A stretch of DNA of 44,595 nt, from NCBI GenBank assembly GCA_002841975.1, contig PHBQ01000014.1, positions 1-44,595 on the forward strand. Reading direction: 5' to 3'. Below the pieces are notes generated by a model. That model worked only from the letters and a program-made list of their open reading frames with translations. It was not told the DNA's origin and did not search any database. Both the position numbers and the translations under genes were made by a program. Below, piece after piece: positions 1 through 44,595 of this stretch (within the stretch, counting starts at the first letter, position 1; every line of letters starts with the position of its first letter). This stretch comes from Candidatus Cloacimonetes bacterium HGW-Cloacimonetes-1 (lineage in GTDB: Bacteria; Cloacimonadota; Cloacimonadia; Cloacimonadales; Cloacimonadaceae).

Positions 1-669
1 CCATTCCGCTGGGTTTGCCTCAGCAGAGCCGATGCCGATTTGCATAAAACAGATCAAGCTGCAATGGCATTGATCGATCCCAATCGGAATGCCCAAGACC
101 GTGATAATCACTATTGGATCGAGACTGCCGAAGAAAATAAACTGGTAGTTGGGACAAAAGCGCGTATTCTATATGCAGATGAAGAAGGAAGGATACGCAT
201 AGCTTTGAAGTTTAACGATATGGTTCGTAACAATGAAATCGGTCCTGTGATGTTGGGTCGAGATCATCACGATGTATCGGGAACAGACTCTCCCTTCCGA
301 GAAACTTCCAATATATATGATGGCAGCAATGTCATGGCAGATATGGCAACCCATTGCTTTGCCGGCAACGTCGCCAGAGGCATGACCATGGTGGTGCTCT
401 CCAATGGCGGAGGAGTCGGGATCGGCAGATCCATCAATGGTGGCAATGGCATCGTCCTGGACGGAACCGCCATGTTGGACGAAGTGATACGCTCCGGCTT
501 GAGTTGGGACGTCATGGGTGGCGTCGCCCGTAGAAATTGGGCACGCAACGAACACGCTGTCCAAACATCCATAGAGTGGAATCATACTCATCGCAACGAG
601 GGGCAGATTACTATCCCCTACCCTACTGACGATACATTTATAACCGGGTTGGTAGAGCAAGAGTTTTAG
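1..669 (+). CDS. hutU: Urocanate hydratase, C-terminal part (5' truncated by window edge)
   Basis: The reading frame is open from base 1 and ends with TAG at 667-669, so the start lies outside the window. About 222 residues of the C-terminal part are visible. They match urocanase, which hydrates urocanate to imidazolonepropionate in histidine degradation using tightly bound NAD+ (family knowledge). Diagnostic segments are FRWVCLS at the left edge, the DSPFRET segment near base 285, and GNVARGMTMVVLSNGGGVGIG followed by the NGGNGIVLDGT stretch, which form the conserved active-site region. The next gene starts 8 bases later, so co-transcription with the sugar nucleotide gene is likely. No other hut gene is visible. 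Confidence 0.95.
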   Translation, partial: PFRWVCLSRADADLHKTDQAAMALIDPNRNAQDRDNHYWIETAEENKLVVGTKARILYADEEGRIRIALKFNDMVRNNEIGPVMLGRDHHDVSGTDSPFRETSNIYDGSNVMADMATHCFAGNVARGMTMVVLSNGGGVGIGRSINGGNGIVLDGTAMLDEVIRSGLSWDVMGGVARRNWARNEHAVQTSIEWNHTHRNEGQITIPYPTDDTFITGLVEQEF

Positions 670-677
670 GAGTTTTT

Positions 678-2039
678 ATGCACGAAGCATATCTGAGCTT
701 GTTGAAGTCAGAGAATATACCGGACAACGTGATCCGGACTTTTGAGGCATATTATCAGATGTTGGTGAGTGGAGATACAGGCAAAATCACGAACGAAATG
801 ATTTCTCCACCTACAATCGGAAACTTGGTGGAATACAATACCATCGCAAATTATCGTACCCAAGATCCCCTGAATCAGATCGTAGTGATCAAGCTAAATG
901 GTGGTTTAGGTACGAGTATGGGGCTTTCCAAAGCTAAATCTTTGTTGCCGGTGAAAGGCAATATGACCTTTTTGGATATCATCACGCGCCAAATCCTGAT
1001 TCAGCGTGCACAATCTGCGGCAAATGTACAGCTGCTATTCATGAATAGTTACAGTACCGAAGCAGACACCATCAACTATCTCAGTAAATACCCGGATCTG
1101 GCGAAGCAAGAGATACCTATTTCATTTTTACAAAACAAGTTTCCACGGATTCGCCAAGACAATTTACAACCCTTTGAGTCGCCGGACAGATCTGCAATCT
1201 GGAATCCCCCCGGACACGGTGACATCTTCACCGCCATTACTGCCAATGGGTTACTGGAGCAGCTGATAGACAGCGGTATTACCTATGCCTTCGTATCAAA
1301 TTCCGATAATTTGGGTGCCACTCTTGATAGTGCCATCCCGGCATATATGAAGGACAATCAAGTGCCGTTTTTGATGGAAGTCTGTCATCGTACCGAATCG
1401 GATCGGAAGGGCGGTCATCTGGGACAAGACGCACAGGGTAAGTTGCTGCTCCGCGAAGTGGCTCAATGCCCAGATAGTGAGATCGCTTCATTTCAAAACA
1501 TAGATTTCTATAAATACTTTAATACCAACAACCTCTGGATTGATCTACATGCCCTCAAAGCCGAGCTTGTAGCTAACGATGGGATAATCCTCTTACCCCT
1601 GATCATCAATCCCAAAGAAGTGGAGGGTACACCGGTTTATCAGTTGGAAACCGCTATGGGTGCTGCCATCAATTTGTTTGACAATGCCAAAGCCCTGGTT
1701 GTCCCCAGAGAGCGCTTTGCTCCAGTGAAGAAGACTTCTGACCTGCTAGCTCTGTGGTCTGATGCATATGAACTCAACGATCAATACCAGATTGTCCTCA
1801 AGCGTGGGCTTGTTAACAGCCCTGTAATCAGTTTGGACGAAAATTTTTATAAAGATATCCGGCAAATGCAGGATCGTTTCCATGAAGGTATCCCCTCACT
1901 TTACGCATGTACTTCACTGGATATATCCGGTGATGTATCTTTTGGGGAAGATGTCACCCTCTCGGGAACAGTAAAGATATCTACTGATGCACCTGTAAAA
2001 ATCCGGAATCGTAGTATTACCGGGGAACTAAACCTCTAA
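678..2039 (+). CDS. UTP--glucose-1-phosphate uridylyltransferase (eukaryotic-type UDPGP family)
   Basis: This 453-residue protein belongs to the UDPGP family, which makes UDP-sugars from UTP and a sugar 1-phosphate. The nucleotide-binding loop LNGGLGTSMG lies near residue 75 and is followed by KAKSLLPVKG. FVSNSDNLGA near residue 206 is the family's uridine and metal-binding segment. A hexapeptide-like beta-helix stretch (SGDVSFGEDVTLSGTVKI) lies near the C-terminus. The family is unrelated in sequence to bacterial GalU. The ATG follows AGGAG at short spacing, 8 bases after the hutU stop. The gene leads into the MCE operon with a 13-base gap. UDP-glucose is the likely product, but UDP-GlcNAc or another sugar cannot be excluded from sequence alone. 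Confidence 0.88.
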   Translation: MHEAYLSLLKSENIPDNVIRTFEAYYQMLVSGDTGKITNEMISPPTIGNLVEYNTIANYRTQDPLNQIVVIKLNGGLGTSMGLSKAKSLLPVKGNMTFLDIITRQILIQRAQSAANVQLLFMNSYSTEADTINYLSKYPDLAKQEIPISFLQNKFPRIRQDNLQPFESPDRSAIWNPPGHGDIFTAITANGLLEQLIDSGITYAFVSNSDNLGATLDSAIPAYMKDNQVPFLMEVCHRTESDRKGGHLGQDAQGKLLLREVAQCPDSEIASFQNIDFYKYFNTNNLWIDLHALKAELVANDGIILLPLIINPKEVEGTPVYQLETAMGAAINLFDNAKALVVPRERFAPVKKTSDLLALWSDAYELNDQYQIVLKRGLVNSPVISLDENFYKDIRQMQDRFHEGIPSLYACTSLDISGDVSFGEDVTLSGTVKISTDAPVKIRNRSITGELNL

Positions 2040-2052
2040 GGAGTGGTTTGAT

Positions 2053-3252
2053 ATGGTCACAAAAGCACAAAAAGTTCGACTCGGGATATTCTTGGCAATA
2101 GGCTCACTACTCCTCATCATTTTTATTGGTGCAGTTGTAGGTAGCAGATTGGTCGAGAAGCGAGATTATTATTATATAGTTTTCGAAGATTATTCGGTCA
2201 GCGGCTTACAGGTAGGAGGAGCGGTAAACTTCTCCGGAATCCGCGTAGGGCGGGTCGAAACCATCACGATTGATCCTAAAAATGTGATGAGGATAAAGCT
2301 CAAGATCAGCATTCAAGCCGGAACACCGATCAAAGAGGATGCCGAGGCAGCTTTGGTGGCAGTCGGAATTACCGGGCTAAAATCCGTTGAAATCCGAGGC
2401 GGGACAAATGCTGCTCGAACCCTCAAACCCGGATCCTTTATCAAGCCGGGGTCATCCATGCTGGATGATATCACGGGGAAAGCCGTTTCTATAGCTGAAA
2501 AGATAGATGAAGTAGCTGCCAATATCGCTTCCATGACCGATGAAGAAAACCGCAAGAATATTGCAGAAATCCTGAAACAAACCAGTTTACTGATTGCAGA
2601 GACCAGATCATCACTCACAGCTACTCTGCAAAGCATCAGCATTATATCCGAAAATGCTGCAAAAGTTTCTGCTGATGCCGGCAATAACCTAGATAAGATC
2701 ACAGACAACCTTACCAAAAACATGGATTCTCTCACTGTGGCAACTACCGGCAGCATTTATAGCCTCAGCAATACTATGACCAAGGAACTGAACGCAATCG
2801 GTAACAACCTGAACAAGAGTATCACGGATATCGATTCTCAGACCACGCTTCTACTGGCTGATACTCGTTACCAGATCAATGCAGTAGGAGGTCATACCGA
2901 TCTCATGGTTTTGGAAGCGACCAAACAAATAGCAGCTATCAGCGGCAATATAAACCAATCTCTTGATCGGATTAACGCCCTGATCAATTCTCCGGAGTTT
3001 GATAAGCTCATGGTCAATGTAAACGTTCTATCAGCCCAGCTTGCAGAGGCAAACCTGAAGAATCTGGTGGTCGAACTAAGCTCAACTGTCCAAAAAACAG
3101 GCAGCTTGGTTTCGAACATGGATCGTTTGTTGACCAGAAACAAGTCTAATATTATGGAAACTTTGGAGTCTTTAAGAGAGACTACAGAGAACTTAAATGA
3201 ATTCTCAAAGCAAATTTCGGATAACCCATCGCTGCTCTTGCGTGGGTATTAG
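2053..3252 (+). CDS. MlaD/MCE family substrate-binding protein
   Basis: The 399-residue protein has one N-terminal membrane anchor (about residues 9-30), then an MCE domain (about residues 36-120) with YSVSGLQVGGAVNFSGIRVGRV, typical of MlaD-like proteins that carry phospholipid between membranes. The remaining roughly 270 residues are predicted helical and rich in Ser, Asn, Asp and Leu heptad-like repeats, much longer than the short tail of E. coli MlaD. This suggests an extended coiled-coil or needle-like periplasmic segment, as in PqiB/LetB or mycobacterial Mce proteins (inference). Downstream lie the auxiliary lipoprotein, permease and ATPase in the same operon, so this is the periplasmic subunit of one ABC transporter. 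Confidence 0.9.
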   Translation: MVTKAQKVRLGIFLAIGSLLLIIFIGAVVGSRLVEKRDYYYIVFEDYSVSGLQVGGAVNFSGIRVGRVETITIDPKNVMRIKLKISIQAGTPIKEDAEAALVAVGITGLKSVEIRGGTNAARTLKPGSFIKPGSSMLDDITGKAVSIAEKIDEVAANIASMTDEENRKNIAEILKQTSLLIAETRSSLTATLQSISIISENAAKVSADAGNNLDKITDNLTKNMDSLTVATTGSIYSLSNTMTKELNAIGNNLNKSITDIDSQTTLLLADTRYQINAVGGHTDLMVLEATKQIAAISGNINQSLDRINALINSPEFDKLMVNVNVLSAQLAEANLKNLVVELSSTVQKTGSLVSNMDRLLTRNKSNIMETLESLRETTENLNEFSKQISDNPSLLLRGY

Positions 3253-3266
3253 GGGAGGCATCAAAT

Positions 3267-5429
3267 ATGAAAGCACTATCTAAAATAGCTATCGTTTTAG
3301 GACTGGTAACATTATCATTGCTGACAGGTTGTTTTTCCAGAGCAGAAAGAGTGGCGACAAATTACTATATCCTGGACTACCTGCCTTCCACTGAAAACCC
3401 CACATTATTGATGAAGACACCTTTTAAGAAAACACTGGAGATCAACGATACAGATCTACCCAAAACCTACAGCAGAAATCAATTGGTGGTCAAAGAGCAC
3501 TTTTCTCAGATCAAGTACCTATCCAATGAACTGTGGGCAAATCGGCTCTATGATTCGGTACCGAGCCTCATCTCTCAACGCATCAAGGCTTACAATATTT
3601 TCAGCAGAGTGGATCGTGATTTGGGAGAAGTAGCACCGGATTATTATCTGGATACCAATGTCTTGAATATCGAAAAGATAGAGGGAGCTAATCCTGTTGC
3701 TTTTTTGAGGATGGAGTTTTATCTGCGCGATCGGATCACCCAAAAAGCCGTGGTCAGCTATCAACATGAATCCTCACAGCGATTATATGACGAGTCCATC
3801 GTGTACTTGGTACAGGTGTATAACGAATTGATCATGAAAGAGACCGATGTATTTGCCGCAAAATGCATTGACTTCTTATCCGGCAAACAGGTATACAATG
3901 CACCCCAGTCCATAGCAAAAGTTCCTCAATCCTATATCAGTACTCCGATGGAAGAATTCGACCAAAGTCTCTTTACCGGTGAATTGTTCGTTCCCAAAAT
4001 CGGATTCTCTGAAGACGAGATCCAGTTTACCGTGACTGCGTCTGATGAAAAAGGAAGCAATGTTTTTCGCGAGGTGGGAGAATATGCCATCCCCATGACC
4101 CTGGCACCTGGAGATTATACGGTGATCTTGGGAGATAATCGGGACATCTCGGCCGAAGTTACCATTTCTTCTCACATGCGTACTGTCCTTAAACCTACCT
4201 GGGGAGAACTGGTAGTAAAAATCATGGATGACGGACAAAATCAGGTGCGGACAAACTATGATATCTGGATCAAAAAGACCAATGATGAAGGCTTTGATTG
4301 GTTCAATCAAGGGACCAGTAAAGGCGATGATGAAATAGGTGAACCGGATAAAGTATGGATCCTCAAACCCGGCAACTATATGATCAAACTCCAGGGAGGA
4401 TCCTGGAATGATTACAAAGATTTTGCCACAGTGGATATTGGGGAGAATGATCGCAAAACCTTGAGCGTGATCGTTGATCCCGAAGGTACTACTTCGTACA
4501 TGATTGGTGCCGGTGTTTTGGGCGACGATGATATCATCTTGGCCCGACGTAAAATCCATCGCGGAGCCATTCATACAAACGTCAATTTCTCTTCAAACAA
4601 TTCCGTAAACCAAGACAAACCGACCAGAGCATTCAGTCTTTCCGGTCAATTTGATAATCGGATAGAGTACGATCTCCACAGCTTTGACTACTCAATGCGT
4701 AGCATCTATGACTTGGGGATGAATATTGCTACGGGCAGTGATTTTAATATCAACGTCGATGACTATTCCATCAAAAACACTCTCCTTCTACTGCCCTTGA
4801 AAGGACACAAATACGTCAAGAACTTAGGCTTCTATGGCAGAGCCGATCTCACCACTCATTTCTTTGATGAAAAGAGCTTTTATTCCGAGAATAAAAATCT
4901 CTTTGTGCTGAATGCTGAAGGAGATACGACCAGTGTTCTGTTGGATCAAAGTGACTTTAGAACCAAGATCGCTCTCTTCCCGTTACAAGCCAGAGAAGGC
5001 AGCGGTTTGACCTATCGCGTCGTACTGGGCTCCAATGCATCTGTCAGTTTGCGCGGTGGATACGGTTGGCAACAGAACTACAGGCACATGTCCTATACCA
5101 AGAGACAAGAGAACACGACCGTCAATGGCATCGTCTATGACACTTACCAGGAAGAGGATGATTTATTGACTCAGGGCTTTGAAAGCACTCTCATCCTGAG
5201 TGCTCTTAATCTGCTAAATACCTTGAGTATTACCTCCACTTTCGACGTTCTCTTCCCCATGGGTCAAACTGATAACCAAGCCATATTCGAGAGTGATAAC
5301 CGCATCAATATCCGGCTGTTACGCAACGTCTCGGTCGATGTAAAAGCCAATATTAAGTATAACCAGGCGAACAAAGATTATGTGATCTTTGATTATAGTT
5401 CGTTCCTGCGCCTCTCGATGTATTATTGA
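3267..5429 (+). CDS. Lipoprotein: PqiC/ABC_trans_aux-like N-terminus with outer-membrane barrel-like C-terminus
   Basis: This 720-residue protein has a lipoprotein signal peptide with lipobox LTGC (lipidated Cys22). Residues of about 30-215 resemble the ABC-type transport auxiliary domain (PqiC/YmbA type), which accompanies MCE systems at the outer membrane. Residues of about 230-410 form a beta-rich segment with two repeats containing LAPGDYTV and LKPGNYMI, like surface-exposed Ig or PEGA-type modules. From about residue 420 to the end, alternating amphipathic strands and a terminal aromatic (SMYY) suggest a beta-barrel. PqiC proteins are usually about 190 residues, so this is a greatly enlarged version. 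It sits between the MlaD and MlaE genes, with 14-base and 1-base gaps. The auxiliary-domain call is moderate and the barrel call is inference from strand pattern. Confidence 0.7.
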   Translation: MKALSKIAIVLGLVTLSLLTGCFSRAERVATNYYILDYLPSTENPTLLMKTPFKKTLEINDTDLPKTYSRNQLVVKEHFSQIKYLSNELWANRLYDSVPSLISQRIKAYNIFSRVDRDLGEVAPDYYLDTNVLNIEKIEGANPVAFLRMEFYLRDRITQKAVVSYQHESSQRLYDESIVYLVQVYNELIMKETDVFAAKCIDFLSGKQVYNAPQSIAKVPQSYISTPMEEFDQSLFTGELFVPKIGFSEDEIQFTVTASDEKGSNVFREVGEYAIPMTLAPGDYTVILGDNRDISAEVTISSHMRTVLKPTWGELVVKIMDDGQNQVRTNYDIWIKKTNDEGFDWFNQGTSKGDDEIGEPDKVWILKPGNYMIKLQGGSWNDYKDFATVDIGENDRKTLSVIVDPEGTTSYMIGAGVLGDDDIILARRKIHRGAIHTNVNFSSNNSVNQDKPTRAFSLSGQFDNRIEYDLHSFDYSMRSIYDLGMNIATGSDFNINVDDYSIKNTLLLLPLKGHKYVKNLGFYGRADLTTHFFDEKSFYSENKNLFVLNAEGDTTSVLLDQSDFRTKIALFPLQAREGSGLTYRVVLGSNASVSLRGGYGWQQNYRHMSYTKRQENTTVNGIVYDTYQEEDDLLTQGFESTLILSALNLLNTLSITSTFDVLFPMGQTDNQAIFESDNRINIRLLRNVSVDVKANIKYNQANKDYVIFDYSSFLRLSMYY

Positions 5430-5430
5430 T

Positions 5431-6513
5431 ATGAATATCGTAAAAATCGAAAACAATACCCTCTATTTTGGGGGTGTAATGAACTCCGGATCTATCCCGG
5501 AATTTCAACTGGCTATCTCCAAGCTCTTGAAGACAGAGAAACCCGTAATGGTAGATATCGCCGGCATCGAGAGCATAGACAGCGCCGGAGTAGCTTACCT
5601 GGAAATCGTGCAAGAAAGCATCGAAAACCGCAGTGGCTTAGTCATGCTCAATGGAGCAAGTGCCAAAGTAGCATCTGTGATTGATGCCTATTCTTCCAGA
5701 AAGCTGGAAATCCCCAAGCTTCCTCGTAAGGAGTCCTTTTTTGAATCTTTGGGGGGAGCCATTTACAAAGCGAAGGACAGCATGGCCATCAGTTTGGTGC
5801 TGGCTGCAGACATCTATTACTGGTCTTTTGTGGGGCTTTTCAACCGTTCTGGCCAACGTAAAGGGACATTTGTCCAACAAGGTGTGGCTCTGGGCGTCCA
5901 AGCCCTGCCCATCGTAGCCCTGCTTTCCTTTATTATCGGCTTTATTTTGGCTCTGCAATCCGCAGTTCAGCTCCGCAATTTTGGTGCCAATATCTTTATT
6001 GCAGATCTCCTGGCAGTGACCATGGTACGTGAAATGGGTCCCATTTTAACCGCTATTATTGTGGCGGGAAGAAGCGGATCTGCCATCGCCTCTGAAGTGG
6101 CTACCATGAGTGTCACCGAAGAAATCGACGCCCTCAAGATGATGGCTATCAATCCCATCCGCTATGTCATTGTCCCCAAATTTCACGCAATCACCCTGGT
6201 GATGCCGATCCTGGTGGCTTTTTCGATCCTCGTCGGCGAGATTGGGGGCGGGATCATAGCCCTGGGCTATCTGGATCTCAGCCTCAATTCATTCATCAGT
6301 AGAACGGTCGAAATCATCACCTTAAAGGACCTCTTAATCAGCCTTGGCAAAAGTACCTTCTTTGCTTGGGTTATCGTCGTAATCGGCTCCTATTTTGGCT
6401 TCCAGGTCAAAGGCGGCGCAGAAGGTGTGGGAAAGGCTACCACTTCATCAGTAGTTGCCTCGATATTTGCGGTAATCGTATTTGATGCCATGTTTAGTCT
6501 CTTGTACTTGTAA
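5431..6513 (+). CDS. mlaE: STAS-MlaE fusion: MCE ABC transporter permease
   Basis: The start chosen is the ATG at 5431, one base after the preceding stop, rather than an upstream in-frame ATG that overlaps the lipoprotein gene. This gives 360 residues. Residues 1-90 form a STAS domain (VDIAGIESIDSAGVAYL, with Asp50-Ser51), which corresponds to the separate MlaB protein of E. coli. The rest is an MlaE permease with about five or six membrane segments and the family hallmark AGRSGSAIASEVATMSVTEE, followed by IDALKMM. Fusion of STAS to the permease gives a fixed stoichiometry with the ATPase encoded next. Role: inner-membrane channel of the lipid transporter formed with the MlaD-like and MlaF-like products. 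Confidence 0.93.
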   Translation: MNIVKIENNTLYFGGVMNSGSIPEFQLAISKLLKTEKPVMVDIAGIESIDSAGVAYLEIVQESIENRSGLVMLNGASAKVASVIDAYSSRKLEIPKLPRKESFFESLGGAIYKAKDSMAISLVLAADIYYWSFVGLFNRSGQRKGTFVQQGVALGVQALPIVALLSFIIGFILALQSAVQLRNFGANIFIADLLAVTMVREMGPILTAIIVAGRSGSAIASEVATMSVTEEIDALKMMAINPIRYVIVPKFHAITLVMPILVAFSILVGEIGGGIIALGYLDLSLNSFISRTVEIITLKDLLISLGKSTFFAWVIVVIGSYFGFQVKGGAEGVGKATTSSVVASIFAVIVFDAMFSLLYL

Positions 6514-6523
6514 CAGGATTTAT

Positions 6524-7267
6524 ATGAAAACTACACCCATCATCTCGGTCAAAGACTTAGTAGCAAAATATGGCGATAAAACCATCCTGGATGGCATTAG
6601 CGTGGACATCCTGCCCAACGAAGTAACGGTGATCCTCGGGGGTAGCGGTTGCGGCAAGACCACTCTCCTCAAAAACATCCTTCGCCTCTACGAACCCTTT
6701 TCCGGAGAAGTCAAATTCTGGGACCAGGATATTCTGGGCTTGGATGAAGAAGAATTTGGTAAAATTCTGAAGCAAGTCGGCATGCTGTTTCAAAACGGTG
6801 CCCTGCTCAATTCCGTCTCCATTTATGAAAATGTCTCGATCCCGCTGGAACAGCATACCAAGCTCACCCGAGACATTATCGACCGCATTATCCGGGTCAA
6901 ACTAAATCTGGTCAATCTCAGCCATGCGACCTACCTTTTGCCTTCGGAATTATCCGGAGGTATGAAGAAGCGCGCGGCTCTGGCTCGTGCCCTAGCGCTG
7001 GATCCCAAGATTCTGTTTTGCGACGAGCCTTCAGCCGGTTTGGATCCCCTCACCTCTGCAGATTTGGACAATCTCCTGCTCAGCTTGAAGCAACAGCTGA
7101 ATATGACGATTGTGATAGTGACTCACGAGCTGGCATCCATCCATCGCATTGCAGATAAAATCATCTTCCTAGATGCCGGTAAGATGCTATTCTTCGGATC
7201 CCTGGACGAAGCCAAAAAAGCCGGTATCCCCCAAATCGATACTTTCTTTGAAGTAGGTAAATTCTAA
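6524..7267 (+). CDS. mlaF: MlaF-like ABC transporter ATP-binding protein
   Basis: The 247-residue ATPase starts at ATG 6524. A longer frame beginning at 6482 overlaps the permease gene and adds residues not seen in the family. Walker A GGSGCGKTT is at residues 39-47, the Q-loop at about residue 90 (LFQNGAL), signature LSGGM at 143-147, Walker B ILFCDEPSAGLDP at 163-175, and the switch His in VTHE. The signature LSGGMKKR and the FQNGALL sequence are typical of MlaF/Mkl. It energises lipid movement by the upstream permease. The gap to the permease gene is 10 bases. Confidence 0.95.
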   Translation: MKTTPIISVKDLVAKYGDKTILDGISVDILPNEVTVILGGSGCGKTTLLKNILRLYEPFSGEVKFWDQDILGLDEEEFGKILKQVGMLFQNGALLNSVSIYENVSIPLEQHTKLTRDIIDRIIRVKLNLVNLSHATYLLPSELSGGMKKRAALARALALDPKILFCDEPSAGLDPLTSADLDNLLLSLKQQLNMTIVIVTHELASIHRIADKIIFLDAGKMLFFGSLDEAKKAGIPQIDTFFEVGKF

Positions 7268-7297
7268 ATCCACGTAATCAACTTTAGGAGATTTGTC

Positions 7298-8548
7298 ATG
7301 AACATGTTTTCCACTCTCAAACAGCTCGATTTTGAACGCCTCGCCGGAACTGCCGGCGAACGCCAGGCCATAGACGTTATCAGTGCCCAGCTTGCCAAAT
7401 TGGGACTAACTCCCACTCTGGAAGAATTTGAGATCAGTGGATTTGATGCCGGTAGCGCAATTATCACTTGCAAGGATAAATCTTGGGAAGCCACTCCCTA
7501 CGGCTTGTGCCCCGATACCGAGATTAGTGGCGAACTGGTATTTTTGGAAAATGCCGATGCCCTCATGCACAGCCCCGGAACTTATGACGACAAAATCGTG
7601 TTGTACTATCACAGCAGTATTCGGCTCTATGAATTGCTTGAGTATTCACGCGTTAAAGCTTTCATAGGCATCTCTGCCCCCCTCAAAAAGGCTTATTCCT
7701 ATTCACACCGTCAAAATCGCGATGAATTCGATTTGTTCCCGGCAGTCATGATACGTTATGATTATGCCAAACAGTTAATCAAGCAAGCCGGTAACGAGAT
7801 CAAGCTTGTTATCAAGCAAATGACGGAGCAGAAAACAGCACACAATATCGTGGTAGATATCCCGGGAAGCGGGACAGATACAAACCTCACGCTGCTGGTG
7901 GGTCATTACGACACCGTGGCCAGATCGCATGGTGCTTGTGATAACGGGGGTGGCTCCGTCTGCCTGCTCAAAGCTGCGGAATATTTTACGAAGCATAAAC
8001 CACTCAGAGACCTCCGCATTGTCTGGTTTTCCGGTGAAGAACTGGGATTGCTGGGAAGCTATGCCTATGTCGATGCCCATTTGGAGGAAATCAAGAAACG
8101 CCTGAGACTGGTCGTAAACGTCGATCTGGCTGGCGACCCGATCGGGAAAAACATGATGATAGTCCTGGGCACCAAACAGTTAATGGGCTATGCCGGCGGC
8201 ATCCTCAAAGAAAGCGGACTCCTCTTCCATGAAGATCTCAGCATCTACAGCAGCGATGGCATGCCCTTTACACCTTACGAAATCCCTTCCCTCAATCTTG
8301 CCAGATTTGGCGGTGAAGGCCTCTTTCATATCCACACTGAAGATGATACTGTCAAACACAACTCCGAAGCAGGTCTGCGGGATGTTTACCAGGCAACCGT
8401 GAATATTCTGGAACGTGTCCTCAATGCCCACTTCTACCCCACACCCAAGGCCATTGACGATAGCCTCCGCGACAAAATCGAAAGCTATCTGTGGCAATCT
8501 CAATTGAAAAAACCTGAACTCAAATGGCGCGAGAAATATAAGAAATAG
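7298..8548 (+). CDS. M28 family zinc peptidase
   Basis: The 416-residue protein has the M28 co-catalytic zinc set in order: His203 and Asp205 (HYDT), Asp215 (DNGGG), Glu247-Glu248 (GEE), Asp276 (NVDLAGD) and His346 (IHTEDD). The region between about residues 50 and 180 has the insertion expected for a PA-like or lid domain. No signal peptide is seen at the N-terminus, so the enzyme is probably cytoplasmic, unlike many secreted M28 aminopeptidases. AGGAG lies 7 bases before the ATG. It is the last gene of the run starting at hutU and is followed by a hairpin cluster. The exact substrate cannot be stated; aminopeptidase activity is the usual one in the family. Confidence 0.88.
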   Translation: MNMFSTLKQLDFERLAGTAGERQAIDVISAQLAKLGLTPTLEEFEISGFDAGSAIITCKDKSWEATPYGLCPDTEISGELVFLENADALMHSPGTYDDKIVLYYHSSIRLYELLEYSRVKAFIGISAPLKKAYSYSHRQNRDEFDLFPAVMIRYDYAKQLIKQAGNEIKLVIKQMTEQKTAHNIVVDIPGSGTDTNLTLLVGHYDTVARSHGACDNGGGSVCLLKAAEYFTKHKPLRDLRIVWFSGEELGLLGSYAYVDAHLEEIKKRLRLVVNVDLAGDPIGKNMMIVLGTKQLMGYAGGILKESGLLFHEDLSIYSSDGMPFTPYEIPSLNLARFGGEGLFHIHTEDDTVKHNSEAGLRDVYQATVNILERVLNAHFYPTPKAIDDSLRDKIESYLWQSQLKKPELKWREKYKK

Positions 8549-8563
8549 TGTAGCCACTGTAGA

Positions 8564-8644
8564 GCAGAACGCCGTTCCTGCTAAACTCCGTAGCGGAGCA
8601 TTCCGATGCTCCGTATTGATACACCTCTCCAGTTCTGGGAGAGG
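8564..8644. repeat. Cluster of three adjacent hairpins downstream of the peptidase gene
   Basis: Three inverted repeats follow one another. 8564-8581 pairs GCAGAAC with GTTCCTGC (one bulge, loop GCC). 8594-8613 pairs CGGAGCAT with ATGCTCCG (loop TCCG, perfect 8-bp stem). 8624-8644 pairs CCTCTCC with GGAGAGG (perfect 7-bp stem). CTCCG at 8586-8590 can also pair with CGGAG at 8594-8598, giving a competing fold. None is followed by a T run, so they are not classic intrinsic terminators. They could stabilise the 3' end of the long upstream mRNA or be remnants of a REP-like element. Confidence 0.7.
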
Positions 8645-8959
8645 GCTGGGGGTGATAGTGAGTTAAAGATATGGTTACAAACATGTTACATAGTGCCGTC
8701 TTCCCTAAGTTCCCCACGCAGTCTCCCAGTGCCAAAATAGCGCAGCCTTCCCAGTGCAGACTGGGATCCAGTTATTTTATCATGACACGTAAATGGTCAT
8801 ATACTTGTGACTTAGATTTATAGATGTATCCCTCAGGATCCTAAATCGAGTTTGGGAAGTTTACGATCTCGGGCTTGGGTGTGACTTGTGCAAAATCCTG
8901 AACATTTCTCCACCTCACTAATGTTTAGCAGTCCTGTGCGCAGTTTGCTAACTTTCCTC
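8645..8959. other. Non-coding stretch with one further hairpin
   Basis: No credible gene is present between the hairpin cluster and the htpG promoter. The only structure I see is a hairpin at 8749-8766 (TCCCAGT, loop GCAG, ACTGGGA). Its left arm TCCCAGTGC is also found 15 bases upstream, at about 8734-8742, giving a short direct repeat. The rest is A+T-rich and holds only very short shadow frames. Confidence 0.55.
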
Positions 8960-8987
8960 TTGACAAGTTCTCCCCCCTCAATATCAT
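8960..8987 (+). promoter_or_regulatory. Probable sigma-70-type promoter of htpG
   Basis: A perfect TTGACA (8960-8965) is separated by 16 bases from TATCAT (8982-8987), a 4/6 match to TATAAT. Transcription would start near 8994, about 57 bases before the htpG ATG. I found no CIRCE-type inverted repeat (TTAGCACTC spaced 9), so heat control by HrcA is not indicated. Confidence 0.6.
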
Positions 8988-9050
8988 TGAACAATCACAT
9001 TGCTGATTAAGAATAAAATAGAAATGAACGACAATAAGGAGTTTAGCATT

Positions 9051-11042
9051 ATGGCAGAAAAGAAAGTCGAAAAAGGAAGCCTGTCCATCCACACGGAGAA
9101 CATCTTCCCGATCATCAAGAAATGGCTCTACTCGCAGCATGACATCTTTTTACGGGAATTAGTTTCAAACTCAATTGACGCAATCAACAAGCGCAAATAC
9201 GCCGACCCCGCATTTAATGAAGCGGATATGAAGATCGAGATCAAGCTGGATAAAAAGAAGAAAACTCTGCAAATCATCGATACCGGTATCGGCATGACTG
9301 GCGAGGAAATCAAGAAATACATCAATCAGATCGCCTTCTCCGGTGCCGAAGAATTTGTGAACAAGTTCAAAGACGTACAGACCAATATCATCGGTCACTT
9401 TGGCTTGGGATTTTACTCTTCATTTATGGTATCCGAGATGGTTACCATCGATTCTTTGTCTTTCTCGGAAGGATCCGAAGCAGCTTTTTGGGAATGTGAC
9501 GGCTCCACTGAATATTCCATGAGCAAAGGCAAACGCAAAGAGATCGGAACCACCATCACGATCCATTTCAATGAAGATTCTGCCGACTATGCAGAAGAAA
9601 CCAAGATCCGCGAGATTTTGGAACGATACTGCAATTTCATGCCCTACCCTATCATGTTTGAAGACAAAGCAGTAAACCAGAAAGAAGCGCTGTGGAACAA
9701 GAAACCCAAAGACGTTACCCGAGAAGAGTACATCGAGTTTTACAAAAACATGTTTCACGACTATATGGAGCCCGTATTTTGGATCCACCTCAATGTGGAC
9801 TTCCCCTTCAATCTCAAGGGTATCCTCTATTTCCCCAAACTGCGGAATGAACCGGATTTTTTTAAAGGCGAAGTAAAGCTCTATTGCAACAACGTCTTCG
9901 TCGCCGACAATCTGGAAGATCTGGTACCCGAATTCCTGCTTTTGCTCAAAGGTGGAATCGACATTCCGGACATCCCGCTCAATGTCTCCAGATCCTTCCT
10001 GCAAAACGATAAACAGGTGCAGAAGATCACCAAATACATCGTGAAAAAAGTTGCAGATCACTTCCTGGAAACATTTAAGGAAGATCGCAAGAAATTTGAA
10101 GAATATTGGGAAGACATCAACACCTTTATCAAATACGCACTGCTCAAAGATGACGAGTTCTTTGACGCGCTCAAAGACTTGGTGCTCTTCAAATCCGCTT
10201 CCGGCGACCTGCTTACCGTGGAAGAATACAAAGCCCGCAACGCCGTCACCGAAGGCAAAACCAAGATTTGGTACGCCTCCAGCGAAGACACCCAAGTCAG
10301 CTATCTGAACATGATGAAAGATCAAGGCATTGAAGTGGTTTACCAAAATTCACCGCTCGATACCCACCTCTTCCAGAAACTAGAAGGCAAAATCGAGAAC
10401 ATCGAGTTTATGCGTGTGGATTCTGAACTGAATGATATGCTGGTGAATAATAGCGAAGAGCCAAACCAGCCCAATGTTTTCGAAAAGCTGAAAGAAGTCT
10501 TTTACCGGGGCTTGGGGCAGAAGCTGGAAGCTTCGTTTGGTAAAGACAGCTATGCCGAATTTATCAAGAAGTACCCTGTGGCAGTTACGGCTTTGGCACC
10601 GTATATCGTGCAAAAAGACGAACAGACCATCGTCAACCCCTACGAACTCCCGATGGATGTGCGCACCGAACTCGGTACAGATGCTATCAAAGAACTTTTT
10701 GAGCATGTTTACACGGATCTCAAGATCGAAGTGAAACGCCTCAAAACCCCGGAAATCCCTTCCATGATCGTCTTTAGTGAATACATGCGCCGTTGGCACG
10801 ATATGGATATGATGAACCGTAAGGATTCCGGCGATATGCTCCGCTTCCATACTCTGGTGATCAATCAGGAAAATCCTGTAATCAAAAAGATCCTGGATTT
10901 GGATGCTGCCGGCAACCTAGAAGAAGTGGCAACCCTGTGTTCCTACATTCACGATTTGTCGTTACTGGAACAGAAGCCATTTAGCGGTAAAGAACTAAAG
11001 TCGTTTATCGAGAAAGCAAATCGAATCCTGACTTATCTATAA
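9051..11042 (+). CDS. htpG: Molecular chaperone HtpG (Hsp90 family)
   Basis: The start at 9051 is chosen because AAGGAG lies at 9036-9041 with 9-base spacing. A frame opening at 9000 has no such site and adds a non-family N-terminus. The resulting 663-residue protein has the GHKL ATPase motifs ELVSNSIDAINK near residue 35, DTGIGM near 80 and GHFGLGFYSSFMV near 115, then the middle domain with the conserved LNVSRSFLQND catalytic loop and a C-terminal dimerisation domain. It is an ATP-driven cytosolic chaperone for folding and stress repair. It is somewhat longer than the E. coli protein (624). It stands alone with its own promoter and terminator. Confidence 0.97.
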   Translation: MAEKKVEKGSLSIHTENIFPIIKKWLYSQHDIFLRELVSNSIDAINKRKYADPAFNEADMKIEIKLDKKKKTLQIIDTGIGMTGEEIKKYINQIAFSGAEEFVNKFKDVQTNIIGHFGLGFYSSFMVSEMVTIDSLSFSEGSEAAFWECDGSTEYSMSKGKRKEIGTTITIHFNEDSADYAEETKIREILERYCNFMPYPIMFEDKAVNQKEALWNKKPKDVTREEYIEFYKNMFHDYMEPVFWIHLNVDFPFNLKGILYFPKLRNEPDFFKGEVKLYCNNVFVADNLEDLVPEFLLLLKGGIDIPDIPLNVSRSFLQNDKQVQKITKYIVKKVADHFLETFKEDRKKFEEYWEDINTFIKYALLKDDEFFDALKDLVLFKSASGDLLTVEEYKARNAVTEGKTKIWYASSEDTQVSYLNMMKDQGIEVVYQNSPLDTHLFQKLEGKIENIEFMRVDSELNDMLVNNSEEPNQPNVFEKLKEVFYRGLGQKLEASFGKDSYAEFIKKYPVAVTALAPYIVQKDEQTIVNPYELPMDVRTELGTDAIKELFEHVYTDLKIEVKRLKTPEIPSMIVFSEYMRRWHDMDMMNRKDSGDMLRFHTLVINQENPVIKKILDLDAAGNLEEVATLCSYIHDLSLLEQKPFSGKELKSFIEKANRILTYL

Positions 11043-11065
11043 ACCCCATAATATTCTCAATAACT

Positions 11066-11100
11066 GCCCCCGGTGCTCAATACATTGGGGGCTTTTTTTT
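11066..11100 (+). terminator. Intrinsic terminator of htpG, overlapping the 3' end of folA
   Basis: GCCCCCGGTG (11066-11075) pairs with CATTGGGGGC (11083-11092), a 10-bp stem with two G-U pairs and a 7-base loop, followed directly by eight T (11093-11100). The folA stop codon on the other strand (11077-11079) lies inside the loop, so the last codons of folA are encoded within this terminator. Confidence 0.92.
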
Positions 11101-11565
11101 GTATTCATTAAAACTGATATTGTATCCGGATTCCGTGGACATTTGCTCATAAAATTGCAAGTCCCAGTCCGCGTAATCAATACCGGGGAAATAGGTATCA
11201 CCCCGGAAGACGGCATCAATTTTCGTGATAAATAGCCGATCTACCAGCGGCAGAAAACTCTGGAAGACTTGTGCCCCACCGATGATAAAGCAGAGATCGG
11301 TTTGAACGATTTCCAGTACTTCCGCAATACTGCTACAAACAACAGTTCCGGGAGGAGATGTCTGCATGCTGCGGCTGAGAATGATATTTGTCCGTTCCGG
11401 TAGAGGCTTACCAATGGACAGCCAGGTGTTTTTGCCCATTACGACACTATGCGCTAAGGTTTTGCGTTTGAAGTATGCCAGGTCCTCTTTGATCTCCCAG
11501 GGCATGCCATTGTGGGAGCCGATCAGACCATTTTGATCCATCGCTACAATGATCGCTAAGTTCAT
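11077..11565 (-). CDS. folA: Dihydrofolate reductase
   Basis: The 162-residue protein reduces dihydrofolate with NADPH. The N-terminus reads MNLAIIVAMDQNGLIG, then GMPWEIKEDLAYFK with the catalytic acid in the position of E. coli Asp27, VVMGKNTWLSIGKPLP for NADPH binding, and FIIGGAQVF. The start at 11565 is preferred over an in-frame ATG 36 bases upstream because the Shine-Dalgarno GAGGTGAG lies just before it and it matches the family N-terminus. It is convergent with htpG and its C-terminal KKKPPMY is coded by the htpG terminator. No thyA is visible, so folate recycling must be completed by genes elsewhere. Confidence 0.95.
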   Translation of the reverse strand: MNLAIIVAMDQNGLIGSHNGMPWEIKEDLAYFKRKTLAHSVVMGKNTWLSIGKPLPERTNIILSRSMQTSPPGTVVCSSIAEVLEIVQTDLCFIIGGAQVFQSFLPLVDRLFITKIDAVFRGDTYFPGIDYADWDLQFYEQMSTESGYNISFNEYKKKPPMY

Positions 11566-11618
11566 TCTCACCTCGTAAGGTGAATTCGCTACAAATGCCA
11601 TGTTTTGTCAATACCAAT

Positions 11619-11684
11619 CCCTCGTGATCCCCTCGTGCTTCCCTCGTGAAGCCCGGGTGAGACCCCGGAATCTCGAGGGAAGTA
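11619..11684 (+). repeat. Interspersed 11-nt-unit element, copy A
   Basis: Six consecutive 11-base units: CCCTCGTGATC, CCCTCGTGCTT, CCCTCGTGAAG, CCCGGGTGAGA, CCCCGGAATCT, CGAGGGAAGTA. The third unit is identical in all three copies in the window. TTCCCTCG at 11639-11646 pairs perfectly with CGAGGGAA at 11674-11681, enclosing a second stem CCGGG/CCCGG (11653-11657 with 11664-11668). It lies between the divergent folA and DUF1232 genes. A TTGACA on the minus strand (11606-11611) lies 7 bases outside it, in the folA direction, but has no good -10 partner. Confidence 0.85.
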
Positions 11685-11806
11685 CGGCGTCTGCATCTGG
11701 GATTTGAGCTACCAATTTCATCGTGAGTATTGTGACTATACTTCACTACTCATAAATATGTTGACTACTTAATTAATGTCAGATTTCTTGTCAGAAGGAG
11801 GATAAT

Positions 11807-12325
11807 ATGACAGATGATATCCTTAACGGCAGAGAAATGCCAGAGCATGAGCAAGATGAGGTCAAGGAACGGATTTTGGATCTTGATGCACCAAAGATGA
11901 AGTTTTATGAGGATTTACGCCAAAAAGCCAAGAACTGGACCAATCATAAAGGTGGCGCTTTAGGTGGTAAATTGGGCGAATATCTATTTGCATTACCGGA
12001 TCTGTTTATTCTGGTATGTCGTCTTGCCAGCGACAAACGCGTTCCCGTAAAGAAAAAGATGGTAGTAGCCGGGATTATTTCCTATGTGCTGATGCCACTC
12101 GACATTATCCCGGATTTTATCCCGGTGATCGGGTATTTGGATGACCTGGTCCTGATCGTGATGGGGCTAAACATAGTCCTCAACGACATAGAAAAGAAGG
12201 TATTGTTGGACAATTGGAGCGGCGATGGAGATCTCCTGGACCTGATGAAAAAGATATCTGCCACAGCCGAGCAATTTATGAACAAGAATATCTTGCAGAG
12301 GATCAAAAATTGGGTTTCTAAATGA
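11807..12325 (+). CDS. DUF1232 (YkvA-like) membrane protein
   Basis: The 172-residue protein contains the DUF1232 signature KKKMVVAGIISYVLMPLDIIPDFIPVIGYLDD at about residues 84-115, in a hydrophobic hairpin. The first 40 residues are charged. The family is widespread and its function is unknown; it is presumed membrane-associated. A strong AAGGAGGA precedes the ATG. The next gene starts inside the last codon (ATGA overlap), so the two are translationally coupled. Confidence 0.85.
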   Translation: MTDDILNGREMPEHEQDEVKERILDLDAPKMKFYEDLRQKAKNWTNHKGGALGGKLGEYLFALPDLFILVCRLASDKRVPVKKKMVVAGIISYVLMPLDIIPDFIPVIGYLDDLVLIVMGLNIVLNDIEKKVLLDNWSGDGDLLDLMKKISATAEQFMNKNILQRIKNWVSK

Positions 12326-12939
12326 TCACAAATGTCTGGGAACAGAAGCTTTTAATCGCTTCTCATAATCTAGACAAAGTCAAAGAAATCCGCCATATTT
12401 TGGGCGACTTTCCTGTGCAGCTACTATCCATGCAGGATTTTCCGGATATAGATCCCGTCGATGAAGACCAGGATTCGATTACCGGTAATGCTATAAAAAA
12501 GGCTCTGGAAACATCTTGGCAAGCAGGTGTTTATACTCTAGCCGATGACACCGGGCTCTTTATTGATGCCTTGGATGGTGCACCGGGAGTTTATGCGGCC
12601 AGATTTGCAGGCCCGGATTGCAGTTATGAAGACAATCGACACAAAGCCCTCCATATGATGACAGGGAAAGAAGATCGTAACGCCTCTTTTCGAACTGCAG
12701 TGGTACTTGCTGCTCCGGATGGTGTGCTGGCAATCCACGAAGGCTGCGTCAAAGGGACTATCACCGAGACCGAAAGAGGTGGCAGTGGCTTTGGTTACGA
12801 TTCCATTTTTGAAGTGGAAGACACCGGAAAGACCTATGCAGAGATGAACGATAGTGACAAAAACCGCTGTTCTCATCGTGCTTTGGCATTACAGAGTATT
12901 CTGCCGGTATTGCAGGAACTCTTTGCCGATTCCTTTTAA
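12322..12939 (+). CDS. rdgB: XTP/dITP diphosphatase (non-canonical purine NTP pyrophosphatase)
   Basis: The 205-residue HAM1/RdgB protein hydrolyses XTP, dITP and ITP to monophosphates, keeping deaminated purines out of DNA and RNA. Visible motifs are LLIASHNLDKVKEI near the N-terminus (substrate phosphate contact), ADDTGLFIDALDGAPGVYAARF (metal and base site, near residues 74-95) and GFGYDSIF near 154. The gene overlaps the DUF1232 gene by four bases and is followed by the phosphohexomutase after 40 bases with its own GAGGTGA site. Confidence 0.95.
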   Translation: MITNVWEQKLLIASHNLDKVKEIRHILGDFPVQLLSMQDFPDIDPVDEDQDSITGNAIKKALETSWQAGVYTLADDTGLFIDALDGAPGVYAARFAGPDCSYEDNRHKALHMMTGKEDRNASFRTAVVLAAPDGVLAIHEGCVKGTITETERGGSGFGYDSIFEVEDTGKTYAEMNDSDKNRCSHRALALQSILPVLQELFADSF

Positions 12940-12979
12940 CCCCTTAGATTTATGAATATTACTATACATGAGGTGACAA

Positions 12980-14332
12980 ATGATTAATGCACAGATTTTT
13001 AGACAATATGACATCCGCGGTATCGTGGGTGACGACCTGACCGAAGAATCTCTTTACCTGATCGGTAAAGGCTACGGAACCTATATGCGCAACAAGGGCT
13101 TGAAAAGCATCGCTATCGGTGGAGACGCCAGGCCGAGCACACCCGCTTTTCTGGCTGAATTTATCAAAGGTTTGCTAGAAACCGGTTGTGATGTAATCGA
13201 TATCGGCATTACTGCTACTCCCATCCTATACTTCTCAATCTGGAAGCTGAAAACTGACGGCGGTGCAATGATCACTGCCAGCCACAACCCATCTCAATAC
13301 AACGGAATCAAGCTCAATTTGGGGCTCGGAAGCGTGTATGCTGAAGAACTGCAGAACGTACTCAAAATCATCCAAAATGGCGTGTATGCTGCCGGAGTGG
13401 GAAGCCTGAGCCACTATGACACTATTGTCGAAGAATACACCGACTATATCGTAAAAAACATCAAACTCGATCGTCCGGTCAAAGTCATCGTTGACGGTGG
13501 TAACGGTATGGGAGGTCCCTATCTGCCCAGAATACTTACGGAACTGGGATGTGAAGTGATCGAGATGTATTGTGAACCGGATGGCACTTTCCCCAATCAT
13601 CATCCCGATCCTACAGTCGAGAAAAACATGGAAGACCTCAGCCGCGCCGTAATCGATGCGGAATATGAAGTCGGGCTTGGTATGGATGGTGATGCTGATC
13701 GCATCGGAGTAGTAGATGAAAAGGGTAAGATGCTCTATGGTGACCAGATTCTCAATATTCTGGCACGGGACTATCTGAAAGCTAACCCCGGTAAATCTAT
13801 AATTGCAGATGTGAAATGCTCCAAAAACCTCTATGACGATATCAGAAAACATGGTGGTGTTCCCATTATGTACAAAACCGGACATGCCAACATCAAGATG
13901 AGAATGAAAGAAATCGGTGTCGAATTTGCCGGTGAAATGAGTGGTCATGTATTTTTAGGAGACCGTTATCTGGGCTTTGACGATGCTATTTATGTCTGTG
14001 CCAGATTTGTAGAGATCATGTCTCATACCTCTGCTCCCGTCAGCACCTTCCTGGCAGATCAACCCAAAGTTTACAACACTCCGGAAATGCACATCGCTTG
14101 TGCAGATGATCGCAAGTTTGCCGTTGTGGACAAGGTTTGCCAAGAATTCAAAGATGAAAAGTATGACGTCAACGACATTGACGGCGCTCGCATCACATTT
14201 GATGATGGCTGGGGATTGGTTCGTGCTTCCAATACTACACCTGTTTTGGTGGTACGTTATGAGGCATTAAGCGAAGCCAGGATGCTCGAAATCAAGGAAT
14301 TGGTCGAAAGTAAAATCAATAAGTATATTTAA
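12980..14332 (+). CDS. Phosphomannomutase/phosphoglucomutase
   Basis: The 450-residue alpha-D-phosphohexomutase interconverts hexose 1- and 6-phosphates. The catalytic phosphoserine is Ser101 in TASHNPSQYNG, metal ligands lie in DGDAD at 236-240, the sugar-binding loop GEMSGH is at 318-323, and the phosphate-binding segment RASNTTPVL is near the C-terminus. GEMSGH and overall length favour the ManB/AlgC type with dual mannose and glucose use. It would feed the UDP-sugar enzyme encoded at 678-2039 and GDP-mannose synthesis (inference). Confidence 0.93.
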   Translation: MINAQIFRQYDIRGIVGDDLTEESLYLIGKGYGTYMRNKGLKSIAIGGDARPSTPAFLAEFIKGLLETGCDVIDIGITATPILYFSIWKLKTDGGAMITASHNPSQYNGIKLNLGLGSVYAEELQNVLKIIQNGVYAAGVGSLSHYDTIVEEYTDYIVKNIKLDRPVKVIVDGGNGMGGPYLPRILTELGCEVIEMYCEPDGTFPNHHPDPTVEKNMEDLSRAVIDAEYEVGLGMDGDADRIGVVDEKGKMLYGDQILNILARDYLKANPGKSIIADVKCSKNLYDDIRKHGGVPIMYKTGHANIKMRMKEIGVEFAGEMSGHVFLGDRYLGFDDAIYVCARFVEIMSHTSAPVSTFLADQPKVYNTPEMHIACADDRKFAVVDKVCQEFKDEKYDVNDIDGARITFDDGWGLVRASNTTPVLVVRYEALSEARMLEIKELVESKINKYI

Positions 14333-14341
14333 CACAATCCC

Positions 14342-14375
14342 GTGCCCTGCTTCATGATACGAGTAGGGCACATTT
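14342..14375 (+). terminator. Probable intrinsic terminator after the phosphohexomutase gene
   Basis: GTGCCCT (14342-14348) pairs with AGGGCAC (14365-14371), a perfect 7-bp stem with a 16-base loop, followed by ATTTTC. The T run is short, so it may be leaky and allow read-through to the next gene at 14401. Confidence 0.55.
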
Positions 14376-14400
14376 TCATAAAACAATGAGAGGAGAAAAT

Positions 14401-15009
14401 ATGAAAAGACTTCACTGGCTCTTGATAATACTGGTGTTGGTCTGTAGCAGTACCTTAGCTGCTGAAGATTCAAATGAAGCTCGGGGCTTAGGTATGCATT
14501 TTGGAACTGTATCCGGCAATGGCTATTCCTACCGAGTTTTTCAAAATGATTTGGGGTTCCAATTGACCTTTGGGGCTTACCAATATGGAAACAACACCCC
14601 CAGTTTTCTAGATACTTATTACTCCAGTAATGGCGGAACTACTCAAACAGTCGTAAAGAATGGTAAGAAAACCCTTGGCAGCTTTGGAGTGAATGCATTA
14701 TCCGTTTTAACTAAGACCGAAGTCAGCAGATTTTATCTGCAATTTGGGTTTTCGTATTTAGTGGATCGAACGGATAAATATACTCAAGTCTATGCCAATA
14801 CACCCAACAAAGGAACTTATTTCAAGCAGGGCGATAAAATTCACACCGTGAAAAATGATGATGAATGGACTATCGGTATAGGTCCGGGATTGGAAATGAG
14901 TGGCAACAATAACTTAAGGCTGGCAATTGAGCTGCCTATCACCTACAATCAAAGCAAGGAATTGATAATGTATATTCCTCAAATAGGTCTATATTACTAT
15001 TTCAAATAG
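14401..15009 (+). CDS. Secreted or outer-membrane protein of unknown function
   Basis: The start is the ATG at 14401, preceded by GAGGAGA; an in-frame ATG 15 bases upstream would overlap that site. The 202-residue product has a signal peptide (about residues 1-20, cleavage after SSTLAA). The mature part has alternating hydrophobic and polar strands, many Gly, Tyr and Asn, and ends IGLYYYFK, typical of small eight-stranded outer-membrane barrels. I recognise no named family. It is flanked by a weak terminator upstream and a strong one at its end, so it may be a single-gene unit. Confidence 0.7.
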   Translation: MKRLHWLLIILVLVCSSTLAAEDSNEARGLGMHFGTVSGNGYSYRVFQNDLGFQLTFGAYQYGNNTPSFLDTYYSSNGGTTQTVVKNGKKTLGSFGVNALSVLTKTEVSRFYLQFGFSYLVDRTDKYTQVYANTPNKGTYFKQGDKIHTVKNDDEWTIGIGPGLEMSGNNNLRLAIELPITYNQSKELIMYIPQIGLYYYFK

Positions 15010-15016
15010 TCTTTAT

Positions 15017-15065
15017 AAAGCGCTTATTCGCCGATTATTTTGACGAGTACGCGCTTTTTTCTTTT
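15017..15065 (+). terminator. Intrinsic terminator after the envelope protein gene, overlapping the yjbQ 3' end
   Basis: AAAGCGC (15017-15023) pairs with GCGCTTT (15051-15057). After one mismatch, TATTCG (15025-15030) pairs with CGAGTA (15044-15049). The stem runs into TTTTTTCTTTT. The yjbQ stop codon (15024-15026) lies inside the stem, so as with htpG/folA the terminator is shared with the coding 3' end of the convergent gene. Confidence 0.85.
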
Positions 15066-15440
15066 CCCGTCAAACTCACCATAAAAGATCTGCTCCCAAG
15101 TGCCAAAGTCCAGCTTACCCTTGGTTACAGCGACAACCACTTCCCGCCCCATAATCTGACGCTTGAGATGGGCATCGGCGTTATCTTCATAGCCATTGTG
15201 GCGATATTGGGAATGAGGTTTCTCCGGAGCTAACCGTTCTAACCATTGTTCGAAATCCGCATGCAAACCGCTTTCATCGTCATTAATAAAAATAGAGGCA
15301 GTGATATGCATAGCGTTCACTAAGCATATCCCTTCCTCTATTCCACTTTCCCGCAGACAGGCTTCCACCTGATGAGTTATATTGATAAACTCTCTACGGT
15401 TATTTGTATTAAACCACAATTCCTTGCGGTAACTTATCAT
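15024..15440 (-). CDS. yjbQ: YjbQ family protein (secondary thiamine-phosphate synthase type)
   Basis: The 138-residue UPF0047 protein shows [14 protein letters not shown], then the family's [15 protein letters not shown] near residue 85 and [16 protein letters not shown] near the C-terminus. E. coli YjbQ has weak thiamine-phosphate synthase activity, but its natural role is unclear (family knowledge). A separate true ThiE is encoded at 29681-30334, so this protein is not needed as the main enzyme. The start codon overlaps the stop of the upstream phosphatase gene by four bases. Confidence 0.9.
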
Positions 15441-16141
15441 AGGCAGTTAGGCTTTGAATCCAGTAAAGATGCCAGCTGAATAGGATTATCATAAATGATA
15501 TCTGCGCCGGCTTTTTCCAGTTCTTCTTTGCTGCCATAGCCCCAGGTTGCGCCAACGGCGATCATACCTGCATTTTTGGCAGTCAGTATATCGATGTCCA
15601 TATCTCCGATAAACATGGTCTCTTCGGGCTTGGTTTTGAGTCTCTCGAGCAGCTCAAATGCCACTGTTGGATCCGGTTTAGCAGGCTTCTTCTCCTGTTC
15701 GCCGGAATAGACTCCAAAAGGATTCTTGGAATTGTTGATGAGGTTACCACGGAAGTAATAACGAATCATCCGTTTTGTAAAGAAATGCGGTTTGTTCGAA
15801 AGAATGGCAACCTTGATTTTTCTGGACACACAAGTCTTGATCAGGTACAAAATACCCGGGAAAGGTCTTGTGTTATCTGCCCAGCAGATGTCATAATGCT
15901 TCCAAAACAGATCGCTCAATTCCTGAATCTGTTTCTTGTTTTGATGTGTCTTTGGTAAAACTTGTTTCACCAGTTCGCTTAACCCACTACCTACAAAACC
16001 CTTGTAATCATCAACGGTGAAGGTAGGAAGTTGCATTGCTGTCAGAGATTTGTTCATAGCGAATGTAATGTCAGCAATCGTATCGAGCAGTGTTCCGTCC
16101 ATATCGAAGATTATTGCTTTTACTTTAGGGTTCGTATCCAT
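15437..16141 (-). CDS. gph: HAD hydrolase, phosphoglycolate phosphatase-like
   Basis: The 234-residue HAD-superfamily protein has nucleophile Asp13 and Asp15 in [11 protein letters not shown], motif II ILSNKPH near 117, Lys in KPAKPDP near 150 and acidic motif IV GDMDIDI near 170. A helical cap lies between motifs I and II, as in Gph/PGMB types. The Gph name is the closest group, but HAD substrate calls from sequence are unreliable. It sits in a minus-strand run: mscS, this gene (17-base gap), yjbQ. Confidence 0.82.
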
Positions 16142-16158
16142 GTTTCTCGTCCTTTTCC

Positions 16159-17001
16159 TTATATTTGTTTGATTGTGAGAGGTTTTGAAGCCTCCCCCGC
16201 ATACAATGATAGATGCGGGAACGGTATCTCAATGCCTTCAGCATCGAAACGTTGTTTAATCTTTATCATTAATTTGTTCTTTATAACTATAAAATCGTCG
16301 GTTTTTGTCCAAATGCCAAATAAAATATTTATACCAGAGTCGGCAAACTCTCTTACTTGGATCACAGGCTCTTGATCTTTGAGCGAAAGTTCTTCATTGA
16401 TAGCGATGTCATAGAGTACAGCAGAAACCCGTTCCAGGTCTTCCTTATAGGCCACAGATAGCATTATCTCCAGCCGTCGGGTGGGAAACTTCGTGTAATT
16501 TGTCACTTCTGTCTTAATCATCGTTTCATTGGGAATGCGCACAAATTTATTGTCGAAAGTTATCAACTTGATAGATAATAAGTCGATAGACGTGACAATC
16601 CCGATTGTGGAACCGGATTCGACGATGTCACCAATGGTAAACGGTTTTTCAGAAATCAAAAAGATGCCACTTATAATGTTGGAAACGCTGGTTTGCGAGG
16701 CAAAACCGATCGCAATACCTAGTACACCTGCAGCTCCCAAAAGAGCTGAAAGCTTAAATCCAAATTCATTCAAAATACTCACAATGAGAATTAAAACACC
16801 AAAGTAATATACACTTCTCTGGATCAATTGTTCAGCCTGAGCAGAAAGCTTTTCATGCGTAAGCTTGGCCATTACTTTCTTCAACACACGCAATAAAGGT
16901 ATTCCGATGATCAGGATTAGAACAATTCGAATAACAAGTGTGATTCTTTCAGGTGTCACAAACTGGTTTGTGAGTCCGGTCAAATTAATCAGGGTAAGCA
17001 T
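16159..17001 (-). CDS. mscS: MscS family mechanosensitive ion channel
   Basis: The 280-residue small-conductance channel has membrane segments at about residues 20-40 and 65-85, and a pore-lining TM3 at about 88-115 (SALLGAAGVLGIAIGFASQ) with the Gly/Ala packing pattern of the family. The conserved FLISEKPFTIGDIVE beta domain and a C-terminal alpha/beta cage follow. It opens on membrane tension to release solutes under hypo-osmotic shock. AAGGGGA precedes the ATG. It is divergent from the cyclase gene, with a shared 127-base intergenic region. Confidence 0.93.
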   Translation of the reverse strand: MLTLINLTGLTNQFVTPERITLVIRIVLILIIGIPLLRVLKKVMAKLTHEKLSAQAEQLIQRSVYYFGVLILIVSILNEFGFKLSALLGAAGVLGIAIGFASQTSVSNIISGIFLISEKPFTIGDIVESGSTIGIVTSIDLLSIKLITFDNKFVRIPNETMIKTEVTNYTKFPTRRLEIMLSVAYKEDLERVSAVLYDIAINEELSLKDQEPVIQVREFADSGINILFGIWTKTDDFIVIKNKLMIKIKQRFDAEGIEIPFPHLSLYAGEASKPLTIKQI

Positions 17002-17078
17002 GATTCCCCTTACAAATTAGTCTGTTCATATAAAGATCAGTATTTCTTACCCAAACATATTTGTCTATCTTTTTTTAC

Positions 17079-17107
17079 TTGACGGAAACAATAATATTCA
17101 CGATAGT
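17079..17107 (+). promoter_or_regulatory. Possible promoter of the cyclase/ATPase gene
   Basis: TTGACG (17079-17084) is spaced 17 bases from GATAGT (17102-17107). The -35 is a 5/6 match but the -10 is only partial. It would give a leader of about 15 bases with GGAGG just before the ATG at 17129. Confidence 0.4.
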
Positions 17108-17128
17108 ATCCCTACGTGAGGAGGATCA

Positions 17129-20100
17129 ATGAGGAGATTTATTCCGGATTTTATTGCTCAAATGCATGCCATCAAAGAAGATAGTGGCATTATAGATGCT
17201 TATGTGCTCCAAGTCGACATTGTTGACTTTACGCAACTAACATCTATGATTATGGGCAGTTATCCCGATGGTGCCGAGCTCTTGGCTGATTATCTAAATA
17301 CTATATTCTCTAACATGATAGACACTGTTGATGCCTACGGAGGATTTGTTTCCGTGTTCCAGGGAGATGGATTTGTTGCTATTTTTCCACAAGATCAAGT
17401 AAGCGTTGAAAATGTCTTTTCGTGCACGCAGCAGATCATGAGGAAATTTATCAACAGTGCTATCGCGATAGGATCAGCCGACCCCGTACATCACCCTCTT
17501 TGTTGCAGTGTTAGTACGGGCCCCCTCCACTGGGAACTGATTGATAACCCGGACAAGAAGATATGGTATTTCTATGGTGACGCGTTGATTACCGCAGAAC
17601 AGGGAATAGAATTGACTCAATACAATCAAGTGGTTTGCGATACCTCAAGCTATGCCTTGTTAAAAGCTGCAAATCCTCAAATCGAGGCAGTTGAACTGGG
17701 ATATCATTTTTGTTTACCTTATGATGGTTCAGAGCAAGATACTATCCGAATCCCCGCTATTCCGAGTAAGACAACCTTAAAAGACATACAGCAGTTTTTT
17801 CCGGAACTGATGGGAATCGAGCTTCCCCTGGACGAATATAGGGAGGCGGTAACCTGCTTTGTCCAGGTGCGTAATCCCAATCATGCCAGTGCAATAGTCA
17901 ATACTGCTATAGACTTATGCAATCAATTTGGGGCATACTTCAATAAAATTGATGTGAACCAGGGTTACTTGTCGTTGATGCTTGTCTTCGGAGCCCCGAA
18001 GATGTTAGAAAACCAAACTTTTAGGGCTGCAGAATTTGCTTTACATATGATTGCACACAACCCCAAGGGACTCAAGATATCTCTGGTACAGGGAAAAGTC
18101 TTTGCAGGGGTTATGGGTAACGATCTGAGAATGGATTATACCGTGATCGGTTCCAGCGTCAATTTGGCTGCCAGAATGGTAACCGTAGGTTCGTGGGGTA
18201 TGATTTTGTTTAACGACCACATGGCAGCGGAACTGATGTTCGGATTCCAAATCGAGGAGTTTAATACCCTTCCTATCCGGGGATTTGCCGATAAACAGAG
18301 TATTTATAGTTTGACAGGACGAAAAGAACATCTTCGCAACGCAAGCTTTTCGGGGAGTTTCTTTGGCAGAAAAGAAGAGATCATCGAAATTAACAGATTT
18401 ATTGAGACCTGTAATCGGGGAATGAAACCGGGGGTTGTGACTATCATAGGAACCTCCGGGATCGGCAAAACAAGACTCGTCAATACACTTCTTACTTCCA
18501 TTCAATATGCCAAAGCACTCAAGATGTATATCAGTTGTGACAACGTCCTAAAAAGAGGGATCAATATCATAAATGAGATCTTGATGCAATATCTGGAACT
18601 GAATTCAGACGATACAAGCGACACTGTTCGTGTAACTATGCTCCAAAAAATTGAACAATACCGTATCAAGGGGATCTCCGGCCCCGATATTTCACTCTTA
18701 GAATCCAGCATTGATGATCTGGCAGGAATCTTTTCCGCAGTGTTTACAATATCCACCAATGGATTCCATAACTCTGTCTCCAATAACGCCAGTATGTTTT
18801 CAAAGCTCAAGAACTGGATAATGACCGAAGCATCACTTCGTAATGTGATCCTGGTTCTCGACAATATGCAATGGATAGACCGGGATACATTGCAGTGGGC
18901 AACAGATATGATAGCTGATTGCAGCAAGCACCATCTGAGTATTGTGACAATTACGCGTGTCCAGTATCTCGGGCAGAGAGTGAGTATCAGGCTCAAATCG
19001 CCCAATAACCTACAAGTCGAGATAAAGCCTTTGGATTCAAAGCATCTTAATAGCTTCATTGCAGATCGAGTTACCACCTATGGCATTGACCCCGATACTA
19101 TTTACATCGAACCGGATTATCTCGATAAACTCATTCTGAAGAGCGATGGTAACCCTTTGTTCCTGGAACAACTGTTACTATATTCGAAATCAGCCGGGTT
19201 TGCCAAGACTATTGCTCAGGATAGTCCGCCTTTGCTTACCGGTATTCCCAATACCATCCAACACGCAGTTATCTCACGATACGACACCTTGGAGCAGATG
19301 GATAAAGAGTATCTGCAAATTGCCTCCGTATTTCCAGGAAGTTTTATGCTACAAGACCTGAAAGACGCGATAGAACAGATTCATCATATTTCAGAGGCAG
19401 ATTTCTGGAGCTTTACGATCAAAGCCTTGGACATCAGATTCATCCAGCATCAAAAGGAAGAACTATACTGCTTTTGCCACGTCGTCATCAAAGATGCGAT
19501 CTACTCCACTTTATTGCGTAAACGAGCCCGCCAGATCCATGGCATTATTGCAGAACAATTTGAAAAACAATACGATGAAAACTGTTCTGAACACTTCACA
19601 GCAGAAATTGCACACCACTATTTCCATTCCGGCAATCTCGGCAATGCTGCGGTTTATTACAAAAAAGCGGGCGACATCGCCAAGTTATGCAGTCTGAGGA
19701 AAACCGCTAAACAATATTACCAAAAAGCTGAACACATCTATAAAGGGCTTGCGAATTCAGCCAATGAATACCTACAGACAGTGTTGGACCATTTGTCTGT
19801 AATAGTAGGATTTGACGAATCCGACAAAATAGATGAATTGCTGAGCTTAGCTACAGCCTTGGATAGCGCTTGTACTTCGTTAGCGATTCACAAAATGTAT
19901 CTGATGGCGGCTGGGTTAGTTTATCGCAATCGAGGTCAATATGAAGTAGCCTTGGAGTATTTTCTCAAATACATGAATACGCTCACAGATATAGATGTGG
20001 ACGATTTACAGGAGTGCACTTCAAGGATAGGTGAGACATACCACTGTTTGAGACAATACGATAAATCATTGGAGTTTTTCCGGCAAGCACTGGATTTGTG

Positions 20101-21142
20101 TAAATCGCAGGACTACAGTCGTCTGGGCTCGGCATATATGAATCTCGGAATCAATGCAAATGCTAATAATGATTCACCCAACGCCCTCACTTACTTATTC
20201 AAAGCCAGGACATTTGCCACCTTATGCAATGATCAGGAAACCCTCCACAGTATAATGGGAAATATCGGTATAGCCTATAGATACGCCGGTCAATACCAAA
20301 AAGCGATGGATATTTATTCCGAAATGTTGGAGTTATCCATCAAAAACAGTGATTATTCATCTATCACCAATGACAGTAACCAACTGGCCGGATTGGCATT
20401 GACTTTGTGTGATTACAAATCCGCATTAGAGCATTCCGAACGGGCTGTGCACTATGGCTTGAAAGTCAAAAACACCAGGATCGTCGCTTACTCCCTGATC
20501 AACCAAGCCATGATTATGATGGAACTCGGATTCTACGACAAAACAATTGAACTGATCAGTGATTTCCGTAAACAAATCAAGAACTCTCCACATCTGGATG
20601 AACCTAGCGACCGCTATCTGGCATTAGGAATGTCTTATCAAAAATCCGGTGATTTGCAGACAGCCCTGGGCTATTTTAACAAGGGAATTGAATGGTCAAA
20701 TGTCAATAAAACTCCCTTTTTCCTCTATGCCTTTTTGTATTTGAAAGCGGAAGTGCTCGAGGCCATGGGAGCAGACGATGAAGCACTGAAACTGATCGAT
20801 ACCATCATCTTGGAAGCCTGGGATCATGGACGTGATGATGCCTATGTCGATGCCAGGATTCTTCAGGTGTGTATCGCCCACAAATGCGCCCCGGAAACTA
20901 TTCCGGAGCATATTCTCGGGCTTACAAAGCTCTACCATGATGTTGAGGATACAGAGCAAAAAGCATACCTGGCATCAGCCATTTATCGCTATTCCCTGCA
21001 TCACAAACCGGAATTGATTCCACAGCACGTACTGCACCAATATCGGGATCATGCCATCAGTTATCTGGAAAGGATGCTAATGAATGCCGAACGAGTGGAG
21101 TATAGAAGGCGTTTAAACCAGCTACTGGAGATTCAGGACTAG
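17129..21142 (+). CDS. Large signalling protein: two class III cyclase domains, AAA-type ATPase, TPR repeats
   Basis: This 1337-residue cytoplasmic protein starts after GAGGAGG. Cyclase domain 1 (about 22-185) keeps both metal-binding aspartates, Asp30 (VDIVDFT) and Asp80 (FQGDGF), but its later part is degenerate. Domain 2 (about 238-395) has lost them (FVQV and NQGY at those places) but keeps DYTVIGSSVNLAARM, with Asn345 and Arg349 of the transition-state site. The pair could form one intramolecular active site, as in soluble adenylyl cyclase. The usual Lys four residues before Asp80 is Val76, so base specificity is unsure. An ATPase follows (Walker A GTSGIGKT 441-448, Walker B ILVLDNMQWID about 574-584), then roughly 450 residues of TPR-like helices. 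The layout resembles ADCY10 and bacterial cyclase-STAND proteins. Confidence 0.9.
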   Translation: MRRFIPDFIAQMHAIKEDSGIIDAYVLQVDIVDFTQLTSMIMGSYPDGAELLADYLNTIFSNMIDTVDAYGGFVSVFQGDGFVAIFPQDQVSVENVFSCTQQIMRKFINSAIAIGSADPVHHPLCCSVSTGPLHWELIDNPDKKIWYFYGDALITAEQGIELTQYNQVVCDTSSYALLKAANPQIEAVELGYHFCLPYDGSEQDTIRIPAIPSKTTLKDIQQFFPELMGIELPLDEYREAVTCFVQVRNPNHASAIVNTAIDLCNQFGAYFNKIDVNQGYLSLMLVFGAPKMLENQTFRAAEFALHMIAHNPKGLKISLVQGKVFAGVMGNDLRMDYTVIGSSVNLAARMVTVGSWGMILFNDHMAAELMFGFQIEEFNTLPIRGFADKQSIYSLTGRKEHLRNASFSGSFFGRKEEIIEINRFIETCNRGMKPGVVTIIGTSGIGKTRLVNTLLTSIQYAKALKMYISCDNVLKRGINIINEILMQYLELNSDDTSDTVRVTMLQKIEQYRIKGISGPDISLLESSIDDLAGIFSAVFTISTNGFHNSVSNNASMFSKLKNWIMTEASLRNVILVLDNMQWIDRDTLQWATDMIADCSKHHLSIVTITRVQYLGQRVSIRLKSPNNLQVEIKPLDSKHLNSFIADRVTTYGIDPDTIYIEPDYLDKLILKSDGNPLFLEQLLLYSKSAGFAKTIAQDSPPLLTGIPNTIQHAVISRYDTLEQMDKEYLQIASVFPGSFMLQDLKDAIEQIHHISEADFWSFTIKALDIRFIQHQKEELYCFCHVVIKDAIYSTLLRKRARQIHGIIAEQFEKQYDENCSEHFTAEIAHHYFHSGNLGNAAVYYKKAGDIAKLCSLRKTAKQYYQKAEHIYKGLANSANEYLQTVLDHLSVIVGFDESDKIDELLSLATALDSACTSLAIHKMYLMAAGLVYRNRGQYEVALEYFLKYMNTLTDIDVDDLQECTSRIGETYHCLRQYDKSLEFFRQALDLCKSQDYSRLGSAYMNLGINANANNDSPNALTYLFKARTFATLCNDQETLHSIMGNIGIAYRYAGQYQKAMDIYSEMLELSIKNSDYSSITNDSNQLAGLALTLCDYKSALEHSERAVHYGLKVKNTRIVAYSLINQAMIMMELGFYDKTIELISDFRKQIKNSPHLDEPSDRYLALGMSYQKSGDLQTALGYFNKGIEWSNVNKTPFFLYAFLYLKAEVLEAMGADDEALKLIDTIILEAWDHGRDDAYVDARILQVCIAHKCAPETIPEHILGLTKLYHDVEDTEQKAYLASAIYRYSLHHKPELIPQHVLHQYRDHAISYLERMLMNAERVEYRRRLNQLLEIQD

Positions 21143-21155
21143 CTCGAGGAAAAAC

Positions 21156-22163
21156 CTATATCACTTCAAGTGTGAATTCCGGACATATCTTACCCACCGT
21201 TAGCCCGGCATCGTTGTTACTCGGTTTATAGTGAAAAGCGGATAACTGCCCATATTCTGCATCAGTCAGTAGTTTCAGCTCTTGTAGTACGTGCATTGCT
21301 GCGACGGAAGCCGTCCCCACAGCACCATCTTCAATCTTGAGCGCAATGCCGATCTGGGGATCACGAATACCGATAGTATAAACTCCCTGAGCCCCGATTT
21401 TGCCGATCATTCTTCCACCTGTTGCCCGAATTAAAGCCGTACAAAATCCTCCGGTTCCGGAAACCATTTCAGGATGATTGTTCATCGCCCCAAATATTCG
21501 ATCTGCCGGCTCTTGATACCTATCTTGTAGGTACTGTGGATTGGCAAACCTGGCAAATCCCAAAGCCATCTGATAGATCGGAAGCGCAAAAACGGGCACT
21601 GAGCAGCCGTCAATTCCGATAGCTATATTTTCTCGGGGGTAATCACATATATCCGCTATTATACCCAATATCGCTTTCTGGACAGGGTGTAAGGGGTCGA
21701 TGTAACTCTCTGAACTTTCACCCAAGGCCAGGCAGCTTGCCAATACTCCGGAATGCTTGCCACTGCAATCGCTCAAAATACTCTGGGGCTGTACACCCCG
21801 AGCTGCTTGTTGAAATGCCATTACAGAGTTGATGGATCTCGTAGCACCGCACAATAGAAAACTGCTATCAATTCCGATCTTGTGGAGGATGGACTTTACT
21901 GTATTGATGTGAAAATCTTCTGCATAGTGTGAGGCGCACATGATTGATATTTCCGCGTCACTAAAGCCAAATCGCTCAGCTGCTCCGGACAGAAAGACTT
22001 CAATTGCTTGTAAAGGTTTTGCCGAAGATCTGAAATATGTATATTTGAAAGGATCTCCGATTTTTGCCACCAGCTTTGCATCCGGTGTCACAACTGCTAC
22101 ATCACCACGATGGATACACTCCACCACATTGCCCCTATAGACATTGATCAATTGTTCAGACAT
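21156..22163 (-). CDS. Asparaginase (Asparaginase_II / rhizobial AnsA type)
   Basis: The 335-residue protein matches the Asparaginase_II family (PF06089 in my recollection), which is distinct from E. coli AnsA/AnsB. Diagnostic parts are the N-terminal VYRGNVVECIHRGD, FRSSAKPLQAIE with a conserved Ser-Ser-x-Lys, CASHYAE, LSDCSGKHSGVL and IGIDGCSVPVFALP. The family hydrolyses L-asparagine to aspartate and ammonia. It is the last gene of the minus-strand run that begins with pgsB and lies 11 bases after gpsA. Its stop is only 13 bases from the stop of the convergent cyclase gene. Confidence 0.88.
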   Translation of the reverse strand: MSEQLINVYRGNVVECIHRGDVAVVTPDAKLVAKIGDPFKYTYFRSSAKPLQAIEVFLSGAAERFGFSDAEISIMCASHYAEDFHINTVKSILHKIGIDSSFLLCGATRSINSVMAFQQAARGVQPQSILSDCSGKHSGVLASCLALGESSESYIDPLHPVQKAILGIIADICDYPRENIAIGIDGCSVPVFALPIYQMALGFARFANPQYLQDRYQEPADRIFGAMNNHPEMVSGTGGFCTALIRATGGRMIGKIGAQGVYTIGIRDPQIGIALKIEDGAVGTASVAAMHVLQELKLLTDAEYGQLSAFHYKPSNNDAGLTVGKICPEFTLEVI

Positions 22164-22174
22164 GGAACCCTCTG

Positions 22175-23218
22175 TTATTCTTTTTTTAAGTCTCGGGTCA
22201 TCAGTTCATAGATAGCCAGTTGGGGAGATTTATTGTTGTACAAAACTTCATATACTTCATTGACAATTGGCATTTCCACGCTCAGGGATTGTGCTAAGGA
22301 ATAAACGGAGGCCGTAGTTGCTACGCCTTCGGCCACCATGCTCATACCGGAGACAATAGTCTCCAGGGACTTGCCTTTACCAATCTCAAAACCTACATAG
22401 CGGTTACGACTATGTTGGCTGATGGCGGTAGTAATGAGATCACCCATCCCGGACAAGCCTAAAAAAGTTTCAGCCTTCGCCCCCATGGCAATACCCAGTC
22501 TTTGGATCTCGACGATACCCCGGGTCAAGAGTGCACCCTTGGTATTATCTCCATAGCCCAGTCCGTCCAAAATTCCGGCAGCTATCGAGATGATGTTTTT
22601 TACAGCTCCGCCGATCTCTACCCCGATCTGATCTGTGCTGCTATAAACCCGAAAATACTCATTACTGAATACTTCCTGCAGCTTGTGCAGCAAGGCTTCT
22701 TCTCCGCCTGCAATCACGACAGTGGTAGGTATTTTCCGTGTAACTTCCTCGGCGTGGCTGGGGCCGGAAAGCGTCAATATCTTGTCCCTTGCAAAGCCCG
22801 GCAAAGCCTCATGGATAATTTGAGAGATCGTGCGTAAGCTACCTTCCTCGATGCCTTTGGCAAGATTTACAATTGCCAGGAGAGAATCAAGGCTCCATCC
22901 ACCTGAAGCGACTGCGTCGAGCGCATGATTCAAGGCAGATAGCATACCAGCTACAAATTGAGTGGGGGTTGCCAGCACCAGGATATCGGGACGGAAGCGA
23001 ATAATATCGTCCCAAGCGTTTGTATAAACAATTGATTGAGGTAGCTGAACACCGGGTAAGAGCAGATCGTTCGTCCCGGTTAACTGAAGTTGATTTACAA
23101 AAGCGGTATTATATTCCCAAACAATGATTTGGTGTCCCTTTTCTGCCAGCAATTTAGCGATTGTAAGACCCCAACTGCCCCCACCGAGGACACCAATATG
23201 AAAAGCTTGAGCTGTCAT
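22175..23218 (-). CDS. gpsA: Glycerol-3-phosphate dehydrogenase [NAD(P)+]
   Basis: The 347-residue protein makes sn-glycerol 3-phosphate for phospholipids from dihydroxyacetone phosphate. It has the Rossmann motif GVLGGGSWGLTIAKLLAEKGH at residues 8-28, LSGPSHAEEV with the substrate-binding region near 150, the GGAVKNIISIAAGILDGLGYGDN active-site segment with the catalytic Lys near 207, and GLSGMGDLI. It is about 15 residues longer than E. coli GpsA. It lies in the polyglutamate operon between the acidic protein and the asparaginase gene, with 24- and 11-base gaps. Confidence 0.96.
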   Translation of the reverse strand: MTAQAFHIGVLGGGSWGLTIAKLLAEKGHQIIVWEYNTAFVNQLQLTGTNDLLLPGVQLPQSIVYTNAWDDIIRFRPDILVLATPTQFVAGMLSALNHALDAVASGGWSLDSLLAIVNLAKGIEEGSLRTISQIIHEALPGFARDKILTLSGPSHAEEVTRKIPTTVVIAGGEEALLHKLQEVFSNEYFRVYSSTDQIGVEIGGAVKNIISIAAGILDGLGYGDNTKGALLTRGIVEIQRLGIAMGAKAETFLGLSGMGDLITTAISQHSRNRYVGFEIGKGKSLETIVSGMSMVAEGVATTASVYSLAQSLSVEMPIVNEVYEVLYNNKSPQLAIYELMTRDLKKE

Positions 23219-23242
23219 AATATTGATAGCGGAAGTTCTGGA

Positions 23243-23560
23243 TTATTTGTCAAAGTGCAGATTCTTGATGCTGCTAAAGTCATCATCGTCATCGTCGTCA
23301 TCGTCATCGTCGTCATTATCTTCGTCCGTCATCCAGTCCGGACAAAACAACAAATCCTCTTCGTAATCCCATCCATCTACGCTGGCAATGCCAAATTTGT
23401 CCAAGAGCTCGGCATCCCAAAACGAATAATAGACTGTACCGTCTTGAATAGACCATACTAGGCTGGGATCTTTATATCTACGTAATTCTATCTTGTGGTT
23501 CTCTACCATGTCCAAGAATTCTTTGATTTTTTTTAGGTTACTTTCAGCTTTGAAAACCAT
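23243..23560 (-). CDS. Small protein with a polyaspartate tail, unknown function
   Basis: The 105-residue protein has no recognised family. The first 80 residues look globular (RRYKDPSLVWSIQDGTVYYSFWD, with many aromatics). Residues of about 81-96 are almost only acidic, including twelve consecutive Asp, and a short polar tail follows. No signal peptide is present, so it is probably cytoplasmic. GAGTTTCC-type spacing to the barrel gene is 10 bases, and gpsA follows after 24 bases, so it is part of the polyglutamate operon. The Asp run is coded by a GAC/GAT trinucleotide tract that may vary in length. Confidence 0.7.
   Translation of the reverse strand: MVFKAESNLKKIKEFLDMVENHKIELRRYKDPSLVWSIQDGTVYYSFWDAELLDKFGIASVDGWDYEEDLLFCPDWMTDEDNDDDDDDDDDDDDFSSIKNLHFDK
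23279..23314. repeat. GAY trinucleotide tract (12 Asp codons)
   Basis: Twelve consecutive GAC or GAT codons on the minus strand, mixed irregularly, with additional acidic codons just upstream at 23318-23326. Such tracts can expand or contract in-frame by slippage, although the mixing of GAC and GAT should slow this. Confidence 0.9.
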
Positions 23561-23570
23561 GGGAAACTCC

Positions 23571-24746
23571 TTAAAACTGATACTCTACCGCTGCTCCCAG
23601 ACGATTTTCACTATATTCCTTCAATCGTAACACGGAACTATTCGGTGAATCGACATTACGAAATATGTGAGAGTAGTCAAGCATAAATTTCCAACTGTCC
23701 GAAATAAATACATCAATCCCGGCGTTTGTAGTGGTGATCATGTCTATGCGGCCGCCATACCAGGAGTCCAACCCTTGATAGAAACGTTCTTCATAAGAAA
23801 GAGATAGCGCCGGTCGCCATGTAATACCATTGGGATCGAGGTCCGATAATGGCATTCTCTGAAGTTTCATCCCGATATCGTATTTATTGCTCTCGTAGGA
23901 GGAGTCATCATCTATCACATCGTTATCAAATACCCGGTAATAATACATCCCTCTTAGTGAAAAAACGGGGAGATCCTGATTCCACCCTATTCCGTAGGTC
24001 AGTGAATTGCCATCGTATTCTTTCCAATATTGGTTGTAATACAATTCTTCATAGCGAACAGTGAACAGGGCAGTCCCTTTCTTCAGAGGTCTGATATTGA
24101 GATCGGCACGATACTGATTGCGCTCGTAACTATAGTCTTCGAGGGCGTGAGTTCCATCGCTATCTTTGTAATCCCGCACATATATATGTGGAGCATAAGC
24201 ATACCTGAGTGATGCATCCCACTTATACCGTTTGATCTTCAGCCTGGTCGATACATCCCGTCGGTATTTTTCACTGTTTGAAAGATTGTGTGAGAGGTTT
24301 GCATCGATGGAAGGCTCGATCAGCCACCATTTATAATGCATCGGATATGCCAGATTGATATTGGTACCCATAGTAACGTCATCTGTGGTAGTCACATAGG
24401 CAAGATATGGATGATTGTGGTCATATCTATCAAAGTCGTAAGCAGACAATTGGAATACATTATCACTGAATTCTGCAGTAGTGGTAATCGAACCAGAAAT
24501 CTGGCCATAAGCCGCTGTGAAGTTCCAGGACAATATAAACAGTATACACAGTATTATTGGTCTGAATGGCTTGGTAGAACGGTGGGGTCTCAATTCCTTT
24601 TCCGTTGTAACGGATTCTTCCTCTTGGGTTACCTCAATCTCACTTTCAACCGGAGTATCATTCAGCTTTTCAAATGACGCTCTGAGTAACTTGTCCTTAC
24701 TATCTATGGTGATAGCTTGCGAAAATCTCCGGAGTTGAGCCATCAT
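23571..24746 (-). CDS. Outer-membrane beta-barrel-like protein in the polyglutamate operon
   Basis: This 391-residue protein has a barrel-like mature part (about residues 85-391). It has alternating amphipathic strands, high Tyr/Trp/Asp content, and a C-terminus AAVEYQF ending in Phe, the usual Bam signal. The only hydrophobic segment is at about residues 63-81 and ends TAAYGQ, like a signal peptide, but it is preceded by about 60 polar residues. The ATG at 24746 has AGGAAGG just upstream and lies 6 bases after the previous gene. A TTG at 24593 would instead give a normal signal peptide. No named family is recognised. Its position suggests a role in moving or anchoring polyglutamate at the outer membrane (inference). 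Confidence 0.75.
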   Translation of the reverse strand: MMAQLRRFSQAITIDSKDKLLRASFEKLNDTPVESEIEVTQEEESVTTEKELRPHRSTKPFRPIILCILFILSWNFTAAYGQISGSITTTAEFSDNVFQLSAYDFDRYDHNHPYLAYVTTTDDVTMGTNINLAYPMHYKWWLIEPSIDANLSHNLSNSEKYRRDVSTRLKIKRYKWDASLRYAYAPHIYVRDYKDSDGTHALEDYSYERNQYRADLNIRPLKKGTALFTVRYEELYYNQYWKEYDGNSLTYGIGWNQDLPVFSLRGMYYYRVFDNDVIDDDSSYESNKYDIGMKLQRMPLSDLDPNGITWRPALSLSYEERFYQGLDSWYGGRIDMITTTNAGIDVFISDSWKFMLDYSHIFRNVDSPNSSVLRLKEYSENRLGAAVEYQF

Positions 24747-24752
24747 TCCTTC

Positions 24753-25571
24753 CTATTTTTTAATTACCGGTTTCACGAGGATCAAGTGTCCACTGACCGA
24801 TTTCAATTCAAAAACACTGCTACCGGTGTTCTCCGGCAAGTCTATACGCATCCCTATGGAGAGATGAGTAATGCCTGCAACTTTGTATTTGGCAGTACGT
24901 TTGGTAGGTAATTGGTAGCGCTTGATCATGATACCATCTTGATACAAGTCCATTGTCGGGATCGAACGATCTGTCAATTTTGCTCTGACATACATGATGG
25001 CATCACGTTTGTTGTTCACTTCAAACTTCATCTGATGCTCGAGATCGATAGTATAGTAGTTTGATGTCTTTTGCTCAAAAGTCAGGTTCATCATCCCGCC
25101 GTGTGCCAATACCTTCAGATTTGGCAATTTCACGGGTTTGGGCTTCGGTGTAACCGTATAAAAAGACCGTAAGTATATATAGCGATCGTAGCAGAGTATT
25201 TCCACATTCTGGGTACCCTTGGGTATAGTTACATTAATCGGTTGATACACGGTATAATTTTTCACAGTCTTGTCTATTACCAGATCATACGACTGTTTTT
25301 GCTTACCGATAATCACGATAAATTTCGGCTTTGCAACGGGCTTTCTGGCAAAGGATCGGATCTCTATCTGCTCAAGGTTTTTCACATTCAATTTCATGTT
25401 TTTTTCCGGAAGAGAGCGGAAGAAGTAATAGTTTCCGGCTTCACTTTTCAGCAAGCGTTTAGTTCCGGGATTGTCAAAAGTCATAGGTACTGTCTTCGCC
25501 ATCAACGCTCCCCCCAGGGAAACAACGAGTGATAGTACCATTAGCATCAGGGTAGCATATTTTTTATACAT
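24753..25571 (-). CDS. Secreted beta-rich protein of unknown function in the polyglutamate operon
   Basis: The 272-residue protein has a clear signal peptide (about residues 1-25, MYKKY then a hydrophobic core ending GGALMAK). The mature part is beta-rich, basic and has two similar halves, each with a YY-aromatic strand (GNYYFFRSLPEK and SNYYTIDLEHQ) followed by a short beta segment, which suggests an internal duplication. A proline-rich linker (VTPKPKPVKLP) joins them. It has no lipobox. It lies 29 bases after pgsW and 6 before the barrel gene, so a periplasmic partner of either is likely (inference). I recognise no family. Confidence 0.75.
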   Translation of the reverse strand: MYKKYATLMLMVLSLVVSLGGALMAKTVPMTFDNPGTKRLLKSEAGNYYFFRSLPEKNMKLNVKNLEQIEIRSFARKPVAKPKFIVIIGKQKQSYDLVIDKTVKNYTVYQPINVTIPKGTQNVEILCYDRYIYLRSFYTVTPKPKPVKLPNLKVLAHGGMMNLTFEQKTSNYYTIDLEHQMKFEVNNKRDAIMYVRAKLTDRSIPTMDLYQDGIMIKRYQLPTKRTAKYKVAGITHLSIGMRIDLPENTGSSVFELKSVSGHLILVKPVIKK

Positions 25572-25600
25572 TAATCAGGCTCCAAATCTTGCTGTATGGT

Positions 25601-26725
25601 TTAAAGTTCTTCATCGGGATCTACTATGTTTGCCATAAAATGCCTGTCATGGCGATCAAAGATAATTACCGCTATGATAGCCATAATCAGCAAAGCCAGG
25701 CATATCGAAGAGACCAGCATACTATGAATCATATAGCTAAACACTTTGCCCTCGCCTGCCACCGGCATTCTATCGGGTGCGATTGGCAGATCGTACTGTT
25801 TAGCCCAACGCAGGATTCTGGTGACGTGCAACACGTTGATATTTTTCTTTGCCATCAGCATCAATACACCTTCAGTGTCATACTGTCGCTCTGCTATTTT
25901 TGTGTTCAAGCCTTCGGAGATCAGCCTGACATTGACATTGCTGCCGACGTTTGCCAAGCCTCCACCGATGTTCACAAAAAGTCGATACTTGCGTCCACTG
26001 GGCAGTAACTCGTTGTAAGCCTGAAATCGTAATTCCACATTTTCAGGGAGATTTGCACCGATCAAGAGCGGCACAGAATTACGCTGCATGGCATCTCGTA
26101 AAGCCTGTACGCCGTTATCTGATAAACCAATCCCCAGATCGTCACGTCCGCCCAATGATGCGTATGAAGTAGAAAAATCTATCATCTTGCGTTTCTTTAG
26201 AATAGCTTCAATATCCAGCCAGGTCATATCTTCCCGGTTTGCACCATATGAAGATGAACTGAGAGCCGTAATAATACTGGGCTTCAGCTTCATCACCGTC
26301 ATCGCAGCATATAGCGCTAAGTTCACGGCAGGATTCGATCCCGTCATGCCTATTGCTATGTAATCTCCCTCGCTGAGCTTAGCTTTATTAAGCTCTTGCA
26401 CAAATACTGCTGCCAAATTAGGATTTACGGATGTCTGCTTTTCGGAGAGTAAACCCTTACTGGTAGTGATTGAACTGAGGCGCGTTCCTACTAGTCCCGT
26501 CCGCATCGGATCATCCAAAGGATCAAATTCAAATCCCCTCTGGGTCAGATCTACACGGATGGTATCTATGTAAGACTGCATCAATTCTGCTGCGGCTATT
26601 TTTTCTTCGTAATAATCTGTCTTGATATGATTATAGCTGCGCTGTGCCACGACGATAAGAACGAGACTCAACACGAAAAGCATGATCAGAGATTTACCGG
26701 ATTTTAGCGAAGGTCTAAACATCAT
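25601..26725 (-). CDS. pgsW: Poly-gamma-glutamate system protein, PgsW type
   Basis: The 374-residue protein has one N-terminal membrane segment (about 12-28), a large extracytoplasmic domain, and one C-terminal membrane segment (about 335-356). The domain contains IGMTGSNPAVNLALYAAM, SSSSYGANREDMTWLDIE and SLGGRDDLGIGLSDNG, which I associate with the poly-gamma-glutamate system family often encoded beside PgsB and PgsC in species without a typical PgsA. The four-base overlap with pgsC supports a joint complex. The biochemical role is not established. Confidence 0.8.
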   Translation of the reverse strand: MMFRPSLKSGKSLIMLFVLSLVLIVVAQRSYNHIKTDYYEEKIAAAELMQSYIDTIRVDLTQRGFEFDPLDDPMRTGLVGTRLSSITTSKGLLSEKQTSVNPNLAAVFVQELNKAKLSEGDYIAIGMTGSNPAVNLALYAAMTVMKLKPSIITALSSSSYGANREDMTWLDIEAILKKRKMIDFSTSYASLGGRDDLGIGLSDNGVQALRDAMQRNSVPLLIGANLPENVELRFQAYNELLPSGRKYRLFVNIGGGLANVGSNVNVRLISEGLNTKIAERQYDTEGVLMLMAKKNINVLHVTRILRWAKQYDLPIAPDRMPVAGEGKVFSYMIHSMLVSSICLALLIMAIIAVIIFDRHDRHFMANIVDPDEEL

Positions 26726-27177
26726 ACCTCCCCATTAAAAACTACCATGAGGATCAAGCGAACCAATACTGCCGCTACCATCATCGTAGATAATGTTTTC
26801 CAAAATCCCTGTCGTTCAAACCAGTTCGCAATCAAGCCGGGTACGATGTAACCGATCGACTGCATCTGGAGATCATAAACGGTGAAATTGTTAAATACCA
26901 TTGCTCTGGAAGCCCAACCAACGATAAATCCGATCAAGATAGATAACACCATGCGGCGTTTCCCAAACAGTAGTGTAAAGGTCCCGATTATACGGATGAT
27001 TCCCCATGTAACCAAACTGACCAATAGAGTTCCAACTACTTGGAGCGGTTTATCCAAATATAGTGCAATATATCCGGGAACAACTATACCACCGGCGGAA
27101 GCACCCAATAATTCACTAAATATTAAGCTGACGATAACGCCAATTCCGACTGCTGCTTGTACGACTGCTTCGATCAC
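26722..27177 (-). CDS. pgsC: Poly-gamma-glutamate biosynthesis protein PgsC/CapC
   Basis: The 151-residue integral membrane protein has about four or five membrane segments, as in B. subtilis PgsC (149 residues). Typical sequence includes FSELLGASAGGIVVPGYIALYLDKP near residue 20 and KRRMVLSILIGFIVGW near 73. With PgsB it forms the membrane-bound polyglutamate synthetase and probably the inner-membrane exit path (family knowledge). It follows pgsB by 12 bases and overlaps pgsW by four. Confidence 0.94.
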   Translation of the reverse strand: MIEAVVQAAVGIGVIVSLIFSELLGASAGGIVVPGYIALYLDKPLQVVGTLLVSLVTWGIIRIIGTFTLLFGKRRMVLSILIGFIVGWASRAMVFNNFTVYDLQMQSIGYIVPGLIANWFERQGFWKTLSTMMVAAVLVRLILMVVFNGEV

Positions 27178-27189
27178 AATCAGCTCCTT

Positions 27190-28377
27190 TTATTTCTTCA
27201 CTTTATTCAAAGCTTGCATTTTATGTTTGAAATGTGCCACAATCTGGGCACCATATTTGATCTGCCCGGCAATGTTTCCAATCCCGATCACATGCGATTC
27301 AGCCTTTGTCAGGCTGAGTACTTTTTGATATATGACGTCCGTCAAAGGCTCACCCAAAGCAATCACTTTGGCTTTGGGAATACCGATCTGCAAGGCATAA
27401 GCCTCTACCTTTTCATGCATTTCCCCGGTCAGGAAGACATAAGAGAAATCCATGGGTAAGATCTCGTCCAATAGCTGTTGTGAACGGAAATATCGATCCG
27501 ATCGACTATTGAGTATGATAATAGTTTCTGCATTCTTCAAGCCATCTGTGATCATGTGAATGATTCTGCCGGTAGATTTGGGGTCGTTGGCGGCAAACAC
27601 ATTATAAAAGCTGATCTTCTTGCCGTTGTCGACAAACTGATATTTCTTCAGAGCTCCGGGATCCGGATGAGCGGACTGCATACCCTTGAGAGCCACAGCT
27701 CTGGAAACTCCCGCTTCTGCACACACTGCCAGGGCTAACTGTACATTCTCTGCATGCTCGATGTAGCGGAACAAGTTCAATTCTTCCTGGGTGACATCAT
27801 ACGGACGAATCTTGTGAATCTTACAGTGTCTTTTATCTGCCACTTGTTTTAGCAGAGAAAACTGCTCATTTTCAGCAGTGTAACACACGCCATTACGCGG
27901 GATAGTATTGCTCAGACACATCGTGACGCTCTGCACAGTAGAACCCATCAGGTCCATGTGATCCGGCCGACTGTTAGTAAGCACGGATATTGTAGAACGT
28001 ACAAACTGCCGCTCTGTGATCCACTGAAACACAGGATTTACAGCCATGCATTCGATTACGATGGCATCCGGCTTTTCGGCGGCTGCATAGCGGAAGATAT
28101 ATTTTTGCTCGATGATATTTGCACCCATCAAACGGATGATTGCAGCTTCTCTACCATCTGCCAATACCACTCTGGGCAATGTCCCCGTGATCTTGGCTAT
28201 AGTTTTTTTTCCACCGGCTCTCAGACCGGCAGCAATCAAGCGTGTTACGCTGGATTTACCCCGTGTACCATTTACATGAATGCGGATCGGGATCGACCTT
28301 ACATTCTGGGTATGGCGACTATATTCAATCATCCAATTGATTATTAACACGATAGTTACAATTATCAGTACGGCCAT
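27190..28377 (-). CDS. pgsB: Poly-gamma-glutamate synthase PgsB/CapB
   Basis: The 395-residue protein is an amide ligase of the Mur-ligase-like fold that joins glutamates through the gamma carboxyl group with ATP. An N-terminal membrane anchor (residues 3-15) is followed by the P-loop GTRGKSS at 37-43. LTNSRPDHMDLMG near 135 is the family's metal and ATP segment. Length matches B. subtilis PgsB (393). It is the first gene of the eight-gene run that ends with the asparaginase, with GAGGA before the ATG. I could not identify a convincing promoter in the 340 bases upstream. Confidence 0.95.
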   Translation of the reverse strand: MAVLIIVTIVLIINWMIEYSRHTQNVRSIPIRIHVNGTRGKSSVTRLIAAGLRAGGKKTIAKITGTLPRVVLADGREAAIIRLMGANIIEQKYIFRYAAAEKPDAIVIECMAVNPVFQWITERQFVRSTISVLTNSRPDHMDLMGSTVQSVTMCLSNTIPRNGVCYTAENEQFSLLKQVADKRHCKIHKIRPYDVTQEELNLFRYIEHAENVQLALAVCAEAGVSRAVALKGMQSAHPDPGALKKYQFVDNGKKISFYNVFAANDPKSTGRIIHMITDGLKNAETIIILNSRSDRYFRSQQLLDEILPMDFSYVFLTGEMHEKVEAYALQIGIPKAKVIALGEPLTDVIYQKVLSLTKAESHVIGIGNIAGQIKYGAQIVAHFKHKMQALNKVKK

Positions 28378-28555
28378 CTATTCCTCATTAATACAATTTA
28401 CGTCAAAAGCTACTCTCATTGTTGCAATATCCATTCCACTATCCACTCTGCACACCTGTAATTTTTAACACTACTCCAGATATTGCGTAGCTAGATGATA
28501 TTGCCACCAATATCCGGGATCTGTCAAGATATATCGCCACGACATCCTGATGTGG
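28378..28555. other. Intergenic stretch upstream of pgsB, no feature seen
   Basis: This A+T-rich segment lies between pgsB and the inverted copy of the 11-nt-unit element. It should carry the pgsB promoter, but I see no convincing -35/-10 pair and no stable hairpin. Confidence 0.5.
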
Positions 28556-28620
28556 TGCTTCCCTGGCAATTCCCTCGTGCCACCAGGGCTTCACGAGGGA
28601 ATCACGAGGGGGTCACCTCG
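28556..28620 (-). repeat. Interspersed 11-nt-unit element, copy B (inverted)
   Basis: Read on the minus strand the units are CGAGGTGACC, CCCTCGTGATT, CCCTCGTGAAG, CCCTGGTGGCA, CGAGGGAATTG and CCAGGGAAGCA. TTCCCTCG and CGAGGGAA again form a perfect 8-bp stem, here with a 16-base loop. It lies between pgsB and the thiamine operon, which are divergent. Relative to the thiamine genes its orientation is the same as that of copies A and C relative to folA and the 36682 gene. Confidence 0.85.
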
Positions 28621-28717
28621 CATTCCAGTAGGGTAGAATTGCGTTCGCCTGTATCGTTCAGCAAGCGGGAGAATATATCAAAACGTGTGAAACTCCCGAT
28701 TTGCCATTACAAAATCC

Positions 28718-28745
28718 TTGACCAATGACTCCCTTGAATTAGAAG
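28718..28745 (+). promoter_or_regulatory. Probable promoter of the thiamine operon
   Basis: TTGACC (28718-28723) and TAGAAG (28740-28745) are 16 bases apart. The predicted start, near 28752, falls at the beginning of the TPP aptamer, which supports the call although the -10 is weak. Confidence 0.5.
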
Positions 28746-28747
28746 TG

Positions 28748-28835
28748 CACTCAATACAGGGGTGCTGGATGAGATTCATCCGGCTGAGATGATACCCTTC
28801 GAACCTGATCCGGATAATGCCGGCGTAGGAAAGTG
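28748..28835 (+). ncRNA. TPP riboswitch (THI element)
   Basis: The conserved core is complete: ACAGGGGTGC, a P3 hairpin GGATGA/TCATCC, GGCTGAGAT, GATACCCTTCGAACCTGATC, and then CCGGATAATGCCGGCGTAGGA split over two helices. P1 can form from CACT at 28748-28751 and AGTG at 28832-28835. It precedes thi4-thiE-thiC-thiD, which all serve thiamine synthesis, so ligand and targets agree. Confidence 0.95.
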
Positions 28836-28902
28836 AATCACCCAAATCTTGCAATTCACGAAGGACACATCCATTTCCCCCCTGCAAATATATAAGGGGA
28901 AA
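28833..28902 (+). promoter_or_regulatory. Expression platform with ribosome-site hairpin
   Basis: TTTCCCC (28874-28880) pairs perfectly with GGGGAAA (28896-28902), which includes the thi4 Shine-Dalgarno AAGGGGA. This would block translation start. Upstream, GTGAAT (28833-28838) can pair with ATTCAC (28854-28859), competing with the P1 helix of the aptamer. No T run follows, so translational rather than transcriptional control is inferred. Confidence 0.6.
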
Positions 28903-28905
28903 CTT

Positions 28906-29679
28906 ATGGAACACCAAATTTCACAAGCTATTGTACAGGGTTGGTTTAAGAAACTGACCGACCACCTGGTATCTGATGTCGTAATCGTTGGAGGCGGTCC
29001 CTCCGGCTTGATCTGTGCCACAGAACTTGCCCGCCTGGGACACAAGACGACACTCATCGAGCGCAAGCTGGCTCCCGGGGGCGGAATGTGGGGCGGTGCT
29101 ATGCTCTTTAACTGCATTGTGGTCCAGGAAGCTGCAATTCCAATCTTGGACGAATATGGCATCACGTACAAGGCTGCCAATGATGGGCTTTACCTTGCAG
29201 ATGCAGTAGAATCAACTTCCGCCCTGATCTATCATGCCGCCCGGGCAGGAGTTGCCATCTTTAACGGCATGTCCGTAGAAGATCTGATCGTGGCTGATGA
29301 CATGGTTACAGGAGTCGTGATCAATTGGACTCCCGTCACTCTCAACAAAATGCACGTGGATCCTCTCACCATCAGCGCCAAAGCGGTTTTGGACGGCACC
29401 GGCCATCCCTGTGAAATCGTCAATATCCTTACCCACAAAAACAAGGTCGAGTTGCATCTGCCATCCACTACCGTGTTGTTTGAGCGTTCTCTCAATGCCG
29501 AAGCTGGGGAAAGGGCGTGTGTGGAACACACTGGCGAAGTATATCCCGGACTCTACGTCAGTGGCATGGCTGCGTGTGGAGTGACCGGCAGCAACAGGAT
29601 GGGACCAATATTTGGCGGTATGCTGATTTCCGGCAAAAAAGCCGCTCGCATCATAGATGAAGCCTTGAGAAAGCAGTAA
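28906..29679 (+). CDS. thi4: Thi4 thiazole synthase, sulfide-dependent type
   Basis: The start at 28906 follows AAGGGGA by 5 bases; an in-frame ATG at 28849 lacks such a site. The 257-residue protein makes adenosine diphosphate thiazole from NAD, glycine and sulfur. It has the dinucleotide fold VVIVGGGPSGL at 25-35, LAPGGGMWGGAM at 55-66 and a C-terminal GSNRMGPIFGGML. At the position of the yeast sulfur-donor cysteine the sequence is KMHVDP with His150, as in methanogen Thi4 enzymes that use free sulfide catalytically. It replaces ThiG/ThiH/ThiF/ThiS, none of which is seen. The gene lies one base before thiE. Confidence 0.93.
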   Translation: MEHQISQAIVQGWFKKLTDHLVSDVVIVGGGPSGLICATELARLGHKTTLIERKLAPGGGMWGGAMLFNCIVVQEAAIPILDEYGITYKAANDGLYLADAVESTSALIYHAARAGVAIFNGMSVEDLIVADDMVTGVVINWTPVTLNKMHVDPLTISAKAVLDGTGHPCEIVNILTHKNKVELHLPSTTVLFERSLNAEAGERACVEHTGEVYPGLYVSGMAACGVTGSNRMGPIFGGMLISGKKAARIIDEALRKQ

Positions 29680-29680
29680 C

Positions 29681-30334
29681 ATGTTGCAGGACTTTGGACT
29701 ATACATTGTGATGACCAAGCCTGTCTTGGGTTATAACGCTTTTACACAGATCTGCGTCGAAGAGGCTATCCCCATGCTCCAGTTACGGGATAAGCACTTT
29801 GGCGACAGGGCATTGTATGAATTGAGCTGCGAACTCCAAGGCATCACCAAAGGCTCTGAAACGCGCTTCATCCTCAATGATAATCCGTTGGTGGCACAGC
29901 TTGCAGGGGTTGATGGTCTGCACTTGGGGCCGGAAGACCTCTCCCCCCAGCATGCCTTGCAAGTTTACAGTGCCAAGCGCATATTGGGGCTGTCGTCGCA
30001 TAGCACCGCAGAGGCAACATCCATTATCGGTGACTATCACAATGCTTCCTATGGCATCAAGCCGGATTATCTGAGCTTTGGGCCGATCTTCCCTACTCCC
30101 ACCAAAGCCATTCCGGACGCACCGGTCGGAACTGATCAATTGAAATCCGTAATATCCATCGCTCCCATGCCGATCGTGGCAATCGGAGGGATTTATCCAG
30201 AAAACATCATTTCTGTACTGCAAACTGGAGCCAGAAACATTGCAATGGTGAGGTATTTTATGCAGGCAGACAGCAAGAGTGAGCTCCGGCTCCGCATCAC
30301 AGAAATTCGCTCAATCATAAAGGAGAATAGATAA
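29681..30334 (+). CDS. thiE: Thiamine-phosphate synthase
   Basis: The 217-residue TIM-barrel enzyme joins the pyrimidine diphosphate and thiazole phosphate. Motifs are QLRDK near residue 33, FILNDNPLVAQLAGVDGLHLGPEDL at about 64-88, GLSSHS near 104, and the pyrophosphate-binding FGPIFPTPTK near 134 and VAIGGIYPENI near 166. It begins one base after the thi4 stop and its stop codon shares a base with the thiC ATG (TAATG), so translation is coupled. Confidence 0.93.
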   Translation: MLQDFGLYIVMTKPVLGYNAFTQICVEEAIPMLQLRDKHFGDRALYELSCELQGITKGSETRFILNDNPLVAQLAGVDGLHLGPEDLSPQHALQVYSAKRILGLSSHSTAEATSIIGDYHNASYGIKPDYLSFGPIFPTPTKAIPDAPVGTDQLKSVISIAPMPIVAIGGIYPENIISVLQTGARNIAMVRYFMQADSKSELRLRITEIRSIIKENR

Positions 30335-31617
30335 TGACCCAATTACAATCCGCCCTCATCGGTAACGTCACACCGGAAATGCTCAAAGTAGCAGAACTGG
30401 AACAGATAGATATGCCATCACTTATGCACAATATCGCGCGAGGATATGTTGTCCTCCCCCACAACCGGAATCGCAATGCCATTCCTTGTGCCATCGGGAA
30501 AGGACTCTGTACCAAAATCAATGCGAACCTGGGCACTTCTGAAATGCATAATTGCATCGAAGAAGAGCTGCTCAAAATCCAGATTGCCGAAAAGCATGGC
30601 GCACATGCCGTGATGGATCTTTCCACGGGTGGCGATCTGAACCTGATCCGGGAACGCATGCTCTCCGAATCACGCTTGATCCTGGGAACAGTTCCGATCT
30701 ATGCGCTGGCGACCAAGCTCAATGAAGAAGGCAAAGACATCATAGCAATGGATCCCGAAGACTTGTTTAACGAAATCGAGCTGCAAGCTCAACAAGGCGT
30801 GGACTTTATGACTCTTCACGTGGGTATTACGCTGCGCTCTCTGAAGTTTCAACAAAATGCGGATAGATTGCTGGGCATAGTCAGCCGGGGCGGAGCCTTG
30901 CTCAAACGCTGGATGCTGCATCATCAGAAAGAAAACCCATTGTATGAAGGATTTGACAGAATCTTGGCAATCTGTGTGAAACACGACGTTACGCTGAGCC
31001 TGGGTGATGGATTGCGGCCGGGTGCCATATCCGATGCCACCGATCAAGCGCAGTTATCGGAACTGATGGAATTGGGCGAGATGGTGAAACGCTCCCGGGC
31101 TGCCGGAGTCCAGGTCATGGTGGAAGGTCCGGGGCACGTGCCGATACAGGATATCCCGGCAAATGTGCGCTTGGAAAAGCTGCTTTGTGATGGCGCGCCG
31201 TTCTACGTTTTGGGACCTCTTCCTACGGATTTTTCACCGGGATACGACCATATCACAGGTGCGATCGGCGGAGCTTTGGCAGCGTCACACGGGGCAGATT
31301 TCCTCTGCTATGTCACCCCGGCGGAACACCTCTGCCTGCCGAGTCTGGATGATGTCAAACAGGGAGTTATTGCTTCCCGCATCGCTGCTCATGTGGGCGA
31401 TATTGCCAAGGGCGTCGTTGGTGCTATCGAGATTGATAACGACATTGCAAAGGCACGGCGGTCGATGGATTGGGAGACGATCTTTGCCAAAAGCGTGGAT
31501 CCAGAATTGGCAAGGGAACGCAAGAACCTCACTTCCAAAGATAATGCAGATCAGTGCTCCATGTGCGGTAACCTCTGCGCCATCAAGACAGATAAAAAGA
31601 GTGATGAGAGCGCCTAA
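30334..31617 (+). CDS. thiC: Phosphomethylpyrimidine synthase
   Basis: The 427-residue radical SAM enzyme converts aminoimidazole ribotide to HMP phosphate. The N-terminal half has the NLGTSEMHNCIEEELLK segment, with MDLSTGGDL near 90. The core includes SLGDGLRPGAISD near 226 and VMVEGPGHVPIQDIPANV near 257. The C-terminal cluster motif is CSMCGNLC, spaced C-x2-C-x3-C, whereas the E. coli form is C-x2-C-x4-C. The protein is of the short type, lacking the E. coli N-terminal extension. A 4Fe-4S enzyme of this kind fits an anaerobe. Confidence 0.95.
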   Translation: MTQLQSALIGNVTPEMLKVAELEQIDMPSLMHNIARGYVVLPHNRNRNAIPCAIGKGLCTKINANLGTSEMHNCIEEELLKIQIAEKHGAHAVMDLSTGGDLNLIRERMLSESRLILGTVPIYALATKLNEEGKDIIAMDPEDLFNEIELQAQQGVDFMTLHVGITLRSLKFQQNADRLLGIVSRGGALLKRWMLHHQKENPLYEGFDRILAICVKHDVTLSLGDGLRPGAISDATDQAQLSELMELGEMVKRSRAAGVQVMVEGPGHVPIQDIPANVRLEKLLCDGAPFYVLGPLPTDFSPGYDHITGAIGGALAASHGADFLCYVTPAEHLCLPSLDDVKQGVIASRIAAHVGDIAKGVVGAIEIDNDIAKARRSMDWETIFAKSVDPELARERKNLTSKDNADQCSMCGNLCAIKTDKKSDESA

Positions 31618-32359
31618 ATACATCCTTTCCCTTGCAGCACTGGATACTTCCGGTGGTGCAGGGCTCAATCAGGACACCCGTGTGGCATATCTGCACGGGT
31701 GTCATTTACTGACGTGTTGTACTGCATTGACACTGCAAACCAGCCATGGAGTGGAAGCCATCTACCCTACTTCTGCGCAGCAACTACAGACGATGCTCCT
31801 GAGGATGCTGTCACAATATGATGTATCAGCCGTCAAGATCGGGGCATTGGTCAATGCAGAGCAGATCGATCTGGTGCATAATACTTTTTCCCACGCTCGA
31901 TCCTATCCGGTGGTTCTGGATCCCGTCTTAGCACCTACGGAGGGGGCAGTATTTATCGCTCCTAATCTAAGAGAAATGTATCGGCGAATGCTGCATAGCA
32001 TCGACTATGTAATCCCGAATCTACCGGAGCTCTCGATCTTGAGTGACCTCCATGTAGAGGGCAGGGATTCAATCTTAAATGCTGCGAAGACTATTACAGA
32101 GACATATAGTACAAACGTGTTTGTTTCAGGAGGTCATGGCAGGGATAACAAGATCACCGAATGGTATATTTGCCCCCAGGATGTAAGTTCTTGGACAAAA
32201 GAGCGGCACGATTGGCACTATACACATGGAACCGGATGCGCTTTATCAACGGCATTTACCTGTTTACTGGCGAGTGGTATGGATGCTCCCACAGCTGCGA
32301 AACAAAGCTCCCGTTGGGTTTCGGAATACTATCAGAAATGGAATACTGCGGATGATTAG
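31604..32359 (+). CDS. thiD: Hydroxymethylpyrimidine/phosphomethylpyrimidine kinase
   Basis: The 251-residue ribokinase-family protein makes HMP diphosphate. It begins ILSLAALDTSGGAGLNQD, with the substrate-binding loop, and contains VVLDPVLAPTEGA, VIPNLPELSIL, and YTHGTGCALSTAFT with the anion hole and catalytic Cys. The ATG at 31604 overlaps thiC by 14 bases; a GTG at 31601 is an alternative. The frame is open far upstream inside thiC, but that part is not ThiD-like. It has no fused ThiE or ThiN domain. Together the four genes supply thiamine phosphate, and thiL must be elsewhere. Confidence 0.92.
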   Translation: MRAPKYILSLAALDTSGGAGLNQDTRVAYLHGCHLLTCCTALTLQTSHGVEAIYPTSAQQLQTMLLRMLSQYDVSAVKIGALVNAEQIDLVHNTFSHARSYPVVLDPVLAPTEGAVFIAPNLREMYRRMLHSIDYVIPNLPELSILSDLHVEGRDSILNAAKTITETYSTNVFVSGGHGRDNKITEWYICPQDVSSWTKERHDWHYTHGTGCALSTAFTCLLASGMDAPTAAKQSSRWVSEYYQKWNTADD

Positions 32360-32427
32360 AACGGTAAAGACAGTGAAAACGGGTTGAAGAACGAAGTCCT
32401 ACTCCATTAAGACTGATAATCAATCAT

Positions 32428-32455
32428 AAGAGCTCCCACATCGGGGAGCTCTTTT
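32428..32455 (+). terminator. Intrinsic terminator of the thiamine operon
   Basis: AAGAGCTCCC (32428-32437) pairs with GGGAGCTCTT (32444-32453), a perfect 10-bp stem with a 6-base loop, followed by TT and two further T overlapping the stem. The palindromic stem also has a short T stretch in the minus direction, so it may help terminate the convergent ferritin transcript. Confidence 0.88.
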
Positions 32456-32472
32456 GATATGTTAAACTGCTT

Positions 32473-32985
32473 TTATTTTGCAGGAGTGATGGGGACAAAT
32501 ACCCGTTGTGCCAGTTCTCTATCCATCATCAGCACACCTTCGATCCGATCGCCGATCATTTTGAGCTGGCTCAGGATTTTATCGGCATTGGCTTCTTCTT
32601 CGACTTGTTCATCGACATACCATTGCAAAAAGCTGCGTGCAGCATGATCATTTTCGGAGATGGCAATATCCATCAGACCATTGATACTGCTGGTGACATA
32701 GCCCTCGTGCTCCAAGGTGATCTGGAAAGCCTTGATCGGGCTCTCGAAATCATGAGCAGGCTTTTCTATGGCTTCGAGTTCGATCTTGCCACCGCGTTCT
32801 ATGACGTAGTTAAAGAACTTCATGGCATGGGCATGCTCTTCCTGAGCTTGAATGTCCATCCAATTTGCAAATCCATCCAGGCTCTGCTGGGCAAACCAGG
32901 CACGCATGGATAGGTAGAGGTATTCGGAATAGAGTTCCTTGTTGATTTGGGTATTTATCGCATCTTGTAGTTTCTTGTTGATCAT
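32473..32985 (-). CDS. ftnA: Non-heme ferritin
   Basis: The 170-residue protein stores iron as a 24-mer shell. The full ferroxidase set is present at the same numbering as E. coli FtnA: Glu17, Glu50, His53, Glu94 and Gln127. It is a typical ferritin rather than a bacterioferritin, as no haem Met is needed. Its ATG overlaps the stop of the flavodiiron gene by four bases, which couples iron storage to oxygen reduction. Confidence 0.96.
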   Translation of the reverse strand: MINKKLQDAINTQINKELYSEYLYLSMRAWFAQQSLDGFANWMDIQAQEEHAHAMKFFNYVIERGGKIELEAIEKPAHDFESPIKAFQITLEHEGYVTSSINGLMDIAISENDHAARSFLQWYVDEQVEEEANADKILSQLKMIGDRIEGVLMMDRELAQRVFVPITPAK

Positions 32986-34175
32986 TGTTCCTCCAGTTTT
33001 ATACTGATGTTGTTTTGCAGTTGTTCCGTGATTGCTTTCAAGTCTTCATCGGAAGGGATATACTGATATTTGATCGGTTCCAGCATATCAAAACCGCATT
33101 CCTTGGGGTCTCCCAGCAAATGCTGGACTATCGGTACGCCTTGACCGCCCCAACCATGAGACCCAAATGCCAGCCCGATACGATCCTTGGGAGAAAGTCC
33201 CTTCAGGTAGTAGATAAAAGCTGCTACCGTAGGCAGGATGGAGCTATTCAGGGTAGGGGAACCGACGCAGATAAACTTTGCTCCGATCACGTCGGTCATA
33301 ATATCGGAGATATGAGTAAACTGTAGATTGAGCATCTTGGTATGAATGCCCAGGTTTTCAAAAGCGTTTTGGATGGCATATGCCATCTTCTCTGTGGATT
33401 TCCACATGGTGTCATAGATGATCAGGGCGCGATGCTTATCCGTCACATTATAAGCCCAGTCCTTGTATGCTGCCATCAATTCCGGAATATAGGTATCCCA
33501 GATCAAGCCGTGGCTGGGGCATATCATGTCGATAGCAAGGGGAGCAGCCAGATCCAGTACTTTTTGTACTTGCTTCGAATAGGGCAAGACTATATTGGCA
33601 TAATACTTCTTTGCCTCTTCCATGACGATGCTAAAGGGATACTCGGATACAAAGCGTTCGGATGAGGCGATATGCTGGCCAAAGCCATCGTTGGAAAAGA
33701 GAATCTTTTCTTCCGGGCAATAAGTAAACTGGTTATCCGGCCAATGCACCATCGGAGTTTGAATAAAGCTCAACGTCCGCTTTCCAATAGAGATGCTGTC
33801 TCCCGTTTTGACTTCGTAAAAGTTCCAGTCTTTCTTATAGTGCAGCTTCAAGCCCTTGATGCCGTTTGCATTGGTGTATATCGTAGCATTGGGAATTCTG
33901 TCCATGAGGATGTTTAATCCTCCGGAGTGATCCATCTCGACGTGGTTTTGCACGATGATATCGATCTGTGAGGGATCGATGATAGCACTGATCCGCTCGA
34001 TCATTTCATCATACAGATAGTGCTTTACATTGTCGATCAACGTGATCTTTTCATCTATTATCAAATAAGCATTGTAGGTAGATCCCCGCTGCGTGAGATA
34101 GCCGTGAAAATTGCGCAAATCCCAGTCTACACCACCGACCCAATAGATGTTTTCTCTAATCTTGACAGGTTTCAT
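32982..34175 (-). CDS. Flavodiiron protein (FprA / rubredoxin:oxygen oxidoreductase family)
   Basis: The 397-residue class A flavodiiron protein reduces O2 to water or NO to N2O. The metallo-beta-lactamase-like domain has HVEMDH with His78, Glu80, Asp82 and His83, then MVHWPD (His about 145), SNDGFG (Asp about 164) and PSHGLIW (His about 225), so all diiron ligands are present. The C-terminal flavodoxin domain begins RALIIYDTMWKSTEKMA near 256. No rubredoxin domain is fused. It has its own predicted promoter and is transcribed with ferritin. Confidence 0.95.
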   Translation of the reverse strand: MKPVKIRENIYWVGGVDWDLRNFHGYLTQRGSTYNAYLIIDEKITLIDNVKHYLYDEMIERISAIIDPSQIDIIVQNHVEMDHSGGLNILMDRIPNATIYTNANGIKGLKLHYKKDWNFYEVKTGDSISIGKRTLSFIQTPMVHWPDNQFTYCPEEKILFSNDGFGQHIASSERFVSEYPFSIVMEEAKKYYANIVLPYSKQVQKVLDLAAPLAIDMICPSHGLIWDTYIPELMAAYKDWAYNVTDKHRALIIYDTMWKSTEKMAYAIQNAFENLGIHTKMLNLQFTHISDIMTDVIGAKFICVGSPTLNSSILPTVAAFIYYLKGLSPKDRIGLAFGSHGWGGQGVPIVQHLLGDPKECGFDMLEPIKYQYIPSDEDLKAITEQLQNNISIKLEEQ

Positions 34176-34211
34176 TTACTTCTCCATTCATGAATTCTTA
34201 TTCTAAGAGAT

Positions 34212-34240
34212 ATAATATCCAATGCTACAAAAATGGGCAA
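34212..34240 (-). promoter_or_regulatory. Probable promoter for the flavodiiron-ferritin pair
   Basis: On the minus strand TTGCCC (34235-34240) is followed after 17 bases by TATTAT (34212-34217), 4/6 and 5/6 matches. It lies in the 74-base gap between mutM and the flavodiiron gene, giving an internal promoter within the defence cluster. Confidence 0.55.
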
Positions 34241-34249
34241 GCTAAATCT

Positions 34250-35053
34250 TCATTTCTGGCAAACCGGACAGTAGAAGCTGGACCTGCCAGCAATGCGAAG
34301 ATTCTCGATCGGATGATCCAGGGGACAGCTTTTCTTTTGATAGACGCGCAAGAAGTTTTGAAACTCTCCGGTTTTATCGTCTATTCTGCGAAAATCCGAG
34401 ATACTGGTGCCGTTGTTTGCCAGTGCTTCTGCCAAGACTGCTTTGGTATGCTTTACCACTTCTCGCAGTTTGGGAAGTCGTATCCCGGCAGAATCCCGGT
34501 CCGGACGGATCTTGGCACGGTATAGAATCTCACAGACATAGATATTGCCCAATCCGGCAACTGTGGACTGATCCAACAGCGCTGTCTTGATCGGGCTTTT
34601 CTTGCGGGATAGCTTTTGCAAGAGGTAATCCGCCGTAAATTCCGGGCTCAAAGGCTCTGCACCCAGCTTCGTGACATAGCTACCTACATTTGCAGTGAGG
34701 CAGATCGTGATCTTGCCAAAGGTGCGCGGATCGATGAAAGGGATCTTGTGATGGTCACCCACCAGGATGCAGGCACGCTGGTGTTTACTGGTTTCTTCTC
34801 CGACGGTGGACCACACCAGTTTCCCGGTCATTCTAAGATGCACGATGATGCTATGCGCATTCTCCAGATGGATGATGATATATTTCCCGCGGCGTTCATA
34901 AGCTTTTACGGCTGAAGGAAAGGGTTCATCGCCCAACTCTGGATCGTAGATCACCGTCCCGGGATAGTTGCATTCAATACTAGTGATTACTCCGTTTTTG
35001 AGTGTGTCCTGTAACCCGTTGATAACGGTCTGTACTTCCGGGAGTTCCGGCAT
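34250..35053 (-). CDS. mutM: Formamidopyrimidine-DNA glycosylase with a variant zinc finger
   Basis: The 267-residue enzyme removes 8-oxoguanine and formamidopyrimidines. The N-terminal MPELPEVQTV gives the catalytic Pro2 and Glu3 (P1/E2 after Met removal), and Lys in ERRGKYIIIHL is the conserved beta-clamp lysine. QSTVAGLGNIYVCEILYRAKIRP forms the helix-two-turn-helix. The C-terminal finger reads CPLDHPI then FYCPVCQK: the second ligand of the usual C-x2-C is Asp, with His next to it, and the spacing to the following Cys pair is one residue shorter. It lies 8 bases after trxB. Confidence 0.93.
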   Translation of the reverse strand: MPELPEVQTVINGLQDTLKNGVITSIECNYPGTVIYDPELGDEPFPSAVKAYERRGKYIIIHLENAHSIIVHLRMTGKLVWSTVGEETSKHQRACILVGDHHKIPFIDPRTFGKITICLTANVGSYVTKLGAEPLSPEFTADYLLQKLSRKKSPIKTALLDQSTVAGLGNIYVCEILYRAKIRPDRDSAGIRLPKLREVVKHTKAVLAEALANNGTSISDFRRIDDKTGEFQNFLRVYQKKSCPLDHPIENLRIAGRSSFYCPVCQK

Positions 35054-35061
35054 ATTAGCTC

Positions 35062-36033
35062 CTAATTTTCGGTCCAGTCTTCAATATATTTATTGATCCA
35101 GAATGCTGCACATGCACCATCACCCACGGCTGTCGCCACTTGGCGCAGGGACTTGGCTTCTACGTCTCCGGCAGCCCATACACCCTCAACATTGGTAAAA
35201 TGCCGCCTGTCGGTAACGATGTATCCGGCTTCCAGTTCTATTTTCTCTTCAAACAGCTTGGTATTGGGGACGTGCCCGATAAAGATGAACACTCCGTCGG
35301 CGGGAAAGCTGATTTCTGCGCCTGTCCCCTGCTCCACCAAGACCAGATGCTTATCATCTGAATTGGCAAATTCGATGCTTTGAACCGCATAGCCGGGCAT
35401 CAGTTCGATCTTGGGATTTGCCATCACTTTATCCTGGATAATCTTGTCTGCTCGATAGTCGTCACTGCGGTGAATGATCACCACTTTGGATGCGTACTTT
35501 GCCAAAAAGATGGATTCCTCAAATGCAGAATTGCCACCCCCGATTACGGCTACTATTTTATCGGGATAGAACGGCCCGTCGCAAGTGGCACAATAGGATA
35601 CACCTCGACCTGCATTTTCCTTTTCACCGGGTACACCTAGCTTGCGGGAGGCAGAACCGGTGGCGATCAAAACAGACTTTGCCTGCCACGTACTGTAATC
35701 CGTGACGATCTTCTTAATCGATCCCGCTAAATCCACATCGATCACGGACTCGTTGATAATCTCCAGACCAAATTGTTTTGCCTGAGATTCCATATCCTTG
35801 GCAAGTTTTTGCCCCAAGATAGGCTCTGGAAAGCCAGGATAGTTTTCTACCCACTCGGTGGCAGTAAGCTGCCCACCGGAGATCACGGCTTTTTCCAGCA
35901 TCAGTGTTTTCAGTTTATAGCGTGCCGCATATAGTCCGGCGGTGAGGCCCGCAGGCCCCCCGCCAATAATAATGAGATCATAAAGTGTGTTCGGATCTGC
36001 ATTTGTAGGCATACTGAGATTAAAATCGAACAT
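35062..36033 (-). CDS. trxB: Thioredoxin-disulfide reductase
   Basis: The 323-residue FAD enzyme reduces a thioredoxin-like partner using NADPH. It has FAD motif IIGGGPAGLTAGLYAAR at 22-38, redox pair Cys148-Ala-Thr-Cys151, NADPH motif GGGNSAFEE near 165, and the C-terminal FAD segment GVWAAGDVEAKSLRQ. About 15 residues precede the usual start; the ATG at 36033 follows AAGAGGA. The likely partner is the two-domain thioredoxin-fold protein encoded 10 bases upstream. Confidence 0.95.
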   Translation of the reverse strand: MFDFNLSMPTNADPNTLYDLIIIGGGPAGLTAGLYAARYKLKTLMLEKAVISGGQLTATEWVENYPGFPEPILGQKLAKDMESQAKQFGLEIINESVIDVDLAGSIKKIVTDYSTWQAKSVLIATGSASRKLGVPGEKENAGRGVSYCATCDGPFYPDKIVAVIGGGNSAFEESIFLAKYASKVVIIHRSDDYRADKIIQDKVMANPKIELMPGYAVQSIEFANSDDKHLVLVEQGTGAEISFPADGVFIFIGHVPNTKLFEEKIELEAGYIVTDRRHFTNVEGVWAAGDVEAKSLRQVATAVGDGACAAFWINKYIEDWTEN

Positions 36034-36043
36034 ACTGTCCTCT

Positions 36044-36682
36044 TTACAGGGATTCTTTGATCTTGTCGATCAACATCTGCTCCGGGGCTGCTCCTTCCAT
36101 GAACCACTTTTCGTTCACAACTGTACGTGGAACTCCCTGTACTGAATACTTGTTGCCAATGTGCGGAAATTCACTTACTTCCACCATATCTGCCTTCACC
36201 TTATCACTGTAAAAAGCCATCTGATGTGCCATGATCACAGCCGGTGGGCAATATGGGCAAGTCGGCGTGACAAATACTTGCAAATGTACGGGCTTTGCCA
36301 GATTGTCCAAGAACTTCTTTGCCTGATCCGTCAATTTGTGTACTCCGGTAGAGACCATCAAGACCGCACTGAGCAGCGATGAAAACTCGTATCCGGCAGG
36401 GATGCCATAAAACCGGATTCCGTAGTCTCGGTCTCCGATAACGGCGATCGCCGGTATCTTGTCGATCCCAAATTCTGCTACGACATCTGTATCCTGGTCA
36501 AACTGGACTACTTCCAATTTCAGCAGTGGGTTCAATTCCACAATCTCTTCCAGGAGCTCATGAGTATCCTTGCAATATCCACATTCAAAGGGTTGAGTAA
36601 ACAGTTTCAGCGTTACAGGCTTTATCATGGTACCCAGTATTTTTGTTACTTCAGTTTTTGTTTTGTCATCGAGTATTGGCAT
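36044..36682 (-). CDS. Protein disulfide oxidoreductase (two thioredoxin folds; glutaredoxin-like)
   Basis: The 212-residue protein consists of two thioredoxin-fold units, the first with Cys34-Gly-Tyr-Cys37 and the second with Cys142-Pro-Tyr-Cys145. This matches the archaeal/thermophile PDO family, which accepts electrons from TrxB and reduces cytoplasmic disulfides. No signal peptide is present. It is first in the cluster with trxB, mutM, flavodiiron protein and ferritin, and has a promoter upstream. No separate thioredoxin is visible in the window. Confidence 0.93.
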   Translation of the reverse strand: MPILDDKTKTEVTKILGTMIKPVTLKLFTQPFECGYCKDTHELLEEIVELNPLLKLEVVQFDQDTDVVAEFGIDKIPAIAVIGDRDYGIRFYGIPAGYEFSSLLSAVLMVSTGVHKLTDQAKKFLDNLAKPVHLQVFVTPTCPYCPPAVIMAHQMAFYSDKVKADMVEVSEFPHIGNKYSVQGVPRTVVNEKWFMEGAAPEQMLIDKIKESL

Positions 36683-36714
36683 TTTGTGACTCCTTTATGT
36701 TTTGCTTTGGTGAT

Positions 36715-36742
36715 AGTATAATTCATTCCGAACTATAAGCAA
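36715..36742 (-). promoter_or_regulatory. Probable promoter of the PDO-trxB-mutM genes
   Basis: On the minus strand TATACT (36715-36720, 5/6) is preceded after 16 bases by TTGCTT (36737-36742, 3/6). Transcription would start about 26 bases before the ATG, and AAAGGAG lies in the leader. Confidence 0.55.
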
Positions 36743-36909
36743 ATCAAAATATCTCATCTATTCGGATTATTGTAGCAAAATAGCGTATTCCAAGCACTTA
36801 GAATCGATATATTTGACACACAGCTCCCACTTTATAACATTGTGATATGCCATATTTATTTTACGTACAATATTTTGCGCTTTTACTACCCTTCTTCCAT
36901 GCTCAAATC
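36743..36909. other. A+T-rich intergenic stretch, no gene seen
   Basis: It lies between the PDO promoter and element copy C. Only short frames without family resemblance occur, and I see no stable hairpin. Confidence 0.5.
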
Positions 36910-36974
36910 CGAGGTGACCCCCTCGTGACTCCCTCGTGAAGCCCTCGTCGCACCCCGGAATCATCAGAGAAGTG
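36910..36974 (+). repeat. Interspersed 11-nt-unit element, copy C
   Basis: Units are CGAGGTGACC, CCCTCGTGACT, CCCTCGTGAAG, CCCTCGTCGCA, CCCCGGAATCA and TCAGAGAAGTG. The first ten bases are identical to copy B, and the fifth unit is close to copy A. The 8-bp stem of the other copies is broken here in its right arm (TCAGAGAA), so this copy may be decayed. It lies upstream of the PDO gene and downstream of pckA. Confidence 0.82.
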
Positions 36975-37004
36975 CCTCCCGATCATCAGGGTCTTCAGCA
37001 GCAT

Positions 37005-37035
37005 AAAAAAAAGCCGACTCCAAAGAATCGGCTTT
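37005..37035 (-). terminator. Intrinsic terminator of pckA
   Basis: On the minus strand AAAGCCGA (37028-37035) pairs with TCGGCTTT (37010-37017), followed by a run of eight T (37005-37012, partly within the stem). It lies 17 bases beyond the pckA stop. Confidence 0.9.
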
Positions 37036-37052
37036 GATATATCTGTTTTAGA

Positions 37053-38783
37053 TTATACGGTTACACGCAGACCTGCAACCAATTTGGCTTGCAGTTCCGG
37101 TTTTTCGGTAAGGTCGGAGGTCATCAAATAGTCCTTTCTTTGCTGGAATCTATCCACCAGGACCTGTTTGTAGGCATCCTTGTTTCCACGTAGTTTGGGA
37201 TCATACTTATCATAATATCCCGGAATAACCTTTTCGATTGATTCCCGCGTAGGGATCAGTGCACCCGTGACATCATCCCAAGGTTCCCACTCCAACTGAT
37301 CGGTGAGGATCGCGGTTTGTAAACTCAAAGATGTCTTGAGCGGAATTGCATCGAGGACATCATCGGAATCTTTCCAGTAACCGCGTGAATTGAAACAGTA
37401 GATATCTGCTCCGGATTCAGCAACACTGAGGAAGGATTCGACGTCGCGATAGAGTTCGTAAACACGGAAAGGATTTGCAAATGGTTCAAAGACCAGTTTG
37501 TTCAGTTCCTCTTCTTTGACGTTTTCAGCACGATTGCGCTGTGTCATCAAGGCCGCGCCCATTGCGATTGCGAGATATTTGTCATTAATCTTGATTACGG
37601 GTGGCATGACGGAGTCTTTCATCAACCAAACCAGTGCTTTGGGGAAGGCACAACGGTTTACCCAGTCGCCCAGCAAGTCCCTGTCTAACAACGCTCTTCC
37701 GTTCGAATTGCGTAAATCCTGCCCCAGAGGCATTCTCTTTCCATCGACATCCATCACCATGTGATTCATCAAAGACAGGGTATAATTCCAATCGGGATGT
37801 CCCAAAGGACGGCTGTCGGTCTTGTCGAACAGAGTCGGTTCCCAGGCTCGGCATAGATGGTTTTCCAAGTCAATCTGGAAGGCATCGTCGTGAAGTACCA
37901 CTTTGGAGAAACCTTCGGGTAGGGTTCCGGCGTTGTCATGGTTGTTTGTATGAGAGGATTTCCCTGTGCCGGATAAACCGAAGAACGCCATAGAGCGTTT
38001 GCCCAAATGGTGGAACCGGGAGTCCTTGCAGGTAGAAAAATCTACTTCTTTGATCCCGCCGTGACAGGCTGCCATCCCGATCCGGATACCGGATGTCCAT
38101 GCCATTGTGAGCGTTCCTTTTTTGCGTTCGCCAAAATAGCGCATACCCAGATTGACGATAACGTTGTGCTTTTCATCCACGAGAGAAAGCTGGGGAGCAC
38201 CCACGTTATTGTAATAGGGATCGTTGCAAGTCCACTCGTTGAAAGCGATCAGGATAATGTCCTGGATTGGGATCTTTTTGCTTTTTGCATACTCTTCTTG
38301 CTTTTGTTCCATCGGGCAGAAATTGAGTAGCCAATTGAAGAGATTCACGACATCCGATTCAGTGGTAATAAAAGTGGCTTTGATCATCATATCAGGATCC
38401 ATACCTAATACGGCTTCAGCCTTGATCAGAGGATGATGCTGCATTTGCCATACAGCTTCACGGAAATCGCCCTCAAGTTTGTTTTTAAACGACGAGTTCT
38501 GACGATTGTAGTAACGGACAGCTTTTGCAGTTCTTCCGATGATGTTTCCATGACAGTCGTTGAGAACTTTAGCACCTGCCGGCAGGTTGTGCCGTTTGGC
38601 ATATTCCGGATAAATGGGCAAATCGGTTACTGTCACACCAGGTTGATTCTTTGCCATTTCATAGGCTTCTGCCAAAGTTACTGTTCGAACATTATGGTTG
38701 TTCATCAAAGTTACTGCGATTGCACGGATAGGAGACATCTCCTTCAGGTTTTCGTAGTATTCATTACTGTTCTTGCTTGCCAT
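37053..38783 (-). CDS. pckA: Phosphoenolpyruvate carboxykinase (ATP)
   Basis: The 576-residue enzyme interconverts oxaloacetate and PEP. The kinase-1a P-loop GLSGTGKSS is at 269-277, HHLGKRSMAFFG precedes it, and VVLHDDAF (kinase-2, metal Asp) follows near 298. MRYFGERKKG near 213 is the PEP carboxykinase-specific signature. It is about 36 residues longer than the E. coli enzyme, mainly at the N-terminus and in the middle. In anaerobes it often runs toward oxaloacetate, making ATP (family knowledge). GGAGG lies just upstream of the ATG. Confidence 0.95.
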   Translation of the reverse strand: MASKNSNEYYENLKEMSPIRAIAVTLMNNHNVRTVTLAEAYEMAKNQPGVTVTDLPIYPEYAKRHNLPAGAKVLNDCHGNIIGRTAKAVRYYNRQNSSFKNKLEGDFREAVWQMQHHPLIKAEAVLGMDPDMMIKATFITTESDVVNLFNWLLNFCPMEQKQEEYAKSKKIPIQDIILIAFNEWTCNDPYYNNVGAPQLSLVDEKHNVIVNLGMRYFGERKKGTLTMAWTSGIRIGMAACHGGIKEVDFSTCKDSRFHHLGKRSMAFFGLSGTGKSSHTNNHDNAGTLPEGFSKVVLHDDAFQIDLENHLCRAWEPTLFDKTDSRPLGHPDWNYTLSLMNHMVMDVDGKRMPLGQDLRNSNGRALLDRDLLGDWVNRCAFPKALVWLMKDSVMPPVIKINDKYLAIAMGAALMTQRNRAENVKEEELNKLVFEPFANPFRVYELYRDVESFLSVAESGADIYCFNSRGYWKDSDDVLDAIPLKTSLSLQTAILTDQLEWEPWDDVTGALIPTRESIEKVIPGYYDKYDPKLRGNKDAYKQVLVDRFQQRKDYLMTSDLTEKPELQAKLVAGLRVTV

Positions 38784-38850
38784 GGTTCCTCCATCTATTT
38801 TGACAATACTTTTGTTTATTTATCCTCAGGGCTTTGATGCTGTGCATTAT

Positions 38851-40029
38851 TTAAATGATCTTCAGTTCTTTGCCAATACGGTAGAACTTTTCCAAAGCAA
38901 AATCGAGCTGAGCCCGTGTATGCGTTGCCATAAATGACGTACGGATAAGGCATGAACTGGGTGGAACTGCGGGTGGCACCACAGGATTGATGAAGACTCC
39001 CTCATCACCGAGGCGTTTCCACATTTCAAAGGCTGCCATCATATCGCCTACATGCAAGGGGATTACGGGAGTACACGAAGTACCGGTGTTATAACCCATT
39101 TGTTTAAATTGGTCGAGCATATAGTGTGTAATGTCCCATAAATTTGCTATCCGCTCGGGTTCTTCCTGCATGATCTTGAGTGCCTCTAAGACGCTTGCCG
39201 TGGAGGCAGGAGGTAGTGAAGCAGAGAATATCAAAGCTCGGGATTTGTGCTTCAGATAGTGGATATAATCATCGTCTGCAGCAATGAATCCACCAACCGA
39301 GGCAAGGGATTTGCTAAATGTACCCATGATCAGGTCAGTCTTGGCTGTCAATCCAAAATGATCTGCGGATCCAGCTCCTCCGGTACCCATTACACCCAGA
39401 GAATGGGCTTCATCCACCATAAGATTGGCACCGTACTTTTCTGCCAGTTCGCTAATACCCACCAAATCGGCGATATCACCTTCCATAGAGAAGATACCGT
39501 CCACAATAATCAGGATGTTTGCACCCTTGATTTTGGTGAGGACCTTTTCCAGGCTTTGCATATCGTTGTGGTTATAACGGAGCATGGTCCCCTGAGAGAG
39601 CATACAGCCATCGATGATGGAGGCATGATCCAGCTTGTCGGTGATGATGTATTCATCTTTCCCAACCATAGCAGAGATACAGCCCACATTTGCCTGATAT
39701 CCGGTAGGATATGCCAGAGCGGCATCTTTGCCTACTAATTTGGCAAGTTCGGCTTCCAATTCCAAATGAATATCCAGAGTCCCGTTCAAAAACCTTGATC
39801 CGGCGCAGCCACTACCATATTTACGTATAGCTGCAATAGATGCTTCCTTGACTCTGGGGTGAGTTGTGAGTCCCAAATAACTGTTGGATCCCAACATCAG
39901 CATCTTTTGACCGTTACAAATAACTTCAGTATCCTGTTCGGAACTGATCTCTCTAAAATAGGGGTAGTATCCGGATGCTATTGCTTTTCTGGCATCCTGG
40001 AACTTTTTGCATTTGTCCAATAATCCCAT
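38851..40029 (-). CDS. Alpha-oxoamine synthase, serine palmitoyltransferase-like
   Basis: The 392-residue PLP enzyme belongs to the group that condenses an amino acid with an acyl-CoA. Visible sites are GSGCAGSRFLNGTLDIHLELE at 72-92, VDEAHSLGVMG from about 205, and the PLP lysine Lys240 in GTFSKSLASVGGF. TFSKS and the later NPVVPPAVPPSSCLIRTS are closer to bacterial serine palmitoyltransferases than to KBL or BioF, whose lysine motif reads GTLGKALG. If so it makes 3-ketosphinganine for sphingolipids. The alternatives are glycine C-acetyltransferase or 8-amino-7-oxononanoate synthase. pckA follows after 67 bases. Confidence 0.78.
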   Translation of the reverse strand: MGLLDKCKKFQDARKAIASGYYPYFREISSEQDTEVICNGQKMLMLGSNSYLGLTTHPRVKEASIAAIRKYGSGCAGSRFLNGTLDIHLELEAELAKLVGKDAALAYPTGYQANVGCISAMVGKDEYIITDKLDHASIIDGCMLSQGTMLRYNHNDMQSLEKVLTKIKGANILIIVDGIFSMEGDIADLVGISELAEKYGANLMVDEAHSLGVMGTGGAGSADHFGLTAKTDLIMGTFSKSLASVGGFIAADDDYIHYLKHKSRALIFSASLPPASTASVLEALKIMQEEPERIANLWDITHYMLDQFKQMGYNTGTSCTPVIPLHVGDMMAAFEMWKRLGDEGVFINPVVPPAVPPSSCLIRTSFMATHTRAQLDFALEKFYRIGKELKII

Positions 40030-40056
40030 TCATTCCTCGTTTATATCTATGCTTAT

Positions 40057-41121
40057 TTATATCAATTGAAATTTCTTCAAGTTCACGTACAACACTTTTA
40101 CCACACTGTAAATCAAATATACCAAGGGGACAGATATCAGCATCCAGATAATCCCGCCATACCAGCCACCCGCCAATACCGTGAGCAGAACAATCAAGGG
40201 ATGCATATTGATCGTAGTGCCTACCACGACTGGGTACACTATGTTATTGTCTATCACCTGTACAATGTACATTGCGAAAATAATATTCAGAATCGGCAAC
40301 ATGGAGGTGTTGCCATCGATCAGGGTTGTGGTGATGGCTATGGCAGTGCCGATAAAGGGACCGAAATAAGGGATCACATTTGCTACTCCGGCACATAGTC
40401 CGATCAAGATGGAATTCTTGACTCCGATAATGCTGAGGGCAATGGATGCCATAATAGTAACTGCAATGATCTCAAAGAACATTGCACGCAGAAAGTTACC
40501 GACCGTTTCGTTGATTTTGTTGATGATGATAATGCTCAGTTCAAAATAGCGGTTGGGGATAATTTTGTAAAAGTCTTTTACCAGCTTATTGCCGTCTTTG
40601 AGCAGAAAGAAACTGATCAGTGGGATAGTAGCCACAAAGGAGACTGCGCTCAAGACCACCTGATAATTGGTGATAAGTAGCTTGGGTATAGATGAAAGAA
40701 ATACCTTGGAGCTTTCGATCAGGCGATCAAAATTATCCACCAAGTTCAGCATCGGGATTTGTTGATCCAGCTTGAGTACAGAACCGCTCAAAGACTTAAA
40801 TATCGGTATAGAAAGCATCGAATTTGCCGGAGCTTGATCTGAATTGATCATATTCATGAGGGTCTCACCCTGGCTGATCAGATCCGGTAGCATACGGTAG
40901 GCAAACCAGACAATTACACCTGCAGTTGAGAGATAGATCAGAACTACAGAGAGCCATCTGGGCACTCGCTTGCGCTCTAACCAAGAAACTGATGGAGAGA
41001 GGATATAAGACAGTACAATTGCAGAGATCAAATAGCTAAATATCCATTTGTAGAAAGTTGCTGCCAGGATGATTACTGCCAGCAAAAAGATATCAAAGAG
41101 GATTGTAGTAAGCTTCATCAA
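40057..41121 (-). CDS. AI-2E family transporter (PerM/YdiK-like)
   Basis: The 354-residue membrane protein has about seven or eight segments. The C-terminal half carries the family pattern, SIIGVKNSILIGLCAGVANVIPYFGPFIG near 230 and HPLIVLLTVLAGGWYGGIIWMLISVPLVYL near 305. Members export small molecules or, in some cases, act as Na+/H+ antiporters, and autoinducer-2 export is proven for few. It overlaps the cyclic-nucleotide-binding gene by four bases. Confidence 0.88.
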   Translation of the reverse strand: MMKLTTILFDIFLLAVIILAATFYKWIFSYLISAIVLSYILSPSVSWLERKRVPRWLSVVLIYLSTAGVIVWFAYRMLPDLISQGETLMNMINSDQAPANSMLSIPIFKSLSGSVLKLDQQIPMLNLVDNFDRLIESSKVFLSSIPKLLITNYQVVLSAVSFVATIPLISFFLLKDGNKLVKDFYKIIPNRYFELSIIIINKINETVGNFLRAMFFEIIAVTIMASIALSIIGVKNSILIGLCAGVANVIPYFGPFIGTAIAITTTLIDGNTSMLPILNIIFAMYIVQVIDNNIVYPVVVGTTINMHPLIVLLTVLAGGWYGGIIWMLISVPLVYLIYSVVKVLYVNLKKFQLI

Positions 41122-41597
41122 TCTCCCTTTATCTCTGCCGCTAAGTCAAAGGAGAACTTACTGATTAATTCACAGGTTCGGATTAGGATTTTGATGCCGA
41201 TGCGAGGATTGTCGTGAATGAACTTGCGCAGATCCGTCTGAGAGACCGCCAAAAACACCGAATCCTGAGTAACCCTGGCTGAACTGCTGCGTACGTTTTC
41301 CTGAAACATATCTATCAGACCTACGAATTGATTCTTTTTCAAAAGCCTTGAGCCATTGGGCTGGAGCGCACCAATGACTTCTACTTCACCCTTGTCTATG
41401 AAATAAATCAGCTCTAGGGGAAACTTATTTTCAAAGAGGATTTCGCCCTCGACATAAGCTCGTTCATTCATGATCTGATGCAGCAGATAGAGCTCAAAGG
41501 AGTTTAAATCCTTAAAGACCGAAAACTTTCGTAAATTACCAAATCTATCTTTTCCTTTGAGCAAACTGAGCGCCCAATTAAAGAGATTACGATGCAT
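41118..41597 (-). CDS. Cyclic nucleotide-binding domain protein without an output domain
   Basis: The 159-residue protein consists of one CRP-like beta-roll. It has VEGEILFENKFPLELIYFIDKGEVEVIG near 55-82 and the phosphate-binding-cassette region LKKNQFVGLIDMFQENVRSSSARV near 93-116. The usual FGE motif reads FVG, although an Arg-Ser-Ser-Ser-Ala stretch stands where R-S/T-A is expected. No helix-turn-helix follows, so it is not a transcription factor by itself. It may be a regulator of the membrane protein encoded downstream (ATGA overlap) or a ligand-independent fold. Confidence 0.85.
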   Translation of the reverse strand: MHRNLFNWALSLLKGKDRFGNLRKFSVFKDLNSFELYLLHQIMNERAYVEGEILFENKFPLELIYFIDKGEVEVIGALQPNGSRLLKKNQFVGLIDMFQENVRSSSARVTQDSVFLAVSQTDLRKFIHDNPRIGIKILIRTCELISKFSFDLAAEIKGD

Positions 41598-41612
41598 CCA
41601 AACTCCTGTAAA

Positions 41613-42251
41613 CTAACAAGTAGTGATCAATGGAACAAAGGCACATTGCCCATGTTCTGAGGTGAGTATATCATTATTTGCATTACGTATTTTTGTCAAG
41701 ATTTGATAATCACTATTGCCGACAGGTACCACGAGGATACCATCAACAGCTAGCTGAGCAACCAGATTATCCGGGATTTGGGGAGCAGCAGCGCTGACCA
41801 CAATTTTGTTAAACACTTCATAAGGCGGATATGCCTTTTGCCAACCCAGAGCTCCGTCACCTATCCGAAACCATATGTTCTTATAGCCTTGTTCCTTGAG
41901 GATTTTCTTGGCATTCATGCTGAGCGCTTCCAGGCGTTCGATAGTACATACTTCCGAGACTATTTCTGCCAAGAGAGCTGCTTCATAACCGCTGCCCGTA
42001 CCGATCTCCAGTACTATATCCTGAGGCTTGAGCTCCAGATGCTGTAGCATCAATGCTACCATCAAAGGCTGAGATATGGTTTGCTTCAGGTGAATCGGTA
42101 GCGGTTGGTTACGATATGCATATTCCCGCAATTCAGGGAGTACATAGGCCTCACGTGGTACTTTCGCAAAAGCATGAAGCACCAACGGATCTGAGATCCC
42201 GTTATGATAGAGCTCTTTGACTAATAGCTGCCTTTGATCTTCGAAACGCAT
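41613..42251 (-). CDS. pcm: Protein-L-isoaspartate O-methyltransferase
   Basis: The 212-residue SAM-dependent enzyme methylates L-isoaspartyl residues to start their repair. Motif I is VLEIGTGSGYEAALLAEI near 82; the N-terminal RNQPLPIHLKQTISQPLMVALMLQHL is the PCMT-specific substrate segment; VPVGN lies near 177. It begins immediately after the surE stop (no gap), the classical surE-pcm pairing. Confidence 0.94.
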   Translation of the reverse strand: MRFEDQRQLLVKELYHNGISDPLVLHAFAKVPREAYVLPELREYAYRNQPLPIHLKQTISQPLMVALMLQHLELKPQDIVLEIGTGSGYEAALLAEIVSEVCTIERLEALSMNAKKILKEQGYKNIWFRIGDGALGWQKAYPPYEVFNKIVVSAAAPQIPDNLVAQLAVDGILVVPVGNSDYQILTKIRNANNDILTSEHGQCAFVPLITTC

Positions 42252-43019
42252 TTAGAACAACTGGATCAGGCTCTTGCTTTCGAGCCATTCCAAAATCACC
42301 GGAAAAGCATCGCCTTTTGTCACATCAAATTGTAAAGGAGTTAGTGAGATATAATTTTCTGCAATGGCTTCGGCATCAGTGCCTTTGGAAGTGTCCCATA
42401 CCGGCAGATCGCCACCGATCTGGTAGGAAAATCCATCATCAAACTTGTCTATTACTTTGATAAAATTATAGTATTTTCGGTGACCTACGCGAGTCAAACG
42501 CAAGCCTTTAACTTCTTCGTAGGGGATATTGGGAACATTGATATTGAGCACTGCCATGCCATTCAGGATATTCTCCACTCCGACTTCCAGCATTGTCACC
42601 AGCCATTTTGCTGCAGTGTCGTAGATCTGGTCGCGATAAGAGCAAATAGATATAGCAATAGCCCGATAGCCAAAGAATGATGCCTCAACAGCTGCGGCAA
42701 CCGTTCCGGAATACATGATATCTTCTCCCATGTTCTGACCGGCATTGGTACCGGAGATCACGAGATCTATCTTGTGTTTGATGATCTCTTGCAGAGCTAT
42801 CACCACACAGTCTACAGGGGTGCCACTAACGGCATATTCATCATCGGCAATCTGGCGAACCCGGATATCATTTTTCAGGGTTAACGAATGCGAGGCTGCG
42901 CTCCTCTCTCGATCCGGTGCGATTACTATTACATTATGCCCGGCTTCTTTCAGCCTGGTTTGGACGGTGCGTATTCCAAGTGCGTGGATTCCATCATCAT
43001 TAGTCAAGAGTATGTTCAA
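42252..43019 (-). CDS. surE: 5'/3'-nucleotidase SurE
   Basis: The 255-residue metal-dependent nucleotidase has the metal site MNILLTNDDGIHALGI at 1-16 (Asp8, Asp9), APDRERSAASHSLTL near 38, and SGTNAGQNMGEDIMYSGTVAAA near 88. The family dephosphorylates nucleoside monophosphates and short polyphosphates in stationary phase or stress. Partnership with pcm supports a damage-repair setting. Confidence 0.96.
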   Translation of the reverse strand: MNILLTNDDGIHALGIRTVQTRLKEAGHNVIVIAPDRERSAASHSLTLKNDIRVRQIADDEYAVSGTPVDCVVIALQEIIKHKIDLVISGTNAGQNMGEDIMYSGTVAAAVEASFFGYRAIAISICSYRDQIYDTAAKWLVTMLEVGVENILNGMAVLNINVPNIPYEEVKGLRLTRVGHRKYYNFIKVIDKFDDGFSYQIGGDLPVWDTSKGTDAEAIAENYISLTPLQFDVTKGDAFPVILEWLESKSLIQLF

Positions 43020-43042
43020 AAGATTCTCCTTTGGTACTGTGT

Positions 43043-43396
43043 TCAGAATATCAGATAAAAGTATTTCAGGGTTAGGATTATAGCAGTAGCGACAAGTGTC
43101 ATCAACAGAGCAAATACGACGTAACTGCGGATAAACTTCTTTACCGGTGAACCTCGCCTGCGCCTATGTTTTTTCTTCTTCGGAAGCCTGAAGCTGAGAC
43201 CTGAAAACAAGCTCTGCTTACTACTCTGCATCAGCTTGTATGAGCGCTGCTCTACAGTCAACCACTTAATGGTGCCATCTTCTGTCTGATATGGCCGATA
43301 TCCATTCAGCAATAGATTAGTTTTTTCATGATCCCCAATACTTTTGGCATCAAGCGGATCAATCGGGTCCAAGACCTTATATTTATTCTTCGACAT
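43043..43396 (-). CDS. Small basic protein with C-terminal membrane anchor, unknown function
   Basis: The start at 43396 follows AAGGGG at suitable spacing; an in-frame ATG 39 bases upstream has none. The 117-residue product has a polar N-terminal half (KYKVLDPIDPLDAKS, LNGYRPYQTEDGTIKWLTVEQRSYKLM). A very basic stretch with LPKKKKHRRRRGSPVKKF near residues 72-89 is followed by one membrane segment to the C-terminus, like a tail anchor with the basic part in the cytoplasm. It lies 23 bases before surE, as first gene of that operon. No family is recognised. Confidence 0.72.
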   Translation of the reverse strand: MSKNKYKVLDPIDPLDAKSIGDHEKTNLLLNGYRPYQTEDGTIKWLTVEQRSYKLMQSSKQSLFSGLSFRLPKKKKHRRRRGSPVKKFIRSYVVFALLMTLVATAIILTLKYFYLIF

Positions 43397-43415
43397 ACAT
43401 GTCCCCTTACGACCA

Positions 43416-43442
43416 AAATTAAGTACATTGCTCAATTGTCAA
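43416..43442 (-). promoter_or_regulatory. Possible promoter for the small basic protein and surE-pcm genes
   Basis: On the minus strand a perfect TTGACA (43437-43442) lies 15 bases before TAATTT (43416-43421), a weak -10. The predicted start is just ahead of the AAGGGG ribosome site. Confidence 0.4.
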
Positions 43443-43524
43443 GAGTAATATGAATTTCCCGTGAATGCGCTGTAATTGGTACTACACGACCATAATCCAC
43501 TGGGGTTTTGCAGAAAGTCAAACC

Positions 43525-43546
43525 ATGCTTCCGAGGGGGAAAGCAT
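43525..43546. repeat. Hairpin in the intergenic region after the T9SS cargo gene
   Basis: ATGCTT (43525-43530) pairs with AAGCAT (43541-43546), extended by CC/GG with one bulge. No T run follows on either strand, so a termination role is uncertain. Confidence 0.45.
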
Positions 43547-43599
43547 CCGTCAATATTAGTTCACTCGTAGGGAAGCGGTTTTCTCCTGCTCTTGTATCT

Positions 43600-44595
43600 C
43601 TATTTCATCAATAGTATTTTTTGCGTAGTGAACACTTTCGAATCAGCTACACTGCGGACAAAGTATATCCCGTTACCTACAGTGTTTCCCAGATGATCTT
43701 TTGCATTCCATTCCAGTTCCAGCTTGCCCTTTGGCAGGGAGCTGTTGTACACCGATGCCACATACTGGCCTTTGATATTGTAGATATCGACAGATAGTCG
43801 GCTCACAGACTTGCTGACCGAGGTCACATCCAACTTTATCCTGGAGTGGAAGGGATTGGGATAAGCTGCTATAAGCAGACTTGGAGCAGGAGTGATGAGA
43901 TCATCATTTTCTACGGAATCACCATTGAGAAATATCGCGAAATCATCGATGAAAATACCGCTACTCTCATTGTAGTCATTCGTAACAATCTGAAATCGAA
44001 TGTACACTGTCTGATCCAGATAATTGTTCAGGGAAAAGGACTTCAAAGACCAGTCACTAATCCCTGTATAGTGATCCACAGTGAACCAATTCGCATTATC
44101 AGTTGATAACTGCAGAGCCACATAATCCCCATCCAGAGCCAAATTGTATTTGGCATAAAACTGGATATTGGCATTGGTCTGATTGAGCAGATTGATAGGT
44201 GTATTGTACTTACAATAGCTATTTGTATTTGATTGGTAGTTTTGATTTGGCCTGTCTGTGAGACTATTGGCACCTGTATAATGGTCTGTGGAAGTAGTGT
44301 TCCACGTTCCTGTCCGGCTCCACTGGGTCATGCCACTTTCAAAATTGTCCATATAGACCGGCATCATCGTAATCCGCAGATTCAGATTAGGGCTATTGAT
44401 ATTGATGTATTTTAGTAAGGTTTCATATCCCTCTCTTTGGACTTTGACCTGGTAATAGCCATAGTAAAAAGGATCAAGGCTGATTTGCCCGCTATCATTG
44501 GACATAAATGAATCGGGACCAATGGAGGGGAAAGATACTACTGCCCCACCGAGAGGCTCAAAGAAATCATTCAGCACTGTGATCAGTACAGATTG
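43600..44595 (-). CDS. T9SS type A sorting domain protein, 3' part (5' truncated by window edge)
   Basis: The frame is open to the right window edge, so the start is missing; a GTG at 44577 is an internal codon in my reading (upstream codons continue QSVLIT). The visible 331 residues begin with a carboxypeptidase-regulatory-like beta sandwich (about 1-80), then a jelly-roll domain resembling MAM/concanavalin types (NFESGMTQW to IFIDDFAIF, about 85-225). They end in a sorting domain with YPNPF, GNTVGNGIYFVR and a terminal KILLMK. Such tails direct proteins through the type IX secretion system to the cell surface. Role: secreted adhesin or enzyme, unknown. Confidence 0.88.
   Translation of the reverse strand, partial: QSVLITVLNDFFEPLGGAVVSFPSIGPDSFMSNDSGQISLDPFYYGYYQVKVQREGYETLLKYININSPNLNLRITMMPVYMDNFESGMTQWSRTGTWNTTSTDHYTGANSLTDRPNQNYQSNTNSYCKYNTPINLLNQTNANIQFYAKYNLALDGDYVALQLSTDNANWFTVDHYTGISDWSLKSFSLNNYLDQTVYIRFQIVTNDYNESSGIFIDDFAIFLNGDSVENDDLITPAPSLLIAAYPNPFHSRIKLDVTSVSKSVSRLSVDIYNIKGQYVASVYNSSLPKGKLELEWNAKDHLGNTVGNGIYFVRSVADSKVFTTQKILLMK

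Follow-up and report, generated by a model that had tools for sequence, protein, structure and literature searches.

A PqiC-like lipoprotein fused to a predicted outer-membrane β-barrel in an MlaEFD-type operon of Cloacimonadota

MCE systems transport different lipids in different bacteria, and it is still an open question how, outside Proteobacteria, the MCE needle is joined to the outer membrane. The Cloacimonadota, a little-studied phylum from which the present locus comes, are usually placed among the FCB bacteria. In E. coli, the lipoprotein PqiC assembles into an octamer, a ring which has been proposed to take up the PqiB needle and dock it at the outer membrane (PMC10897342). PqiC shares its auxiliary lipoprotein fold with the protein described here, but it is a single-domain protein, and its partners differ, with PqiA in place of MlaE and MlaF, and a PqiB that carries three MCE domains (PMC10897342). 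The chimeric Mla-Pqi system Mpc (MpcEFDA) of Brucella abortus resembles the present system in its MlaEFD core and long-needle MlaD, and in having a PqiC-like outer-membrane lipoprotein and no MlaC; MpcA is presented there as a lipoprotein homologous to PqiC, with no barrel described, whereas the protein reported here adds two β modules and a predicted 12-stranded barrel (PMC12436622). In the MlaEFD system of Veillonella parvula a barrel is likewise part of a core MCE component and there is no MlaA or MlaC, but that barrel is fused to MlaD itself, whereas here the fusion is to the lipoprotein (PMC10665443). The same study describes MlaD of FCB bacteria as having no barrel, and raises the possibility of unidentified partners (PMC10665443). 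Finally, in PelBC of Pseudomonas PqiC-like lipoproteins form a ring seated on an outer-membrane barrel, which shows that such a seating can occur, but its components are separate proteins, with 12 PelC per PelB barrel, and they serve polysaccharide export (PMC12141448). No description of the lipoprotein-barrel fusion reported here was found in the literature searched (open-licence papers).

The fusion is encoded in the window, by which we mean the whole stretch of 44,595 nucleotides that was analysed. Our main reading, to which we give a probability of about 0.75, is that this 720-residue protein forms the outer-membrane terminus of a lipid transporter of the MlaEFD type. The features of the locus are as follows.

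2053..3252, + strand: MlaD-like single-MCE needle protein, 399 residues (PF02470, E 1.3e-12)
3252..3258, + strand: ribosome-binding-like GGGGAGG, read directly from the sequence
3267..5429, + strand: PqiC-like lipoprotein fused to a predicted outer-membrane barrel, 720 residues, ATG at 3267
3267..3332, + strand: lipoprotein signal peptide ending LLTGC (Cys22 codon 3330-3332)
3354..3884, + strand: PqiC/DUF330 domain, residues 30-206 (PF03886 profile and Foldseek)
3966..4193, + strand: β module 1, residues 234-309 (hhalign against module 2, and model strands)
4194..4490, + strand: β module 2, residues 310-408 (hhalign against module 1, and model strands)
4554..5426, + strand: predicted 12-stranded outer-membrane barrel, residues 430-720, DUF3078-related, with an aromatic Tyr720 at its end
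4857..4982, + strand: predicted extracellular hairpin, residues 531-572, not membrane-amphipathic and shortened at locus L048
5082..5162, + strand: predicted extracellular loop or hairpin, residues 606-632, variable
5431..6513, + strand: STAS-MlaE fused permease (PF01740, PF02405), likely start ATG 5431, chosen from the sequence
6524..7267, + strand: MlaF-like ABC ATPase (PF00005), start 6524 picked from the translation

The frame for the fusion lies between mlaD and the STAS-mlaE and mlaF genes, 14 bases 3' of mlaD, and the ATG of STAS-MlaE begins one base 3' of its end. With PF02470, PF02405 and an MlaF-like ABC ATPase adjoining one another, the operon is of the MlaEFD type, the best NCBIfam match of the ATPase being MlaF, yet below the MlaF cut-off. 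The MlaD-like protein consists of a transmembrane helix, an MCE domain, a long helical tail and a C-terminal tip, NLNEFSKQISDNPSLLLRGY; it terminates in this helical tip and a short tail, the barrel being on the lipoprotein and not on MlaD, which distinguishes it from the V. parvula type. The tip motif is kept across the MlaD of 54 sister operons. Compared with about 300 residues elsewhere in the phylum, MlaD in the window's family is exceptionally long (mostly 355-466), and the extra length is mainly helical tail; the needle of this family may thus be longer.

The predicted domain anatomy of the 720-residue protein is well supported by profile matches and structural models, and runs from a lipoprotein signal through the PqiC/DUF330 domain and two β modules to the barrel. 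The cysteine of the LLTGC motif, Cys22, is invariant in two alignments, of 23 and of 25 relatives. PF03886 matches residues 55-189 (E 5.6e-9, 36.2 bits against a cut-off of 26), and a Foldseek search with the AlphaFold2 model of the N-terminal domain returned 2iqi (XCC0632), 6osx and 8q2c (PqiC), with TM-scores (target) of 0.76-0.81. A profile score above the cut-off, the PqiC fold and the lipobox cysteine together place the protein in the ABC-type transport auxiliary lipoprotein family. A first-pass annotation of this DNA had proposed both a lipid anchor and an auxiliary domain, the latter within residues 30-215; both proposals are borne out.

The same annotation had claimed two repeated β modules with a surface-like character. 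Their kinship holds: profile-profile comparison of residues 234-309 with 310-408 by hhalign gives a probability of 89% (E 2.3e-6), while shuffled, reversed and unrelated controls all remained below 1% (five shuffled sequences at 0.8% or less). The surface-like character is probably wrong. Given that the modules are located after the lipid-anchored domain and before the first barrel strand, the predicted topology places them in the periplasm, and they should be periplasmic rather than surface-exposed.

The C-terminal 300 residues or so had been described as barrel-like, and the models agree, with a predicted barrel of about 290 residues carrying two extracellular hairpins. In the AlphaFold2 model, for which the input alignment was 25 sequences, long antiparallel strands extend from residue 430 to residue 719. 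The Foldseek PDB matches shown for this region are all outer-membrane barrels, and include EstA, NalP, FapF, OmpG, the COG4313 channel, FadL and porins. A soluble β-solenoid or globular fold for residues 420-720 thus finds no support. The fold class of residues 430-720 is clear from the model, whereas its finer details are uncertain, with moderate TM-scores against known barrels (about 0.3-0.56) and a full-length pTM of only 0.42. The model being imprecise to this degree, the number of strands was taken from amphipathicity. Twelve strands alternate between lipid-facing and lumen-facing residues, as membrane strands do, while the hairpins at 535-567 and 610-629 lack this alternation and are taken to be extracellular. 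Fourteen long strands can be counted in the model, but 12 are preferred, because the strands 535-548 and 554-567 do not have the membrane alternation, and because the stretch 535-567 is largely deleted at L048. A barrel of 12 strands fits with both of its ends lying in the periplasm, and the even count of amphipathic strands and the aromatic C-terminal Tyr720 are as found in outer-membrane barrels. The predicted lumen is polar, with conserved charged residues (R525, R596, E639, D691 and R715), and residues facing the lumen show somewhat higher conservation than those facing lipid (permutation p 0.02).

The window protein has no match to the Pfam family DUF3078 (PF11276) at E up to 1. However, hhalign of the profile of its relatives against that of a stand-alone DUF3078 family, one with a member elsewhere in the window's genome, gives a probability of 97.7% over 246 columns (E 1.9e-12), with shuffled and reversed controls below 1%. 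Where relatives have the barrel as a separate protein, it matches DUF3078 weakly in 10/10 cases (best E 2.4e-4) and DUF481 in 6/10 (best E 1.5e-6). The window barrel therefore appears from these profiles to be remotely related to DUF3078, without being a member by cut-off. The DUF3078 proteins, which would thus belong to the same remote barrel family, differ in being stand-alone and uncharacterised, whereas the fusion barrel sits in an MCE operon; the window's genome has one stand-alone DUF3078 copy (contig C109), which is outside the MCE operon.

The architecture was searched for within the Cloacimonadota, in 125 genomes, and the whole fusion is present as a single open frame in 86 of them. 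A frameshift or an assembly artefact as the origin of the fusion was rejected on this ground. Fusion proteins share 42-55% identity inside the window's family, and 28-34% with those of other families of the order. At the same operon position, two adjacent genes are found in a sister lineage (f12 and f13) as well as in two families, f6 and f8, of the order to which the window belongs, the order of the five genes being mlaD, lipoprotein, barrel protein, STAS-mlaE and mlaF. The split lipoprotein has 200-217 residues and its own lipobox; the barrel protein has 515-528 residues, its own signal sequence, and both β modules as well as the barrel. We read such a pair at 12 loci; at L077, one of them, mlaE is located elsewhere. 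The MlaE tree requires at least three changes between the split and fused states, and might be satisfied, for instance, by one fusion and two later splits. Because the fused and split forms share their position, the Rosetta-stone argument links the two halves to each other, and both of them to the MCE operon. A fusion with unchanged gene order is strong evidence, at the level of sequence, that points to a physical partnership of the halves. Chance neighbourhood was rejected, since the order is kept and the halves are found both fused and split.

Five genomes of genus g6 (G005, G024, G032, G035 and G038) do not have the fusion. These have one MlaE, compared with two in the fusion-bearing genomes of the genus, and only the short type of MlaD, with no long MlaD; since the fusion, one MlaE and the long MlaD are missing jointly, they were lost as a unit. 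In one other genome (G055, L033:3782-5995) there is an in-frame TAA in the N-terminal domain and the fusion looks interrupted or misassembled; it is intact in a relative, G063.

MlaA (PF04333) and MlaC (PF05494) were each found in 0 of the 125 Cloacimonadota genomes, and the system is thus not the six-component Mla of the E. coli type. Proteins of the Omp85 family, on which insertion of a barrel of this kind depends, are present. LptD was undetected in the window's genome with the Pfam profile PF04453, and an asymmetric LPS membrane, as presupposed for Mla function, therefore remains an assumption here.

The fusion is a clear new architecture inside a known transport principle, that of MCE and PqiC, and its most likely role is that of an outer-membrane docking platform for the MlaD needle. 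The first-pass annotation had suggested a built-in receiver in place of MlaA or OmpC, and this is supported indirectly, by the position beside MlaD, which is conserved across the phylum, and the split genes in sister lineages, and further by the absence of MlaA and MlaC, the joint loss with an MlaE/MlaD set, and the conserved MlaD tip. What follows on docking, stoichiometry and lipid flow is inferred. The acylated lipoprotein would sit on the periplasmic face of the outer membrane, where the PqiC-like domains would assemble into a ring, with the hexameric MlaD needle docking there by its tip. By analogy with PqiC and PqiB, and with Brucella MpcA and MpcD, a ring of N-terminal domains on the MlaD tip is the most likely arrangement. 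The β modules would then be a periplasmic spacer or collar, and the barrel, inserted by BAM, would fix the ring in the membrane and form a local site for lipid entry to or exit from the outer membrane. The polar lumen weighs against the barrel as a lipid pore, and passage of acyl chains through it is unlikely, the lumen being charged as well; the chains would rather pass beside the barrel, or through the needle and ring. The fusion implies one barrel per lipoprotein, so that a complete ring would put six to eight barrels round a needle. An octamer like that of PqiC, built of 1:1 fusions, would have eight, an arrangement for which we found no precedent, and multiple barrels per needle were a difficulty for the V. 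parvula authors also (PMC10665443).

It may be that the barrel only anchors the ring and needle and takes no part in lipid exchange, the ring by itself giving lipids access to the inner leaflet as it does in PqiABC or Mpc. We consider this a credible alternative, though one that we would not favour. The PqiC and MpcA systems are described without a dedicated barrel (PMC10897342, PMC12436622), and the V. parvula authors allow an anchoring role for their barrel, which they call too narrow for lipid (PMC10665443); the polar lumen of the window barrel is in keeping with this. However, the barrel is retained throughout the phylum, even as a separate gene, and its inward residues are more conserved than its lipid-facing ones, which a mere anchor need not show.

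The substrate could also be something other than phospholipid, for example a different envelope lipid or a hydrophobic nutrient, for which the barrel would be the specific outer-membrane receptor. The variety of lipids carried by MCE systems, the undetected LptD, and the presence of three MlaE and three MCE genes in the window's genome speak for this idea, which is nevertheless unlikely, given that no substrate-specific catabolic genes were recognised among the scanned neighbours and that the operon is near-universal in the phylum. It is far less probable that the protein resembles an autotransporter, in which the N-terminal domain and modules are passed through the barrel to the surface and the MCE genes are chance neighbours. 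The order of passenger then barrel would suit it, and the top barrel matches do include the 12-stranded autotransporter domains of EstA and NalP, but the presumed passenger is a PqiC-family domain adjoining MlaD, sister lineages have separate lipoprotein genes, no helix precedes strand 1 in the AlphaFold2 model, and the barrel is kin to DUF3078 and not to autotransporters.

Returning to the docking platform, the fusion points, by covalent linkage, to an outer-membrane partner of the kind raised for FCB bacteria, and offers a candidate for the connection of needle and outer membrane where the usual partners are absent. More tentatively, and at a little under even odds, we suggest that the outer-membrane MCE terminus of Cloacimonadota is a ring of PqiC-like lipoproteins with one 12-stranded barrel each, an arrangement previously undescribed. 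If true, this would make a continuous lipid conduit from the inner to the outer membrane, ending in a multi-barrel receiver. The same terminus may perhaps occur in other FCB bacteria that have no MlaA, MlaC or barrel-bearing MlaD. The split forms are natural two-gene versions, suited to pull-down and complementation, and the fusion suggests what one branch of barrels related to DUF3078 may do.

It is worth adding that the window's genome has other MCE loci. On contig C84 (L119:5835-9768) a second MlaD, of 300 residues, is followed directly by a 1017-residue protein with peptidase-MA-like, WD40-like propeller and C-terminal Omp85 barrel domains, and the second MCE system may also be paired with an outer-membrane barrel; locus L123 likewise has an MlaD followed by a frame, of 1008 residues. 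A third set, on contig C22 (L120:4115-7543), has MlaE, a short ATPase-like frame, MlaD and a lipoprotein of 301 residues, the last with a TPR repeat and no PF03886 match.

Elsewhere in the window, three adjacent frames of 391, 272 and 374 residues (23571-26725, - strand) have no Pfam match at E 1e-5, and adjoin a frame with only a Mur ligase middle domain (27190-28377). At 17129-21142 (+ strand) there is a 1337-residue protein with adenylate/guanylate cyclase, AAA ATPase and TPR domains. A TPP riboswitch (28748-28849, + strand) lies upstream of the thiamine genes, these being a thiE-like gene (29681-30334) and thiC (30334-31617).
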